Source: Paenibacillus alvei DSM 29 (GTDB lineage Bacteria; Bacillota; Bacilli; Paenibacillales; Paenibacillaceae). From it: 64,000 nucleotides of DNA. A program made the position numbers and the translations under genes. Where the stretch lies: the NCBI RefSeq assembly GCF_000293805.1, contig NZ_AMBZ01000002.1, positions 209,001 through 273,000 of the forward strand, given 5' to 3'. The notes under the pieces were generated by a model. The model was not told the origin of the DNA. It searched no databases and saw only the letters and a program-made list of their open reading frames with translations. Shown here piece by piece: positions 1-64,000 of this stretch (within the stretch, counting starts at the first letter, position 1; each line of letters begins with the position of its first letter).

Positions 1-773
1 CTTATGTTATCTGGAACAAGTGGGTAATTACTGCCACTTGCCGTCTTCAACACATATTTATAAGTAGGATTCTCCAATGGTTTAAAACCAGCATTCTCAA
101 TGTTGACAGCCACATTCACGTAATTAGAATCACCTGACGGGAATACGATAACACTACCGATGCTCGTTTTGATCGGAATATCATTCATTCGAACTGTACT
201 TTGTTTTCCAGCTATTGTAGATGTCATCATCCAAGTTGGGATACTAAATGATCCTAATCTATTTTCAAAATTTGATTTGCTGAAATCCCATTTAATAATG
301 TCAAAGTTCAAGTCATTAACTGTTAAGTGTTTTGCTATCTTCGTATAGTACGTGACATTCATTTGTGAAAGAGCCGGTACATTTTTCTTTTCTTTATCCT
401 TAGTTGTTAAGTTGCTTGAGTATACTGTTCCACTTTTCGTACGAACCTTAGTCCAATAATCAATGAGCGGAATGCTCCGTTGCTCATTATTGTAATAAGT
501 AAGCGTATAAGTCAGAATAGTTCCGTCATCCTGCTTATTGAGATTAACATCTGTTAGCTTAACAGAGCTTTTTGCTGTTAATTGAATTGGCTTCAGTTCA
601 TTCAAAGTATGTACTGGGGTTGGTTTGGTAACCTTTGTTTGCTTCTTATTTGCAGGTTGTTGTTTATTGCTGGCTGGATTATTTGCAGCGTATGCAGTCG
701 TAAATGTTATTGAAAAAGTACCGAGTACAAGAGACAGAGATAGCATCGTCGCAATGGCCGTTGTTCTTTTCAA
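1..773 (-). CDS. Secreted protein of unknown function, C-terminus beyond the left edge
   Basis: I read an uninterrupted minus-strand frame of 257 codons running off the window's left edge. It opens with TTG at 771-773, preceded by a strong Shine-Dalgarno GGAGGAACTAGA, which decides the start. A good -10 (TATAAT, complement of 809-814) lies about 36 bases upstream; no clear -35 is seen. The first 28 or so residues look like a signal peptide (KR, hydrophobic core, AYA-A cleavage region), followed by a low-complexity N/Q/K/P linker and a beta-rich region with many Tyr/Thr/Asn residues. This resembles secreted beta-sandwich proteins, but no family is recognised. It is separated from spaA by spaA's terminator, so it is its own unit. 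Export is likely; function is unknown. Confidence 0.75.
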   Translation of the reverse strand, partial: MKRTTAIATMLSLSLVLGTFSITFTTAYAANNPASNKQQPANKKQTKVTKPTPVHTLNELKPIQLTAKSSVKLTDVNLNKQDDGTILTYTLTYYNNEQRSIPLIDYWTKVRTKSGTVYSSNLTTKDKEKKNVPALSQMNVTYYTKIAKHLTVNDLNFDIIKWDFSKSNFENRLGSFSIPTWMMTSTIAGKQSTVRMNDIPIKTSIGSVIVFPSGDSNYVNVAVNIENAGFKPLENPTYKYVLKTASGSNYPLVPDNI

Positions 774-921
774 TCTAGTTCCTCCTATTTGTTCATTCTC
801 TTATATGTATTATAACGCGAATAGATAGGAGTTGGTTGCGGTTTTGAAATAAGTTTGAGGGTTACATTGTTGTAAGGAAACGAGATTATTGTATTCAATC
901 ATTAAAACTTAATATTTATAA

Positions 922-952
922 AAAAAGAAAGCCCCTTATGGGGCTTTCTTTT
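922..952 (-). terminator. Rho-independent terminator of spaA
   Basis: A hairpin with arms AGAAAGCCCC and GGGGCTTTCT around a four-base loop is flanked by A-run and T-run, starting a few bases after the spaA stop codon. The symmetry makes it potentially bidirectional, but it is best placed for spaA. Confidence 0.92.
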
Positions 953-958
953 TAAGGA

Positions 959-3910
959 TTACTTACCGGAGTATGTTCCAGGAAGGTAAAAGTCTTGAAT
1001 AACATTACCTTGTCTGTCTCGAACTACTGAAGTACCCTTGTCTTGAAGCTCAACACGGAATCTAGTGTCAGACTTCACTTCTTTTACGCTAGTTGGAAGG
1101 TTGAACAGAATCTTGAAGGATTTTTGCTCAGCTTTTCCATCTGTCGCAGCTTCGATTTTCACGATGTCTGCTTTTTGTGAATCAACTTCTACACCGAAGA
1201 ACTTGATGAATTGAGCAGTATCAGCAAAATCAGTATATACAACCGAGTTCACACTAACTACAGCTTCATAAGTAGCACCAGTTACAGTCGCTTTATTAAC
1301 TACAACAGAAGTTGCTTCCGGTCTAAGTTCACCGTTCACATCAACAGTGAATTTTTGAATACGATTTCCAAATGTATCTGTAGAATTGTCGTTTACTGCT
1401 ACCAATTGAGCACCAAACAGGTCTACTGGAAGTTTGTTGCTGTCATTGAATTTCAATGTCAATGTGTTTCCATCCTGTTGATAGCTGTTTGGAACTTTTG
1501 GTCCATCTACAGTAGTAACTTTGAAGTCACTTACATCAACATTATTCAACTTACCTGTCAATTTCACTTTCAACTCATTGCGATCTTTAACAGTAGCTTT
1601 TTCAGCCCATGTCACTTTAGCATCGCCAAGCTCTTTTACTTCAACTTTGTAGTTTTCGCCATCTTTGAACCAGTCGCCATCGATGTCTTTAATCAAGGTA
1701 GCTACAACATCTGGTGAATATGGATTTTTAACTTCGCCATCTGTAGTCAAGAAAGTACCACGTTTAGCATCGATACGGATTGTATCTGGTTGTACAAGTA
1801 CTGGAGTCTCATAATCATCATTCAAAGACTTACCGAATACTGTGTACTTCGCTTTAATAGTTGCATCACCGTCTCCATCCGTTTTCACCGCTTTAGGGAA
1901 TTGGATGTAGATATAGTCTTGGTTAGCGTCGTAGTTAGTCCATGCGCGAGCAGAACCACTCTTTGCATCAGCAGTGATTTTCTTAGAGAATGGAAGCATT
2001 GTGTTGCTCACATATGCGTTGTCTTTAACACCATTCACTTCTAAGATGTAGTCACCCTCATCCAAAGGTTTGATCAAGTCAATAGTAACGGTTTTCTTGT
2101 CTTTTTTGTAAGTAGGTGTTGTCAAGATTTTACCGTCATTTTTGTTGACAGCATCATGCTTGAAGAATTTACCATCTTTGTCTTTCAAGATATAGTTGTC
2201 ACGGTTAGTTGCGGAAGCCGCATCCAACTCTTTGTTGAATGTCAATATGATCTGATGATCGCTGTTTTTCAATTCAACTTTTTCTACTTCTGGACGTTCA
2301 GCATCCAAAGAAGGGTTAACTTTAACTTCACGGTTAGCTTTGTTATTGCTGTAATCCGTTGCACCTTCAATGTAAACTGTGTTTTCGCCCAAGTACAAAG
2401 CCTTAGATTTTTCGAATTTCACAGTTACGATGTTGTCTTTAATTTCTACCTCACCAGTGTTGCTGGAGTTTCCATGGTAGATTTTGCTGATCGATTTAAC
2501 AGTTTCGTTAAATTCGATTTCCAATTCCATTGGATCTTTTGCTTTTGCAGATACAACTTCTGGAGCAGTAGTATCTTCAGCAATTGTGAATGTTTTTTCA
2601 ACTGGAGCAATTTTCAAACCAGAGAAGTCTTCAACATTGCTGACTGTCAATTTGTGTTCGCCTACAGACAAGTCAGTGCTTACGATTGCAATGTTTGGAT
2701 AAACATATTTAACGGATGCACTAACTGTTTTGCCGTCAACTTTATAGTTGCTTGTAGTGAATACGCCTGATTTCTTAACTGGCTCGGAGAATACAACTTT
2801 GAATGCTTTTGTACCCAAGCCTACAACTTCTTTAGCTTCAGGAGTTTTCACGTCCATTGGCGTGAACTTCACTTTTTCATCGAAAGTTTTGGACTTATCT
2901 TCGTTTTGAACGCCTTTAACTTTCAACTCGATTTCTTTTTGGTTCTTCATTGTAGAAGAATCTTCTTCCTTAAGGAGAACGTAAACAGTGTTTTTGTCAA
3001 TCAATTTAGCACTGTCAACTTTAGCATCCTTAACTTCGTAGTTGTCAGCTTTTTCAGCGGATTTCTTATCAAGAGAACCGTCGAATTTAACAACTACTTC
3101 TTTCAAGTTTTCAGCTGTAACAGACTCGATTTTTTGAGCTGCTGTGATAGTGTAAGTCACTTTAGTAGTGATCTTGAACTCTTTGCCTTCTTTGTTCTTG
3201 TAAGTGAATGTCACTTCAGTTTCTTTGTTAGGCTCAAGAGCTTTATCCAAAGTTACCTTTTGAACTTCTTTGTCGGACATAGTGAATTCAACTGTTTTGG
3301 AGTCGATCACTTTGTAGGACGTTACTTTAGGACCTTTAGACATTTCGTCAGCTGCAAATGCTGCTTCTACCAATTGAGCGCGAGTTGCATTTGCTTTAGG
3401 GTTTGCATCTTTGGAGAACAAACCAGCGTTAACTGCTGCTTCGAAGTATCCTTTTGCCCAATCAGTAGCTTTGTTTTGAGCATCTTTAACTGGCTCAAGT
3501 TTCAAAGCAGTAACCAAAGTTTTGGATGCTTCTTCAACTGTGATTTTACCGTTGAAGTCAAAGATTTTCTTAGTCAAATCTTTACCTTGCATCAAGCCTT
3601 CAGCTGTTACAGCTTCGATGAATGGAGCTGCCCAGTTTTTAGCATCATAGTTTTTATCTTTGTAAGAATATTGTCCATGGATTTCTTTCAAACCGAACAA
3701 TTTAACAAGAACTTTAGCGAACTCAGCACGAGTCATATCTTGACCAAGTTTCGCGTCAGTAGTTCCTGGATAGCCGGAGAATACACCAGCTTCTTTCAAA
3801 GCATCAAATTTCTCTTGAGTTGTTTTTGCTGCGTCAGCACCGAAAGCTACGTTTGCGAACATAGAGAACGCCATAGCAACGGAAAGCAGAAGGGCCAATC
3901 TTTTCTTCAT
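959..3910 (-). CDS. spaA: S-layer protein SpaA
   Basis: This is the structural protein of the crystalline surface layer. From the ATG at 3908-3910 it has 983 residues: a 24-residue signal peptide ending AFG, then three SLH domains in the first 200 residues carrying the binding motifs TRAE (60-63), TVEE (124-127) and TRAQ (176-179). A long array of Ig-like beta domains rich in Lys, Asp, Thr and Val follows, with no Cys. Length, signal peptide and the motif trio match the P. alvei S-layer glycoprotein as I recall it. SLH domains bind pyruvylated secondary cell wall polymer, made by the neighbouring tagO/tagA/csaB genes. A GGAGGAG stretch precedes this ATG. The frame stays open upstream to 4066 and includes a second well-placed start (see 3986-4013). 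It is transcribed alone, with a promoter candidate at 4134-4162 and a terminator at 922-952. Confidence 0.95.
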   Translation of the reverse strand: MKKRLALLLSVAMAFSMFANVAFGADAAKTTQEKFDALKEAGVFSGYPGTTDAKLGQDMTRAEFAKVLVKLFGLKEIHGQYSYKDKNYDAKNWAAPFIEAVTAEGLMQGKDLTKKIFDFNGKITVEEASKTLVTALKLEPVKDAQNKATDWAKGYFEAAVNAGLFSKDANPKANATRAQLVEAAFAADEMSKGPKVTSYKVIDSKTVEFTMSDKEVQKVTLDKALEPNKETEVTFTYKNKEGKEFKITTKVTYTITAAQKIESVTAENLKEVVVKFDGSLDKKSAEKADNYEVKDAKVDSAKLIDKNTVYVLLKEEDSSTMKNQKEIELKVKGVQNEDKSKTFDEKVKFTPMDVKTPEAKEVVGLGTKAFKVVFSEPVKKSGVFTTSNYKVDGKTVSASVKYVYPNIAIVSTDLSVGEHKLTVSNVEDFSGLKIAPVEKTFTIAEDTTAPEVVSAKAKDPMELEIEFNETVKSISKIYHGNSSNTGEVEIKDNIVTVKFEKSKALYLGENTVYIEGATDYSNNKANREVKVNPSLDAERPEVEKVELKNSDHQIILTFNKELDAASATNRDNYILKDKDGKFFKHDAVNKNDGKILTTPTYKKDKKTVTIDLIKPLDEGDYILEVNGVKDNAYVSNTMLPFSKKITADAKSGSARAWTNYDANQDYIYIQFPKAVKTDGDGDATIKAKYTVFGKSLNDDYETPVLVQPDTIRIDAKRGTFLTTDGEVKNPYSPDVVATLIKDIDGDWFKDGENYKVEVKELGDAKVTWAEKATVKDRNELKVKLTGKLNNVDVSDFKVTTVDGPKVPNSYQQDGNTLTLKFNDSNKLPVDLFGAQLVAVNDNSTDTFGNRIQKFTVDVNGELRPEATSVVVNKATVTGATYEAVVSVNSVVYTDFADTAQFIKFFGVEVDSQKADIVKIEAATDGKAEQKSFKILFNLPTSVKEVKSDTRFRVELQDKGTSVVRDRQGNVIQDFYLPGTYSGK

Positions 3911-3941
3911 AACCTTTTTTTCTCCTCCTCTAAATTGCTTC

Positions 3942-3968
3942 GTTTGTTGAGTTTGTTGCGTTTGTTGC
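3942..3968 (-). repeat. Three 9-bp tandem repeats in the spaA leader
   Basis: Three consecutive 9-base units, GTTTGTTGA then GTTTGTTGC twice on the plus strand. On the transcribed strand they read as Gln-Gln-Thr repeats if the leader is translated from the upstream in-frame start. They sit between the two possible spaA ribosome binding sites. Confidence 0.8.
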
Positions 3969-3985
3969 GTAGAAGTTTGATAGTT

Positions 3986-4013
3986 CATTTCCCTCATTCG
4001 CCGATTCACCCCC
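3986..4013 (-). promoter_or_regulatory. Second ribosome binding site and in-frame start upstream of spaA
   Basis: On the minus strand GGGGGTGA (complement of 4006-4013) stands 8 bases before an ATG at 3995-3997, with another ATG at 3986-3988. Both ATGs are in frame with spaA and no stop intervenes. The upstream frame would add 29 (or 26) residues, including the Gln-Gln-Thr repeats, in front of the signal peptide. This could be a translated leader that sets ribosome loading for spaA, an alternative precursor, or fortuitous. The spacing is as good as that of the accepted start. Confidence 0.5.
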
Positions 4014-4133
4014 TTCCTAGAGTGAGCGAAATGTAATCTAAAAAGAAGTCTGCAACATAAGGACATGCCACAGAAACTAGTAATCGATTAGGAACAAATG
4101 AAAATAAATAGAAATACTCATACCACTCTAGAC

Positions 4134-4162
4134 ATTATACAATGTCAATTGCCTAGCGTAAA
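4134..4162 (-). promoter_or_regulatory. SigA-type promoter candidate for spaA
   Basis: Minus strand: -35 TTTACG (4157-4162), 17-base spacer, -10 TATAAT (4134-4139). It predicts a leader of about 215 bases before the spaA ATG at 3910. Long leaders are usual for S-layer genes, whose mRNAs are very stable. Confidence 0.6.
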
Positions 4163-4539
4163 GTATATTTTTGTGAAATACAGGGAACACTTATGAATTT
4201 AACCACTGTATTCGAGCTTCATCATATTAAACGCACAGGTTTCAAAAAAGTTGCGCTCTGCGTGAAATTATTTAAATATTTTTTCGCAGATTTCAAACAT
4301 TTACTTGCTTATTACAATCATCAACTGCATATACACGGATATGCTATACATATTGCAATACTTGAATTCATTTATATGTATGCATTAACGAATACATATC
4401 CTAGTATAGCGCCTTCATAGCGATGAGTCACTCGTCAATGTTTTCCACTGAATGACAGATCACCCATGAATATGATCATAGGTAGATTCGTTACATTATT
4501 TCCAGATCCATGATCCTGATGCTACGTATCTCTTCTATA
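4163..4539. other. AT-rich intergenic region between slhA and spaA
   Basis: No credible gene is seen; short open frames here lack ribosome binding sites. It holds an inverted repeat with 8-base arms ATATGTAT/ATACATAT at 4374-4399 and a weaker one (GCATAT/ATATGC) at about 4327-4344. Either could be part of spaA control, with further promoters upstream of the one called at 4134. Confidence 0.4.
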
Positions 4540-4580
4540 TATAAAGGAAGAGAGCCGAGCATTCGACTCTCCCCTTTATT
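4540..4580 (-). terminator. Probable terminator of slhA
   Basis: An imperfect hairpin pairs AAAGG..GAGAG with CTCTC..CCTTT, about 30 bases after the slhA stop. The tail is AT-rich but lacks a long U-run, so the call is moderate. Confidence 0.5.
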
Positions 4581-4608
4581 ACCCGTGAATGTACTTAATG
4601 AATCCGTG

Positions 4609-7600
4609 TTACATCTTAGGCAGTTTCTTCAAATCAATCATAGCGCGCGCCATGATTAGGGCAGCATCGCCACGGAGCATATTCGCAGATGGCTGGAATA
4701 CATACCCTTTCTTCGGATCAGAAGGATCGATTGGAACTCCCGAAATAAAGCCTTTCTTCGCTATCGCAAGTACAGACGGCTGTGCATAGTAATCAATCTT
4801 GTCTGCATCTTGGAAGTACTTCAATAGATCCTTGCGAACCTTGTCGCGATTCGTATCCAGCTTCAAGTTCAATGCTTTCGCAAGCATGACTGCTGCATCC
4901 TGACGAACAATAGAATAGTCGCCGCCAAATTCATTCGGCGATACACCACGGACGATACCTTCACGTGCGGCAGTTTCAACATAACGGAAGTCCCACAGCT
5001 GATTCACATTGATTGTATTCATCTTATCTGCTTGTGGCACTACAACATCATTGAAATGCTTCTTGCCGTCATAGTTCAACGGAATTTCCTTCGCACGAAC
5101 GATCATGCGAGTGAATTCGCCACGAGATACATACATATCTGTACCAAACATGGAGAACGGATCAAATGGATTCATGACACCTTTTGCAAAAATCGTTTCA
5201 ATGAAGTCACGTGCGTAAGGATGCTGTACCACATCATGATAAGAGTAAGACATCTTACCAACTACATAGTATCCAAAGCGCGTAAATGGAACTGTAACGG
5301 TATGCTTTTTCGCATCAACGACTCCACCGATGTTTTCCCATTGCTGCAATTCCGAATCAAAGCGGAACACACTCACTGTGCGACCACCGTCATCTGTTAC
5401 ATTTTTATCATAGCTCAAAATCAATTTACCTGGTTTAGACAAGATCAGCTCATTGCGCAGGTCACGCTTATAGAACATCTCAATTGGTGAACCTGGATAT
5501 TGATATGGCTCAGCGCCATATTTAATTGGATCATAAACAGAGTCTGTCTTGATGTCATCCGCTTGACCTGGATCCATCCAAATGACCGGACCGGCCTTAA
5601 TAAAGCGCTCTGGGAAGCTCGCCTCAAAAATGTTCTTTGCTTCAATTTTCGCCAAATCATAGTTTGCAGGCTGGTACTCAAATTCGCGACGGTCTACTTC
5701 TCCATCGAACGAGTTCGCAATTGCAAACAGAAGATTATGGCCGCTAAATACTTGGTTTTTAAAGTTCTGCGGCACATTATAGTCACGTCTTACAAGATTC
5801 GCACCTTTTTCGAACGTTAAGTTTACGATGCCTTCAAAAACTTTATGTGATTTTTTCATCGGCTCCATATACTGAGCACCTGGAATCGACGTAGGTACAT
5901 ACTTCACCGTAATGGTATTTTTGAATGTATCTTTGCCTCTTGAAATAGCTATTTCGATCTTATTGTCTTTATTTGCCTTAAGGCCAACGACAAATGCACG
6001 ATACGCATTTTCGTATGGCTTTTGTGTCTTGTCATAGCTTGGGTAGTAAATAATTTTTTCTGCTGGAATTTTATTAATAACTACCTTTTCTGCCCCTGGC
6101 GAGTCAATAATGACTTCAACAAAGTTTTGGTTAACCACTCGCTTTTCAAGCGCTGGCTTCAAGATCGTGTAAGGTACATCTACCGGTACAACTTCTAGGC
6201 GATATGTTGCACGAGGACCGCCTTCGCCACTGTTAAATACAGTCATGTTCATTGCGACAGGAGTTCCATCACCAGGAAGATTTATGCCCTTAATAATAAA
6301 GCTAAAGAATTGTTTATCATTATCGTAGTAAACAGAGATTCCGTTAACCACAGCACCTGAATTGTACGTATCCCCATTTTTGTCCGTGAACATATTTTCC
6401 AATGTCCACTCAACTTTCCCTAATGGGTTTTTATCGTTTTTCAAAACAGGAGATTGGATCACTAACTTGTAATTCTGAAGCTCGTTAGCCGTACCGCTTC
6501 CTCGAAGGCTAGAAATTTTTGCTTCGATTTCAGCTTTGTTTTTTCCGAGATCAATAAAGTCGAACGTACCGTATACATTCATTTGCGCTTCACGAGTCAA
6601 ATAAACGCTGCCTTTTTTCTCAAAGCGAGGATCATTTGGCTTCGGATCCGGATACGTTGTGCTGTATGGATAAATTCCGTCTGTCTCAGGTGCTGGAATA
6701 ACCGGCAAGTTCGTCGGAATAAGCGTTACCGTAATAGTGTTCTCGTAATGCGATTTTTGGGAACGGAATACAAATTTAATTTTGTTGTCTCCCATATACA
6801 ACGCATCAAAGGCCTTTTTTGGGCTTACTAATTTGAATTGACTATTTGAAGCGCCTTTAGTCAGTTCCAATGTTGTATTATTAACACTGAAAAATACCGT
6901 TTGATCTGTCCCAGAGTATTTAAGCTCTTCTTCGTTGGCAATATTGTAGATTTGACCCGCCAAGTCCTGCAATTCTTTCATGACTTGATCTTGACGCTGG
7001 GCATTTGTTGTATCTGTATAAATCTTTTGGCCATCAAATGCTCCGTCGTATTTTACATATGGTCCATATAAAAGAGTAACCGTTGCCGTATATGTTTCAT
7101 TAGAGCCATCCAATCGAAACACAATCGTCTGTTTCCCTGTGCTTGGCAGCTTGTCAATCAGGTATACAACCCGACTCATGGATGTCGGCACCCCATTGAT
7201 ATTTTCAACTGTAACATCCTCGGCAACAATCGTAGGATTTAAATGGTAAGTATTTGCATTTTGCTTTTTGCCTAATGCGTCGGTTACAGATTCAATCGAA
7301 ATTCTAGGACTGCTTCCATTAGGCACTAAAAATTGGATTGCAGCCGGCATGGAAAATAACTGCGCACCGTCCAGCTTTCCGCCTTGCAGCGCAACAATTT
7401 CCCCAGGCGTCATTGTGTTGTTATATCCACTCAAATAATTAGCTGCGTAAATATATGGTTTGCCCGCATCCTTTAGCAATACAGAAAATCCAGACATACT
7501 CTGCAAAGAAGGAGTAGACAAAGCATAGTTTGTCGATGTTAATGTTAAGTTGGTACGCTTATCTTTTTGGACAGCACCCGCTATTTCAAATGAGTACTCG

Positions 7601-8615
7601 ACAAATTTGGGATTCGAAGAGACTTCTGTCACATTGGTTGCATTACCGTTTGTTTTATTACCGGTACTCGTTTCAATCGTCTCATATGCGACACCAACAC
7701 TAGTCGGCTTCGTTTTGGTTGCATCGTAAGGGATAAGAACGCGACCATAAATTATACCGTTAGTATTAGCAGTAATCGTAGGACTTTGCGATAAATCATA
7801 TTTTGTTGTTCCGCCATCTTCCTTCATGTGAACATCATGGAACGTTACATCGCCATTGAAAAATGCCACTTCTCTTGTTGTTTCAACCGATTGTGTACCG
7901 TTAAATACTTTAATTTTAACTAAGTTCCGGCCTTGCTCAATGGCAATTGGAGAAGCAAAGAACGTCCAGTCATTGCTCTTAGACACACCAAAGGACCAGC
8001 TTCGTCCGTTCACGTCAATTTGAACTTTATCCGCATTCGGTGCTTTACCGGAGATGCTGACGTTTACCGTTTTTTACCTTGAGAAGCATCCGAGTAAACA
8101 ATTGTCGACTCATCTTCTTTCAAGTTATAGACATTCCCATCCAAAGATACGGACATGTCGTACATCGTTGGACCATTGCGGTACTCGATAAAGATGGAGT
8201 CATACACATCCGACATGCCTTGCAAGCCTTTGAATGTAATTTGGTTCAAGCCAGGGTACAACTGTAAATTATACAATTGAATTTTCGAACCATTGATCAT
8301 AATGTTAGCCGTTTGGCCTTCACGTTTATCGTTTTGATCCACTAAATATTTATCCGTCGCGTTTGGATCAGGATTTTTATTCAGCTTGTACACGCTATAA
8401 GATATCGAATTTCCGTTAACGCCATTCAATGTACCTTCTAACGTCACACGTTCACTGTTCGTTATACGTGCAGACGTAGGTGAATACTGTTCATTCGGAA
8501 ATACGAAATGGTTGGCGCTTGCTGCGAATGCCGTTGATACTGCTGTACCGAGCGAAGCCGGGATGAGCGTAACGACGAGCGCGAGCGTCAACAGTATGGA
8601 TACCAGTTTCTTCAA
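4609..8615 (-). pseudogene. slhA: SLH-domain surface protein SlhA, interrupted by one missing base
   Basis: Two abutting frames make one gene. The TTG at 8613-8615 (preceded by AAGGAGG) opens a signal peptide and 183 residues ending at a stop at 8064-8066. The next frame continues from about 8075 to 4609. Adding one T to the six-T run at 8070-8075 (an A in the gene) gives 1336 codons including the stop, hence 1335 residues. The C-terminus carries three SLH domains with SRGE, VRQD and LRGD in place of TRAE. Both the length and this motif trio match P. alvei SlhA, reported as needed for swarming and biofilm formation. The middle part is beta-rich and repetitive, with no recognised enzyme domain. 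As written the gene would yield only a 183-residue secreted fragment. Sequencing error or slipped-strand variation could explain the lesion. It lies directly downstream of tagO. Confidence 0.92.
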
Positions 8616-8835
8616 CGCTATTAGCCTCCTTGTTTTAGAACCGTATTTGAGTTGCCCCTATCGGCTCGACACTTCCTTGTACTTCTGTTATCGGCTAATC
8701 TCGTCCTAAATTTTAGTCAATCCTCCGAAGTTTGTATCGCATATCGAACTGTAAGACAATTAAAAATAGTCTGTTATAGCAAAGAGCGGTATCAAGTGAA
8801 AGGAAAAGGTATCCATAGTAATAAAAACGAAAGGG
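8616..8835 (-). promoter_or_regulatory. slhA upstream region with a spaced direct repeat
   Basis: It contains two copies of TATCGGCT (8659-8666 and 8689-8696), exactly 30 bases apart, about 45 bases upstream of the slhA start. That layout suggests a regulator site. A weak promoter (TTGTCT, 17 bases, TACAAA on the minus strand) lies further upstream. No gene is seen. Confidence 0.35.
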
Positions 8836-8912
8836 GCATAACAAAAAACCTTTGCCCCAAGCAGTTCAGGCTAAATGCCTGACTCCACTAAGAGAGCAAA
8901 GGTTATGCGTGC
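8836..8912 (-). terminator. Branched hairpin terminator after tagO
   Basis: Outer arms 8847-8854 and 8897-8904 (AACCTTTG/CAAAGGTT) enclose an inner hairpin TCAGGC-TAAAT-GCCTGA (8866-8882) and a small third one. On the minus strand the outer stem is followed by TTTTTTG. The outer arms extend as GCATAA/TTATGC past a short A-run bulge. It should end tagO transcription before slhA; the branching is unusual for a simple terminator. Confidence 0.7.
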
Positions 8913-8974
8913 AACATACAATATAATAGCGAGCTTACTTCATCAAAGTCCGCATGTAATAATTGTGGTAATCG

Positions 8975-10120
8975 TTATTTCGAACGCGATTCGGCGTGCA
9001 CCTTCATGCGCAAGCGATGCAATACGTTCAGCATCGGTTTTCTCGTCTTGCTTACGATACCAATCACTTCAGCCCCAAGCTGGAGCGATACGAGCAGGAC
9101 GCAGATGACGACCAAAGTTACCCAGTTCGCATCATTCGATGCGGCAACAGATTGGATTACAGCCAGCAATCCGAAGAATGCAGCGATACCGTAGATGATG
9201 AGCACTGTCTTCCGATGGCTGAAGCCCAATTCGCGCAGGCAATGGTGCAAGTGCCCTTTGTCTGGTGCGAATATCGGCTTCTTTTGCAGCCAGCGGCGTA
9301 CAATCGCAAAGAATGTATCCGACAGCGGCACACCAATAATAAGCAATGGTGTAATGAACGACATAATCGCAATTTGCTTAAAGCCCAGCATAGATAGAAC
9401 TGCCAAGCTAAAGCCTAAGAACAAGGAACCAGAGTCCCCCATAAAGATCTTCGCCGGATGGAAGTTAAAGAACAAAAATCCAATAATGCTTCCAAGCAAG
9501 ACGGCGCAGAGCAAAATAATTACGGGGTTGCCCATAAAAATGGCCATGACCAGTATCGTGGCAATGGCAATGCCGGATACCCCAGCTGCCAGTCCGTCCA
9601 AGCCATCAATCAAGTTAATGGCGTTCGTTACACCAACGATCCAAAAGATCGTAAGCGGAATTGCAATCCATGTTTCAATAAATAAATATTTATCGCCAAA
9701 CGGCACATTTACAAAATCTACAGTTAAATCAAATCCGAATACCACGACACACGCAGCAACAATCTGACCGAGCAGCTTTGCTTTCGCAGACAGTTCAACA
9801 CGATCATCCAGCGCACCAATCAGAATAATGATGGAACCTCCGGCAAGCAGCGCCTTCACAAGATTCGCATCTCGCGATGAACCAAGCAGTGTATCAGGGA
9901 TAAAAAGCATAAGTCCAAGCAGCGTAATTACAAACGCCGCAAAAATAGCCAAACCACCCATGCGGGGCATGATGCGCGTATGCACTTTCCGCGCATTCGG
10001 TACGTCGACCGCACCTACTTTGATCGCAAATTTCTTCACTAAAGGCGTTAATCCAGTGGCAAGCAGCAGTGCTGCCAAGCAGCCACCAATTGCGTATACG
10101 GTCATCATCGGTAGTTTCAA
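8975..10120 (-). CDS. tagO: Undecaprenyl-phosphate GlcNAc-1-phosphate transferase TagO
   Basis: A polytopic membrane enzyme of the MraY/WecA/TagO family that moves GlcNAc-1-phosphate from UDP-GlcNAc to undecaprenyl phosphate, the first committed step of lipid-linked wall polymer synthesis. The 381 residues show about 10-11 hydrophobic segments and the family motifs: DVPNARKVH early, GALDDR near residue 105, LIDGLDGLAAG, then GDSGSLFLG and the His-rich cytoplasmic loop APDKGHLHHCL. Next to tagA and csaB its most likely product is the secondary cell wall polymer that holds SpaA and SlhA. It may also serve teichoic acid or other wall glycopolymers, as the family is multifunctional. A branched terminator follows. 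Confidence 0.93.
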   Translation of the reverse strand: MKLPMMTVYAIGGCLAALLLATGLTPLVKKFAIKVGAVDVPNARKVHTRIMPRMGGLAIFAAFVITLLGLMLFIPDTLLGSSRDANLVKALLAGGSIIILIGALDDRVELSAKAKLLGQIVAACVVVFGFDLTVDFVNVPFGDKYLFIETWIAIPLTIFWIVGVTNAINLIDGLDGLAAGVSGIAIATILVMAIFMGNPVIILLCAVLLGSIIGFLFFNFHPAKIFMGDSGSLFLGFSLAVLSMLGFKQIAIMSFITPLLIIGVPLSDTFFAIVRRWLQKKPIFAPDKGHLHHCLRELGFSHRKTVLIIYGIAAFFGLLAVIQSVAASNDANWVTLVVICVLLVSLQLGAEVIGIVSKTRKPMLNVLHRLRMKVHAESRSK

Positions 10121-10222
10121 CCCCCATTTATGTTACCGGATCGAATTATACTCCGTTCAAAATGGAAACACCAATGCCGGATTCATGTGAAAACTTACGA
10201 AAATGAAAGATTATACGTCATT

Positions 10223-10981
10223 TTACTGCACTTTTGTGGGCTTATCTTTATCCCGCATCACTTTCCATGCAAATTTAGGCAGTGCCAGCATTCGCATGAA
10301 GCGCTTTGGCTCCTTGGCTAGACGATACAGCCATTCAATACGCAGCTTCTGTACCCACATTGGCGCTCGCTTAGCCTTTCCTGATATGACATCGAAGCTG
10401 CCCCCGACACCCATCATAAAAGGAACTTGAAGCTGATGACGATATTTTGCAATCCAAGGCTCCTGCGTATCAGCTCCACGAGCAACGAACAGCAAGTCAG
10501 GATTCGCCTCACGGATCTGTGCAACAACCTTTTCATCCTCATCGCTCTTAAAAAAGCCATCTCGATATCCGACAATGGAGATGGACGGATACTGCTCTTG
10601 CAACCGTTCCGCAGCTGCCTGAACTACATCAGGGGCAGCACCAAGCAAATATACTTTCCACTTGCGAAGCTCTCCCATCTTCATCAGCTCATGCAGAAGA
10701 TCGAAACCGGTCACTCGTTCAACTACTGGATCGCCGAATTTATTAGCTGCCCAGACAATGCCTGTTCCATCCGGAACGATCAGGTCTGCTTGCTTCATGA
10801 CGGCCATATTCTTATCATTCTCCAAGGCCGCCATCACCATGATGGGATTCGCTGTAATCACTTGAACCGAGCGGCCATTGTCAATATGATCAACAAGAAG
10901 CTTTACGGTATCTTCCATATTCAGCTTGGAAAATGGAATGCCGTAAATCGAAACTTTAGGTACATCCTTCATTTCTAACAT
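10223..10981 (-). CDS. tagA: TagA-type N-acetylmannosaminyltransferase
   Basis: A WecG/TagA/CpsF-family glycosyltransferase (GT26). It adds ManNAc from UDP-ManNAc to lipid-linked GlcNAc, the second step after TagO. Visible motifs include TANPIMVMAAL (candidate catalytic Thr), VPDGTGIVWA (candidate catalytic Asp) and the Gly-rich GVGGSFDVISGKAKRAP. The basic C-terminal tail is typical of membrane recruitment. The start is the ATG at 10979-10981, 8 bases after AAGGTGG; a GTG 12 bases upstream is the alternative. It begins 14 bases after the csaB stop, so the two are probably cotranscribed. Oddity: the usual GAPKQE signature appears as RGADTQE. UDP-ManNAc would come from the epimerase at 46830-47984. 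Confidence 0.9.
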   Translation of the reverse strand: MLEMKDVPKVSIYGIPFSKLNMEDTVKLLVDHIDNGRSVQVITANPIMVMAALENDKNMAVMKQADLIVPDGTGIVWAANKFGDPVVERVTGFDLLHELMKMGELRKWKVYLLGAAPDVVQAAAERLQEQYPSISIVGYRDGFFKSDEDEKVVAQIREANPDLLFVARGADTQEPWIAKYRHQLQVPFMMGVGGSFDVISGKAKRAPMWVQKLRIEWLYRLAKEPKRFMRMLALPKFAWKVMRDKDKPTKVQ

Positions 10982-10994
10982 ATCACAAACCACC

Positions 10995-12185
10995 TTACGC
11001 CTTATGACGCAGCCACTTCACAATTTGTTGCGCTGGCTGTTCTGCTTCTTGCTTCAATACAGTTATTGCTTCCTTATGATCCTTACGCCAGCCATCTACA
11101 TTATCGAGCAACTCACACATATAGGATGCAGCTCGAACCGCATCCAGCTTAGCTGTCGTCCCAATCGCCTTTTCATGGAGACGATGCAAAAACTGATCAA
11201 TCTTCGGATCATAAGAAATCCCTGCAAGCGGCACCTCTTGGGAGGCCGCATAAATGAGGGAATGCAATCGCATTCCAACCAGCACCCGGCATTGACTTAC
11301 TTCCCGCAGCATCGTTTGAGGGTGCTCAAGCGGAGCGCATAAGCTCATCACCGAGCCAGCCTCTGTAGCATTTGCAGATTGGCCGCCGCACAATCCATCT
11401 GCCTCCGGCACCATAGTCTCCAGCTTCTTCATGACATAACGGGAAGCTTCTTCATCACTTGCGCCGTGGAAAGGCAAGAACCGAAGATGGACATTCTGCA
11501 TTTGACTTAACTGAAGCAGCATATCGACAATCGAATCCATATCAGAGCGATCCTGATTCCAAAACCGGAGGGACACGCCCACATAAGGTCGTCCTGCCTC
11601 ATCAAATCCTTTTCCGTCATCAAGTTCGGATTTCTCACCTTGAGATGCCGGCAACCGAAGACCCATCACTGGATCAGGTACGACGTGGATATTATCTTGC
11701 CCTATTCCCATTCGCATTAACAGTTCTGCAGACTCACGATCACGTACCGAAACATACGCTGCACGGCTAAATACATGGCGAATGTACGGATAGAAGGACT
11801 CGCGATTGACAGGCCCAACTCCTTGCGAATAAATGAATGTCGGCTTGCGGAACCACTGTGCAAGTTTCAATACGCCCAAGTAATAAGGAATCGTCTTTGA
11901 ACTGGTGGCATCCTGAAGCAGGCTGCCACCGCCGCTAATCAAGGCATCGCTGCTGCGAATCGCACCGAGCAGGGCCCCGGGCTTCATTCGATGAACAGCT
12001 TGTACCCCATATAACCGAGATGTCGTTTCTGGATCACCCGATAATACAACTGGCTCGATTGCCGTGCCGGCTTCGTTACCAGCGCGTTCCAAGGCAGTCA
12101 AAATTGACAATAGAACCGCCTCGTCACCACTATTATTGAATCCGTAATATCCGGAAAGTACTATTCTTGTAGCTTTGGACGCCAT
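10995..12185 (-). CDS. csaB: Polysaccharide pyruvyl transferase CsaB
   Basis: It transfers the enolpyruvyl unit of phosphoenolpyruvate to ManNAc of the secondary cell wall polymer as a 4,6-ketal, creating the ligand for SLH domains. The 396 residues are a typical length. The N-terminus has the family glycine motif SGYYGFNNSGDEAVL, then ISGGGSLLQD and a C-terminal VGMRLHSLIYA with HxP-like context. The ATG at 12183-12185 is chosen because GAAAGGTG lies 9 bases upstream; a GTG inside that Shine-Dalgarno would add four residues. The start lies inside the end of the DUF5693 gene (25-base overlap), so translation is probably coupled. With tagA and tagO it forms the S-layer anchor pathway. Confidence 0.93.
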   Translation of the reverse strand: MASKATRIVLSGYYGFNNSGDEAVLLSILTALERAGNEAGTAIEPVVLSGDPETTSRLYGVQAVHRMKPGALLGAIRSSDALISGGGSLLQDATSSKTIPYYLGVLKLAQWFRKPTFIYSQGVGPVNRESFYPYIRHVFSRAAYVSVRDRESAELLMRMGIGQDNIHVVPDPVMGLRLPASQGEKSELDDGKGFDEAGRPYVGVSLRFWNQDRSDMDSIVDMLLQLSQMQNVHLRFLPFHGASDEEASRYVMKKLETMVPEADGLCGGQSANATEAGSVMSLCAPLEHPQTMLREVSQCRVLVGMRLHSLIYAASQEVPLAGISYDPKIDQFLHRLHEKAIGTTAKLDAVRAASYMCELLDNVDGWRKDHKEAITVLKQEAEQPAQQIVKWLRHKA

Positions 12186-14167
12186 GCATCCCAACACCTT
12201 TCAATGATAGTCCACACGAAAATGCCAATGATTCCGATAACGAGCCCCAGACCAAGTCCAAGAAGCGTACGAATCAACGAAATCATGACTGGCGTATGGA
12301 TATGCGCGAATGTATCTACCATAGACAATTGGCCGATAACCGCAATGATGAACGCATACAAAGCAATCCGATAACGGTAAGCTGCAAATGCTGCAACCAA
12401 GAATAAAGGATGCGCCATCAAAAATTCTTTATTTCGAGGTCGAACCCCTAACGTATTCTCAAGCAGAGAGCGGAACGATTTTTCAAAGGAAGAAACAGTT
12501 CCCGCATTCCCCGTACGGGATAGGTAGTACAACCCCACTACGCCCGCGACGCCTGCCGCAATGACCCACAACACCGTAATCGGCATTTTGAGCCAGCGAT
12601 TGGCTTCCTTCACTACGGAATCTCCACGGTAGAGGAAGATATACAAAGCAGTAAGGCCAATTGGAACGAAGTGCAGCAAGCTGACTCCGCGGAATTGATT
12701 CAATACAAGACTGTACGAAATATTGTTAAGCAATGCAATCACGAATGGGATAGCCATCAACGACAATAACGTCGTACGTAAGAACAGACCAACCGATTTG
12801 CTGAATCGTACCTTAAAGTTGACGATCGAAGGGCTCATATCTACTCTCCGAACGGCAAGCACCATAGCGATCGTCGGCGCGCTTATGGCAACCATAAGTG
12901 CAAGCAATTGCTCAAACAAGGCAGGTTTCAACACATACATTCCTGCGCTTCCGATTAAGCCTAGCACGAAAGCTGGAAGCATGACATACGGTACAAAATA
13001 AGAGATCATCAGCGCGATCAACGCTACACTGCCAATAACGACAATGATTTTCGCAATTTTCTGCCAGGAAGCATCGTAAACCGTAAATGGCTCCGCAGTG
13101 CCCAATGTAAATCCATTCTTTTCAATCGATGCAACTGCATCCCCAGGTGCCTTCAAGGTGTGAATCAAATTATCTATCGAAGTCACAATTTCAGACTTCT
13201 TTACATCTTTCTTAACAGCCGAGTTTAAATAAATCATACGAATATTGCGATCCTTCGTCGCAAGTGAGAAACGATCAGCCAACACATCAATATCATTGAA
13301 CGATTCCTGATCATTAATCGAATGCAAACGTACCACATTATATTTCGTCAAATAAGCCAGCTTGTTCATGCCCTGCTGCGGCTTTTTCAAGCCTTCAATG
13401 GCAGCAATCCCAATGTTGTGCTTATTCAACAGATCAGCAAATCCCGCCAAACTATTTTTCTCTGGATCATCATTAAAGCCTTTAACCGCATCCCCATCGA
13501 ACAAAATGCGAGTCACACCTAAAGAATTATAATATTGCAGCAGTTCATCCATTTGCTCCTGAACATACTCCGAGCTGTCGGACAAACGCGGCATAATGGC
13601 AAATCCTTTATCCACCAGCATCTGAATCGTGATTGGATCCTGCGGCATCGATTTCATCACTGCGGATTCAACTGGAGTTTCCAAAATCAATCCATTGCGT
13701 CCCTCGAACTGCCACGCACGAACCTCTACACCCAAACGAAGAAAAGTCTTCTCAATCATCGGAGAAAGCTTCTGTTCATTCTCAGCTGATGTGAACAAAA
13801 GATATGTATAATTCTCATTTAATGGCGGGAGCTTCTTTTGCAAAGTTGCCGCATCGTTGGAATTATAAATCAACACTTTGCGTGCTGACTTCAAGTCCGA
13901 CAAATTACTCTCGAACAGCGCCATCGTGTGCACGCCAGCATCTTTTAGCCGTCCCAACTGCTCATCGATAAACTCATTTGGCTTAGCCATTAGCCCAGAC
14001 ATATCAACCAAATTACGATAATTGAATACAATTTCAACCTTGTTCGCCGACTGCTCTGTCTGTACCCGCTGCACGGCTACTGGAATAGCGGCTACTAATC
14101 CGACAATAGCTACGAGCCATAGCCATTTTTTCATATGTCGGTTCCATTTCTCTACCTGTTGAAACAC
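12161..14167 (-). CDS. DUF5693 family multi-pass membrane protein in the cell wall polymer locus
   Basis: 668 residues from a GTG preceded by GGAGG at 7 bases. One N-terminal transmembrane segment leads into a roughly 330-residue extracytoplasmic region, folded like a TIM-barrel or polysaccharide-deacetylase-like domain (MARLSDSSEYVQ, ILFDGDAVKGF). About nine C-terminal transmembrane helices follow. The family regularly sits immediately upstream of csaB in Paenibacillaceae, and here the two genes overlap. That context suggests a role in moving, polymerising or modifying the polymer, for example as a flippase or polymerase partner. This is inference; no catalytic residues can be assigned. Confidence 0.8.
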   Translation of the reverse strand: MFQQVEKWNRHMKKWLWLVAIVGLVAAIPVAVQRVQTEQSANKVEIVFNYRNLVDMSGLMAKPNEFIDEQLGRLKDAGVHTMALFESNLSDLKSARKVLIYNSNDAATLQKKLPPLNENYTYLLFTSAENEQKLSPMIEKTFLRLGVEVRAWQFEGRNGLILETPVESAVMKSMPQDPITIQMLVDKGFAIMPRLSDSSEYVQEQMDELLQYYNSLGVTRILFDGDAVKGFNDDPEKNSLAGFADLLNKHNIGIAAIEGLKKPQQGMNKLAYLTKYNVVRLHSINDQESFNDIDVLADRFSLATKDRNIRMIYLNSAVKKDVKKSEIVTSIDNLIHTLKAPGDAVASIEKNGFTLGTAEPFTVYDASWQKIAKIIVVIGSVALIALMISYFVPYVMLPAFVLGLIGSAGMYVLKPALFEQLLALMVAISAPTIAMVLAVRRVDMSPSIVNFKVRFSKSVGLFLRTTLLSLMAIPFVIALLNNISYSLVLNQFRGVSLLHFVPIGLTALYIFLYRGDSVVKEANRWLKMPITVLWVIAAGVAGVVGLYYLSRTGNAGTVSSFEKSFRSLLENTLGVRPRNKEFLMAHPLFLVAAFAAYRYRIALYAFIIAVIGQLSMVDTFAHIHTPVMISLIRTLLGLGLGLVIGIIGIFVWTIIERCWDAWRPKLQE

Positions 14168-14359
14168 TTGTTTCCCTCCTTAAGCCATTCCGAATACGTT
14201 GTACGCGAGTCACCGCAATATTGTGGCATGCTTCGATTGTTCGATGAGTTCCGAGTCTATTCGACACGGCCGACACGCATCTGATCATCAGCTGCAGTTA
14301 TCCTTAGAATAACCGAACTGCGCTTCATTCATTGCAACAAAACCCGCGTAATTTGTATT

Positions 14360-14791
14360 CTATTCTCGATCCGACAATGCAAACATCAATTCACCTTCAG
14401 CTACGACCTTATCTCCTACCTTTGCTGTTGCCTGTCCTTTCCCAATCGTACCCTTCAATCGTGTGATTTCTACTGTTAGTGTCAGTGTGTCACCCGGCAC
14501 GACTTGACCACGAAAACGGAAATTATCAATTCCAGCAAAAAAGGCAAGCTTCCCTTGATTCTGCTCCATTTTCAACATAGCAACCGCACCTACCTGTGCA
14601 AGCGCTTCAACAATCAGAACTCCCGGCATAACCGGATAACCTGGAAAGTGGCCTGCAAAATGCGGTTCGTTCATCGTTACATTCTTAATTCCGACGGCAC
14701 GTTTACCTTCTTCTACTTCAAGAATGCGATCAACGAGCAGGAATGGATAACGATGCGGAATAATTTCCTGAATTTGTTCAATGGATAACAT
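14360..14791 (-). CDS. fabZ: 3-hydroxyacyl-[acyl-carrier-protein] dehydratase FabZ
   Basis: Hot-dog fold dehydratase of type II fatty acid synthesis, converting 3-hydroxyacyl-ACP to trans-2-enoyl-ACP in the cytosol. Its 143 residues are the normal length. The N-terminal [11 protein letters not shown] and the catalytic pair are present: His in [13 protein letters not shown] and Glu in [10 protein letters not shown]. The start ATG follows a GAGGAG-type Shine-Dalgarno. It stands alone between the pgsA tail region and the envelope locus, as in other Bacillales where it follows mbl and flhOP. Confidence 0.96.
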
Positions 14792-14894
14792 GGTGACTTA
14801 CTCCTCTCTTCCTATACGTATATTACGGCAGCTATACGTCAATAACTAAGATCATCCTTCATGACTGCAGGCTTGAAGGTTGAGATAAGGGGCT

Positions 14895-14920
14895 CCTCTT
14901 ACAGCTATTGCTGTCAGAGG
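14895..14920. terminator. Hairpin between pgsA and fabZ
   Basis: CCTCTTACAGC and GCTGTCAGAGG pair around TATT with one mismatch, and are embedded in a direct repeat of AGGGGCTC-CTCTT. U-runs are poor on both strands. It lies downstream of pgsA and may end that transcript. Confidence 0.4.
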
Positions 14921-15073
14921 GGCTCTCTTCTTAAAATCAGAATGCACAACTTCTATCAATGTCATTCTGCTGCAACATAAGTTGCCCTCCTTACATGACG
15001 CCATAGCACATCATAACAAGCCGTAGCCAATGTAAAGATTTTCAACCCTTCACAGTCAACAAACCTATTCCCC

Positions 15074-15613
15074 TCACAAACGATTTGAGATCTCATTTTC
15101 GACTTCTATCTTGCGATTAATTCGAATAAACAAGAGCGCGTACATAAACGATGTGATAAATGAAAATAGGATTACCGCCCATAACAGTTGGACTGCATAA
15201 TTCCATTGGAAGTAGACGAACAGAATCGCGATATAATAGAAGACTGTCGTCAATTTCCCCATCCAATTAGCTGGAACTGTTTTCTTTCCTTTAAAATGAA
15301 ATAAAGCTGAGCACGCAATCATTCCTGCATCACGAATCAGCATCGCTACCGCAGCCGTCCAGGGCATATCTCCAGACCACAGCAAAGAAAACATGACGGT
15401 CAACATCATTAGCTTATCTGCCAATGGATCCAGCATCATGCCGATATTTGTTACTAAATTATACTTGCGTGCGATATACCCGTCCATAATATCAGTCAGT
15501 CCGGCCAGCAGCCAGACACCGAATGCAGCGTACCGCTCACCGATGAAGAACAAAGCCATATAAACGGGGATGAGAACGAATCGAAACATCGTTAACATAT
15601 TCGGTAAATTCAA
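15074..15613 (-). CDS. pgsA: Phosphatidylglycerophosphate synthase PgsA-like CDP-alcohol phosphatidyltransferase
   Basis: Integral membrane enzyme joining CDP-diacylglycerol and glycerol-3-phosphate to phosphatidylglycerophosphate, precursor of phosphatidylglycerol and cardiolipin. The class-defining motif D-x2-DG-x2-AR-x8-G-x3-D-x3-D is complete (DIMDGYIAR ... MMLDPLAD). Five to six transmembrane helices are visible in 179 residues. The TTG at 15611-15613 is chosen because it yields the canonical N-terminus (M)NLPNMLT and has a G-rich Shine-Dalgarno 8 bases away; a TTG two codons upstream is possible. Related CDP-alcohol transferases (cardiolipin or PS synthases) are alternatives. It is not part of an obvious operon. 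Confidence 0.8.
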   Translation of the reverse strand: MNLPNMLTMFRFVLIPVYMALFFIGERYAAFGVWLLAGLTDIMDGYIARKYNLVTNIGMMLDPLADKLMMLTVMFSLLWSGDMPWTAAVAMLIRDAGMIACSALFHFKGKKTVPANWMGKLTTVFYYIAILFVYFQWNYAVQLLWAVILFSFITSFMYALLFIRINRKIEVENEISNRL

Positions 15614-15767
15614 CCTCAAAACCCCCAGTTCCCCCCATTTTCAATGTTCCTCCAACTCATTATACATGCCCCAAAACAAAAATGAAACTTTATAGCCTGG
15701 TACAGGAGGTCAAAAGCCCCTCAAGAAATAATCGATCACTGCCTTCTTCTTTTCCTTCGCCTTACGC

Positions 15768-15795
15768 ACAAAAAAATCCCCACAAAGTGGGGATT
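15768..15795 (-). terminator. Terminator of the mbl-flhO-flhP-epuA unit
   Basis: Perfect nine-base arms AATCCCCAC/GTGGGGATT with a three-base loop, followed on the minus strand by seven T, directly after the stop of the 153-residue EpuA-like gene. Confidence 0.93.
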
Positions 15796-15798
15796 CCC

Positions 15799-16260
15799 TT
15801 AACCGAACACAAGTTGGAACAAATGTGTCCATGTATTGACGTTCAGTGCATCTGCAACAGAACCCTTGCCTAGCACGACAAATCCGGCTACCATTCCGCC
15901 GAACGTAGCTAGCACGCATAATAGTGGGACAATGGCCAGTCGAAAAATCCACTTGCCTGCCTTAGAATGGCGAACCGGTTCCTGCTTAGGTTCCGGCTCT
16001 TGCTCAGAGGCTGTCTGAGCAGCCTCCTTGCCCTTGCGCAGACGCTGCTTGCGCCGCTCTTCGAATACAGGCTGCTGAGCAGGCTTGCCAGCTACCGGCA
16101 ACTCTAAATGATCGTCGGTTTCGGTCTTCACCTTCGTCTCCCCGTCCTCGTGTTCGGAGCTGGAATGAGGACGATGCAGACGCGCTAACGATATATCCTG
16201 TTGCAGCGGCTCATACTCATAATCGAGCAGCTTCTTGTTTTTCTCTTCTTGGTCACTCAT
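15799..16260 (-). CDS. EpuA-like single-pass membrane protein (annotated in relatives as RNA polymerase beta-type subunit)
   Basis: 153 residues. A long, highly charged cytoplasmic stretch rich in Glu/Lys/Gln (about residues 1-105) is followed by one transmembrane helix and a short tail containing GKGSVADALNVNTWTHLFQLV. That tail resembles the EpuA family found downstream of mbl/flhOP or murA in Firmicutes and often labelled DNA-directed RNA polymerase subunit beta, a label without clear functional support. It starts 17 bases after the flhP stop with a GGGTGAGAT Shine-Dalgarno, and the operon terminator follows. The role is unknown; the context links it to envelope or flagellar genes. Confidence 0.65.
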   Translation of the reverse strand: MSDQEEKNKKLLDYEYEPLQQDISLARLHRPHSSSEHEDGETKVKTETDDHLELPVAGKPAQQPVFEERRKQRLRKGKEAAQTASEQEPEPKQEPVRHSKAGKWIFRLAIVPLLCVLATFGGMVAGFVVLGKGSVADALNVNTWTHLFQLVFG

Positions 16261-16277
16261 TATCTCACCCGCTTCGT

Positions 16278-17102
16278 TTACGCGCGAAGGTTATTCGCCA
16301 GCCCCCACATCGCGTCTCCGGAAGTCAATGCACGAGCGGACATCTGATACGCACGCTGCGCTTGAATTAAATCGTTCATCTCATCGATCAGCGATACATT
16401 CGATTGCTCAATCATACCTTGTCGAACGTGAACAGTTTGATTTTCCGTCAGATCAAGATCCTCAACGACTGCATTTCGGTTCATGTTAGGGGCCATTACG
16501 TAATAATTGTTCTCTGTCTGTGTCAGGAGCTCTGGGCTGATTGGCTTCACAACCTTCAGCGTAGCAATCGGATTTGGAATCGCCACTATGCCATTCTTCG
16601 TCACGAATACTTGCCCCTTGTCATTCACCTGTATCTCTTGATCCGGAGCAATTCGAATCTCTGCACCGTCTTTATCTAATACCTTATCGCCTTGGGCCGT
16701 TACCAGCACCTTTTCATTCGAAGCCGGATCTATCGTATAATGGAAGGCTCCTTCTCGTATCCAAGCAGACTGGCCATTCGTCAGTCCGATCTCGAATAGC
16801 GCATTGCCTTCAAGCGCAAAGTCAGTGCTCACACCCGTCTGCTTTAGTGAACCTTGTGAGAAATCACGGCCCATTGCAGTCAATCGTGCCCCGTAGCCAA
16901 GCGTGTATCCCATTGGAGTTGCTCTTCCTGGCTGACGGTAATCTTTATCATGTTGTCTTACATTTGTAAGTACATCGGCAAATGTAGCGGACTTGCGCTT
17001 ATAACCATTTGTATTCAAATTCGCCATATTGTCTGCGACGATATCCAGCTTACGCTGAATGCCATTCATGGACGTAGCTGCAGAAATCATAGACTGGTTC
17101 AT
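16278..17102 (-). CDS. flhP: Flagellar hook-basal body protein FlhP
   Basis: FlgF/FlgG-type rod or hook-basal body protein, 274 residues. The N-terminal rod motif (SMISAATSMNGIQRKLDIVADNMAN with NTNGYK) and the C-terminal Flg_bbr segment (VRQGMIEQSNVSL ... LIQAQRAYQMSARAL) are both complete. In Bacillus the second such gene after mbl is flhP, and the order here is the same. AGGAGG lies upstream of its ATG; the gap from flhO is 23 bases. It is exported by the flagellar type III system, so no signal peptide is expected. FlgG is the nearest alternative label. Confidence 0.85.
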   Translation of the reverse strand: MNQSMISAATSMNGIQRKLDIVADNMANLNTNGYKRKSATFADVLTNVRQHDKDYRQPGRATPMGYTLGYGARLTAMGRDFSQGSLKQTGVSTDFALEGNALFEIGLTNGQSAWIREGAFHYTIDPASNEKVLVTAQGDKVLDKDGAEIRIAPDQEIQVNDKGQVFVTKNGIVAIPNPIATLKVVKPISPELLTQTENNYYVMAPNMNRNAVVEDLDLTENQTVHVRQGMIEQSNVSLIDEMNDLIQAQRAYQMSARALTSGDAMWGLANNLRA

Positions 17103-17125
17103 ATCGTTCCTCCTATTCTAAGCGC

Positions 17126-18007
17126 TTAGACGCGCCCTACCTCATTGACCGTCTTGTCCAGCGTCTTATCATAGAATTGTACGACTTTCTGATTCGCCTC
17201 ATAGGCACGGAAGGCCGTCATCATGTCCGCCATCGATTGGGTCGGATCTACATTGGAACGTTCTAGATAACCTTGCTGTACTTGCACCTGCTTCTGATCT
17301 TCCGCTGTCCATGCGATCGCGGTTGCTTGGCCAGCGCCCGCTGCATCTAGGCGGAAACGCCCATTACCTGTTCGAATCAACATATTCGGGTTCTCAATGC
17401 GAGAAACGAGCAGATCTGCTCCCACTATCGGAGTTCCTGTATGTACATTGTACATTCTCCCTGCATCATTAACCTTTACATCATCCAGAGATACAATGGC
17501 TGGCAATACAATAGGCGCCTGATTCCGGTTCAACACAAGCGCTCCGTCTGCCGTCGTCAGCTCATGACGCTCGTTTAATCGAAAATGGCCATCCCGCGTA
17601 AAACGCACCTCGTTGCCTTCCCGCACTGTAAAGAAGGCTTCTGGCTTATACACAACATTGCCTTGCCCATCTCTTCCTTTGCCTGAAGCGTCAAAAGCAA
17701 CGCCCGGAACACTTAAATCTGTAAGCAGCGCAAAATCACCGGATTGGTTCGTCTGCATCAGATCCCCTTGATTGAACAGCATGCGGCTCTCTTCCGCAAA
17801 AACACCGGTATTCAAACGGCCAATGGTTCGTCCTGATCCTTGATCGCCACCCATTAAGGACAGCATCATTTCAGGAAATGAATGTACAGCTCCTGTTACC
17901 GACTTGTATCCAGGAGTATTGATATTGGTCATATTATTCGTAACCGTATCATGTCTCCGCTGCTGGGTCATCATGCCCGATGCAGCCGTATATAACCCTC
18001 TAATCAT
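17126..18007 (-). CDS. flhO: Flagellar hook-basal body protein FlhO
   Basis: 293 residues. The N-terminus IRGLYTAASGMMTQQRRHD followed by NNMTNINTPGYKS is the flagellar rod signature. The C-terminus has the conserved LERSNVDPTQSMADMMTAF segment and a coiled-coil-forming tail. Central D1-like beta domain is present. It is located between mbl and flhP, as in Bacillus subtilis mbl-flhO-flhP, and starts with ATG behind GGGAGGAAG. Probably part of the flagellar rod; swarming P. alvei needs a full flagellar apparatus. Confidence 0.86.
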   Translation of the reverse strand: MIRGLYTAASGMMTQQRRHDTVTNNMTNINTPGYKSVTGAVHSFPEMMLSLMGGDQGSGRTIGRLNTGVFAEESRMLFNQGDLMQTNQSGDFALLTDLSVPGVAFDASGKGRDGQGNVVYKPEAFFTVREGNEVRFTRDGHFRLNERHELTTADGALVLNRNQAPIVLPAIVSLDDVKVNDAGRMYNVHTGTPIVGADLLVSRIENPNMLIRTGNGRFRLDAAGAGQATAIAWTAEDQKQVQVQQGYLERSNVDPTQSMADMMTAFRAYEANQKVVQFYDKTLDKTVNEVGRV

Positions 18008-18052
18008 GTCGCTTCCTCCCGATCTATCAAAGCATATACTTTGTATATCGGA

Positions 18053-19051
18053 TTACACGAATGATTTCTTAACGACCTTATCCAAATTGTCCAGCATAAT
18101 TCCTGTACCCTTCACGACACAATGCATCGGATCTTCGGCTATAAGCACTGGTACCTTCAGTTCATCTGCCATTAGCTCGTCCAATCCGTCAAGAAGTGCT
18201 CCGCCGCCAGTCAAAATGACGCCGCGATCGATAATATCCGCCGACAGTTCCGGCGGTGTCCGTTCCAATACCGATTTCGCAGCCGCGATAATCGACGAGA
18301 TTGGATCCCACAAGGCTTCACGAACTTCATCGGATGTGATTGTAACCGTGTATGGAAGGCCAGATACCATGTCACGCCCACGAATATCCATTTCCCGTTG
18401 TCCACCTTCGCGCACCGTTCCGATGTTGATCTTAATATCTTCAGATGTACGCTCCCCAATCAACAACTTATACTTAGACTTAATATATTTCATGATGGAG
18501 CTGTCGAACTTGTCCCCAGCAATTTTAATAGAAGAGGCGGTAACGATGTCTCCCATGGACAATACCGCCACGTCTGTCGTTCCGCCGCCGATGTCAACAA
18601 CCATATTGCCGCTTGGTTGGAAAATATCCATCCCTGCGCCAATTGCCGCCGCCTTCGGTTCTTCTTCCAAGAAAACATCCTTGGCACCGCTCTTCTCAGC
18701 CGCTTCACGAATTGCCTTCTGTTCAACAGAAGTAATGTTCGTCGGCGCGCAAATTAGAATTCGTGGATGCGAGTACCATTTGCGACCGCCGACTCGTGAA
18801 ATAAAGTGCTTCAGCATTGCTTCCGTTACCTCGAAGTCAGCAATGACTCCGTCTCTAAGCGGGCGTATAGGGACAATATTACCTGGTGTCCGTCCAACCA
18901 TTCTATGGGCTTCTTCACCCACGGCGAGGACTCGCTTTGAATCGCTTTCGATTGCTACAACCGAAGGCTCGTTCAAGACGACCCCCTTCCCCTTGACATG
19001 GATGAGAACGTTCGCCGTTCCCAAGTCGATTCCAATATCCTTGCTAAGCAT
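18053..19051 (-). CDS. mbl: Rod-shape determining protein Mbl (MreB-like actin)
   Basis: Bacterial actin homologue that organises lateral wall synthesis. ATP-binding motifs DIGIDLGTANVLI, DIGGGTTDVAVLSMG and ILTGGGALLDGLD are in the usual places. Start chosen at the ATG giving MLSKDIGIDLG, preceded by GTGGAGG at 11 bases, hence 332 residues, close to B. subtilis Mbl; an ATG 24 bases upstream lacks a Shine-Dalgarno. Its neighbours spoIIID upstream and flhO-flhP downstream identify it as mbl and not mreB or mreBH. Confidence 0.93.
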   Translation of the reverse strand: MLSKDIGIDLGTANVLIHVKGKGVVLNEPSVVAIESDSKRVLAVGEEAHRMVGRTPGNIVPIRPLRDGVIADFEVTEAMLKHFISRVGGRKWYSHPRILICAPTNITSVEQKAIREAAEKSGAKDVFLEEEPKAAAIGAGMDIFQPSGNMVVDIGGGTTDVAVLSMGDIVTASSIKIAGDKFDSSIMKYIKSKYKLLIGERTSEDIKINIGTVREGGQREMDIRGRDMVSGLPYTVTITSDEVREALWDPISSIIAAAKSVLERTPPELSADIIDRGVILTGGGALLDGLDELMADELKVPVLIAEDPMHCVVKGTGIMLDNLDKVVKKSFV

Positions 19052-19236
19052 AAGTTCGAGAGCCTCCACATTCATTTTTCATGTCCAAATCGAGAAATTA
19101 CGACCGTTTTCTGCAAAATATTTACTCATCGTTTACCATATCATACTTTCTCTGCTACGTTCAATGACAGATTGGAAGGCAGCTCACATTTTAAAAAGTT
19201 ATTGGAATGGGGTGGGGAGTTAGGATTTACCGGCCG

Positions 19237-19506
19237 TCATGACCTCACGTTTTTTGAAGTGGTTTTCTTATATTTTATCTTCGTTGCTTCCCCACCACGC
19301 AAGTGACGAACGGACTTATGATATTCGAGAATGTGCTTCACCTGATCAGCCAAATCGGGATTGATCTCAGGCAGCCGTTCGGTCAAATCTTTGTGCACCG
19401 TGCTTTTGGACACGCCGAACTCTTTGGCGATAGTACGAACCGTATGCTTCGTTTCGACGATGCAGCGGCCGATTTTGATGGTCCGTTCTTTGATGTAGTC
19501 GTGCAC
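19237..19506 (-). CDS. spoIIID: Sporulation transcription factor SpoIIID
   Basis: Small DNA-binding regulator of mother-cell gene expression in the sigma-E regulon. The 89 residues contain a helix-turn-helix (TVRTIAKEFGVSKSTVHKDL, residues about 23-42) and the basic C-terminal region that also contacts DNA. It begins with GTG at 19504-19506 behind GGGAGG. A sigma-E-like promoter lies just upstream (19539-19566). Gene order spoIIQ-spoIIID-mbl is the Bacillales norm. Confidence 0.96.
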   Translation of the reverse strand: MHDYIKERTIKIGRCIVETKHTVRTIAKEFGVSKSTVHKDLTERLPEINPDLADQVKHILEYHKSVRHLRGGEATKIKYKKTTSKNVRS

Positions 19507-19538
19507 GTTCCCGCCTCCCTACTCGGTTTAATTGGTAC

Positions 19539-19566
19539 ATTATATGAGGGGGTCGCACACTTATGC
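19539..19566 (-). promoter_or_regulatory. Sigma-E-like promoter of spoIIID
   Basis: Minus strand: GCATAAG (19560-19566), 13-base spacer, CATATAAT (19539-19546). This approximates the sigma-E pattern and sits about 35 bases upstream of the GTG start. spoIIID of B. subtilis is sigma-E dependent. Confidence 0.5.
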
Positions 19567-19801
19567 GTTATAACCAAGCCTGACAAGCTTGGCTTAGCCA
19601 ATATTTTTGCCAAGACTGACAGTGGACAAGATGGATAACGGAATCACCTATCCGAAGAAAAGGCAGGAAAAAAGCTTAGTCAAAGCGGTATTTCTGATGC
19701 TTTCAAAAATGTGAACGATATGGTTCATATCCAAATTCAAACGAGCAAAAAATTTTTTTCGAAAAGCGATCATTTCTAATGCGATTTCCTCACCAACCAA
19801 A
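19567..19801. other. Intergenic region between spoIIQ and the spoIIID promoter
   Basis: No gene is seen. A short hairpin (CCAAGC/GCTTGG arms, about 19573-19594) is present, and the remainder is AT-rich and featureless apart from possible upstream promoter elements. Confidence 0.4.
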
Positions 19802-19839
19802 AATAAAAACGGGCGAATGTCTTAAAGACATTCGCCCGT
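19802..19839 (-). terminator. Terminator of spoIIQ
   Basis: Near-perfect palindrome with 15-base arms starting ACGGGCGAATGTC, followed by a T-rich tail on the minus strand, about 20 bases after the spoIIQ stop. Confidence 0.95.
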
Positions 19840-19860
19840 GTTATTACCAGTTCAACCGTA

Positions 19861-20655
19861 TTAGTTTTTAACCAGAACCGATGTCGGGTTGACTGGCTTG
19901 TTCTCATTGTACACTTCAAAGTGCACATGAACGCCTAGTTCCTTCTCCAGTTCGCTGCGGCCTGCAGAGGCGAGCGCGTCACCCTTCTTCACGGTATCGC
20001 CAAGCTTCACTTTCACATCAGCCAAGCTTTGATAGACCGTCTTCATACCATTGCCATGATCCAGCTCTACGACAAATCCATTCGTTGAATGCTGCTCGGC
20101 ACGTGTTACTTTACCGCTCATAGCTGCCAGCACATCAAATGTCTGCTTGTCCTTGCGTGCCAAGTCGATACCTACATTCGGCGTAAACGTTTGCTTGTAC
20201 TGCACCATTGCTGCGGCCTGTTCTTCCTTGGAAGCCTTCTCGTCATAGTACGGCATAACGACATCTACATCCCCAGCGTTCGCCACCGGCCAACCGAGTG
20301 TTTCGTTTGTTGCCACAACTTCGACTGCTTCTTCCTTGGCTCCTGTTGCCGTTCCTGCTGTTGTGTTGCTTTGCTTCATCGTCTGCTCTGCTTGCGTCGC
20401 ATCCTTGTTTGGGTCGAGCGGTTTGTGGTTCAAGTCTTGATAGACCCAGACTAGAGTTAGGATAATTGCTGCTGCGGCCATGTACAAAGCGGGGAATACC
20501 CATTTCTTCGACAACAGCTTTCTCCATGAGGATGTGTGAACCGCTTGCGTCCCATGCATTGATTTGGAGGCTTCAGACGGATTTGCTGTGCTTGTCGTAG
20601 ATGTATTCATCGTTGTTTTGTTTTTTGAGTTTTGATTTTGGTTTTGTTCACTCAT
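19861..20655 (-). CDS. spoIIQ: Stage II sporulation protein Q (LytM-fold, forespore side of the SpoIIQ-SpoIIIAH channel)
   Basis: 264 residues: a polar N-terminal tail rich in Asn/Gln/Thr/Ser, one transmembrane segment (about 52-70), then an M23/LytM domain in the intermembrane space. There it pairs with SpoIIIAH during engulfment. The second zinc motif HVHFEVY is intact, but the first ligand position reads NVGID instead of HxGxD. Peptidase activity is therefore unlikely, as in B. subtilis SpoIIQ. It is preceded by an exact sigma-F -10 and a GAGGTGAT Shine-Dalgarno, and followed by a strong terminator, so it is monocistronic. Confidence 0.93.
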   Translation of the reverse strand: MSEQNQNQNSKNKTTMNTSTTSTANPSEASKSMHGTQAVHTSSWRKLLSKKWVFPALYMAAAAIILTLVWVYQDLNHKPLDPNKDATQAEQTMKQSNTTAGTATGAKEEAVEVVATNETLGWPVANAGDVDVVMPYYDEKASKEEQAAAMVQYKQTFTPNVGIDLARKDKQTFDVLAAMSGKVTRAEQHSTNGFVVELDHGNGMKTVYQSLADVKVKLGDTVKKGDALASAGRSELEKELGVHVHFEVYNENKPVNPTSVLVKN

Positions 20656-20674
20656 TTGTGATCACCTCAGTAAC

Positions 20675-20703
20675 CATTGTTACCGAGGCTAGTACTTTTA
20701 TAC
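20675..20703 (-). promoter_or_regulatory. Sigma-F promoter of spoIIQ
   Basis: Minus strand: GTATA (20699-20703), 14-base spacer, GGTAACAATG (20675-20684). Both elements satisfy the consensus GYATA and GGNNANAHTR. It lies 20 bases from the start codon. spoIIQ is a classic sigma-F gene. Confidence 0.75.
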
Positions 20704-20818
20704 GTAGAAATGCTAATTTTTAAGATATGAAGCTAGCAGGGTCAGATAGCCAGTCTCTATCTCTTCCGCAAAGACCTTGTACAGCCGCTGCCCAGCGGAA
20801 AATCCCTGTCGTACCAGC

Positions 20819-21994
20819 TCATCCTTTCGTTCGATCCGCTGCTAACTTCGAAGCTTTGTCCAGCTTCACATCTTTATAATAGTAGGTTACAATTTGCTCG
20901 GCTGTCGCGCCTTCCTTGGCCATCCCCTGCGCCCCATACTGGCTCATGCCTACGCCATGCCCGAATCCATATGTGGTAATGACCAACTTGTCATTGTCTA
21001 CACTCCAATCGAATGCGCTTGATCGCAGTCCAAGCTTCTCTCGAATCTCTCGTCCTGTAAAATGTTCTGATCCAATCTGAACCTGACGCACCCGCTTGCC
21101 AACCGTTCGAGATACAATGCGAAGCTGATTCCCAATCCCTTGAATGGAAGCTGTCTTGCCAGTTGTTCCACCATCTGATTTCAGCTTCAATGCTTGTGCC
21201 GATACCCCAAGCTCTGACAGCAGGTTATTCATTTGAAAAGTAGTGCGTTCCGCATATTTCGGAGCGACCCGCTCGTCCCAAGGACTCGGCACACTTTTTA
21301 AGTATGGGATCGGGCTCCCCCAGTAATCCTCTGCATTTTCGGTATATCCATTGCTTGTCGAGAAAAAGGCAGCCATAATCGGTTTACCCTCATACGTAAT
21401 AATGAGATCCTTCGTCTCTTCCACGGCGCGGCTCAGCTTCGCCGCGGCATCCTTCGGTAGCCGCTTCATCTCCGCGAGCGGTTTGTAAGCCTGATGGGCG
21501 ACGGTGTTTGTCACGTCGGCCCCCTCTGGTGTGCCGCTTGCATCCTTCGCCAGCAAGCGGCGCATGATGTACGTGCGGGCGGCTATCGCTTGCGCCTTGA
21601 GCGCTTCGAGCTCAAAGCTGCTCGGCATCTCTGCCGCCAGGACGCCGCGCACGTACTGCTCCAGCGCGATGCTCTCAATTTGGCGCGTGCCGCTCAGGTA
21701 CACGCGCACCATGGGCTGCGCCGCCGCTATGCCTGGCGACTCCTTTTGCGCCTGCGGCGCCGTGCGCTCGCTGCGCACGCTCGTGTCCTTCTCCTGCTGG
21801 TGCTCTTGCACCAGCAGGAGCGGCACGAGCAGCGCGAGCGCGATAAGCGCGCCAGCCCATAGGGCGGTGCGCGCTAGCAGCGGCAGGGGGCGCCTGCGCA
21901 TGCCCCATCGCCCCCTGCCGCGAAAGCCCAGGCGCGGCTTCAGCCAGCGGGCGAGCCGTCGCGCCTGCGCGTTCAACATCGGCTGCATTGCCAT
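20819..21994 (-). CDS. spoIID: Stage II sporulation protein D, septal peptidoglycan lytic transglycosylase
   Basis: Membrane-anchored enzyme that cleaves glycan strands during engulfment with SpoIIM and SpoIIP. Start at the ATG giving MAMQPMLNAQ, preceded by GGAGG at 10 bases, so 391 residues. A strongly basic Arg-rich cytoplasmic tail leads to one transmembrane helix. The SpoIID domain with GVLAAEMPSSFELEALKAQ (catalytic Glu) follows, then the C-terminal GFGHGVGMSQYGAQGMA motif. The N-terminal quarter is far richer in GC than neighbouring genes and contains a very strong hairpin (21779-21830). Gene order murA-spoIID is conserved. Confidence 0.94.
   Translation of the reverse strand: MAMQPMLNAQARRLARWLKPRLGFRGRGRWGMRRRPLPLLARTALWAGALIALALLVPLLLVQEHQQEKDTSVRSERTAPQAQKESPGIAAAQPMVRVYLSGTRQIESIALEQYVRGVLAAEMPSSFELEALKAQAIAARTYIMRRLLAKDASGTPEGADVTNTVAHQAYKPLAEMKRLPKDAAAKLSRAVEETKDLIITYEGKPIMAAFFSTSNGYTENAEDYWGSPIPYLKSVPSPWDERVAPKYAERTTFQMNNLLSELGVSAQALKLKSDGGTTGKTASIQGIGNQLRIVSRTVGKRVRQVQIGSEHFTGREIREKLGLRSSAFDWSVDNDKLVITTYGFGHGVGMSQYGAQGMAKEGATAEQIVTYYYKDVKLDKASKLAADRTKG
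21779..21830. repeat. Long inverted repeat inside spoIID
   Basis: Inner arms of 13 bases (CTCCTGCTGGTGC / GCACCAGCAGGAG, 21791-21820) with loop TCTT, and outer arms of 7 bases (GCTCGTG/CACGAGC), separated by a 5/3 internal loop. Twenty base pairs in all, within the codons for the end of the transmembrane helix. Confidence 0.9.
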
Positions 21995-22180
21995 CCGACT
22001 CTCTCCTCCTCTCCCACGGAAGAACCCTCTCTTCATTTCTAGCATTTCACAAATAGAGCAGAGTCAATCCTCTTTCTTCTACCCTATGCTTTTTTGAGAG
22101 AGGACAGAACCGGATAACCATTTATCTATCGTTTGCATTTAGAAAGGATCCCAGACTTTAGAATTATGTATCCTATATGC

Positions 22181-22213
22181 AAAAAAGCCTCCTCTTTATG
22201 AGGCGGCTTTTTG
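22181..22213 (-). terminator. Terminator between murA and spoIID
   Basis: AAAAAGCC and GGCTTTTT arms with inner CCTC/GAGG, 85 bases after the murA stop. The U-run on the minus strand is adequate. It separates murA from spoIID transcription. Confidence 0.85.
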
Positions 22214-22298
22214 TCTAGTCGGTACACCATTTGTATCGATGCTATTGTCTATATATAATCCAGATGGAGGCTCCTTCTCTAGCCTTCTCGACATAGGC

Positions 22299-23627
22299 TT
22301 ACGCCCAAGTTGGCTGAGTTTGGAAAACACCTTCTACCTTCTCTTCTTTCGTTTCTTGTGGCTTTTCCGTCATATTCACACGATAGATGTCCGCTCCAAG
22401 CGCAGACAATTTCTCCGCCAAGTGCACATAACCGCGATCAATATGATGAACGCCCCCAACTTCTGTCGTGCCTTCTGCAATCAAGCCTGCACAGATCAGC
22501 GCTGCACCAGCACGTAGGTCAGTTGCCGTTACCTTAGCACCTTTCAGCTTCGCTGGTCCTGTTACCACAGAAGTACGTCCTTCAACCTTAATATTGGCAT
22601 TCATCAGGTTGAACTCATCCACATGCATGAAGCGGTTTTCGAATACCGTTTCCGTAACAACAGATGTTCCTTCCGCTGCAAGCAGCAATGCCATCATCTG
22701 CGACTGCATGTCTGTTGGAAATCCAGGGTATGGAAGCGTCTTGACATCTACAGCCTTCAGCGGCTGTTCCGCGCGTACGCGAATGCCATTCTCATCCGGC
22801 TCGATTGTAATGCCCATCTCTTCCATCTTCGCAATAACGGGGCCAAGGTGATCCGCAATTGCACCTTCCACATACACATCTCCGCCTGTCATCGCAGCAG
22901 CAACCATATAAGTTCCCGCTTCGACGCGATCAGGGATTACTGTATGCTCAGCACCTTGCAGATGATCCACACCTTCAATGCGAATAACGCCTGTTCCTGC
23001 TCCGCGAACGACTGCTCCCATCTTGTTCAGATAGTTCGCCAAGTCGACGATTTCCGGCTCACGAGCTGCATTTTCAATAATTGTCGTACCTTCGGCCAAT
23101 GTAGCCGCCATCATAATATTTTCCGTCGCACCGACACTCGCAACATCCAAGTAAATCTTAGCGCCCTTCAGTCGGCCGTCCACTTTCGCTTCAATATATC
23201 CTTGTCCGAGACCAATAACCGCACCCATGGCTTCAAAGCCTTTCAAATGCTGATCGATCGGACGAGTTCCAATAGCGCATCCGCCAGGCAAAGAAATACG
23301 CGCCTGTCCTGCGCGAGCCAGCAACGGGCCCATGACGAGGAACGATGCTCGCATCTTACGCACCAACTCATATGGAGCTTCATAGGAATGAAGGTTCTCC
23401 GCATTCACATGAATAGTTTCGTTGGAATATGTAAGGCTTGCACCTAATTTTTCCAGTACATTGTGTATCGTTTTCACATCGTCAAGTGGAGGTGCATCGC
23501 AAATAACGCTAACGCCTTTTTCTCCCAGTAACGAAGCAGCGATGATCGGAAGCACAGAATTCTTCGCGCCACTAACACGCACTGTACCCATCAATCGGTT
23601 GCCTCCGCGGACGATAAATTTGCTCAT
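22299..23627 (-). CDS. murA: UDP-N-acetylglucosamine 1-carboxyvinyltransferase MurA
   Basis: First committed enzyme of peptidoglycan synthesis: enolpyruvyl transfer from PEP to UDP-GlcNAc in the cytosol. 442 residues. N-terminal [20 protein letters not shown] and the active-site cysteine in [12 protein letters not shown] (Cys about 117) are present; a Cys here means fosfomycin-sensitive chemistry. Two consecutive ATGs follow GGAGGG; the second has the better spacing. The position between ywzB and spoIID corresponds to the murAA locus of Bacillus. Confidence 0.96.
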
Positions 23628-23923
23628 CATGTTTCCCTCCGCGCTTTATTTCGCCCCATTATCCATATTTCTGTAAAAAATGGTACGTTCTTTTGATTTC
23701 CAAACTACATCATACCACTGCATCACAGCTATGGACAAGCGATATTTTTCGATAGACCCTTCCACATTTTCCTTGGGGCTATCATCCAGTGTTGACATCT
23801 TCATTCGATGTTATTCGACAAGTGCTTAAACCCTTGTCGGACGGGGCCTCATCATGTAAACATTACGGTTTCAACCCCGTCGGTGTACCGCCGTCCATTT
23901 CCTCTTAACCATTCCTGAATGAT
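23628..23923 (-). other. murA leader region with a GC-rich inverted repeat
   Basis: GACGGGG (23840-23846) and CCCCGTC (23875-23881) could pair across 28 bases. No U-run follows in either direction, so it is not a standard terminator. The rest carries no gene that I can support. Confidence 0.35.
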
Positions 23924-24184
23924 TCAAAACAAAAAACGTAATGATTGTGTCCAACTCCAATAATCGACAAAAAAATGAGCCACTGCTCGGCCGACTATAA
24001 TGGCTAATAGTAAATGAACCATTTTGCCTTGTGGGCTTTGCGGGTGCCGAATGAACAAATCAATTTTTACGTTTTGCAGTGCCCACCATGCAAGTGCAAT
24101 GCACAGCAATGTAATTATCATTTGAACAGCACCGCTCCAACCTACAGACGAGGTGACCTGTGTCCATGTTTCATTTCCGCCCAC
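23924..24184 (-). CDS. ywzB: DUF1146 family membrane protein (YwzB)
   Basis: 86 residues with two hydrophobic segments (about 18-38 and 54-74) flanking the conserved motif NVKIDLFIRHPQSPQGK. That motif identifies the DUF1146/YwzB family of Firmicutes. It begins with GTG behind GGAGGGG and lies 12 bases after the stop of the SLH subtilase, so the two may be cotranscribed here. The family is conserved near murA/spoIID and the atp operon. Its function is unknown. Confidence 0.85.
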   Translation of the reverse strand: MGGNETWTQVTSSVGWSGAVQMIITLLCIALAWWALQNVKIDLFIRHPQSPQGKMVHLLLAIIVGRAVAHFFVDYWSWTQSLRFLF

Positions 24185-24196
24185 TTTAACCCCTCC

Positions 24197-27079
24197 TTAC
24201 GTTTTCTTGTCCATGGCAACGAGGAGCATCGCTGCAAACTCAGCCCGTGTCGCTTCGCGATTTGGCTCGAACGTATTCCCTTTATAACCGCGAACATATC
24301 CCTTGCGTTTCATCTCAGCCAGCATAGGAGCTGCCCAATGCCCTACAGAGACATCTGCAAATGGAGGAGCACTAATCACCCCTGCCTTGAGGTGCAAGGC
24401 ATTCCCTATCATCACCGCCATCTCTGAGCGTTTCACCTTTTGATCCGGTGCAAAGCGCTGGCCGCCGACGCCTCCAGCAATGCCTGCACTCGTAACCCGC
24501 GAAACTGCTGAATAAGCCCAATGCTTTGAAGTCACGTCCTTAAAAGATGGCGACTGCTTCCCCTTAGAGCTGAGCTTGAACGCATTTGCCATGATCGAAG
24601 CCGCCTCCGCTCGTGTGATAGGACGATCCGGTCCAAACTCCGCTTCAGGATAGCCGTTAATCCAGCCTGCCTTGACTGCACGAACGATCGAATCCTTAGC
24701 CCAATGTTGACCAATATCACGGAAGCCAGCTACTAGCGGCTCAGCCTTTACAGACAAGGAATAGAATTGCGTATCAAACTTATCACTGGTCGTCAATCGT
24801 ACGTAGTACGTACTTGGTTCTAACTGAGTGCCTATCTCGAGAGAGGTCTCACCCAATCGATTGCGTGCGGAGGCAATCACCTTCTGTTCCCTTGAAAGAA
24901 CAGACATTGTCACCACACGGTTAGAAGGTACATTCACTACCCGGAAACGGCCGTACGTCTGCTCCTTCACATTCCATTGGAACCAATCAACATCAGTATC
25001 CTCATGAAAGACCCCTTTATATTCCGTTCCTTCACTCATGGTGATTGCCTCATACACCTTATCATTCGGTTCATTTGAATCCGTAAATTGCGTCACATAA
25101 TCGATATGCAGCTTATATTCTCCTGCTACGGCTTCCGGTCGTGCGGTTACCGCATTCTGTACCAAAATATAATACTTGCCCGCAGGTAAATCAGGAAGAA
25201 CAACCGACTCAGCCTGACCTTCTTTCTGTTCATCTACCCAGCGTGTATCCATATGCGAGCCACGAATCTCCATTGCTGGATCAATACGAACAGTGTCCGT
25301 ATCCAGTTTCAACCGAAGTGTTGCCTTCGTCGGCAGTTGAATCGAGTACCAATCGAAGTCAGATGCATGACTGAATGTGCCTACAATATCCTGTGTCCGA
25401 GCAGGAAGTGCAAAGGCTTGAAACTGCTTATCATTCGGCTCGAACGGATCCTCATAAATAAGGAAACGTGACGATAATTTGTATGCGACCGCAGCACCCG
25501 CATCCTCTGCGTAAAATCGGAAGACATTCTTTCCCTTCTTCACGGGAACAGCTAGCGGCTTATTGCTAGAGTAGCTATAAGCCTTACCTGTACGGTTATT
25601 GCCAGCAAAATGTGTAATTCCGATTTTACTTGATCCTTGAATTCGCTGCAGATTCAGCTCTAGAGTTCCATCATAGGGAGCATCAACAACGAACCAATTA
25701 TCCTTCTTCTTTCCGTTTATTTCTGCCGCCAGTGAAGTGTCTATCGGGAACACTCTCGCCTTTTCGCGACTCGTATTCGTTCCGAATGGATCTTGCTCTA
25801 TTGGCGTTAATAAGGCTTGGTCTGCACGAAGCATTCCATAGCCGCTAAGCTCGTCCCAGCCTTTCGCCTCGATATCCTTCGCTGTTTTCCGCAAATGCTG
25901 GCGAATTTGATATGGTTTCAGCTCAGGGTATTGGCTCCACAGCAATGCCGCTACTCCTGCCACTTGAGGAGCAGCCATCGAGGTTCCTTCTTCAGCAGCA
26001 TAGCCCCCGCCTAATGCGGTCGTAAACACATGCCACGGCGCAACAAGATCTACCTCCGGACCAGTGTTTGAACGCGGCTCCACCCGCTGGTGATTGTTAT
26101 TGCCGCCGATGGCGAGCACCGTAGGATAAGCGGCTGGATATTTAACCGCAATTTTCTCTCCATAGCGAGTACCGTCGTTACCAGTAGCTGCAATGAGCAG
26201 AACCCCCTTCTGCTCAGCATAATTCACAATTTCCTCCATGTATTTCGAGTAGCGATAGAGTCCGACTGACATGACCACGATTTTGGCGCCATGATCAACA
26301 GCATATAAAATCCCGGCCCCTAATTTATCCTCATCGCCATATCCCCTAGCATCGAGTGCTTTGATCGGCATTATTTTAGCTGACCATACAATTCCGGTTG
26401 TACCTTTACTATTATTGCCGATAGCCGCAATAACCCCGGCAACACTGGTGCCATGACCGTTATCATCTTGAGGTATGCCCGAATCCAGCAGGTTAATCCC
26501 CTTCACTAAGTTTGGCTTCAAATCCGGGTGGTTAAAGTCGACCCCCGTGTCGACAAGCGCAATTGTCGTAGACAGATTGCTCCGTGTCCGTCCCCACGCC
26601 GCTTCGATCCCTATCTGCTGCAAATAATGCTGCTGGCTATATAAGGTATCATTCGGCTTTACAACTGACTGCAGCGTATGAACCGTGTGATTCGGTTCGA
26701 TGTATTCAATATCATTCGATCGCTTCGCATCGCGCAGCCAAGCATCCGGCTGCTCTGATTCCTTAGGACGAACGACCATGATCCCTACTGATTTCTGCTC
26801 TGACTCCACAATACTACGACGCAAAATTGCGTCATCCTGTGATCCTTGCTTCCACTTCATAATCCATGAGACGGCTTTCTCGTCACGCTGTTCATTGATG
26901 ACAAGATTCGCAGTTGGTACAAGTGCCGCAGCTTCCCAACTGTGCTGTGCTGCCTCATTCAATCCACTTACCTCGTACATCGGCGAGATCGCTTGACGCA
27001 TGCCTGACGATTCTAGCAGCAGCATGCTGGAAAGTACTATGATGGTGCCGGTCACGACGACGCGAGGCAATCGTTTCAT
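24197..27079 (-). CDS. Cell-surface subtilisin-like protease with three C-terminal SLH domains
   Basis: 960 residues from the ATG 8 bases past AGAGGATGG. A signal or anchor helix comes first, then a propeptide-like region to about 135 and an S8 catalytic domain. The triad is complete: Asp177 (ALVDTGVDFNH), His209 (DNGHGTSVAGV), Ser367 (GTSMAAPQVAGVAALL), with oxyanion Asn301. Next come about 350 residues of pre-peptidase-like beta domains (DFDWYSIQLP, DVDWFQWNV repeats). Three SLH domains end the protein with motifs TRAE, KRSE and TRAE. It should sit on the pyruvylated wall polymer next to SpaA. It interrupts the usual nuo/atp-to-ywzB neighbourhood. Likely roles are nutrition or surface protein processing; the substrate is unknown. 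Confidence 0.9.
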   Translation of the reverse strand: MKRLPRVVVTGTIIVLSSMLLLESSGMRQAISPMYEVSGLNEAAQHSWEAAALVPTANLVINEQRDEKAVSWIMKWKQGSQDDAILRRSIVESEQKSVGIMVVRPKESEQPDAWLRDAKRSNDIEYIEPNHTVHTLQSVVKPNDTLYSQQHYLQQIGIEAAWGRTRSNLSTTIALVDTGVDFNHPDLKPNLVKGINLLDSGIPQDDNGHGTSVAGVIAAIGNNSKGTTGIVWSAKIMPIKALDARGYGDEDKLGAGILYAVDHGAKIVVMSVGLYRYSKYMEEIVNYAEQKGVLLIAATGNDGTRYGEKIAVKYPAAYPTVLAIGGNNNHQRVEPRSNTGPEVDLVAPWHVFTTALGGGYAAEEGTSMAAPQVAGVAALLWSQYPELKPYQIRQHLRKTAKDIEAKGWDELSGYGMLRADQALLTPIEQDPFGTNTSREKARVFPIDTSLAAEINGKKKDNWFVVDAPYDGTLELNLQRIQGSSKIGITHFAGNNRTGKAYSYSSNKPLAVPVKKGKNVFRFYAEDAGAAVAYKLSSRFLIYEDPFEPNDKQFQAFALPARTQDIVGTFSHASDFDWYSIQLPTKATLRLKLDTDTVRIDPAMEIRGSHMDTRWVDEQKEGQAESVVLPDLPAGKYYILVQNAVTARPEAVAGEYKLHIDYVTQFTDSNEPNDKVYEAITMSEGTEYKGVFHEDTDVDWFQWNVKEQTYGRFRVVNVPSNRVVTMSVLSREQKVIASARNRLGETSLEIGTQLEPSTYYVRLTTSDKFDTQFYSLSVKAEPLVAGFRDIGQHWAKDSIVRAVKAGWINGYPEAEFGPDRPITRAEAASIMANAFKLSSKGKQSPSFKDVTSKHWAYSAVSRVTSAGIAGGVGGQRFAPDQKVKRSEMAVMIGNALHLKAGVISAPPFADVSVGHWAAPMLAEMKRKGYVRGYKGNTFEPNREATRAEFAAMLLVAMDKKT

Positions 27080-27274
27080 AATGAATCCCATCCTCTTCTT
27101 GTTCCGAAGGCCTGTGCTAGAGGTTTATGAACGTACGATTCACTGGAAGAAAGAAAATTGGAATCATTCCGCGATCATATCTCCTGACCTCTATCCTTGC
27201 TCTTTATTTACGACTATGAATGAGATAAAGACAGACATCGTTTGGCGTTGTCTCCATCCATACAGACACAATAT

Positions 27275-27302
27275 AACTTTACACGTTAAACGTTATAAAG
27301 TT
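27275..27302. promoter_or_regulatory. Operator-like palindrome upstream of the SLH subtilase
   Basis: 28 bases: AACTTTA, C, ACGTT, A, AACGT, TA, TAAAGTT. Both outer (7) and inner (5) arms are perfect complements. It is about 195 bases upstream of the protease start, in AT-rich sequence suitable for a promoter. A repressor or activator site is likely; the regulator is not identified. Confidence 0.5.
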
Positions 27303-27364
27303 TCGCCGTGGGGGCATTCTTTCCTTTTCAGATCGGTCAATTTGAGTCCGTAGTCCTACATGTA

Positions 27365-27410
27365 ATAAAAAAGAATCGAAGCCTCTTCATAAACAGAGGC
27401 TTCGATTCTT
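27365..27410 (-). terminator. Terminator of the nuo operon
   Basis: Sixteen-base perfect arms (AAGAATCGAAGCCTCT and its complement) around an eight-base loop, followed on the minus strand by six T, 52 bases after the nuoN stop. Confidence 0.96.
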
Positions 27411-27462
27411 CAATAACATGGAAAGTCGCTTTGCCATCAACCCAATGAATCGTTGTTCCTGA

Positions 27463-29016
27463 TCACATACGGATCAGCAAGTCTGCTCCAATGGAGAAGA
27501 CTTGTTGAATCGCCTTAACTACAAAACCTGGGAACACGCCGAGCAGCAGCACGAAAAGTACGCACAATGCGATGACAACTCGTTGTGTCATTGAAATTCG
27601 TACCTCATCCTCATTCCCTGCCCGCATGTACATCTGGCGGATAAAGCCGAAGTAGAAGTAGAAAGAGATAACACCTGTAACCATCATCAATATAGCGAGC
27701 CATACCGTATGACCGGCGGCTGCGCCGAATATGATGTACAGCTTACCCATGAAACCAGCCGTAATTGGAATCCCTGCAAGGGACAGCACGAGCACTGTCA
27801 TCGCTACGGCAAGCCATGGTGAACGATAATACAAGCCAGCATATCCCTTCATCTCGTCATGTCCTGCTGAACGTTCGATCACCGTATGGACTGCGAAGGC
27901 ACCAATCGTCGTGAATAAGTATGCCAGTAAGTAGAATAGGAACTCCGAGAAATTCGACGAATGCCACGAACCATCCAGCATATCCAATCCGATTGGTACA
28001 AGCAAGTAACCTGCATTCGCAATACCAGACAAGGCAAGAAGCCGCTTTACATTCGACTGTTTGAGCGCCATTGTCGTTCCGATAACCATCGACACTGCTG
28101 CCAGAACTAAGAGAATAGTGGCAAAGTCGTGATAGATGATCATATCCTTGTTGACGCCCAAACCAAAGTACAGACTGTAGAAGATGCGGAATAGAATTGC
28201 CAAGCTGGCACCTTTGGAGACAACCGCCAAGAAGGCTGCAACCGGTGTTGGCGCACCTGCATATACATCCGGTGACCAGGCATGGAATGGAGCTGCTGCC
28301 ACCTTAAACCCGAAGCCTACCAGCATAAGCAGAAAGCTCACATAAATAAGTGGCTCAAAGGCATGCACATGATCCGACAGCCCTCTGGCAATCGCTCCAA
28401 GCTGCGTGCTTCCGGTTATGCCATAAACGAATGACATGCCGTATAAAATAAATGCGGACGCAACACTTCCCAATACCGCATATTTGAATGCACCCTCTGA
28501 TGACTTGCGGTCATTTTTCTTAATTCCAACAAGAATGTAGGATGTGATGCTTATGAGTTCAAGACCAACATAGAGCGTGATGAGATCCCCTGAAGAAGCC
28601 ATCATCATCGCCCCAAGTGTAGCTGGCAGCAGCAAATAGTAATATTCGCCGCGATTTGAGATTTCATTTTCCCGTATATTTCCGATACTCATCAGCAGGA
28701 TGAGTCCCGTTGCAGTAAGGAATACGATTTTAAGCAATAATGCAAAATCGTCTATGCGATAGCTTTGATTGAGCAGCTGCACAGCCCGGGTCGCTTCCTC
28801 TGAGAGATATACCCGTTGATACAGCTTCCATATAACTAAGCCGAGCGAAATCAGAACGCCCAGCAGGGACAGCCCCCCGATAATATCCCGATTTACACGA
28901 CGGGGCAGCGCCAAATCAATGAGCGAGATCACAATCGCTGCAATAACAAGCGTCAGCTCAGGTGCAAGCAGTGCGAGATCGCCCAATTGCAGCAGTTTAA
29001 CTGTAGTCGCATCCAT
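27463..29016 (-). CDS. nuoN: NADH-quinone oxidoreductase subunit N
   Basis: Antiporter-like proton-pumping membrane subunit of complex I, 517 residues with about 14 transmembrane helices. The conserved core YVGLELISITSYIL, AAPFHAWSPDVYAGAPTPVAAFL and LLALSGIANAGYLL regions carry the buried Glu, Lys and His of the channel. It is the last gene of the nuo operon, 4 bases after nuoM, and the operon terminator follows. The length and helix count are typical. Confidence 0.96.
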   Translation of the reverse strand: MDATTVKLLQLGDLALLAPELTLVIAAIVISLIDLALPRRVNRDIIGGLSLLGVLISLGLVIWKLYQRVYLSEEATRAVQLLNQSYRIDDFALLLKIVFLTATGLILLMSIGNIRENEISNRGEYYYLLLPATLGAMMMASSGDLITLYVGLELISITSYILVGIKKNDRKSSEGAFKYAVLGSVASAFILYGMSFVYGITGSTQLGAIARGLSDHVHAFEPLIYVSFLLMLVGFGFKVAAAPFHAWSPDVYAGAPTPVAAFLAVVSKGASLAILFRIFYSLYFGLGVNKDMIIYHDFATILLVLAAVSMVIGTTMALKQSNVKRLLALSGIANAGYLLVPIGLDMLDGSWHSSNFSEFLFYLLAYLFTTIGAFAVHTVIERSAGHDEMKGYAGLYYRSPWLAVAMTVLVLSLAGIPITAGFMGKLYIIFGAAAGHTVWLAILMMVTGVISFYFYFGFIRQMYMRAGNEDEVRISMTQRVVIALCVLFVLLLGVFPGFVVKAIQQVFSIGADLLIRM

Positions 29017-29020
29017 GGGC

Positions 29021-30631
29021 CTACCCCCTCACCTTGAATAATTCGATGACGTGCTCGACGCCACTATCAATCGGTGCCGTAACGAACGACGGGAACAATC
29101 CGATTAAGATAATGCACGCTGTCAGTACCATAATCGGCACGGCTTCGACAAGCCTTGCATCCTTTAAGCCTGCATAGCGCTCATCTCTCGGACCATAAGA
29201 GATAGCCAGTACCCCGCGAAGCACATATACACTACTTAAAATAATGCCAAGCGCTGCGAGTATGGCAGCCCACTTCATCGTTTCGAACAGCCCAAGCAAG
29301 GAGAGAAGCTCCGCTACGAATCCGGACAAGCCTGGCAAACCAAGCGAAGCCAAGCCTGACAACAGAAGAATACCGCATAAGAACGGCATGCTCTTTGCTA
29401 AGCCACCCAACTCGTCGATTCTCGTAGTTCCCGTTCTTTCTAACAATGCACCAACAAGCAGGAAGAACAGCGCCGAGATGAATCCATGCGATACCATCTG
29501 TACTACAGCACCCTGCAGCCCGATATCATTCATTGCCGCAATACCAAGCAGGACGAAGCCCATATGGCTAATACTCGAGTAAGCCAAAATTAATCTAAAT
29601 TCCTTTTGTACAAAGGCGAGTATAGCCCCATATAGCACGTTGATAACGCCTAGCACAGCCAGAAGCACTGACCATGTTGCAGTCTCATGCGGAAGCAAGG
29701 CAGTTCCGAACTGTACAAGCCCGTATGCCCCCATCTTCAGCAATATTCCGGAGTGCAGCATGACAACTGGTGCCGGAGCTTCTGCGTGCACACGCAGCAT
29801 CCAGGTATGGAATGGAAATATCGGGAGCTTTACGCCAAAAGCAACAATAAGTAAGAAAAAGACAAAGGTTCGCATACTTTCGGACAAGTATACCCCGCTC
29901 TGCTCCTGATTGATAAATGATGCTGCATCGTTAATGTTTTTCAAAATGACATCAAGATTGCCGGAATACACGTAATGGCCATTGATAGCCATATCCGGGT
30001 TAGGTGCAAAGCCTGCAGTCACCGTCAATATAATGAAAGCCACCAAGAGAAGCGCGGATCCGAGACCATTGTACAGCAGGAATTGGTTTGCGGCCTTCTC
30101 GCGATGCATATAGCCCCAAATTCCAATAAGGAAATAAGTCGGCACCAGTGTCCATTCAAAGAACATGAAAAATAAGAACAGATCGCGTGCCATAAAGACG
30201 CCAAGCATACCGACTTCAAGCAGCAGGAATAGAATAAAATACGACTTCCAGCGCTTCTTCACGTATAGGGATGCAAATGCTGCCATTGAAGCTACGATCG
30301 TTGTCATTACAACGAGTGGAAGCGATAGCGAATCAATTGATAAATGATACTGTATCGTGAATGCCCATGAGCTCAGTCCCTCAATCAATTCGGAATTGAG
30401 CGGGATGGAAATCCATGAATGTTGCTCCACCAAGCTCTTGCCTTGTTCCAGCGCATCATAATTGCCATAAATGACAAGCGCCAGCAAAAGCGGCACGAAT
30501 GTCGTCACAATGCCCGTTACTTGAATCGAACGTGTTCGTTCTTGGGGAATGCACAATAATACGATTACCCCAAGCAAAGGCGAGAAGGTCAGCAGCGTTA
30601 GCAGCGGCATCGAAGAAAGAACATTCAGCAT
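29021..30631 (-). CDS. nuoM: NADH-quinone oxidoreductase subunit M
   Basis: Antiporter-like subunit of complex I, 536 residues, about 14 helices. Key segments seen are FFEWTLVPTYFLIGIWG (with the conserved Glu), LPIFPFHTWMLRVHAEAPAPVVMLHSG and LILAYSSISHMGFVLLG (Lys/His channel region). Its ATG abuts the nuoL stop (TAG-ATG), consistent with coupled translation. Confidence 0.96.
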   Translation of the reverse strand: MLNVLSSMPLLTLLTFSPLLGVIVLLCIPQERTRSIQVTGIVTTFVPLLLALVIYGNYDALEQGKSLVEQHSWISIPLNSELIEGLSSWAFTIQYHLSIDSLSLPLVVMTTIVASMAAFASLYVKKRWKSYFILFLLLEVGMLGVFMARDLFLFFMFFEWTLVPTYFLIGIWGYMHREKAANQFLLYNGLGSALLLVAFIILTVTAGFAPNPDMAINGHYVYSGNLDVILKNINDAASFINQEQSGVYLSESMRTFVFFLLIVAFGVKLPIFPFHTWMLRVHAEAPAPVVMLHSGILLKMGAYGLVQFGTALLPHETATWSVLLAVLGVINVLYGAILAFVQKEFRLILAYSSISHMGFVLLGIAAMNDIGLQGAVVQMVSHGFISALFFLLVGALLERTGTTRIDELGGLAKSMPFLCGILLLSGLASLGLPGLSGFVAELLSLLGLFETMKWAAILAALGIILSSVYVLRGVLAISYGPRDERYAGLKDARLVEAVPIMVLTACIILIGLFPSFVTAPIDSGVEHVIELFKVRG

Positions 30632-32531
30632 CTACCAGAACCTCCTTCCAAGTGCCAGTACGAGCAGAATCATTCCGACAAAGCCAAACAGGGACACTAA
30701 TCCATAGGTTTGAAGCTGGCCACTTTGCAATCGCAGCGACGTTCTGCCGATACCGACCGTAAACCATGTGACCAAGCGAACCAAGCCATCAATGATCCAT
30801 TTATCAATCGCCTTTAGGAATAGCCCTATGCCAGTAAGAGAACGTACAAATACAATGTGATACAGTTCATCCACATAATATTTGTTGGCAAGCAAACGAT
30901 AGAGCGGTGCTGCCGTTTGCTCGAGCGTATCTTGACGCTTGCGGCCAGGGCCGTACATAACATAACCAAGTCCAATACCCAATACACCGATAAGCGCCGA
31001 TACTATCATCACCATCACATTCGCGTGTTCAGCCGCTTCCTCCCCAGTCAACCATGAGCCGAAACTGCCGCCAAACGGAGTGTTAATGAAACCAGCAACG
31101 ATAGCCAGTATACTGAGCACGATCAAAGGCATCGTCATGGATAATGGTGATTCATGAACCTTGGATGCATCGCTATCTGCCGATGTCTCACCTGTAAAAT
31201 ACAAGGAAAAACAAACGTGCCATATAAAATGCAGTAAAGAATGCAGCTATTACACCAACAATAAATAATAGCCAATTATTTTGCTCCCAAGCTGCTGTCA
31301 AGATCGCATCCTTGGACCAAAAGCCGGACAATGGAGGAATACCGGACAGAGCCAGTGCTCCAATACCGAATGTCCAAGCGGTAACCTTCATGTTGCGGCC
31401 AATGCCGCCCATCTTGAAAATATCCTGTGTATGTACAGCATGAATGACGCTACCCGCTCCAAGGAACAGAAGCGCCTTGAAAAAGGCGTGCGTAAACAAG
31501 TGGAACATACCTGCCGTTACCGCTCCGAGACCGAGCGCCATCATCATGTAGCCAAGCTGGCTAACCGTCGAGTATGCCAGAATACGCTTCAAGTCTCGCT
31601 GCGCGATTGCAATCGTTGCTGCGAAGATCGCTGTAAAGCCCCCCACACTTGCAACAATCGTCATCGCCGTAGGAGACATGTGGAAAATATCAAATGTCCG
31701 TGCAACCAGATACACACCTGCTGCTACCATCGTAGCCGCATGGATAAGAGCTGAGATCGGTGTCGGCCCTTCCATCGCATCCGGAAGCCATGTATGCAGC
31801 GGGAACTGACCCGACTTACCTACCGCCCCAACAAATATGAGAGACGCAATCCAAGTCGTCAGGCCGGCAGAAATGCCGCTCTGTGCTAGCGAATCTGCAT
31901 TGCTGAACACATTGCTTATGGATGTAAAATCAAGCGCGTGGTTTGGCATATGCCAGAACAGAAGCAGCAGCGCAATGAATAAACCAACATCCCCTATCCG
32001 TGTGACGATAAACGCCTTCTTTGCGGCCGCACGTGCAGCCGGGCGCTCATACCAGAACCCAACGAGCAGGAATGAGCACACACCAACAAGCTCCCAAAAG
32101 ATATAGAGCTGCAGCAGATTTGGAGACAGTACAAGCCCCAACATCGAGCTGGTAAAAAGCGCAATGTACGCATAGAACACCGTTTGCCGCTCATCACCAT
32201 GCATATACCCTTTGGAATATATATTTACTAGCAAACTGACCAGCGTCACAATGACGAGCATAAGTGCGTTCAAGTTCGTTACATCGAATCCAAACTCTAG
32301 ACGAAAGTCACCAAAGCGAATCCAATCGAAGCTTCGGGTGTAGTCTTCCATCGTGCTGGACACCCGCTCCCATAAGAGGAGCGCAGACAGTACGAACGCA
32401 GCAAGAGAGCTGATGACGCCGAGCAGAACGGCTGCGCCTTTCATCTGACGGCCAAATGCCGTCAGCATGAGGAACGCGAGCAGCGGAATGACCGGGATAG
32501 CCCATGCGAATTGCGAAAAGACGGATTCCAT
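30632..32531 (-). pseudogene. nuoL: NADH-quinone oxidoreductase subunit L, split by one extra base
   Basis: The largest pump subunit of complex I, with the long lateral helix. Frame one (ATG 32531, behind GGAGG) runs 447 residues to ARLFFLVFYR and stops at 31188. Frame two holds the C-terminal 190 residues from FTGETSAD to 30632. Removing one A from the AAAA at 31196-31199 joins them as LFFLVFTGET and gives 632 residues, normal for NuoL. Conserved motifs FHTWLPDAMEGPTPISALIHAATMV-like and RILAYSTVSQLGYM are present in the first part. nuoM follows directly. Complex I should not tolerate this loss, so an artefact of base calling is the likeliest cause. Confidence 0.93.
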
Positions 32532-32551
32532 TGTCGTATCCTCCCTACCGA

Positions 32552-32863
32552 TTATCTCTTCAAGTCGTCAAATTTGTCCACGTTGGCCGTTCCGCGATTC
32601 CGGTACAACGCGATAAGGATGGCGACACCGATTGCCGCTTCCGCAGCTGCAATCGCAATTGTAAAGAGAGAGAAAATTTGCCCCTTCAGGCTCGGTACGA
32701 CCCCGTATTTCGAAAAGGCAATCAAATTCAGGTTCGCTGCATTAAGCATTAGCTCAATGGATAACAGTACGATAACCGCGTTGCGCTTGGTAAGTACCCC
32801 ATATAAACCGATGCAGAACAAAATAGCGGCAAGTGTCAGAAAGGAAGCAAGCATCGTGCTCAA
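32552..32863 (-). CDS. nuoK: NADH-quinone oxidoreductase subunit K
   Basis: 103-residue, three-helix membrane subunit of complex I. Conserved glutamates of the proton path are visible in [14 protein letters not shown] and [13 protein letters not shown]. The TTG start overlaps the nuoJ stop (TTGA). Next gene is nuoL, 20 bases on. Confidence 0.97.
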
Positions 32864-33387
32864 GATTCATCCGCCTCCTTTTTAGCCAGCACGATCGCCC
32901 CGATAAAGGCGACCGTCAGCAGAACCGACAGCAGCTCGAACGGAATGACATGCTCCGTAAACATCTGTTTCCCGATATTCAGCGTATTGTCCTGTGCAAG
33001 TTCAGCATCTTGGTGCACTGGGAATTCAGAGCTGCGAATGGAGAAGAACAACACTCCGAACAATGCAATACAGCCGATTGCTGCCAGCGTTTCCTTCCAC
33101 GGCTTAACAAATGCCTCATCCTGCTTATCGTGCCGGGTCATCATAATACCAAATATCATTAGAATTGATATGGCGCCCGTATAGACGAGCACCTGCACGA
33201 AAGCAACAAACTCGGCATCAAGCAAAATATACATTCCTGCCAGTCCTAAGAAGGAAAAGGCAATGGATATCACCATATGTACAACCTTTGAAAAATTGAG
33301 CATCAACACAGCACCAGAAATAATGCAGATAGCCAGCACGAAGAAGACAACTGTCTCCCCTGTCCATTCCAAGGAAAAGTTAAACAC
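32860..33387 (-). CDS. nuoJ: NADH-quinone oxidoreductase subunit J
   Basis: Five-helix membrane subunit of complex I. The family core [22 protein letters not shown] (the pi-bulge helix that couples quinone reduction to pumping) is complete. No ATG lies near; the GTG at 33385-33387, just inside the end of nuoI, is the most probable start and gives 175 residues. It overlaps nuoI by 8 bases and nuoK by 4, as expected for coupled translation in this operon. Confidence 0.9.
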
Positions 33388-33832
33388 TTTTCTTCGCGCC
33401 CCCCTTCGGCATGGCGGAGTTGTTCTCTTGACGAATGTTGACATTGTTGTCGTTCAGCCAATTCAAATTTTTGAACAGATCATCACGGCTGTATGTCGCC
33501 AATTCAAAATTGTTCGTCATGACTATCGCTTCAGTCGGACATACTTCCGTGCATAGATCACACAAAATGCAAATTTCAAAGTTAATATCGTATGTGTCGA
33601 TCACTTTGCCCTTCTTCTCCGGATCCGGATTCGGTTTACCTATCAACGAAATGCATTCCGTTGGACAGATACGGGCACATTGATTGCATACGATACACTT
33701 ATCAGGATCGAAATGCTGTATGCCGCGAAACCGATCGGGCATCTCTAGCGGAACATCCGGGTATTTGTAGGTGACCTTCTTCGACGTCATCGCCTTCCAA
33801 GTAACGCCCAGACCCTTCAACAGTCCTTTCAC
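33380..33832 (-). CDS. nuoI: NADH-quinone oxidoreductase subunit I (two 4Fe-4S clusters)
   Basis: Peripheral electron-transfer subunit of complex I, 150 residues from the GTG behind AGGGGTGA. Two classic ferredoxin motifs are intact: CIVCNQCARICP and CILCDLCTEVCP, which bind clusters N6a and N6b and pass electrons to NuoB. A GTG nine bases upstream is an alternative start. Confidence 0.95.
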   Translation of the reverse strand: MKGLLKGLGVTWKAMTSKKVTYKYPDVPLEMPDRFRGIQHFDPDKCIVCNQCARICPTECISLIGKPNPDPEKKGKVIDTYDINFEICILCDLCTEVCPTEAIVMTNNFELATYSRDDLFKNLNWLNDNNVNIRQENNSAMPKGGAKKSV

Positions 33833-33848
33833 GGATCTCACCCCTAGC

Positions 33849-34859
33849 CTATTTGTTGAAAATTTCGATGTATATCGCCGTCAAGAAGACGTTAAGCAGG
33901 GCAAGCGGCAGCAGCACCTTCCACCCAAAGCCCATCAATTGATCCACGCGTATGCGAGGCATCGTTGCACGTAGCCAGAATAGGAAGAAGACGCAGAACG
34001 AGAATTTCAGGATGAACCACAGCAGCCCCGGTATGAAGTCGAGGAACGGGAGCGGTGGATGCCAGCCGCCTAAAAACAAGACCGTCGTCAGTGCTGAAAG
34101 TGCGAATACATACACATATTCCGCCAACATGAAGAAGGCGAATCGGAAACCGCTATATTCAACGTGGTAACCCGCAACAAGCTCTGATTCTGCCTCAGGC
34201 AAATCAAATGGGGTACGATTCAACTCAGATACCCCAGCGATAATAAAGACAATGAATCCGATGATTTGCGGGATAAAGTTCCATTCCCAAAAATAGTTGC
34301 CTTGCCCTTCTACTATGGTACGCAAGCTGAGCGATCCGTTCAACATGATAATACCAGCTACTGAAATAACGAGAGGTATTTCATAGCTTATCATTTGCGC
34401 CGCTGAGCGCATACCGCCGAGCAGAGAGTATTTGTTGTTGGACGCCCATCCTCCTAAAATAATACCAATCGTAGAGATGCTGGACAATGCAGCATAATAT
34501 AACAATCCGACATTCAGATCGGCAAAGCCTAAGTTAGCGGCATAAGGAATTGTCGCTATAACGGCAAATGCCGGTACATACGTGATGACTGGAGCCATGA
34601 TGAATAGTGCTTTATCAGCCTTGCGAGGTATTGTGTCTTCCTTAAGCAGTAGTTTCAAAATATCAGCAACCGTCTGCAGCAATCCAAGCGGACCTACTCG
34701 TGTAGGGCCATGACGCAGCTGCATCCAGCCTATGACTTTGCGTTCGAAGTAAATCGCATAGGTTACGAAGCCTAGGACAACGAGTAGAAGAACAACTCCC
34801 CATGCGATGAAAATTAGTCCATTCTGCCACGTGAGTGTTTGATTCAACAAGTCCCCCAC
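33849..34859 (-). CDS. nuoH: NADH-quinone oxidoreductase subunit H
   Basis: Membrane subunit forming the quinone chamber with NuoB and NuoD. About eight helices in 336 residues. Recognisable segments are YFERKVIGWMQLRHGPTRVGP, GMRSAAQMISYEIPL and TPFDLPEAESELVAGYHVEYSG with the conserved acidic residues. GTG at 34857-34859 lies 10 bases after GGAGG and overlaps the nuoD stop by one base; a TTG two codons upstream is also possible. Confidence 0.95.
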   Translation of the reverse strand: MGDLLNQTLTWQNGLIFIAWGVVLLLVVLGFVTYAIYFERKVIGWMQLRHGPTRVGPLGLLQTVADILKLLLKEDTIPRKADKALFIMAPVITYVPAFAVIATIPYAANLGFADLNVGLLYYAALSSISTIGIILGGWASNNKYSLLGGMRSAAQMISYEIPLVISVAGIIMLNGSLSLRTIVEGQGNYFWEWNFIPQIIGFIVFIIAGVSELNRTPFDLPEAESELVAGYHVEYSGFRFAFFMLAEYVYVFALSALTTVLFLGGWHPPLPFLDFIPGLLWFILKFSFCVFFLFWLRATMPRIRVDQLMGFGWKVLLPLALLNVFLTAIYIEIFNK

Positions 34860-35959
34860 TAGCAATCCACCTCCCCGACGACGATGTCAATCCCGCCCAA
34901 TATGGTAATCAGGTTCGTCATCGTTTCGCCTACGAGCAGCTTCGGCAGTATTTGCAAATTCACAAAAGACGGACGTCGGAACTTCAGCCGGAATGGCTCC
35001 GCCTTGCCCTTAGATACGATGTAGCAGCCAATTTCTCCGCGCGGCGATTCGATCCGTGCATATACCTCACCCGCAGGCGGCCGTATGACACGAGGGACTT
35101 TGCCCATTGTTTCTCCTTCGCTCGGAAATTGCTCTACAGCCTGCTCCAGAATACGCAAGCTCTGCTTCAGCTCTTCCAGACGGATGACATAGCGATCATA
35201 GCAGTCTCCTACTTTGCCCAGCGGGACATCGAATTCGAAGCGATCGTACAGGCTGTAAGGCTCATTTTTGCGCAAATCCCAGTTTACGCCCGTACAGCGC
35301 AGATTGGCGCCGCTAAGCCCGTAGGCGATCGCGGTCTCTGCATCGTAAGTGCCGACTCCCTTAATACGGGATAAAAATATTTCATTGCCGCTTACAAGCC
35401 GATCGTATTCATCCATGCGCTTTTTCATATAAGGCAGAAACTCACGTACTTTATCGATCCAGCCCGGAGGAGCATCCCACTTTACCCCGCCGACACGCAT
35501 ATAGTTGTACGTAAGTCTAGCACCGCACAATTCATTGAATAGATCGATGATGATCTCACGATCACGGAATGCGTACAGGAATGGGCTCATCGCACCGATA
35601 TCAAGCAAATACGTGCCCCACCACACAAGATGACTGGCTACACGCTGAAGCTCCATCACGATAAGACGCATAAATTCGGCCTTCTCAGGAATCTCCAACT
35701 GCATCATCTTCTCTACCGCATGAACCAGTACATAATTGTTCGTCATGGCAGAGACATAATCCATACGGTCTGTATAAGGAATAATCTGTGTATAATTCAA
35801 GCTTTCCGCAAGCTTCTCCGTACCGCGATGCAGGTAACCCATTACTGGAGTTGCTTCCGTAATGACCTCACCGTCCAGCTTGACGACGATGCGGAATACA
35901 CCGTGCGTACTCGGGTGCTGCGGCCCAACATTAAGCAGCAATTCTTCTGTGCGAATCAC
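34859..35959 (-). CDS. nuoD: NADH-quinone oxidoreductase subunit D
   Basis: 49-kDa-type subunit, related to hydrogenase large subunits, lining the quinone site. 366 residues. GPQHPSTHGVFRIV carries the quinone-binding His, with GYLHRGTEKLAE and the C-terminal GGIDIVVGEVD also present. The hydrogenase nickel-binding cysteines are absent, as expected for complex I. GTG start with GGAGGTG at 9 bases, inside the end of nuoC. Confidence 0.96.
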   Translation of the reverse strand: MIRTEELLLNVGPQHPSTHGVFRIVVKLDGEVITEATPVMGYLHRGTEKLAESLNYTQIIPYTDRMDYVSAMTNNYVLVHAVEKMMQLEIPEKAEFMRLIVMELQRVASHLVWWGTYLLDIGAMSPFLYAFRDREIIIDLFNELCGARLTYNYMRVGGVKWDAPPGWIDKVREFLPYMKKRMDEYDRLVSGNEIFLSRIKGVGTYDAETAIAYGLSGANLRCTGVNWDLRKNEPYSLYDRFEFDVPLGKVGDCYDRYVIRLEELKQSLRILEQAVEQFPSEGETMGKVPRVIRPPAGEVYARIESPRGEIGCYIVSKGKAEPFRLKFRRPSFVNLQILPKLLVGETMTNLITILGGIDIVVGEVDC

Positions 35960-35965
35960 GGGTGG

Positions 35966-37088
35966 TTACACCTCCGAATCTAACGGCACATAATCTTTGC
36001 GCAGCGGGTGTCCAACCCAATCATCCGGCATCATGATGCGGCGCAAGTCGGGATGTCCCGGAAAATCAATGCCCAGCAAATCGTATACTTCACGCTCATT
36101 CCAGTCCGCTGTTGGCCATATTGGCGTTACCGATGCGATGGAAGGCGCCTCGCGATCTGTCTTAACACGAACAGCAACCTCTGCTCTCGTGTTCAAATTA
36201 ATGAGGTGATAGATGACTTCTAAATGTGTCTCCTGGTCGGTGCCGGATAAATTACGCAAATAGTCACATGACCAATCTCCGTGCTTACGAAGGAGATCGG
36301 CAGCCGCTAACCAATGTTCATTTTTACCGTTACCGTAGGCAAATGATCGTTCATCTCATTGATAAATGCTTCCTCAACCGCTTCTTCTGCGATTTCCGTC
36401 TTCAGCAAGGCAACGAGCTGATCAAGGACAGGCTGCTTGGGTGAAGGCTCTTTCGGCTTAGGCGGTTCTTCATCTGCCTTTACCCGAGGAGCGCGTGCAG
36501 GCCGTTCTGGTTTCTCAGCGGCATCACCAGCACCTTCTTCTCTCACGCGCGCTCGTGGTGGACGCGCTGCTGCAGGTTCTGCTCCTGTAGAAGCTTCTCC
36601 GCCGCCTTCTGCCGACTTCGCTCGCGCTGCTCGCGCCTCAGCAGCCGCCTGTATTCGTGCTGCCTTCTCTTCTTCCGTCAATGGCGCACGCTTCGGCTTC
36701 TCTGTTTCCGCTGTGACGGAGACCTCCTTCGTAGCGTCGGTATGGCCTTCGGTTTCAGCAGCCGCAGGAACGGGCTTCGATTCCAGTTGTATGTCTAGTT
36801 CCTTCTGGACTTCTTTTTCTCATCAGTCTTTTCAGTCTCCAGCTTCTGCTCTGGTGCTGTAGGATCAGGCTTCACACCCGAAGCAGCCTGATCTGGCGAT
36901 TGAGATTCTTGAATCTGCTCACTAGCCTGCTTTTCTAACTTTTCTTCAAATACAGAATCTTTTGCATCCGGGTTGGATTCATGGCCTGTTGCTGTACTCG
37001 AGATTGAGTCTGTATCCGACACTTGCTTCTCATGTTGTTCAGAGGGTAGTTCTCCTGCAGTCTTGTCCTTCTCTTGCTCCTCACTCAT
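35966..37088 (-). pseudogene. nuoC: NADH-quinone oxidoreductase subunit C with charged N-terminal extension, split by two missing bases
   Basis: Three frames cover one gene. The first starts with an ATG overlapping the nuoB stop (ATGA) and ends SRRN. The second carries an Ala/Arg/Glu-rich stretch and ends KMNIG; the third holds the NuoC core (WNEREVYDLLGIDFPGHPDL, GHPLRKDY). Adding one base to the five-T runs at 36814-36818 and at 36321-36325 restores 375 codons, giving KKEVQKELD and KNEHWLAAADLLR at the joints. The intact protein would have 374 residues, with roughly 190 of charged, low-complexity extension before the 30-kDa domain; such extensions occur in other Paenibacillus NuoC. As written no complete NuoC is made. 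Confidence 0.92.
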
Positions 37089-37603
37089 CGATTTGTCACC
37101 CGCTTTCCGGTTTTCGCCTCATAGCGGATCTTTTCTTGAAGCTTGTTGATTCCATAAATTAGTGCTGCAGGATTTGGCGGACAGCCCGGGATATAGACAT
37201 CCACCGGTACAATCTGATCCACACCCTTCACCACAGCATAAGACTTGACATATGGCCCTCCGGCAGTAGCGCAGGAACCCATCGCTATAACCCATTTCGG
37301 CTCCGGCATTTGATCGTAAAGTCTGCGAAGCAATGGTCCCATCTTCTTCGTAACGGTACCTGCTACGATCATTACGTCTGATTGACGGGGCGAAGTGCGA
37401 AAAATAACGCCGAAGCGATCCAGATCGTAATGGGAAGCCCCAGTGCCCATCATTTCGATTGCGCAGCAGGCAAGACCGAACGTAAGCGGCCACAATGAAT
37501 TGCTTCGGGCCCATGCCTTCAATTGTTCAAGCGTGCCAAAGAACACATTGCGTTCCAACTCTTGCCGTTCTTCCGGCGTAATTGATTCTAAAGTGAGTCC
37601 CAT
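37085..37603 (-). CDS. nuoB: NADH-quinone oxidoreductase subunit B (cluster N2)
   Basis: Holds the terminal 4Fe-4S cluster N2 that reduces quinone. 172 residues from the ATG behind GAAGGTG. Cluster cysteines are in [20 protein letters not shown] and IPGCPPNP. The start lies within the last codons of nuoA (16-base overlap) and the stop overlaps the nuoC ATG. Confidence 0.96.
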
Positions 37604-37959
37604 TGAAGCACCTTCTTTTTCCAGGCATAAATTAGTCCAACCAACAGCAATCCGACGAAAATTAACATTTCGACAAGTGCAAACAACCCTAGCTGATTGT
37701 ATGCAACCGCCCATGGGTACAAGAAAACGGTTTCGACATCAAAAATGACAAACATGAGTGCAAACAAATAGTACCGTACGTTGAATCGGACTTGTCCGAC
37801 ACCAACAGGCTCGTTACCGCTTTCATAAGTCGTTTGCTTCATGTCTGTCGGCTTCTTCGGCCTAAGCCATCTCCCTACCGTCAGTGCGACAACCGGCAAT
37901 AAAATACCGAGTGCAATAAAAATGGCCACAATGACGTAATTGTTGATGTACTGTTCCAA
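37588..37959 (-). CDS. nuoA: NADH-quinone oxidoreductase subunit A
   Basis: Three-helix membrane subunit, 123 residues, first gene of the operon. Motifs [13 protein letters not shown] and [14 protein letters not shown] are diagnostic. TTG start with GGAGGGGGATG upstream. The operon runs nuoABCDHIJKLMN without nuoEFG, so the electron donor is not a standard NADH module and may be ferredoxin-like or another dehydrogenase. Confidence 0.95.
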
Positions 37960-38031
37960 AGGTCATCCCCCTCCGCCGCAGCATCTGCCATTTTGCAAAA
38001 AAATAGAGAATTTTGTAATAAACCCGCCACA

Positions 38032-38040
38032 ATTATAACA
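38032..38040 (-). promoter_or_regulatory. Extended -10 promoter of the nuo operon
   Basis: Minus strand TGTTATAAT, an exact extended -10, about 73 bases upstream of the nuoA start. No good -35 at 17 bases, as is allowed for extended -10 promoters. Confidence 0.55.
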
Positions 38041-38221
38041 AAACCTACCAACCCCGTCTATGCAATTCCTGCCACCTTTTGTACATCTTTTCGAAAGTTG
38101 TTCGGTTTTGGTTATATACATATTCACATAAGGAGGACGATAGAAGATGACTAGTGAATGTTTTATGAACATCAGGAATGGATAAAAAGAGAGGAATATC
38201 GCACTGGAGGCCAAAAAAGGA

Positions 38222-38254
38222 CAAAAAAAGAGAGCTGCGATCCGGTCACAGCTC
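38222..38254 (-). terminator. Strong terminator upstream of nuoA
   Basis: Eight-pair stem GAGCTGTG/CGCAGCTC with a seven-base loop and TCTTTTTTT tail on the minus strand. It lies upstream of the nuo promoter, so it must end a separate transcript, best explained by the small RNA called at 38223-38423. Confidence 0.88.
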
Positions 38255-38423
38255 ACGGAGGATGAGGAAACTACCTACAATTAACCAACCTACTGAAAAT
38301 CAAAAGAACCAAGAAGAAGGATATTTCACTTGGTGTGAATGTTCAAGAAGTAGCCTTCCCGAACGTACACTTGATGAGGTTAACTTGATAACCTCCACAT
38401 GAGAATGATTATCAATATTAACT
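38223..38423 (-). ncRNA. Candidate Fur-regulated small RNA, about 200 nt
   Basis: Promoter, Fur box and terminator bracket about 200 transcribed bases with no credible ORF: the only ATG frame is six codons and has no Shine-Dalgarno. The 5' part folds as GAGGTTA-TCAAGT-TAACCTC. The 3' part has an unpaired pyrimidine-rich tract, TTTCCTCATCCTCC, just before the terminator, complementary to Shine-Dalgarno sequences. This architecture resembles B. subtilis FsrA, the Fur-controlled iron-sparing RNA, which is shorter. The gene next door is nuo, an iron-sulfur enzyme. Homology to FsrA is not shown; the call rests on layout. Confidence 0.6.
38400..38414. promoter_or_regulatory. Fur box
   Basis: TGAGAATGATTATCA agrees with the 7-1-7 Fur core TGATAATNATTATCA at all but one position. 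It covers about +9 to +23 of the minus-strand promoter at 38430-38458, a typical repression position. Confidence 0.8.
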
Positions 38424-38429
38424 GTCTTC

Positions 38430-38458
38430 ATTATAAACAGACCCCTTACATGCGTCAA
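38430..38458 (-). promoter_or_regulatory. Sigma-A promoter of the candidate small RNA
   Basis: Minus strand TTGACG (38453-38458), 17-base spacer, TATAAT (38430-38435). This is one of the closest matches to consensus in the window. Transcription would begin near 38423. Confidence 0.82.
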
Positions 38459-38519
38459 GCAATAAAATGATATTTTCTAAAATATTTTGTGGTTTCATTG
38501 CGATGTGTGAAAAATGGTT

Positions 38520-38549
38520 TTGAACTCTGCAGCCTGTTCAGTTTACAAT
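38520..38549 (+). promoter_or_regulatory. Sigma-A promoter candidate of the SDR gene
   Basis: Plus strand TTGAAC (38520-38525), 18-base spacer, TACAAT (38544-38549), about 40 bases before the ATG at 38590. Confidence 0.55.
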
Positions 38550-38589
38550 ATCCATACATCGGATCATACAACAAGGGGTTGAACGACTT

Positions 38590-39243
38590 ATGACACAACC
38601 GATGATTTGGATCGTCGGCGCCGGTTGCGGCATCGGACTTGGCATTGCCAAGTCATTTGGACAGCGTGGTTACCTTCCGATTCTCATTACACGAGATAAG
38701 GAGACGCTTGAACAAATGAAAGACATTCTGCACGACATGAATATCGAAGCGACTGGCACTGTCGCACTTACTAGCGACGAAACTGCCCTTCGTAAAGCAC
38801 TGACAGCACTAGAATCCGAACACGGTACACCTGAGGTCGTCATATATAACGCATCTGCTCATGCACCTGGGCTTCCATCTGAAGTGCAGCCTTCTGATAT
38901 GATTGAAGACTTCAAGGTGAATGTTGTCGGGGCGCTTACGACTGCTCAGTGCGTTCTCCCGGGCATGAAGACTCGAGGCACAGGCTCTTACCTACTGACT
39001 GGCGGGGGACAAGCACTGCACCCTACAGCAGCACTAGCATCGCTTGGCATTGGAAAGTCTGGTCTGCGCAGTCTAGCTTACAGCCTGCATGATGAGTTTA
39101 AGCAGTGCGGTTTATACGCCGGTACATTGACCGTCTGCGGCTTTGTTCAGCCTAATACCTCCTTTGACTCGCAATTGGTCGGTGAAGCCTTCTACAGCAT
39201 GCATACGAAGCGTTCTGAAGCTGAGGTTATGTTAAAGCCATAA
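38590..39243 (+). CDS. Short-chain dehydrogenase/reductase-like protein lacking the catalytic Tyr
   Basis: 217 residues, Rossmann fold. The N-terminal IVGAGCGIGLGIAKSFG is the dinucleotide-binding turn, and DFKVNVVGA carries the structural Asn. The usual NNAG is YNASA, the catalytic Ser strand reads SYLLTGGG, and the YxxxK motif reads LGIGK. The Lys is therefore kept but the Tyr is Leu, and classical oxidoreductase activity is doubtful. ATG with AAGGGG at 11 bases. It is the only clear plus-strand gene here, with its own promoter and a terminator shared with atpC. Substrate unknown; it could bind nucleotide without redox chemistry. Confidence 0.8.
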   Translation: MTQPMIWIVGAGCGIGLGIAKSFGQRGYLPILITRDKETLEQMKDILHDMNIEATGTVALTSDETALRKALTALESEHGTPEVVIYNASAHAPGLPSEVQPSDMIEDFKVNVVGALTTAQCVLPGMKTRGTGSYLLTGGGQALHPTAALASLGIGKSGLRSLAYSLHDEFKQCGLYAGTLTVCGFVQPNTSFDSQLVGEAFYSMHTKRSEAEVMLKP

Positions 39244-39261
39244 TTTATATTCTTATGAAAA

Positions 39262-39303
39262 AAGAGCTGTTCCACCAACCCGAGAGGTTCTGGAACAGCT
39301 CTT
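39262..39303. terminator. Bidirectional terminator between the SDR gene and atpC
   Basis: Thirteen-base perfect arms AAGAGCTGTTCCA/TGGAACAGCTCTT with an inner AACC/GGTT pair. T-rich tail on both strands. It ends both the SDR transcript and the atp operon. Confidence 0.95.
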
Positions 39304-39315
39304 CTTCTATTTATA

Positions 39316-39732
39316 TTACCATTCTTTTTGTGAGACTTTAATCCGCGTCACGGCGCGTTGGAGCGACAATTCCGCACGACGGAAGTCCAGGGAATCCTGC
39401 TTGCTCCGTGCAGCCATCGCCAGACGTTGCTCCGCCCGGGCCTTGGCTGCCTTGGCACGTTCCACATCGATGTCTTCCGGCATTTCCGCGCTTTCTGCCA
39501 GTACAACGACTTTGTCTTTACGTACTTCGACAAATCCGCCATGTACCGCAATCCAATGCTCCTTGCCGCCTTCCTTGATCTTCATCGGACCAATACGAAG
39601 CGGCGTAACCATTGGAATATGGTTCGCCAAAATACCGAGATCTCCTTCGACGCCCTTGACGCTAATCATGTCCACCTGCTGTTCGAACACTTTGTGCTCC
39701 GGTGTAACGATTTCCAACAAAAAGGTGCTCAA
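39316..39732 (-). CDS. atpC: ATP synthase F1 epsilon subunit
   Basis: Central-stalk subunit that couples rotation and inhibits ATP hydrolysis. 138 residues: N-terminal beta sandwich (STFLLEIVTPEHKVFEQQVDMISVKGVEGDLGILANHIPM region) and C-terminal helical hairpin rich in Ala/Arg. TTG at 39730-39732 with GGAGG at 9 bases yields the standard N-terminus. It is the last gene of the operon. Confidence 0.95.
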   Translation of the reverse strand: MSTFLLEIVTPEHKVFEQQVDMISVKGVEGDLGILANHIPMVTPLRIGPMKIKEGGKEHWIAVHGGFVEVRKDKVVVLAESAEMPEDIDVERAKAAKARAEQRLAMAARSKQDSLDFRRAELSLQRAVTRIKVSQKEW

Positions 39733-39798
39733 CTGAGGTTTCCTCCTTCCGTTCTGTCCTTGCCTTAGCAACAGACAGCCCGTTTCACGTCAAGCCGC

Positions 39799-42101
<2,303 letters not shown>

Positions 42102-42122
42102 TTCCATCTCACCTGCCTTTAG

Positions 42123-42183
42123 CGCTTTGCGCAGGGCAAAGCGGACTTCTTCGAATGCGCACCGGGAGCCCTGAGGCTTCCGG
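42123..42183 (-). promoter_or_regulatory. Two consecutive hairpins between atpA and atpG
   Basis: CGCTTTGC-GCAGG-GCAAAGCG (42123-42143) is perfect; CCGGGAGCC-CTGA-GGCTTCCGG (42162-42183) has one mismatch. There is no U-run, so they are more likely to shape mRNA stability or initiation of atpG than to terminate. Confidence 0.45.
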
Positions 42184-42204
42184 GCTGCAGTCAACTTCTA
42201 TCTA

Positions 42205-43725
<1,521 letters not shown>

Positions 43726-43797
43726 TCACCCCATTCTTCCGTGCTAAATAGTTGATGAGTGTTCAAAAACGGACTTCTTGAACATTCTCGATAAGAA

Positions 43798-44346
43798 TTA
43801 CTGCGCTTGCAATTTCAATGATCTATTTAGGCGTTCCAACTTGCCGGACAAGCTGCCGTCATACAGGTGATCCCGAATGCGGACTTGCAAGCCTCCGATT
43901 ACGGATGCGTCAACAACGTTATGAACGCGAATCGTCTTGCCTAGTTTCTGACCGAATTCAGCAGCAACAGCTTCCTTCTCCGATTCATCAAGCGGATAAG
44001 CGGATGTCACTGTTGCATCCAGGATGCCGAGCGCTTCACCAGCAATGCGTACATAGCTGTCTGCTATCTCGCGCAGTGCGTCAATACGTCCACGTTCGAT
44101 AAGCAGCTGAACCATGTTGAGCAAAATATCAGACACATGACCGTCTAGTACTTTGCCAAGTACAGCGGACTTCTCGGCATGACCGATATTCGGCGACGTC
44201 AGAATAAGGTACAATTCATGATTGGCTTTCACCAATTCCGCAGTTTCCTTCAACTGCTGTTCCGTTTCCGAGACCAGTTGACGCTCCTGAGCAAGTTCGA
44301 ACAACGCTTTGGCATAACGCTTGGCAATTACGATGTTCTGGCTCAT
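43798..44346 (-). CDS. atpH: ATP synthase F1 delta subunit
   Basis: Peripheral stalk cap linking F1 to subunit b, 182 residues. N-terminal IAKRYAKALFELAQE and C-terminal GGLQVRIRDHLYDGSLSGKLERL are diagnostic. The ATG overlaps the atpF stop (ATGA), behind GGAGG. Confidence 0.96.
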   Translation of the reverse strand: MSQNIVIAKRYAKALFELAQERQLVSETEQQLKETAELVKANHELYLILTSPNIGHAEKSAVLGKVLDGHVSDILLNMVQLLIERGRIDALREIADSYVRIAGEALGILDATVTSAYPLDESEKEAVAAEFGQKLGKTIRVHNVVDASVIGGLQVRIRDHLYDGSLSGKLERLNRSLKLQAQ

Positions 44347-44828
44347 TGTTTGCCTCCTACCTCTTTCAGGTATTGGCCGACCAATTGCTCTTGATCTTTC
44401 TCGTCAACTTGCTTCTCCAAGATCTTCGATGCGATTGCTACGGACATGTTGCCCACTTCTTCGCGAAGAGCTGCAACTGCCTTGTTCTTCTCGCTCTCGA
44501 TATCGCGAGCTGCTTCTTCCTTCAGACGAACAGCCTCGCTCTTCGCGCCGCCGATAATCTCGTCTGCTTGACGAACGCTCGTTTGTTTCGCTTGCTCGAT
44601 GATGTCGTACGCATCTTTGCGCGCTGTAGCAAGAGCTTCCTTCTGTTCTTCTACGTATACTTGTGCCTGTGAACGGCTATTCGCCGCTTCATCCAATTGC
44701 TGCTGCACGAGCTCGCGGCGTTTCTCCATCACGTCGAACAATGGTCCGAACGCGTACTTTTGAAGTAAGAAATATAGGATTAAGAAAGCAAGGATCGCCC
44801 ACACGAAATTTTCCCAAACAAAACTCAC
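44343..44828 (-). CDS. atpF: ATP synthase Fo b subunit
   Basis: One N-terminal membrane helix, then a long charged coiled coil forming the stator; 161 residues. The second GTG (44826-44828) is chosen, 9 bases after AAAGGA; the first GTG abuts that site. It overlaps atpH by 4 bases. Confidence 0.94.
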   Translation of the reverse strand: MSFVWENFVWAILAFLILYFLLQKYAFGPLFDVMEKRRELVQQQLDEAANSRSQAQVYVEEQKEALATARKDAYDIIEQAKQTSVRQADEIIGGAKSEAVRLKEEAARDIESEKNKAVAALREEVGNMSVAIASKILEKQVDEKDQEQLVGQYLKEVGGKQ

Positions 44829-44918
44829 TACAGTCACTCCTTTCCGTTAACATGACGTGCTAACAAAACGAAGGCGCGGATGGCATCGGCCTTCCCCGCC
44901 AAACCGTTTGTCTATTCA

Positions 44919-45152
<234 letters not shown>

Positions 45153-45231
45153 TCATGTATTTATTGAATTGCTTTGTTTATATGTCTCACCCGAAGTTGC
45201 CCATAATCAGTATGGGACTCGGCAGAGTTTG

Positions 45232-46017
45232 TTAATGTTCTTCATGTACAGATGCCTGCGCGATGTATACCATTGTCAACATCGTAAAGATGAAGGCTTG
45301 GAGCGCGCCGATAAATATACTGAAGCCTTGCCATGCCGCGAGGAACGGTAGACCGAATACCCCTGCTCCAATGAGTGTGGATATCAGTACCTCACCCGCG
45401 AAAATGTTCGCGTACAACCGGATACCAAGCGCAATTGGCTTCGCCAAGTTCTCCACGATGTTCAGTGGAAGAAAGATTGGGAATGGCTCAACGTAGTGCT
45501 TCAAGTAGTGCTTCCGATTGTTCTTGAGGCCTAGGAAGTTCACGATAACGAAGACCATGAACGCCAGACCGAATGTTACGGATACGTCAGCCGTTGGCGA
45601 CTTATACCACAACAAATGGACGTGTTCAGGTTTACCCTTAGCTGCAAGTTCGTCAAATGCCGCCTGACTAGTTGCTACAATCTCGTGACCGAAGATAGAC
45701 ACCGGATGATGCGCTTCGGTAATGATTGCGAATGGCAAACCTAGTACGTTGGATACGAAAATAAACAAGATAAGCGTCATCCCTAATGAGATGAATGCCT
45801 TGCCCTTCTTCAGCGGCATCGCACTACCGATAATGCCTTGTACAAACTCCACAACCCACTCCAAGAAATTCTGCATCTTGGAAGGCTTTTCAACCGAAAG
45901 ATTGCGAACAGCGAGCCGGGCAATAATAAAGGTAATGATTCCGCTAAGGAGTAGCGTGAAGATGATGGACAAATCCAAGTGCAGTCCCATAACCTCGATA
46001 ATCGGTGCTGAGTGCAT
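45232..46017 (-). CDS. atpB: ATP synthase Fo a subunit
   Basis: Stator half-channel subunit, 261 residues, five to six helices. The key Arg is in LAKPIALGIRLYANIFAGEVL. The ATG giving MHSAPIIEVMG lies 9 bases after AAGGGGTG. Followed by atpE. Confidence 0.96.
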   Translation of the reverse strand: MHSAPIIEVMGLHLDLSIIFTLLLSGIITFIIARLAVRNLSVEKPSKMQNFLEWVVEFVQGIIGSAMPLKKGKAFISLGMTLILFIFVSNVLGLPFAIITEAHHPVSIFGHEIVATSQAAFDELAAKGKPEHVHLLWYKSPTADVSVTFGLAFMVFVIVNFLGLKNNRKHYLKHYVEPFPIFLPLNIVENLAKPIALGIRLYANIFAGEVLISTLIGAGVFGLPFLAAWQGFSIFIGALQAFIFTMLTMVYIAQASVHEEH

Positions 46018-46047
46018 AAATGTGTTCACCCCTTTCCAATAGACTGC

Positions 46048-46428
46048 TTACGCTTTCTTTCTGCTTGCCCAAATTATACTTACGAAAATCGACAATAACT
46101 GAGTAATAAAAAATCCGACAATTGTCGCCACAAGGGATATGTGCTGTTCGAACTTAATGGCGAACATGACTGCCAAGAGTACAATGCACATACGAGTTAC
46201 AAATCCAAAGCTGTACCGTCTCTTCTCCTGGCTAGCAGCCATCTCTGCAATCTGTCTAACTTTGATAGACAAATAGTGAGCATAGACAAGCCCTGCCGTT
46301 GTTCCTAATATCAATCCGGCAGTGTATGGCCGATATTCCGGCGCTGCTGCCCAACCAAGTAGGAACGCCGACAGCAAGAGGAACGTCACTCTCGTAACGG
46401 CACGAACCATGGAAGTCATATCATTCAT
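46048..46428 (-). CDS. atpI: ATP synthase subunit I
   Basis: 126 residues, four transmembrane helices. Accessory protein thought to aid c-ring assembly or magnesium uptake; not a structural subunit of the finished enzyme. It overlaps the AtpZ-like gene by 8 bases and precedes atpB. Confidence 0.88.
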   Translation of the reverse strand: MNDMTSMVRAVTRVTFLLLSAFLLGWAAAPEYRPYTAGLILGTTAGLVYAHYLSIKVRQIAEMAASQEKRRYSFGFVTRMCIVLLAVMFAIKFEQHISLVATIVGFFITQLLSIFVSIIWASRKKA

Positions 46429-46654
46429 TTTGTTCCCCCATGAACTTCTTTACTAAGTAGATGATGTTGACGATGCCAAGGCACAGCCCGACAATACTTC
46501 CGACTCCCATCCAGAGCTTGGACCCATCCAAAGCATTGGCAATCCACTTCCCCGCGTAAAAGCCTAAGAGTATATACAAGGCAAGCAAGACACCCGCTCC
46601 ACTGATGGAGAGGGCAACCAGCCATAGGCGATCGTTACGATTCGACATTTTCAT
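46421..46654 (-). CDS. atpZ: AtpZ/AtpI family protein, first gene of the atp operon
   Basis: 77 residues with two helices separated by a short polar loop (GKWIANALDGSKLWMGVGSIVG). This pattern is typical of AtpZ, which forms a cation channel with AtpI in some bacteria. The promoter at 46673-46702 lies right upstream, making the leader very short. Confidence 0.8.
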   Translation of the reverse strand: MKMSNRNDRLWLVALSISGAGVLLALYILLGFYAGKWIANALDGSKLWMGVGSIVGLCLGIVNIIYLVKKFMGEQNE

Positions 46655-46672
46655 AGCCTATAATTCCCATTC

Positions 46673-46702
46673 ATTTTACTTAAATTTACGAGTCTTTGTC
46701 AA
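46673..46702 (-). promoter_or_regulatory. Sigma-A promoter of the atp operon
   Basis: Minus strand TTGACA (46697-46702), exact consensus, 18-base spacer, TAAAAT (46673-46678). Start of transcription near 46666, about 12 bases from the first ATG. Confidence 0.75.
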
Positions 46703-46829
46703 TTGATAAAAACCGCGTAACAACAAGGATGAAAACGATACACATTCGCTTTCAAAGCTCCGAAAATCCGCGTAAACCGTACAGTATCACTGTATGCTGG
46801 TGCCTTCCCTCATAGAAGAGTGCCATCTA

Positions 46830-47984
46830 TCAATTTGTGAACTTTGTGTGAAAAGGTTCAGGACGTTCTTCCAGAACTCCAAAACTGTGAAGAATCGCAC
46901 TGACGATCCGCTGCGACGCTTTGCCATCGCCGTATGGATTTGCAGCCTTGCTCATCCGTGCATACGTCGTTTCATCCGACAGGAGCGCCTTCGCTCGCGC
47001 ATATACTTTCTCCTCATCCGTGCCGACCAATTCCAGCGTGCCTGCGTCGATTCCTTCCGGTCGTTCGGTAGTTTCGCGGAGGACGAGCACAGGTATGCCA
47101 AATGACGGCGCTTCCTCCTGAAGACCGCCTGAATCGGTAAGGATGAGGTGCGTGTGTGGATAGAAATTGTGAAGGTCTACCACGTCAAGCGGGTCAATCA
47201 GCTTAATGCGCGGATGATCTCCCAGCATCTCATGAGCCGGTTCACGTACAGCCGGACTTGGATGAACCGGATATACGATCGCAATATCTTCGAATTCGTC
47301 CGCAATGCGGCGAACGGCACGGAAAATGTTACGGTGCGGCTCTCCCTGTGATTCGCGGCGATGTGCAGTCATCAATACAAGCCGCTTGCCTTGCGCCCAA
47401 TCGAGCACCTCATGCTTGTAATCGGATCGTACTGTATATTGAAACACATCTGTAACCGTGTTGCCTGTGACAAATATCGATGCATCTTGCTTATTTTCTT
47501 TACGCAAATTGCTAGCCGACCAATCGGTAGGCGCAAAGTGCAAATCAGCCAAAACGCCTGTCAATTGACGGTTCATTTCTTCTGGAAACGGAGAAAGCTT
47601 GTTCCATGTACGAAGTCCCGCCTCCACGTGCCCTACCTTAATCTGCTGCATGAATGCCGCGTAGCTGGCAAGGAACGTCGTCAATGTGTCACCATGTACA
47701 AGTACAATATCTGGCTTCGCTTCTTGCAAAACAGGCTCCAGTCCCTGAAGGACACGCACAGAAATATCATTTAGCGTCTGGCGAGCCTGCATAATATCCA
47801 GATCATAATCTGGTTTAATATTGAACACATCGAGCACCTGGTCCAACATCTGACGATGTTGGGCCGTGACGCATACGATGGATTCGATGTGTTCCGGATG
47901 CTTCTGTAATTCCAAAATGAGCGGCGCCATCTTGATTGCTTCTGGACGTACACCGAACACCGTCATTACTTTCACTTTGGACAT
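46830..47984 (-). CDS. mnaA: UDP-N-acetylglucosamine 2-epimerase (non-hydrolysing)
   Basis: Interconverts UDP-GlcNAc and UDP-ManNAc (WecB/MnaA family), 384 residues. Recognised motifs are GVRPEAIKMAPL, LVHGDTLTTFLA, GHVEAGLRTW, LTAHRRES-type loop and TDSGGLQEEAPSFGIPVLVLRETTERPE with the catalytic and allosteric residues. It supplies the ManNAc donor for TagA. ATG with GGAGG. It sits between upp and atp, a position found in other Bacillales. Confidence 0.95.
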   Translation of the reverse strand: MSKVKVMTVFGVRPEAIKMAPLILELQKHPEHIESIVCVTAQHRQMLDQVLDVFNIKPDYDLDIMQARQTLNDISVRVLQGLEPVLQEAKPDIVLVHGDTLTTFLASYAAFMQQIKVGHVEAGLRTWNKLSPFPEEMNRQLTGVLADLHFAPTDWSASNLRKENKQDASIFVTGNTVTDVFQYTVRSDYKHEVLDWAQGKRLVLMTAHRRESQGEPHRNIFRAVRRIADEFEDIAIVYPVHPSPAVREPAHEMLGDHPRIKLIDPLDVVDLHNFYPHTHLILTDSGGLQEEAPSFGIPVLVLRETTERPEGIDAGTLELVGTDEEKVYARAKALLSDETTYARMSKAANPYGDGKASQRIVSAILHSFGVLEERPEPFHTKFTN

Positions 47985-48275
47985 AGTCTTATCCTCCGTC
48001 TTTCTTCTTGCATAATAGTCAATACATTGTTTGCTCTAAAATCATTTTTTTGACTTCAAAAAGATACTTTTCAGCACCGAGAAGGTTGCAAGAACTCGAA
48101 GCCGAGCTTCCGAAGCGAGTTTTGCCGAACAAAACTTGTAAGGAGCAGCAGAGTGCAGACAAAGACTACATGAGCAGCTAAAATGTTTCCGCAGGAAACA
48201 TACTTCGTAAGCATAAGCTCTTCGAGAGTGAATACAAGATTCGATGCCGAATTGCCTCTTGAAAAGCGAATTCTT
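47985..48275. other. Intergenic region between upp and mnaA with small hairpins
   Basis: AGTTTTG-CCGAA-CAAAACT (48118-48136) and TGTTTCC-GCA-GGAAACA (48184-48200) can fold. The 11-mer TGCCGAACAAA recurs at 48123-48133 and in the upp 3' end at 48284-48294. No U-run or credible ORF is seen; open frames here lack a ribosome binding site. Confidence 0.4.
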
Positions 48276-48905
48276 CTACTTCGTGCCGAACAAACGGTCG
48301 CCGGCATCGCCCAATCCTGGAACAATATAGCCGTGATCGTCCAGACGCTCGTCCAATGCTGCCAGATAAATGTCGATGTCAGGATGTGCTTCCTGAACGG
48401 CCTTCACACCTTCCGGCGCTGCAATCAAGCACATCAATTTAATTTGCGTGCAGCTGCGCTTCTTCAATACATCGATAGCCGCAATCGCGGAACCGCCAGT
48501 AGCAAGCATTGGATCAATGACAATCAGTTGACGTTCTGTTACATCGGTAGGAAGCTTCGTATAGTATTCAACGGGTTGAAGTGTCTCAGGATCACGGAAC
48601 AGCCCTACGTGCCCAATTTTCGCACCTGGAATCAGCTTAACAACGCCTTCTACCATTCCAAGCCCTGCACGCAGTATTGGAATCAAGCCCAGCATGCGTC
48701 CAGCGATCATTTTGCTCTCTGTTTCTGCAACAGGCGTTTCCACTGTCACTGTTTGCAAAGGCAATTCACGAGTAATCTCGTACGCCATCAAGGTTGCTAC
48801 TTCGTCCACGAGCTCGCGGAAGTCTTTCGTTGTTGTCTTCTTGTCTCGAATCAATGTCAATTTGTGTTGAATCAAAGGATGATCGCAAATGACCAATTTA
48901 CCCAT
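48276..48905 (-). CDS. upp: Uracil phosphoribosyltransferase
   Basis: Salvage enzyme, uracil plus PRPP to UMP. 209 residues from ATG behind GGAGGG ([17 protein letters not shown]). PRPP motif [17 protein letters not shown] and the C-terminal uracil-binding region [16 protein letters not shown] are complete. Longer in-frame starts have no Shine-Dalgarno. Confidence 0.97.
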
Positions 48906-49036
48906 ATTTCGTGTCCCTCCGCCTTTTACTCTCTCGTTGCTGTCGATCTCATACGTGATGAATTGAACTGATATTCCTGCTTTCAACAGCCGTGTCGCTC
49001 TAGCATCTCCGGCTTCATCAACGCTAAACAGGCTTT

Positions 49037-49045
49037 ATTATAACA
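49037..49045 (-). promoter_or_regulatory. Extended -10 promoter candidate of upp
   Basis: TGTTATAAT on the minus strand, 130 bases upstream of the upp start; no good -35. Confidence 0.45.
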
Positions 49046-49277
49046 TTCCGCGCTTATCCCTGCACGTATTGCGGGCACTTTTGAGGTATTTTTCACATTT
49101 CCGACGAACTCGGCACAAAAGAGCACACTGTACTATTTCTAAGCATGTTGGGGTCTGCTTATACATGTTCATCCCGCCGAACATTGGAAATTGTCGATTA
49201 TCCGCCCTGAAGTTCCTCGATCCATGGCCCGAATAATGTATCGTAAGCACCTGAGCTTCTCCCCCATTCTACACCTA

Positions 49278-49319
49278 CAAAAAAAGAGCAGGTCATCTAC
49301 AACGAGAGATTACCTGCTC
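49278..49319 (-). terminator. Terminator of glyA
   Basis: GAGCAGGT/ACCTGCTC arms with inner ATCT/AGAT pairing, followed by TTTTTTT on the minus strand, about 50 bases after the glyA stop. Confidence 0.94.
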
Positions 49320-49367
49320 CGTCCTTCTTATGATCAAAGAAAAGGCCCATTAACCACGAGACTAATC

Positions 49368-50618
49368 TTAGTATTTCAAAGTTGAGTACAGCGGGAATTG
49401 AGCTGTCAAATCGCTGACCATTCCACGCGCCTTGCTCAATACAGCTTCATCTTGAGGCTGCTTCAATGTCATGGCAATGACTTGGCCGATGACACGCATT
49501 GCTGCTTCATCCATGCCTCTGGACGTTGCGGCTGGTGTTCCGATACGAATGCCGCTTGTAATGAACGGGCTAGTCGGGTCGAATGGTATTGCATTCTTGT
49601 TGACGGTAATGCCTACAGAATCCAGCACCTTCTCCGCATCCTTGCCTGTGATATTGATATTGCGCGTATCAATCAGCATCAGATGGTTGTCTGTACCGCC
49701 AGATACAATCGTCAAACCTTCTTCAACCAACGTAGATGCCAATACCTGTGCGTTCTTGATCACTTGCTCTGCATACTGCTTAAAGGACGGCTGCAATGCT
49801 TCGCCAAGGGCAACAGCCTTGGAGGCAATAACGTGCATGAGAGGGCCGCCTTGCGTACCTGGGAATACAGCCTTATCGATCGCTTGAGCCCAGGCTTGAC
49901 GGCACATGATCATACCACCACGCGGACCGCGCAATGTTTTGTGCGTTGTCGTCGTAACGAAATGGGCATGAGGCACTGGACTTGGATGAAGTCCTGCTGC
50001 AACCAAGCCAGCAATATGCGCCATATCTACCATGAACAGAGCGCCTACATCGTTAGCGATTTGGCCAAGTGCTTCAAAATCAATGATGCGTGGATAAGCG
50101 CTCGCGCCAGCCACGATCATCTTTGGACGATGCTTGAAAGCAGCTTTGCGTACTTTATCATAATCGATGCGGAAAGTGTCTTCTTCTACACCGTATGCCA
50201 CGAAGTTGTACAACAAGCCTGATGCGTTCACGGGGCTTCCATGAGTTAAATGTCCGCCATGCGCCAAGTCCATGCCAAGCACAGTGTCCCCAGGCTTCAA
50301 CGCTGCCAAATACACAGCCATGTTCGCCTGCGCACCAGAGTGAGGCTGTACGTTGACGTGTTCAGCACCAAACAGCTCCTTCGCACGATTGCGCGCGATG
50401 TCTTCCACAATATCGACATGCTCACAGCCGCCATAGTAACGTTTGCCTGGATAGCCTTCCGCATATTTGTTCGTCAGAACCGTTCCCATCGCTTCCATAA
50501 CCGCCTCACTGACGATATTTTCAGAAGCAATCAGTTCGATATTGTTGCGCTGACGCTGCAACTCCAAGTCCATTGCTTTCAACACTTCAGGATCTGCTTG
50601 TCGTAAATGATCTACCAT
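49368..50618 (-). CDS. glyA: Serine hydroxymethyltransferase
   Basis: PLP enzyme making glycine and 5,10-methylene-THF from serine and THF. 416 residues; the ATG giving [12 protein letters not shown] is 9 bases after GGGAGGG. PLP lysine in [15 protein letters not shown]; substrate loop [12 protein letters not shown]. It is the last gene of rpiB-ywlG-glyA, which begins behind a ZTP riboswitch: low 10-formyl-THF raises ZTP and switches this one-carbon gene on. Confidence 0.97.
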
Positions 50619-50771
50619 TGGCATAGCCCTCCCACATTTTAATTCCCTTATTGCAATGTATGACAAACGCATCTGCGTTAAGGTTCAATCGTAACCGTGA
50701 TTCAACATAAAGCGACGAGTTCCCCAATTCGCCGCCACACCTAGCAAGCAAGCTACTAAGCAGTTCTGCGA

Positions 50772-51395
50772 CTATTCACAAGAAGACAATCCTTCTTCTG
50801 CTGGAAGCTGGTATACAGCACGTTCGCCGCCTATAAGCTTCGGCCGCGTCTTCGCCATATTGACTCGGGCCTTGCCGATATAACGAACCTCTGTCCGCAA
50901 GGGTACAGCCACTCGTCTCAAATGCATGCCGATCAAGGTCTCGCCGATATCGATGCCGGCATGAGCCTCTAGTTCCTCTGCCAAACATGCATCCGGCAAA
51001 TGACGGTAAGCATACGCCGCCATTGAGCCCCCCGCTTTCCGCACAGGCACCGCAGACACTTCCAGCAACCCGAATCTCTCCAGCGTACGACGCTCAACAA
51101 CAAGCGCACGGTTCAAATGTTCACAGCATTGAATAGCAACCTCGAGGCCATAGCTTGATCGGAGTACACTGAGTCCGGCAAATATCGCCTGAGCGGTATC
51201 CGACGCACCAGATGTCCCAATGCGCGCGCCTGCTACCTCACTCGTACTGCAGCCAATCACGACGATCTGACCTGGCTTCAGCCCTGCCTCCCGAACGAGA
51301 GCATGTGCAGCAGCTTCCGCTTGCTCGCGAACCTGCTCCATTTTCAAGAATGACGTTGCCGGGCCTTGATGTTCGTTCTTCTCGATCTCAATCAT
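50772..51395 (-). CDS. ywlG: YwlG/DUF436 family protein (TIGR01440)
   Basis: 207 residues. Conserved blocks VVIGCSTSEVAGARIGTSG, IQCCEHLNRALVVER and the acidic GIDIGETLIGMHLR match the DUF436 family. Function is not established; the family is consistently between rpiB and glyA in Bacillales. GGAGGTGA lies upstream; the ATG at 51393-51395 has better spacing than one 9 bases before it. Confidence 0.88.
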   Translation of the reverse strand: MIEIEKNEHQGPATSFLKMEQVREQAEAAAHALVREAGLKPGQIVVIGCSTSEVAGARIGTSGASDTAQAIFAGLSVLRSSYGLEVAIQCCEHLNRALVVERRTLERFGLLEVSAVPVRKAGGSMAAYAYRHLPDACLAEELEAHAGIDIGETLIGMHLRRVAVPLRTEVRYIGKARVNMAKTRPKLIGGERAVYQLPAEEGLSSCE

Positions 51396-51417
51396 ACTGC
51401 CCATTCACCTCCACCCA

Positions 51418-51876
51418 TTACGCTTGCGGGTGATATTTATGTTCTACGTCTGCAACTTTGCGAAGACGTCCAATATGGCGTTCCCCTTGACTGAACTCCG
51501 TACCCAGCCATACGCGTACAATCTCTTCAGCCAATCCGGGCCCAATAACGCGCTCACCCATAGCAAGCACATTCGTATCATTATGCTCTCTTGTTGCCTT
51601 GGCTGAGAATAAATCATGAACAAGCGCGCAGCGGACGCCTGGAACCTTATTTGCTGCGATGGACATGCCAATTCCAGTACCGCATATGAGCACGCCGCGA
51701 TCTGCCTCGCCTGAAGCAACCATTTCCGCAACCGGTACCGCATAATCCGGATAATCTACTGATGTTGTGCAATCGCACCCTACATCAACGACTTCATGAC
51801 CCAGTTCCTTTATGACTCGAACAATTCCTTCCTTCAGTCGTACGCCAGCATGGTCTGCACCAATGGCAATTTTCAT
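51418..51876 (-). CDS. rpiB: Ribose-5-phosphate isomerase B
   Basis: Interconverts ribulose-5-P and ribose-5-P (PRPP supply). 152 residues, ATG with GGAGGG. IGADHAGVRLKE, active-site Cys in LICGTGIGMSIAANK and the His of ALVHDLFSAKATREHND are intact. First gene after the ZTP riboswitch. Confidence 0.95.
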   Translation of the reverse strand: MKIAIGADHAGVRLKEGIVRVIKELGHEVVDVGCDCTTSVDYPDYAVPVAEMVASGEADRGVLICGTGIGMSIAANKVPGVRCALVHDLFSAKATREHNDTNVLAMGERVIGPGLAEEIVRVWLGTEFSQGERHIGRLRKVADVEHKYHPQA

Positions 51877-52022
51877 CGTCGTACCCTCCATCCGTTGTCT
51901 ACAAATGTAACTTCCGTCCATGTTACCATGCTCGGTATGCTACAGGTTTATTATAACGAATTTCCCGCAGCTTGGACGAGCCATTTGCACGCTGCCTCCA
52001 GTGTAACATGTCTCCATCATTG

Positions 52023-52141
52023 AAAAAAAGAGCATAGCACGGCTGTTCTTCCGCACACTGCTCTTCTGCCCAGGCGACCGGCCGTATTCTCCGATGCTCC
52101 ACCGTGGTTCCCCACTTCCGTCGCCAGTTACATCGGATCTG
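52023..52141 (-). promoter_or_regulatory. ZTP (pfl) riboswitch with terminator, upstream of rpiB-ywlG-glyA
   Basis: On the minus strand the aptamer (52067-52140) shows the conserved pfl features. Stem CCGATG/CATCGG encloses TAACTGGCGA, then GTGG-GGAA-CCAC and GGAGC; a downstream CGCCTGGGCA domain can form the pseudoknot with GGCG. An intrinsic terminator AAGAGCA ... TGCTCTT followed by TTTTTT (52023-52065) comes immediately after, as in known ZTP switches that antiterminate on ligand binding. The genes controlled would be rpiB, ywlG and glyA. Confidence 0.87.
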
Positions 52142-52263
52142 CTATATCTAGTTCGATCATAATGGATGTCACAACCGATTGCAACCGTTATTTTCCTGCA
52201 GCATCCGTTCCTTGCCTATCTGCTATGCATACCTTCATCCTTGCCTGACCTTCTATCTGCACA

Positions 52264-52839
52264 TCATTGTAGCTTGTCCAGCAATCTTGCAAGGGCAGCT
52301 TGAATTTCTGCCGCTGTTATTCGGTACTGCTCCAAAGAACCGCCATAAGGATCGGCTACATCCATAGTCGGCACACGGCTCTGCAGCTCAGCAAGCTGTA
52401 CAAGCTCCTCCTCGGTAGGAGCTTGTCCCATAGCAAGCTTTAACTGGATATCCGCGGCCAAGGATTGAAGCTGTTGATATTGTTCCTGATCTTGTTCCGG
52501 ATCACTCACATACTCCTTCAAAGCGAATGTCTTGTTGTGCGCACTTGGGAACTGCTGAAGGACATGGCGCTTATGGCTCGTCGTCAATGTCAATATTAAA
52601 TCTGCCCACTGCACGCGTTTTTCGTCCAATACAGCGGAACGGAACTCATGGTGATTGCCAATATCCTGTTCCTCCAGCACAGCAGCAGCGTGCTGTGACA
52701 TGGGCGTACCGTCCCATGCGGCAACACCCGCTGACTGAACATGCATTTCCAAGCCTCGTTCCTCCGCCATATGCTTCAGCATCGCTTCTGCAATGGGACT
52801 CCGGCATGTGTTGCCTGTACATACAAATAAAATGCGCAT
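52264..52839 (-). CDS. ywlE: Low-molecular-weight protein arginine phosphatase YwlE
   Basis: Reverses McsB arginine phosphorylation in the heat-shock and degradation pathway. P-loop CTGNTCRS: the Thr (where tyrosine phosphatases have Ile) marks arginine specificity. General acid Asp is in DVADPYGG. 191 residues, longer than B. subtilis YwlE because of a Gln/Glu-rich middle insert (about residues 115-145). ATG with GGAGG upstream; a GTG directly before is alternative. Confidence 0.9.
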   Translation of the reverse strand: MRILFVCTGNTCRSPIAEAMLKHMAEERGLEMHVQSAGVAAWDGTPMSQHAAAVLEEQDIGNHHEFRSAVLDEKRVQWADLILTLTTSHKRHVLQQFPSAHNKTFALKEYVSDPEQDQEQYQQLQSLAADIQLKLAMGQAPTEEELVQLAELQSRVPTMDVADPYGGSLEQYRITAAEIQAALARLLDKLQ

Positions 52840-52927
52840 CACCCAACACCCCTCCCTTTAAGACCTATCTATAGGGTCGTGCATCTCCATCATTCTCATT
52901 CCTGCCTCTTGCTATATTTTCTACCCG

Positions 52928-53494
52928 CTAAAAGGGAAGCAAAAACAGAATGCCAAATGTCAGCAGAACTGCTCCGCCTGCAGCCTCCCCATACTCACCA
53001 AATTGTTTCCCAGCATGGTGGCCCAGCAGCAAACCTATAATGGACATCGCCCCACCGAATAAACCGAAGGCTACTATCGTCATGAACAAATCAGATCCGA
53101 ACATACCTAACGAAATGCCAACAGAGAAGGAATCTACACTAACACTAAGTGCAAACAGCAGCATTCCCCATACTGTCGATGTATTTATCATTTGTGAGGA
53201 TTCGCCTTTCAGCGAGCTATAAATCATGTGTCCGCCCAGCATAATCAGGAGACCTCCCGCCGCCCAAGTCGTCACTTCACCAAGCAGCATGCTCATATAC
53301 ATGCCTGTAGCGACACCAGCCAGCGGCATTAATACATGGAACAATGCGATAACCCCGCTAATGCGAACCGCATCTCTCCGGCGAACCCCTCTCATACCAA
53401 TGCCTAGACATAGTGAAAAGGCATCTGAGCCTAAAGCTGCCGCCATCAAAAAAATAGTGATCCATTGGCCGATTGGCGCTGCCGTATCCCACAT
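52928..53494 (-). CDS. mntP: Manganese efflux pump MntP
   Basis: Six-helix inner membrane exporter of Mn2+, 188 residues. Both halves keep the Asp motif: GSDAFSLCLGIG and SVDSFSVGISLG. The ATG giving MWDTAAPIGQW follows GAGGAG by 8 bases. Located between ywlC and ywlE as in B. subtilis (ywlD). No yybP-ykoY riboswitch is visible. Confidence 0.9.
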   Translation of the reverse strand: MWDTAAPIGQWITIFLMAAALGSDAFSLCLGIGMRGVRRRDAVRISGVIALFHVLMPLAGVATGMYMSMLLGEVTTWAAGGLLIMLGGHMIYSSLKGESSQMINTSTVWGMLLFALSVSVDSFSVGISLGMFGSDLFMTIVAFGLFGGAMSIIGLLLGHHAGKQFGEYGEAAGGAVLLTFGILFLLPF

Positions 53495-53695
53495 CGCCCC
53501 CACTCCTCGTCCCATAGCGTCTGTTCCATCGTATGCGGACAAGGAGAGATTCATGCCTAGCAGCTAGTTGTACGAAATCGCTTATAGCCTGCTACACAAT
53601 CAAGCTTCATTACCAAACATTATGGAAATATCAAGCAAGAGAAACCTTGTTCCTCCTAACCTGCAATTCAGACATCAGAAATACTAGGCATACAC

Positions 53696-55009
53696 CTATT
53701 CACACCACATGACCCGATGACCCGCCGCCTTCATCATGCGGTTCATCACTGCAAGACCGATACCTTCTGTGCTGCAAGCTTCTGCCAGCATATAAGTCGC
53801 ACCTGCTTCATCGAAATGCCGCAGCGCGTCATACAACAGAGAAGCTGCCTCTTCCAAGGCATGAACACTGCCGATCGATGCGACAACATCAGCCCGATAC
53901 TGCGCCGCATGCTCCTTGAAGGCGAGCACCCCCGTCGTCTCTCCACGCTGCTTTGCTTCATCAAGCTTGCGTTGAATACAGTCGATAACCCGCTCCTCAG
54001 AAGTACCCTGCACAATTTGCAGCTGCCCTTTGGGCGCGTAATGAGTATATTTCATACCAGGTGAACGCGGTGCATTCATTTGATCAGCATTCGCCTGAAG
54101 TTTATGCTTCGCTGTATCTTGAGAAACAAGCGTCTTATCATGACTCAAATCTGCTCTAGCTTTGGCAGAACTCGTATTCTGATTCAACAAAGACGTTCTC
54201 TGCGACTCTTCATCTGCTTGAGCAGATGCTGGAGATTGCGGAACCTTCGACTTGATCATTCCTCCGTTAGGATCGACAGCTGGATCAATGGTTACTTCTG
54301 ACGCAACCTCCTGCAGCATCGCCGTTGTAATCCCACCTGGACGGAGTACATGTACACGGCTGCCGATTAATTCAACCACGGTCGACTCTACTCCTACACC
54401 TGTAGCCCCGCCATCGACAATTGCGTCGATACGTCCATCCAAATCCTCGTGCACATGCTCTGCTCGAGTCGGACTTGGGCGTCCTGAGCGATTGGCGCTT
54501 GGAGCAGCCACCGGGCATCCAGAAGCCCGAATAAGGGCCAATGCCGTATCATGGCCGGGCATCCGTACACCTACCGTATCCAGTCCCGCAGTCACACGGG
54601 GTGATACTGCTCCAGGCCGTACAGGCAGCACAATCGTAAGCGGCCCCGGCCAAAATTGATCCATAAGGCGCGCTGCGGTATCACTGTATGGCAGAACCAG
54701 TTCCTCAAGCTGTGACAGGTCTGCAATATGAACGATTAACGGATTGTCAGACGGACGCCCCTTTGCAGTAAATATACATTCTACAGCCTTCGTATCGCGG
54801 GCATCTGCCCCTAGCCCATATACCGTTTCCGTCGGAAAGGCAACAGTACCTCCAGCAGCTAGTATGGCCGCACCATCTGTTATTCCTTCTTGCTGTTCGA
54901 GCGGCATATCATCTGATATCAACCACCACTTCGTATGCAGTTGATGAGCGCAACCTTTTTCCGAGGTAGCTGCTCTTCGATTCTTTTCCCGTTCATGTCG
55001 AATATTCAT
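53696..55009 (-). CDS. ywlC: Threonylcarbamoyl-AMP synthase (Sua5/YwlC)
   Basis: Makes threonylcarbamoyl-AMP for the t6A37 modification of ANN-decoding tRNAs. The YrdC domain is present (GGTVAFPTETVYGLGADA, KGRPSDNPL, PSANRSGRPSPT) with the C-terminal Sua5 domain (GMKYTHYAPKG). 437 residues, about 90 more than B. subtilis YwlC, owing to a Ser/Gln/Lys-rich linker (about 240-300) between domains. ATG 9 bases after AAGGA. Confidence 0.93.
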   Translation of the reverse strand: MNIRHEREKNRRAATSEKGCAHQLHTKWWLISDDMPLEQQEGITDGAAILAAGGTVAFPTETVYGLGADARDTKAVECIFTAKGRPSDNPLIVHIADLSQLEELVLPYSDTAARLMDQFWPGPLTIVLPVRPGAVSPRVTAGLDTVGVRMPGHDTALALIRASGCPVAAPSANRSGRPSPTRAEHVHEDLDGRIDAIVDGGATGVGVESTVVELIGSRVHVLRPGGITTAMLQEVASEVTIDPAVDPNGGMIKSKVPQSPASAQADEESQRTSLLNQNTSSAKARADLSHDKTLVSQDTAKHKLQANADQMNAPRSPGMKYTHYAPKGQLQIVQGTSEERVIDCIQRKLDEAKQRGETTGVLAFKEHAAQYRADVVASIGSVHALEEAASLLYDALRHFDEAGATYMLAEACSTEGIGLAVMNRMMKAAGHRVMWCE

Positions 55010-55312
55010 CGCGTACATTCCTTACCTCATATAAAGTAAAGCATCACTCTCCCTCTCCCATCTTGCTCGATATGGCCGACGGGGAGCAACGCAAGAAAGA
55101 TGCCAAAGGAGCTTCGGCATCTTCGTAATTTAAGATTTCACACGTATTCAAGCGTATTCGCATCTATTCGATCTTTTCTATTTTCCACATAGAACTGTAT
55201 TCATTATTCTTTAGTTGTACCATAATGGCGCCGACACGTCCAGAAGAGCGGCATCCAAAAGACCGTCCGTATTTCTCCCCACTTCTCTAATCGCTTGTCA
55301 AACAACCATTTA
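55010..55312 (-). terminator. Intergenic region with a hairpin after spoIIR
   Basis: AAGATGCC/GGCATCTT arms (55097-55123) with TTTCTT tail form a moderate terminator for spoIIR; otherwise no gene is seen in this stretch. Confidence 0.55.
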
Positions 55313-56101
55313 TCATCCGAAAATTGCGCCGAATATGGAGCCTATGAAATGAAATAATGACTCCAGTGCTTCCCATAGAAAGAATTTAACTTCTGTCCCG
55401 CCCGTTTCACCAGTGGATTGAGATTGTGCGCCTGTGGAATTCTTAGCATCAACCGTAACCGATTCCCCAACCGAAGATGATGAAGACTTGTCTTTCTCTC
55501 CACCCTTGGTTGAGGCAGTCTCATCAGAGTTCCTTTTATTCACTTGGGCCTGAGCTGTATTTCCATCAACGAAGCAAAGCGGCGGGAACAAAACACACCA
55601 CCAATTTTGTCCGCTTCCCTCTCCAAGAGTAACGAGCAGTGCTTCATACAGGCCAGCAGGATATACCTCGCCACCATACCACTTTGCCGGGAATGATACT
55701 TCACCAAGCTTCACCTTGGCTCCGTATGCCAGCCCTTCTTCGCCCAGCACTCGTTCTGCCGTCTGCTTCAGATCATCGATATGGGCAGCAATGAGCTTGC
55801 GGGCTTCCTCACGAGTAGATGGCTTTTCCTCCGTCTTCAGCCAGCCATTCATTTGCTCCACGATCCGATCACGAACTATGCGCTTCACGCGTTGATCATT
55901 GTCCGAATCCGAGTTCGCCAATATACGCAGCCGAATCGCATCCTCGGGGATATGATCCTGTTTCTCTATCATTTGCTTTTGAATTGTTTCATTTCCACCA
56001 TCAACAGCCGCCGCACGGCCATTATCCCAACGCATCAAAGCTCCCGTTGCCAATACAGCAATCGCGAGACCGAGTACGAACACGCGTACATTCATGTTCA
56101 T
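55313..56101 (-). CDS. spoIIR: Stage II sporulation protein R
   Basis: Forespore protein secreted into the intermembrane space; it triggers SpoIIGA to process pro-sigma-E. 262 residues: signal or anchor helix (about 5-22), then the SpoIIR domain with IRLRILANSDSDNDQRVKR and WWCVLFPPLCFV. A Ser/Gly/Thr-rich tail ends in a hydrophobic stretch. Sigma-F promoter at 56139-56167. ATG behind AAGGAG. Confidence 0.93.
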   Translation of the reverse strand: MNMNVRVFVLGLAIAVLATGALMRWDNGRAAAVDGGNETIQKQMIEKQDHIPEDAIRLRILANSDSDNDQRVKRIVRDRIVEQMNGWLKTEEKPSTREEARKLIAAHIDDLKQTAERVLGEEGLAYGAKVKLGEVSFPAKWYGGEVYPAGLYEALLVTLGEGSGQNWWCVLFPPLCFVDGNTAQAQVNKRNSDETASTKGGEKDKSSSSSVGESVTVDAKNSTGAQSQSTGETGGTEVKFFLWEALESLFHFIGSIFGAIFG

Positions 56102-56138
56102 CCTGCTCCTTGTGAGGTTGGGCGCGCCTCTTGTCTAT

Positions 56139-56167
56139 CAGTATGTCCGTGAGCAGGATCCTTAAAC
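56139..56167 (-). promoter_or_regulatory. Sigma-F promoter of spoIIR
   Basis: Minus strand GTTTA (56163-56167), 14-base spacer, GGACATACTG (56139-56148), an exact fit to GGNNANAHTR. The spacing equals that of the spoIIQ promoter in this window. Confidence 0.7.
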
Positions 56168-56225
56168 CTAGCAAAGATACATTTTTTGATAGATATATAG
56201 ATTTGTTCCGTTCTTCCCTCCGAAA

Positions 56226-56277
56226 ATAAAAAAGGCCGCCCTATCACAGACAGATTCTCTCTGCAAGATAGAACAGC
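56226..56277 (-). terminator. Terminator of prfA-prmC
   Basis: Eleven-pair stem using G-U wobbles (GCTGTTCTATC with GATAGGGCGGC) followed by CTTTTTTTATTTT on the minus strand, downstream of prmC. Confidence 0.85.
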
Positions 56278-56368
56278 TCTAACGGATTTTCTCTTCTTGT
56301 AATGAATGAGGGTACAATCCAAATTGCTAACCAGATCTATGGCTGACTACGCATGCATCCCCCACTCA

Positions 56369-57318
56369 CTACTCCATAGTCCGAATTCCAATTACATGAC
56401 GCTCGATGCCAGCCAGATCAGGTACAATGATCAGCTTCTCATTATAACCTGCATGTGCAAGCAGGGCAGCTACATCTCTCGCTTGTCCTTGGCCTACCTC
56501 GAACCCAATTAGACGAGGCGCCTTGCCAAGCGTAGTCAGCATTCCAACAAGACGACGATACGGGTCAAGTCCATCCGCACCGCCATCAAGCGCCGTATGC
56601 GGCTCATAGTCACGAACCTCACGCATAAGTCCCGCAATATCATCCGCTGGAATGTAAGGCGGATTGGACACTAGGATGTCCATTTCGCATCCAGCGAACG
56701 GATTCAACAAATCCCCTTGATGCCACAACATGCGCTCCGCAACACCTAACCGCTCTGCGTTGCTCTTCGCAACCGCAAGCGCTGCTGGCGAGATATCCCC
56801 TGCACTTACGCGCCAATGAGGCCGTTCATGTGCAAGTGCACAGGCAATTGCGCCGCTGCCTGTGCCGATATCCACAACACGAAGCTGTGCTTCTAACGGC
56901 CACAGTCGATCAGCCTCAGCAAGCACAGCTTCAACGAGAAGCTCAGTCTCTGGACGTGGGATAAGCACATCCGATGTCACTTCAAACGACAGCCCATAGA
57001 AATAGGCCTCCCCCATAATATATTGGGTCGGCTCGCCCGTTGACCGACGCGATATTGCCTCTTCGAATACAGAAACTGCGTCTTCAGGCAGCTGTTCCGT
57101 TAGTGCAACCAAATAAGCCGTGCGCTCCATGCCCAGTACATGACGAAGCAGAAGCTCGGCATGATGACCAGCATCATCGACCCCATTTTCCGCTAAAAAG
57201 AAGAAGCCTGCACCCAGGCTTCTCTTATCGTTGCCGGCCATGCGAGGCGATATGAAGCGTTGTTCGCCGCATTGTTCAGCTGAACACGCTCCCCATTTCG
57301 TTCGCAAGACTCACTCAT
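56369..57318 (-). pseudogene. prmC: Release factor glutamine methyltransferase PrmC, interrupted by one missing base
   Basis: Methylates the GGQ glutamine of release factors; it belongs next to its substrate prfA. The ATG at 57316-57318 overlaps the prfA stop (ATGA) and opens [14 protein letters not shown], continuing to TIREAWVQASSF. The frame then shifts at the five-A run 57195-57199. Adding one base gives ASSFLAENGVDD, joining the conserved AELLLRHVLG, the SAM-binding VDIGTGSGAIACALA and catalytic NPPYIP regions, for 316 residues. As written a shorter product from a TTG at 57305-57307 or ATG at about 57239-57241 is conceivable, but it lacks the standard N-terminal helix sequence. Base-calling error is the likeliest cause. 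Confidence 0.88.
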
Positions 57319-58391
57319 GCTTGATTCTCCCTCTCCAGCAGCTCCGCTTGTTCTGTCAGCGTAAGCGCTTGGATAAGCTCTTCCACATCACCGTTCATAA
57401 TTTGATCGAGCTTATGAAGAGTTAAGCCGATGCGGTGATCCGTCACACGGCTTTGCGGATAGTTATACGTCCGAATCCGTTCACTGCGATCTCCTGTCCC
57501 TACCTTGCTCTTACGCTCGCCAGCATACTTGGCTTCTTCCTCTTGACGCTTAATTTCATAGATGCGGGCACGCAACACCTGCAATGCCTTCGCCTTATTA
57601 TCGTTCTGGGACTTGCCATCCTGACACGTAGCCATGATTCCCGTCGGAATATGCGTTACACGCACTGCCGACTTCGTCGTGTTGACGGACTGACCGCCAG
57701 CACCAGAGGAACAGAAAGTATCGACACGAATATCTTTATCGAAAATTTCAACTTCCACTTCATCTACCTCTGGCATTACAGCTACCGTAGAAGTAGAAGT
57801 ATGAATACGTCCGCCAGACTCGGTTGCCGGAATACGCTGAACACGATGGGCGCCGCTCTCATACTTCAGCTTGCTATAAGCTCCCTTACCGGATACGGAG
57901 AAGATAACCTCCTTGAATCCGCCCAAGTCGCTAATATTGGCTTCCATCAGCTCTGTGCGCCAGCCCTGCGAATCCGCATAACGCGTGTACATGCGGTACA
58001 AATCAGAAGCGAAGAGCGCTGCTTCATCGCCGCCTGCCGCCCCGCGAATTTCCACGATAACGTTCTTGTCGTCATTCGGATCCTTCGGCAGCAGCAAAAT
58101 GCGAATTCGCTCCTCAAGCTCTGTTTGACGCGCGCTTAGCTCCTCGATTTCCATCTTCACCATTTCGCGCATTTCATCGTCAAGTTTCTCTTGCATCATC
58201 GTTTTCGCAGCATCAAGCTCGCTAAGGACATTTTTATATTCCATAAATGCTTCATAAGCTGGCTGTAGATCGGATTGCTCCTTCGAATATTCGCGAAGCT
58301 TCTTCGGGTCATTAGCCACATCCGGGTCACACAGCAGCTCACTCAGCTTCTCATAACGATCCGCAAGGGATTGCAGTCTATCCAACATCAT
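57315..58391 (-). CDS. prfA: Peptide chain release factor 1
   Basis: Terminates translation at UAA/UAG. 358 residues. GGQ motif in [15 protein letters not shown], and the codon-recognition tripeptide PAT in RIPATESGG (RF1 type, not SPF). ATG after GAGGTGAG. Its stop overlaps prmC. Confidence 0.98.
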
Positions 58392-58426
58392 ACACGCTCA
58401 CCTCTCTTCTCTGATTCAATACTACC

Positions 58427-58446
58427 ACGTATATTCACGTATATTC
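58427..58446. repeat. Tandem 10-bp duplication upstream of prfA
   Basis: ACGTATATTC twice in direct tandem, 36 bases upstream of the prfA ATG, inside the expected promoter region. Confidence 0.6.
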
Positions 58447-58578
58447 ATGAACCTTGATTTGCGCAATCGCAGTTCGTGCTTTCTCGTAGGGATGATCGCG
58501 CTCATCGCGCAACCATTTTTATGCTTCGCCCTGCTTTGAGCTGGGCAAATGATCTTCACGTCCATTCGTGCAGGAATC

Positions 58579-59679
58579 CTACACGTTGAAACGGAAATGC
58601 ATAACGTCTCCGTCTTGAACAACGTACTCCTTGCCTTCCAATCTTAGCTTGCCTTGCTCCTTCACCGCATTCATCGAGCCGCCAGCAACCAGATCATCAT
58701 AGGATACAACTTCTGCACGGATAAATCCACGCTCGAAGTCGGAGTGAATAACACCTGCCGCTTGTGGCGCCTTCATGCCTTTGCGAATCGTCCATGCACG
58801 CACTTCCTGAACACCTGCTGTAAAGTAAGTGTACAGTCCAAGCAAGCGATACGCAGCCTTAATCAAGCGATTCAAGCCGGATTCATCCAACCCAAGCTCC
58901 TCAAGGAACATTTCCTTGTCTTCACCTTCAAGTTCAGCAATCTCAGCTTCTACCTTCGCGCTAATTGGCACTACCTCCGCATTTTCAGCTGCGGCAAAGT
59001 CGCGTACCTGCTGGACATACGGATTGCTGTCCGCATCCTTCACACCGTCTTCGCTTACGTTGGCCGCGTACAAGACCGGCTTCATCGTGAGCAAGTGCAT
59101 ATCGCGAACGAGTACCTTCTCTTCATCACTCAGTTCCAAACTGCGAGCAGGCTTATCATCGTACAAAGCCTCTTTAAGGCGTTCCAATACTGCTGCCTCT
59201 GCCGCATATTTCTTGTCGCCGCTCTTCATGTTCTTCTTCGTACGGTCAAGACGCTTCTCAACCGATTCCAAATCAGCTAGAACTAGCTCTAAATTAATCG
59301 TTTGAATATCGCTAACTGGATCTACTTTCCCGTCAACGTGTGTAATATTCTCATCCTCAAAGCAGCGGACCACGTGTACGATCGCATCTACTTCACGAAT
59401 GTGGGCCAAGAACTTGTTCCCAAGTCCTTCCCCCTTGCTCGCACCGCGAACCAATCCAGCAATATCAACGAATTCAAATGCCGTTGGAACTGTACGGTTC
59501 GGAACAACCAGCTCTGTCAACTTCACTAAACGCTCATCTGGAACCTCAACCACACCAACGTTAGGATCAATCGTACAGAACGGATAGTTCGCCGACTCTG
59601 CCCCCGCTTGCGTAATCGCATTGAACAACGTCGATTTGCCGACGTTAGGCAACCCAACAATACCAGCTTTTAATGCCAT
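58579..59679 (-). CDS. ychF: Redox-regulated ATPase YchF (Obg-like)
   Basis: TRAFAC-class P-loop protein that prefers ATP and associates with ribosomes. 366 residues. G1 [10 protein letters not shown]3 [16 protein letters not shown], coiled-coil insert (about 130-200) and C-terminal TGS domain ending [13 protein letters not shown] with GGGAG at about 13 bases. Confidence 0.97.
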
Positions 59680-60142
59680 TTATAAGTACAACTCCCTTAG
59701 AACATATATTTGAATAACCATTGTTTCGAATATCACCTTCGTACTTACCCTTGATCTATCAATTGAACATACTGCACAACTTCACTCGCAATAAAAAATG
59801 CAAAAATTCCTTAACCATTATAACCAACAACGCAAAAAAACCTAGTCATCGACTAGATTTTTTCCGTATTGTCAACATTTGCTCACTTCAAGAGGCAGAA
59901 TGGTTCCCTTTCTCCCCTTTCCTTCTCGGATAAGGAGACTATCCACCGAACATACTACTGCTGTAACCTTATCCAACATCCAACTGGAAGTAATGATTAT
60001 AAGCAAAGTGAGGGACATTTACATGGAGAACAAGTCACATCGCGGCAATTATAAGGGAACAACAGCAATGAAAGCGAAAAATCAAGATATGGCCTTCGTC
60101 AACGATACAATTGAAGACGCTAAATCAGTGACACCTTTCTCA
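59680..60142. other. Intergenic region with an orphan bidirectional terminator and a weak small ORF
   Basis: CTAGTC-ATC-GACTAG flanked by A- and T-runs (59834-59863) could stop transcription on either strand, yet no gene on either side needs it. A 62-codon plus-strand frame from 60023 to 60211 has GAGGG 8 bases before its ATG, but its end overlaps the minus-strand terminator at 60143-60173. I do not call it as a gene. Confidence 0.4.
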
Positions 60143-60173
60143 GAAAAAAGAAAAGACGGACTAGTTCCGTCTT
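60143..60173 (-). terminator. Terminator of the 392-residue unknown gene
   Basis: AAGACGGA/TCCGTCTT arms and a TTCTTTTTT tail on the minus strand. Confidence 0.85.
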
Positions 60174-60286
60174 GCCAGTTCAATGATCCCATTCCCTATT
60201 CAATAGATTAGGCGCCCAATTGCCTTGCAACCAATACGATGTTTTACGGAAGCAAGCTAGCCCGGCAAGCATTCTTCTATGGTTGC

Positions 60287-61465
60287 TTATGTGACGAATC
60301 GATAAAGAGAACGAATCGTCATTCCCGCTCCATAACGTTCTGCGTTTGGCATTTCAACTTGATTTTGCAAGCATATTTTGATCACACGAGCAGCTGCAGG
60401 ATGGATCGACATCGTTCCATCTTCCTGCTTCTGCATAATGGCTGTCCCCTGTTCTGATGTCTGGAACAATGAGTACAGCATTCCATCTGCAACCAGCATC
60501 GGGCTGTTCCAATTCCATTGCAGCCATTCCTCATCCCACTGCACAGTGGACTCGCCAATCTCCCACACCACCTGACGTGAGCGCCGCTGATGAGCCGATA
60601 TCGTCTTCTCCAGCGCTTCCTTCCAAAAAGCAGCACGTTCATCCAGCGTAGCACCCGCACTCAATGAGAGACAAGCTGCTTGCGCACATACCGCCGCTAT
60701 AGCCCCATCTGCCCAAGGGAATTGAATACGATCAAATCGCGGCAGTGTACACCCGGAAATAAGTCTGCTCATCTCCAGATGTCCGATTAACTCAGGAGCT
60801 GTTACAGCAATGCATACGGCGCGAATTGCTTCATGAAGCTCATCGTCTTGATGCTGTCCAAACGCAATGGAGGGGTTGAATGGCTTACCGATACGACGCC
60901 GATAGTCTGCCAACGCGAGCAAACCATTAAGACGCACACGCGCTGTACTTCCGTGAAGAGCAGCTTCCTGGAGCGTATTTTCAACAGCTTCATCCGTCCA
61001 TTGCAGCAAATGCAGGACATAAACCGCCTGGACTGCAGCCATCTCATCTTCTTTTACCAGAGACGTCCAATCTTCATACCGTTGGCGAAGCATCTGGATC
61101 CAGTGTTGCTTTACCTGATAGGCAATCTCTCTTGACTCGCAATCACCAGCATGACGATAGTGGTATGGCGTTACTCCAAACGGAAGATGGTTGTCCATTA
61201 CCGAGCGCAGCACCTGCGCAATCCCATTCAATATGGATGCCTTCGCAACCGACTTATAACGAACCGTCAAAATATCCAGAAGCGGCTCAATCAACGCACA
61301 AACTTCCGCATGAACGCCATTCTCCAAGCACAGCTCCTCGAATAAGGCTTGAGCTGCCTCCGCCGACTGCTCCATCGATCCGTTCTCCATGACACAGAGC
61401 AATTCCGGCACATTGTCTTCTGAGCCGAATGCATATACCAATCCTGTCCCATTGGCCATGCCCAT
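60287..61465 (-). CDS. Unrecognised helical protein
   Basis: 392 residues from the ATG 10 bases after GGAGG; a longer frame exists but its ATG at about 61520 lies in the -10 element. Sequence is mostly amphipathic helix with Ala/Leu/Gln-rich repeats about 40 residues apart (VKEDEMAAVQAVYVLHLLQ, TARVRLNGLLALADYRRR, ELHEAIRAVCIAVTAPELI), suggesting a HEAT-like or solenoid fold. No signal peptide, membrane helix or catalytic motif. Monocistronic, with its own terminator. Function unknown. Confidence 0.75.
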   Translation of the reverse strand: MGMANGTGLVYAFGSEDNVPELLCVMENGSMEQSAEAAQALFEELCLENGVHAEVCALIEPLLDILTVRYKSVAKASILNGIAQVLRSVMDNHLPFGVTPYHYRHAGDCESREIAYQVKQHWIQMLRQRYEDWTSLVKEDEMAAVQAVYVLHLLQWTDEAVENTLQEAALHGSTARVRLNGLLALADYRRRIGKPFNPSIAFGQHQDDELHEAIRAVCIAVTAPELIGHLEMSRLISGCTLPRFDRIQFPWADGAIAAVCAQAACLSLSAGATLDERAAFWKEALEKTISAHQRRSRQVVWEIGESTVQWDEEWLQWNWNSPMLVADGMLYSLFQTSEQGTAIMQKQEDGTMSIHPAAARVIKICLQNQVEMPNAERYGAGMTIRSLYRFVT

Positions 61466-61520
61466 ATTCTCTACGCCTCCATAAGCCGCCTGACATAGGG
61501 GCCCCGTGGTTTTAATTTCC

Positions 61521-61526
61521 ATTATA
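61521..61526 (-). promoter_or_regulatory. -10 element of the unknown gene
   Basis: TATAAT on the minus strand, about 55 bases upstream of the chosen ATG; the -35 (TTCCAA at 17 bases) is poor. It supports the shorter start. Confidence 0.5.
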
Positions 61527-61598
61527 GCACCAGATGTCAACTTTGGAACGGATTTATCGAAAAATGTCGAAAAATGAACACAGAAGCGACAAACGAAC

Positions 61599-61620
61599 CT
61601 TACATACAAGTGTATGTAAG
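61599..61620. promoter_or_regulatory. Perfect 22-bp palindrome, operator-like
   Basis: CTTACATACA-AG-TGTATGTAAG: ten-base perfect arms, about 75 bases upstream of the -10 at 61521. Typical size for a TetR- or GntR-class operator. Regulator unknown; no U-run, so not a terminator. Confidence 0.6.
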
Positions 61621-61704
61621 ACAGCATATTCATAAGTGTTTCAAATCATCACTGATTGGTGAATGAATTTATAGCATGACATTCTCCCCCATTAGATGAA
61701 TGGC

Positions 61705-61751
61705 ATTAAAAGACAACGCCCCAGAAGGCACAGCGAGCCATCTGGGGCGTT
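61705..61751 (-). terminator. Terminator of the NSS transporter
   Basis: AACGCCCCAGA/TCTGGGGCGTT arms with inner pairing, 65 bases after the stop of the transporter gene; TCTTTTAA tail on the minus strand. Confidence 0.88.
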
Positions 61752-61815
61752 GTTCGGCACATAAGCCTTCTTTTAAGTAACGAGCAAACTCCCGCATTGA
61801 TCAAAAGTTATACTG

Positions 61816-63168
61816 TTACACTAAGCCGATCGACGACAAGAAAATCAAAATAATGAGCACGGGAGCGATAATGCGCATTGTGAACATCCAAACACTTCTC
61901 CACGCAGGCGAAAGGCCCGTTTCCTCGCCTGATTGCTTCCATGCGTAGCCAACCAGCAGTGTCACGAACAAGCCCCCGAGCGGCAGCATCACATTAGAAG
62001 TGAGGAAATCGATCCACTGGAAGAAGTTGCGGCCTCCCAGCATCGCCTCTTCCCAAACGCCTCCAGCTGACAGCGTACATGGAAGTCCAATGACATACAT
62101 TGCAGCAATCACGTAGGTGGTTGCCTTGCCGCGTCCAAGATTGTATCGACGCATAATATAGGCAACTGGCACTTCGGTCAAAGCCAAGCACGATGTCACA
62201 GCCGCAATCGCAAGCAGCAAGAAGAACAAGCCGCCAAACAAGGAACCGTAAGGCATCGAGGCAAACGCTGCAGGCAAAGCAACGAATACAAGCCCTGGCC
62301 CTGAATCCGGCTCAATTCCAAATGTAAATATCGTAGGAAAAATAATTAATCCTGCAATCAGCGCGTACACCAGGTCGCCCGCCCCGACTGCGGCAGTGGC
62401 GAGCGGCAGCGATTGATGCTTGTCCACATAAGCGCCATATGTCAGCATGGCTCCCATGCCAAGCGACAAGGAGAAGAAAGCAAGTCCCAATGCCATCAGT
62501 GCCGAATGGAAGGTCAACTGTGAAAAGTCCGGTTTCAGGAAGTAAGAGATCCCTTCTGCAGCGCCATCCAGCGTTAACGTTCGCACCATCATAATTAATA
62601 GAATGATGAGCAGGCCCGGTATAACAATCTTGTTAAATTTCTCGATGCCTCCAGATATTCCACGAGCAATAACGAATCCACTCAAGGCCAGCACGACGAT
62701 CTGCCAAATGATCGGCATGGTTCCTCCCGTAAAGCTCTTGAAGTGCTCTGCATAATCATTGCTTTGGAACAGCACTCCAGTTACCGACTCCATTGCATAC
62801 TGAAGCGTCCATCCAGCAATGGTGCTGTAATACGTCATTATCAGGAATGCTGCCAATACGGCGATGAAGCCAAGCACTCCCCACCCTCTTTTTCCTGATA
62901 ATGTGGTAAAGGCTGATACGGCATCACCGCGTCCGCCACGTCCAACAGCTAGCTCGCCCAAAAGAACGGGCAGGCCCACGATCAAGAGACAGGCGATGAA
63001 TAGCAGGAAGAATGCCCCGCCGCCATTTTGCCCGGTAACATAAGGGAACTTCCACATGTTGCCGAGTCCAACTGAGCTGCCGATAGCAGCCAAAATGAAT
63101 CCTGCTGAGCTGAATTGCTCTGACTTATTTACCTTTTGAGGAACCTTCTGAGAATGTTTTTTTGACAT
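61816..63168 (-). CDS. Sodium-dependent transporter of the NSS/SNF family
   Basis: 450 residues, 11-12 membrane helices. The N-terminal sodium site motif AAIGSSVGLGNMWKFPYVTGQNGGGAFF is split over helix 1; LGMGAMLTYGAYV and the unwound helix region follow. Such transporters (LeuT/TnaT/MhsT type) import amino acids with Na+. Substrate is not predictable. AAGGAG is 14 bases from the ATG, rather far. Confidence 0.93.
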   Translation of the reverse strand: MSKKHSQKVPQKVNKSEQFSSAGFILAAIGSSVGLGNMWKFPYVTGQNGGGAFFLLFIACLLIVGLPVLLGELAVGRGGRGDAVSAFTTLSGKRGWGVLGFIAVLAAFLIMTYYSTIAGWTLQYAMESVTGVLFQSNDYAEHFKSFTGGTMPIIWQIVVLALSGFVIARGISGGIEKFNKIVIPGLLIILLIMMVRTLTLDGAAEGISYFLKPDFSQLTFHSALMALGLAFFSLSLGMGAMLTYGAYVDKHQSLPLATAAVGAGDLVYALIAGLIIFPTIFTFGIEPDSGPGLVFVALPAAFASMPYGSLFGGLFFLLLAIAAVTSCLALTEVPVAYIMRRYNLGRGKATTYVIAAMYVIGLPCTLSAGGVWEEAMLGGRNFFQWIDFLTSNVMLPLGGLFVTLLVGYAWKQSGEETGLSPAWRSVWMFTMRIIAPVLIILIFLSSIGLV

Positions 63169-63328
63169 CTAACGTATGCCACTCCTTCTTTCCTGCTGTA
63201 TTTACTAGGGTGCCCCAAGGACTGAGATAAACTCCATTTTATTCAATAATGCGCTCCGAATCGAATGTAATATTTCTCAATTCTTCAATCTGCTAACATG
63301 AACAGACATCCTCACCGTATGATTGAAC

Positions 63329-63376
63329 GAAAAAAGGCGCTCTCTGCACTGTATAAAAAGTGCAAAAGAACGCCTT
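63329..63376 (-). terminator. Terminator of the sugar ABC transporter unit
   Basis: AAGGCG/CGCCTT with inner GCACT/AGTGC pairing and a TTTTTTC tail on the minus strand. Confidence 0.8.
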
Positions 63377-63416
63377 CGAACATCGTATCAATTCACAGCT
63401 CAGATTAAAAAGTACC

Positions 63417-64000
63417 TTACTTAATTCCCGAGTGCATAAAGCTGCTAATAAATTTGCGCTGAAACAATAAAAATCCGATAATAAGCGGCCCTACGACAAG
63501 CAAAGTCGCTGCGCTTACCTCCGCCCATTGCGCACCCGTCTCGAACGATTGGGCGAACATCGCAAGTCCGACAGTAAGCGGTCGATTTTCTACAGAGTTC
63601 GTAACGATAAGCGGCCAAAGGAAGTTGTTCCACTGGTAGCTGACCGACACGACCGCGAATGAGATATATACAGGGGCCGACAAAGGTACGAAGATACGCC
63701 ACAAAATACCCAAGCGAGAGCAGCCTTCCACCATCGCTGCTTCCTCCAGCTCAAGCGGCAGCTGCTTGAACGTCTGGCGCAGCAGGAATATTCCGAACGC
63801 AGAGGCGAAGTAAGGCAGCATAATGCCCAGCTTCGTATCCAGCAAGCCAAATTCTTTTAATACATGATAGTTAGAGAAGATAAGGACATCTGCTGGTACC
63901 ATCAACTGTACCAAGAACAGCATAAACACGGCATCCTTCCCGAAGAAGCGAATCCGTGCGAATGCATAGGCAGCCAGCGTTAGGCTGAGAAGCTGTACAA
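63417..64000 (-). CDS. Carbohydrate ABC transporter permease (MalG type), N-terminus beyond the right edge
   Basis: The frame is open to the window edge (LLSLTLAAYAFARIRFFGKDAV lies upstream of the first Met). The coupling EAA loop ELEEAAMVEGCSRLGILWRIFVPLSAP is typical, and the C-terminus HSGIK is common in MalG/UgpE-like permeases. It would work with a second permease, a binding protein and MsmK-type ATPase not seen here. Substrate unknown. Confidence 0.93.
   Translation of the reverse strand, partial: VQLLSLTLAAYAFARIRFFGKDAVFMLFLVQLMVPADVLIFSNYHVLKEFGLLDTKLGIMLPYFASAFGIFLLRQTFKQLPLELEEAAMVEGCSRLGILWRIFVPLSAPVYISFAVVSVSYQWNNFLWPLIVTNSVENRPLTVGLAMFAQSFETGAQWAEVSAATLLVVGPLIIGFLLFQRKFISSFMHSGIK

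Follow-up and report, generated by a model that had tools for sequence, protein, structure and literature searches.

The intergenic region that separates the ATP-synthase genes from those of complex I in Paenibacillus alvei DSM 29 raises the question of whether it harbours an iron-controlled small RNA of its own, and of which genes such an RNA could act upon. The stretch of DNA analysed here (the window; 64,000 nucleotides in total) bears on its minus strand a promoter, a Fur-type box (38414-38400) and an intrinsic terminator, which together mark the bounds of a predicted RNA (Table 1). Sequence comparison lends good support to the view that this locus would yield a non-coding transcript which ends at its own terminator and is independent of nuo, and that its Fur-type box is conserved, as is a tract able to pair with Shine-Dalgarno sequences. 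Equipped with its own promoter and terminator and devoid of a conserved ORF, it appears to be a stand-alone unit, as expected of its class. The reading that we favour, with a probability of about 0.68, is that of a Fur-repressed, trans-acting iron-sparing sRNA, the C-rich tract of which would block the ribosome-binding sites (RBSs) of iron-sulfur (Fe-S) mRNAs. Under this mechanism, when iron is present Fur would bind the box over the transcription start and keep the RNA gene off. When iron is scarce, the RNA would be made and would end at its own terminator, and the TTCCTCATCCTCC tract would pair with the RBSs of mRNAs for iron-sulfur enzymes, blocking their translation. The best-supported of the putative targets is porAB, with leuC and perhaps nuoA as further candidates; this last step is a prediction based on pairing energies and on their distribution among relatives.

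Table 1. Features of the predicted small RNA locus and its neighbours (positions in the window)
Feature	Position	Strand	Remarks
Predicted small RNA	38223..38423	-	~201 nt; promoter-to-terminator span; conserved in 14/19 genus genomes
Sigma-A-type promoter TTGACG-17-TATAAT	38430..38458	-	11/12 consensus bases
24-bp block AGTTAATATTGATAATCATTCTCA at the predicted RNA start	38400..38423	-	Contains the Fur 7-1-7 box and an overlapping weaker motif
Conserved CAGTAGGTTGGTT element, 5' of the C-rich tract	38283..38295	-	From alignments
Invariant C-rich tract TTCCTCATCCTCC, predicted site of target pairing	38257..38269	-	13 nt; identical in 14/14 loci
Intrinsic terminator	38223..38254	-	9-pair stem 38254-38232 and U-run to 38223
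nuo promoter-like site TAGACG-17-TATAAT	38032..38060	-	TG before the second hexamer; separate from the sRNA promoter
nuoA (complex I), downstream neighbour	37588..37959	-	Weak candidate target; Pfam Oxidored_q4; synteny
Short-chain dehydrogenase gene, upstream neighbour	38590..39243	+	Divergent; Pfam adh_short

The elements that the initial annotation had described were recovered at the locus, namely the promoter, the Fur box with a single departure from consensus, the tract able to pair with Shine-Dalgarno sequences and a promoter-like site of its own for nuo. The terminator and its U-run were present too, with a stem that scored nine pairs instead of the eight described. Folding of positions 38225-38424 was better than that of 200/200 dinucleotide shuffles (z -4.4). 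Between positions 37000 and 40000, seven promoter-like sites were counted vs 3.7 expected, and three terminator-like sites vs 3.2 expected. Single sites of this kind are not far above chance level, and conservation was therefore the decisive test. Concerning the rest of the neighbourhood, the nuoC region (37118-35966, minus strand) consists of three overlapping frames (37118-36795, 36819-36307 and 36355-35966), of which only the last was matched (Complex1_30kDa), and it includes a low-complexity Ala/Glu-rich part. Since the nuoC counterpart of genome G016 (L432:14915-16054) is a single ORF of 379 aa, a frameshift is likely, either in the gene or in the window assembly. Elsewhere in the window, a ZMP/ZTP riboswitch (RF01750, 57.7 bits) is located at 52061-52141 of the minus strand.

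A blastn search with a 341-base query located the unit in 14 of 19 Paenibacillus genomes, among them the own one, and promoter, tract and terminator are retained in every one of these loci. All 14 promoters follow the pattern TTGAC[AG]-17/18-TATA[AC][TC], and the gap between promoter and conserved block measures six bases in 13 loci and two in G009. RNA length ranges from 92 to 201 nt, the region between box and tract being variable, while the CAGTAGGTTGGTT element shows minor changes in several loci and is most altered in G009. According to the predicted structures, the C-rich tract is more open than the RNA is on average in 11/14. The short-chain dehydrogenase gene adjoins the RNA in 8/14 loci (tblastn). 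In the terminator alignment 97.3% of the cells are paired, and five of the eight consensus pairs exhibit compensatory changes. Double-change cells number 17 vs a shuffled mean of 5.8 (0/500 shuffles as high), and slid versions of the fold fall apart; two of the five covariation measures did not rise above the shuffles (double-change pairs, 58/500; further pair types, 472/500). An alignment (A2) in which two terminators were misplaced was set aside.

The Fur 7-1-7 box (TGATAATcATTcTCA) bears one mismatch and lies at approximately +10 to +24 relative to the predicted RNA start. It is the sole site of the window with at most one mismatch, and eight such sites occur in the 1,244,000 own-genome bases scanned. 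A second, overlapping 7-1-7 motif with three mismatches begins 6 bp upstream of it. The main box has one mismatch in 13/14 loci and three in G009, and with this one exception the conservation of promoter, box and terminator, which had been proposed as a check, was borne out in the 14 Paenibacillus genomes with the unit. Four genomes (G001, G004, G005 and G014) possess a second box with two mismatches between -35 and -10, lending further support to the predicted Fur control. A Fur box at the promoter is a hallmark of Fur-repressed iron-sparing sRNAs, and it is from this box that we infer control of the RNA by Fur. The block also has a counterpart in G003, where a 23-bp stretch of it (96% identical) precedes a periplasmic-binding-protein gene (PF01497). 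Two more Fur-type boxes, a perfect one and another with a single mismatch, were noticed less than 2 kb apart in the own genome (G000:C5; L402, 15897 and 17672).

A covariance model of the 14 loci (R1) detected the same 14 genomes among 394 genomes of the family (E 1.1e-8 or better), and among 392 genomes of the order it recovered the ten of the 14 that were drawn. Of 375 family genomes from other genera, 16 matched with E values no higher than 0.1 (the best being 0.0018), and in another family five genomes matched at E 0.017 or worse. As homologs these matches were rejected, the 21 loci inspected being mostly Fur-type boxes near other genes; in one of them a Fur box precedes the gene for a FecCD transporter, and at L169 only the terminator end was matched. 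The exact TTCCTCATCCTCC tract occurs in none of these 21 loci, and copies with one or two mismatches (6/21) are either distant from the box or on the opposite strand. The unit was thus not found outside the genus in the R1 searches of family and order genomes, both of which were run with stricter filters that lose weak matches. In the five genus genomes without the RNA (G006, G007, G008, G015 and G018), atpC lies upstream of nuoA. Their ~3.4-kb loci contain no Fur box even when three mismatches are tolerated, and the tract is absent from them save for two 2-mismatch matches in one locus. In the tree of aconitase and SdhC, these five genomes group tightly with G009, which retains a short form of the RNA and a degraded box, and under midpoint rooting the absence reads as a loss in one clade, the internal branching of which is poorly supported. 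As a separate observation, the nuoA promoter region (TAGACG..GGTAGGTTTTGTTATAATTGT; 38060-38032, L171-L180) appears by eye strongly conserved in the genus and partly so in other genera of the family.

For the prediction of targets, gene starts were called with a simple script (ORFs of at least 120 aa and a Shine-Dalgarno score). Own-genome leaders from 1.24 of 6.8 Mb formed the background, 321 at first and then 930, and percentiles for the relatives refer to the first 321-leader own-genome set. Duplex energies ignore structure and competition. The C-rich tract is complementary to GGAGGATGAGG-type RBSs. A seed search for GGAGGATGA-N(1-11)-ATG yielded 45 matches in the own genome and 50 and 43 in two RNA-less genomes, with 5, 1 and 1 matches for the reversed-pattern control. 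Such similar counts show that the seed has no specificity by itself; RBSs of the GGAGGATGA type are frequent in Paenibacillus whether the RNA is present or absent. An exact 14-mer search in six genomes revealed no convincing RBS target, and in G017 an exact 14-nt complement of the tract other than the porAB match (G017:C1:88663; L391 ~8164) was rejected, as it lies antisense to a 266-aa open frame and is probably due to chance. Two own-genome loci, L341 (G000:C5:916558) and L364 (G000:C9:467019), have identical leaders and agree over the initial 130 residues of an ORF of 165 aa, which may be a duplicated phage-tail-type gene.

The strongest pairing among 43 distinct seed-selected own-genome sites precedes a 768-aa POR_N/PFOR_II/TPP protein. 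It is the second gene of a pyruvate:ferredoxin oxidoreductase pair (porAB), the first gene of which encodes POR and 4Fe-4S domains. With a 30-nt tract the pairing reaches -33.3 kcal/mol (z -4.8), a strength matched by 0/930 leaders and by 0/300 shuffled tracts; for the 15-nt core alone, one of the 930 leaders pairs as well. Picked from those 43 sites, porAB holds a partly selected own-genome rank, and the orthologs constitute the more independent test. They were found in 13/19 genomes. The eight orthologs in genomes with the sRNA pair at -33.3, -31.7, -31.0, -28.2, -26.6, -24.6, -21.1 and -19.7, vs -16.1 for all five orthologs in genomes without it; the pairing of G011 ranks as weak (27th percentile) and that of G013 as modest (7th). 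When 12 genes were compared between the two groups, por displayed the largest favourable shift (-9.7), while two other genes shifted by 8.3 and 8.7 in the opposite direction, one of them being the first por gene, for which pairing is better in the RNA-less genomes. The five sRNA-less genomes belong to one clade, so the porAB contrast counts as one event. At the cut-off used, porAB was not found in six of the 14 genomes that carry the sRNA, and other targets must therefore matter there. On these predictions porAB is the best candidate target and a better one than nuo.

The remaining iron-related leaders gave a mixed picture. Strong pairing was predicted for leuC (-26.4; 3/930 leaders as strong), and leuCD is a target of FsrA. 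Its percentiles run from the 1st to the 21st in the 13 RNA-bearing genomes (own included) and from the 2nd to the 4th in the five without, so that leuC is a candidate without specificity, pairing equally strongly where the RNA is absent. For the nuoA RBS, the own-genome pairing amounts to -23.8 kcal/mol, which places it in the top 2% (17/930 as strong, nuoA itself counted). Across genomes the own-genome tract gives means of -20.7 with the RNA (13 genomes) and -19.6 without it (5 genomes). These means hardly differ, and nuoA as a conserved target was not supported; the pairing with the nuo leader that the initial annotation had envisaged is hence strong in the own genome and unspecific across genomes, leaving nuo a weak candidate. 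Usual targets of Fur-repressed iron-sparing sRNAs are sdhC and acnA, and both were discarded here, as 418/930 and 775/930 leaders, respectively, pair as well. The proposed search of the tract against iron-gene leaders gave strong predicted pairing for porAB and leuC and turned out unremarkable for sdhC and acnA.

A Fur-controlled sRNA with a main job other than Fe-S sparing, e.g., an RNA sponge or a general tuner of GGAGGATGA-type genes, would account for several of these results: the tract fits a generic RBS type before dozens of genes, most of the strongest background leaders are by their sequence unlike iron genes, and neither sdhC nor acnA is a predicted target. We regard it nonetheless as unlikely, given that three Fe-S-linked leaders of the own genome rank in the top 2%, with porAB above all 930.

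The location of the unit brings up the possibility of a Fur-controlled 5' leader of nuo, with the terminator serving as an attenuator that allows some read-through into nuo. Both lie on the same strand and, in line with the placement next to nuo originally pointed out, nuoA is downstream in all 14 loci, directly in 13 and after an insertion in G016. It is precisely this insertion that speaks against a leader. The homology of G016 to the window ends at 38223, where the U-run ends, and picks up again at 38173; a 2.66-kb segment with a single ORF of 693 aa separates the terminator from the nuo promoter region, both of which are intact, and an intact nuoA follows. A foreign gene established exactly behind the terminator implies that the RNA unit behaves as a module distinct from that of the nuo promoter, and because of it we lowered the already slim odds of a leader further, to very unlikely. 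Moreover, a terminator exists in every locus, the separate promoter-like site in between is kept upstream of nuoA in the five RNA-less genomes (by eye), the invariant 13-nt tract would be superfluous for a leader, and the alignment fold contains no competing antiterminator helix. The inserted segment itself corresponds to L432:17140-19801, and its ORF has a signal-peptide-like start.

Finally, a role as a small mRNA encoding a short peptide for iron stress is hardly credible and was rejected, for even if 13/14 RNAs hold ORFs of 12 to 40 codons (GTG/TTG starts allowed) and a 43-codon frame can be seen by eye in the own genome, no ORF is shared across the 14 loci, in accordance with the original claim of about 200 transcribed bases without a credible ORF; frames shift even between the close relatives G001 and G005, G012 is devoid of any ORF of at least 12 codons, and the ATG of the 43-codon frame, which overlaps the -10 box, precedes the predicted RNA start and is present in 3/14 loci.

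An iron-sparing sRNA being the preferred reading, its relation to known RNAs deserves attention. Searches against Rfam gave no match at the locus, either for the window at gathering score or for positions 38000-38700 at E up to 1, and none for 5/14 homologous loci. The FsrA model (RF02273) produced no match over the cut-off in 197 family genomes, own included, and 45 weak ones at E up to 1; in the control, 1/14 genomes exceeded the cut-off and B. subtilis was among the three matching. Judged by Rfam's model, then, the RNA does not belong to the FsrA family. FsrA of Bacillus subtilis is described as Fur-repressed, 84 nt long and endowed with C-rich regions (PMC12871923). The Paenibacillus RNA resembles it in its predicted Fur-type control, its Gram-positive host and its C-rich region, and differs from it in adjoining nuo, in length (92-201 nt) and, by prediction, in not having sdhC and aconitase among its targets. 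The view that it is much longer than FsrA holds for the own genome (~201 vs 84 nt); a relative carries a 92-nt form, and length is therefore not a defining trait. IsrR of Staphylococcus aureus is Fur-controlled, responds to iron limitation and has three C-rich regions capable of pairing with RBSs (PMC11257911). It is comparable, by description and not by sequence, in its Fur-type control (predicted here) and C-rich RBS pairing, and is distinguished by these three regions from the one invariant tract of the Paenibacillus RNA. RyhB of Escherichia coli is described as a Fur-regulated sRNA that prioritises iron use (PMC11257911, PMC12871923), and no Rfam family matches the Paenibacillus RNA. By prediction, the RNA works like FsrA and IsrR. 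Its initial assignment to the iron-sparing class is likely, and its iron-sparing role is a matter of prediction.

A literature search revealed no iron-sparing sRNA of Paenibacillus among the matches listed. The RNA-seq study of P. riograndensis mentions 27 intergenic small RNAs (PMC5670726). Its main text does not contain the word "nuo", and an earlier, unrecognised detection of the RNA, for instance in the supplements of that paper, is possible. A more specific scenario, in which a genus-restricted iron-sparing RNA, unrelated in sequence to FsrA, arose beside nuo with porAB as its chief target, and one clade lost the RNA together with the porAB site, can be offered as tentative, its odds being well below even. 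Overall, this is probably a new RNA of a known type, the iron-controlled sparing sRNA. The locus provides a concrete candidate for Paenibacillus, for which operator and pairing tract can be named and targets are ranked, and the related genomes without the RNA represent a natural control. If the favoured reading is true, it would mean that iron-sparing RNAs arise with the same logic of Fur box, C-rich tract and terminator, built from other sequence and directed at partly other targets.
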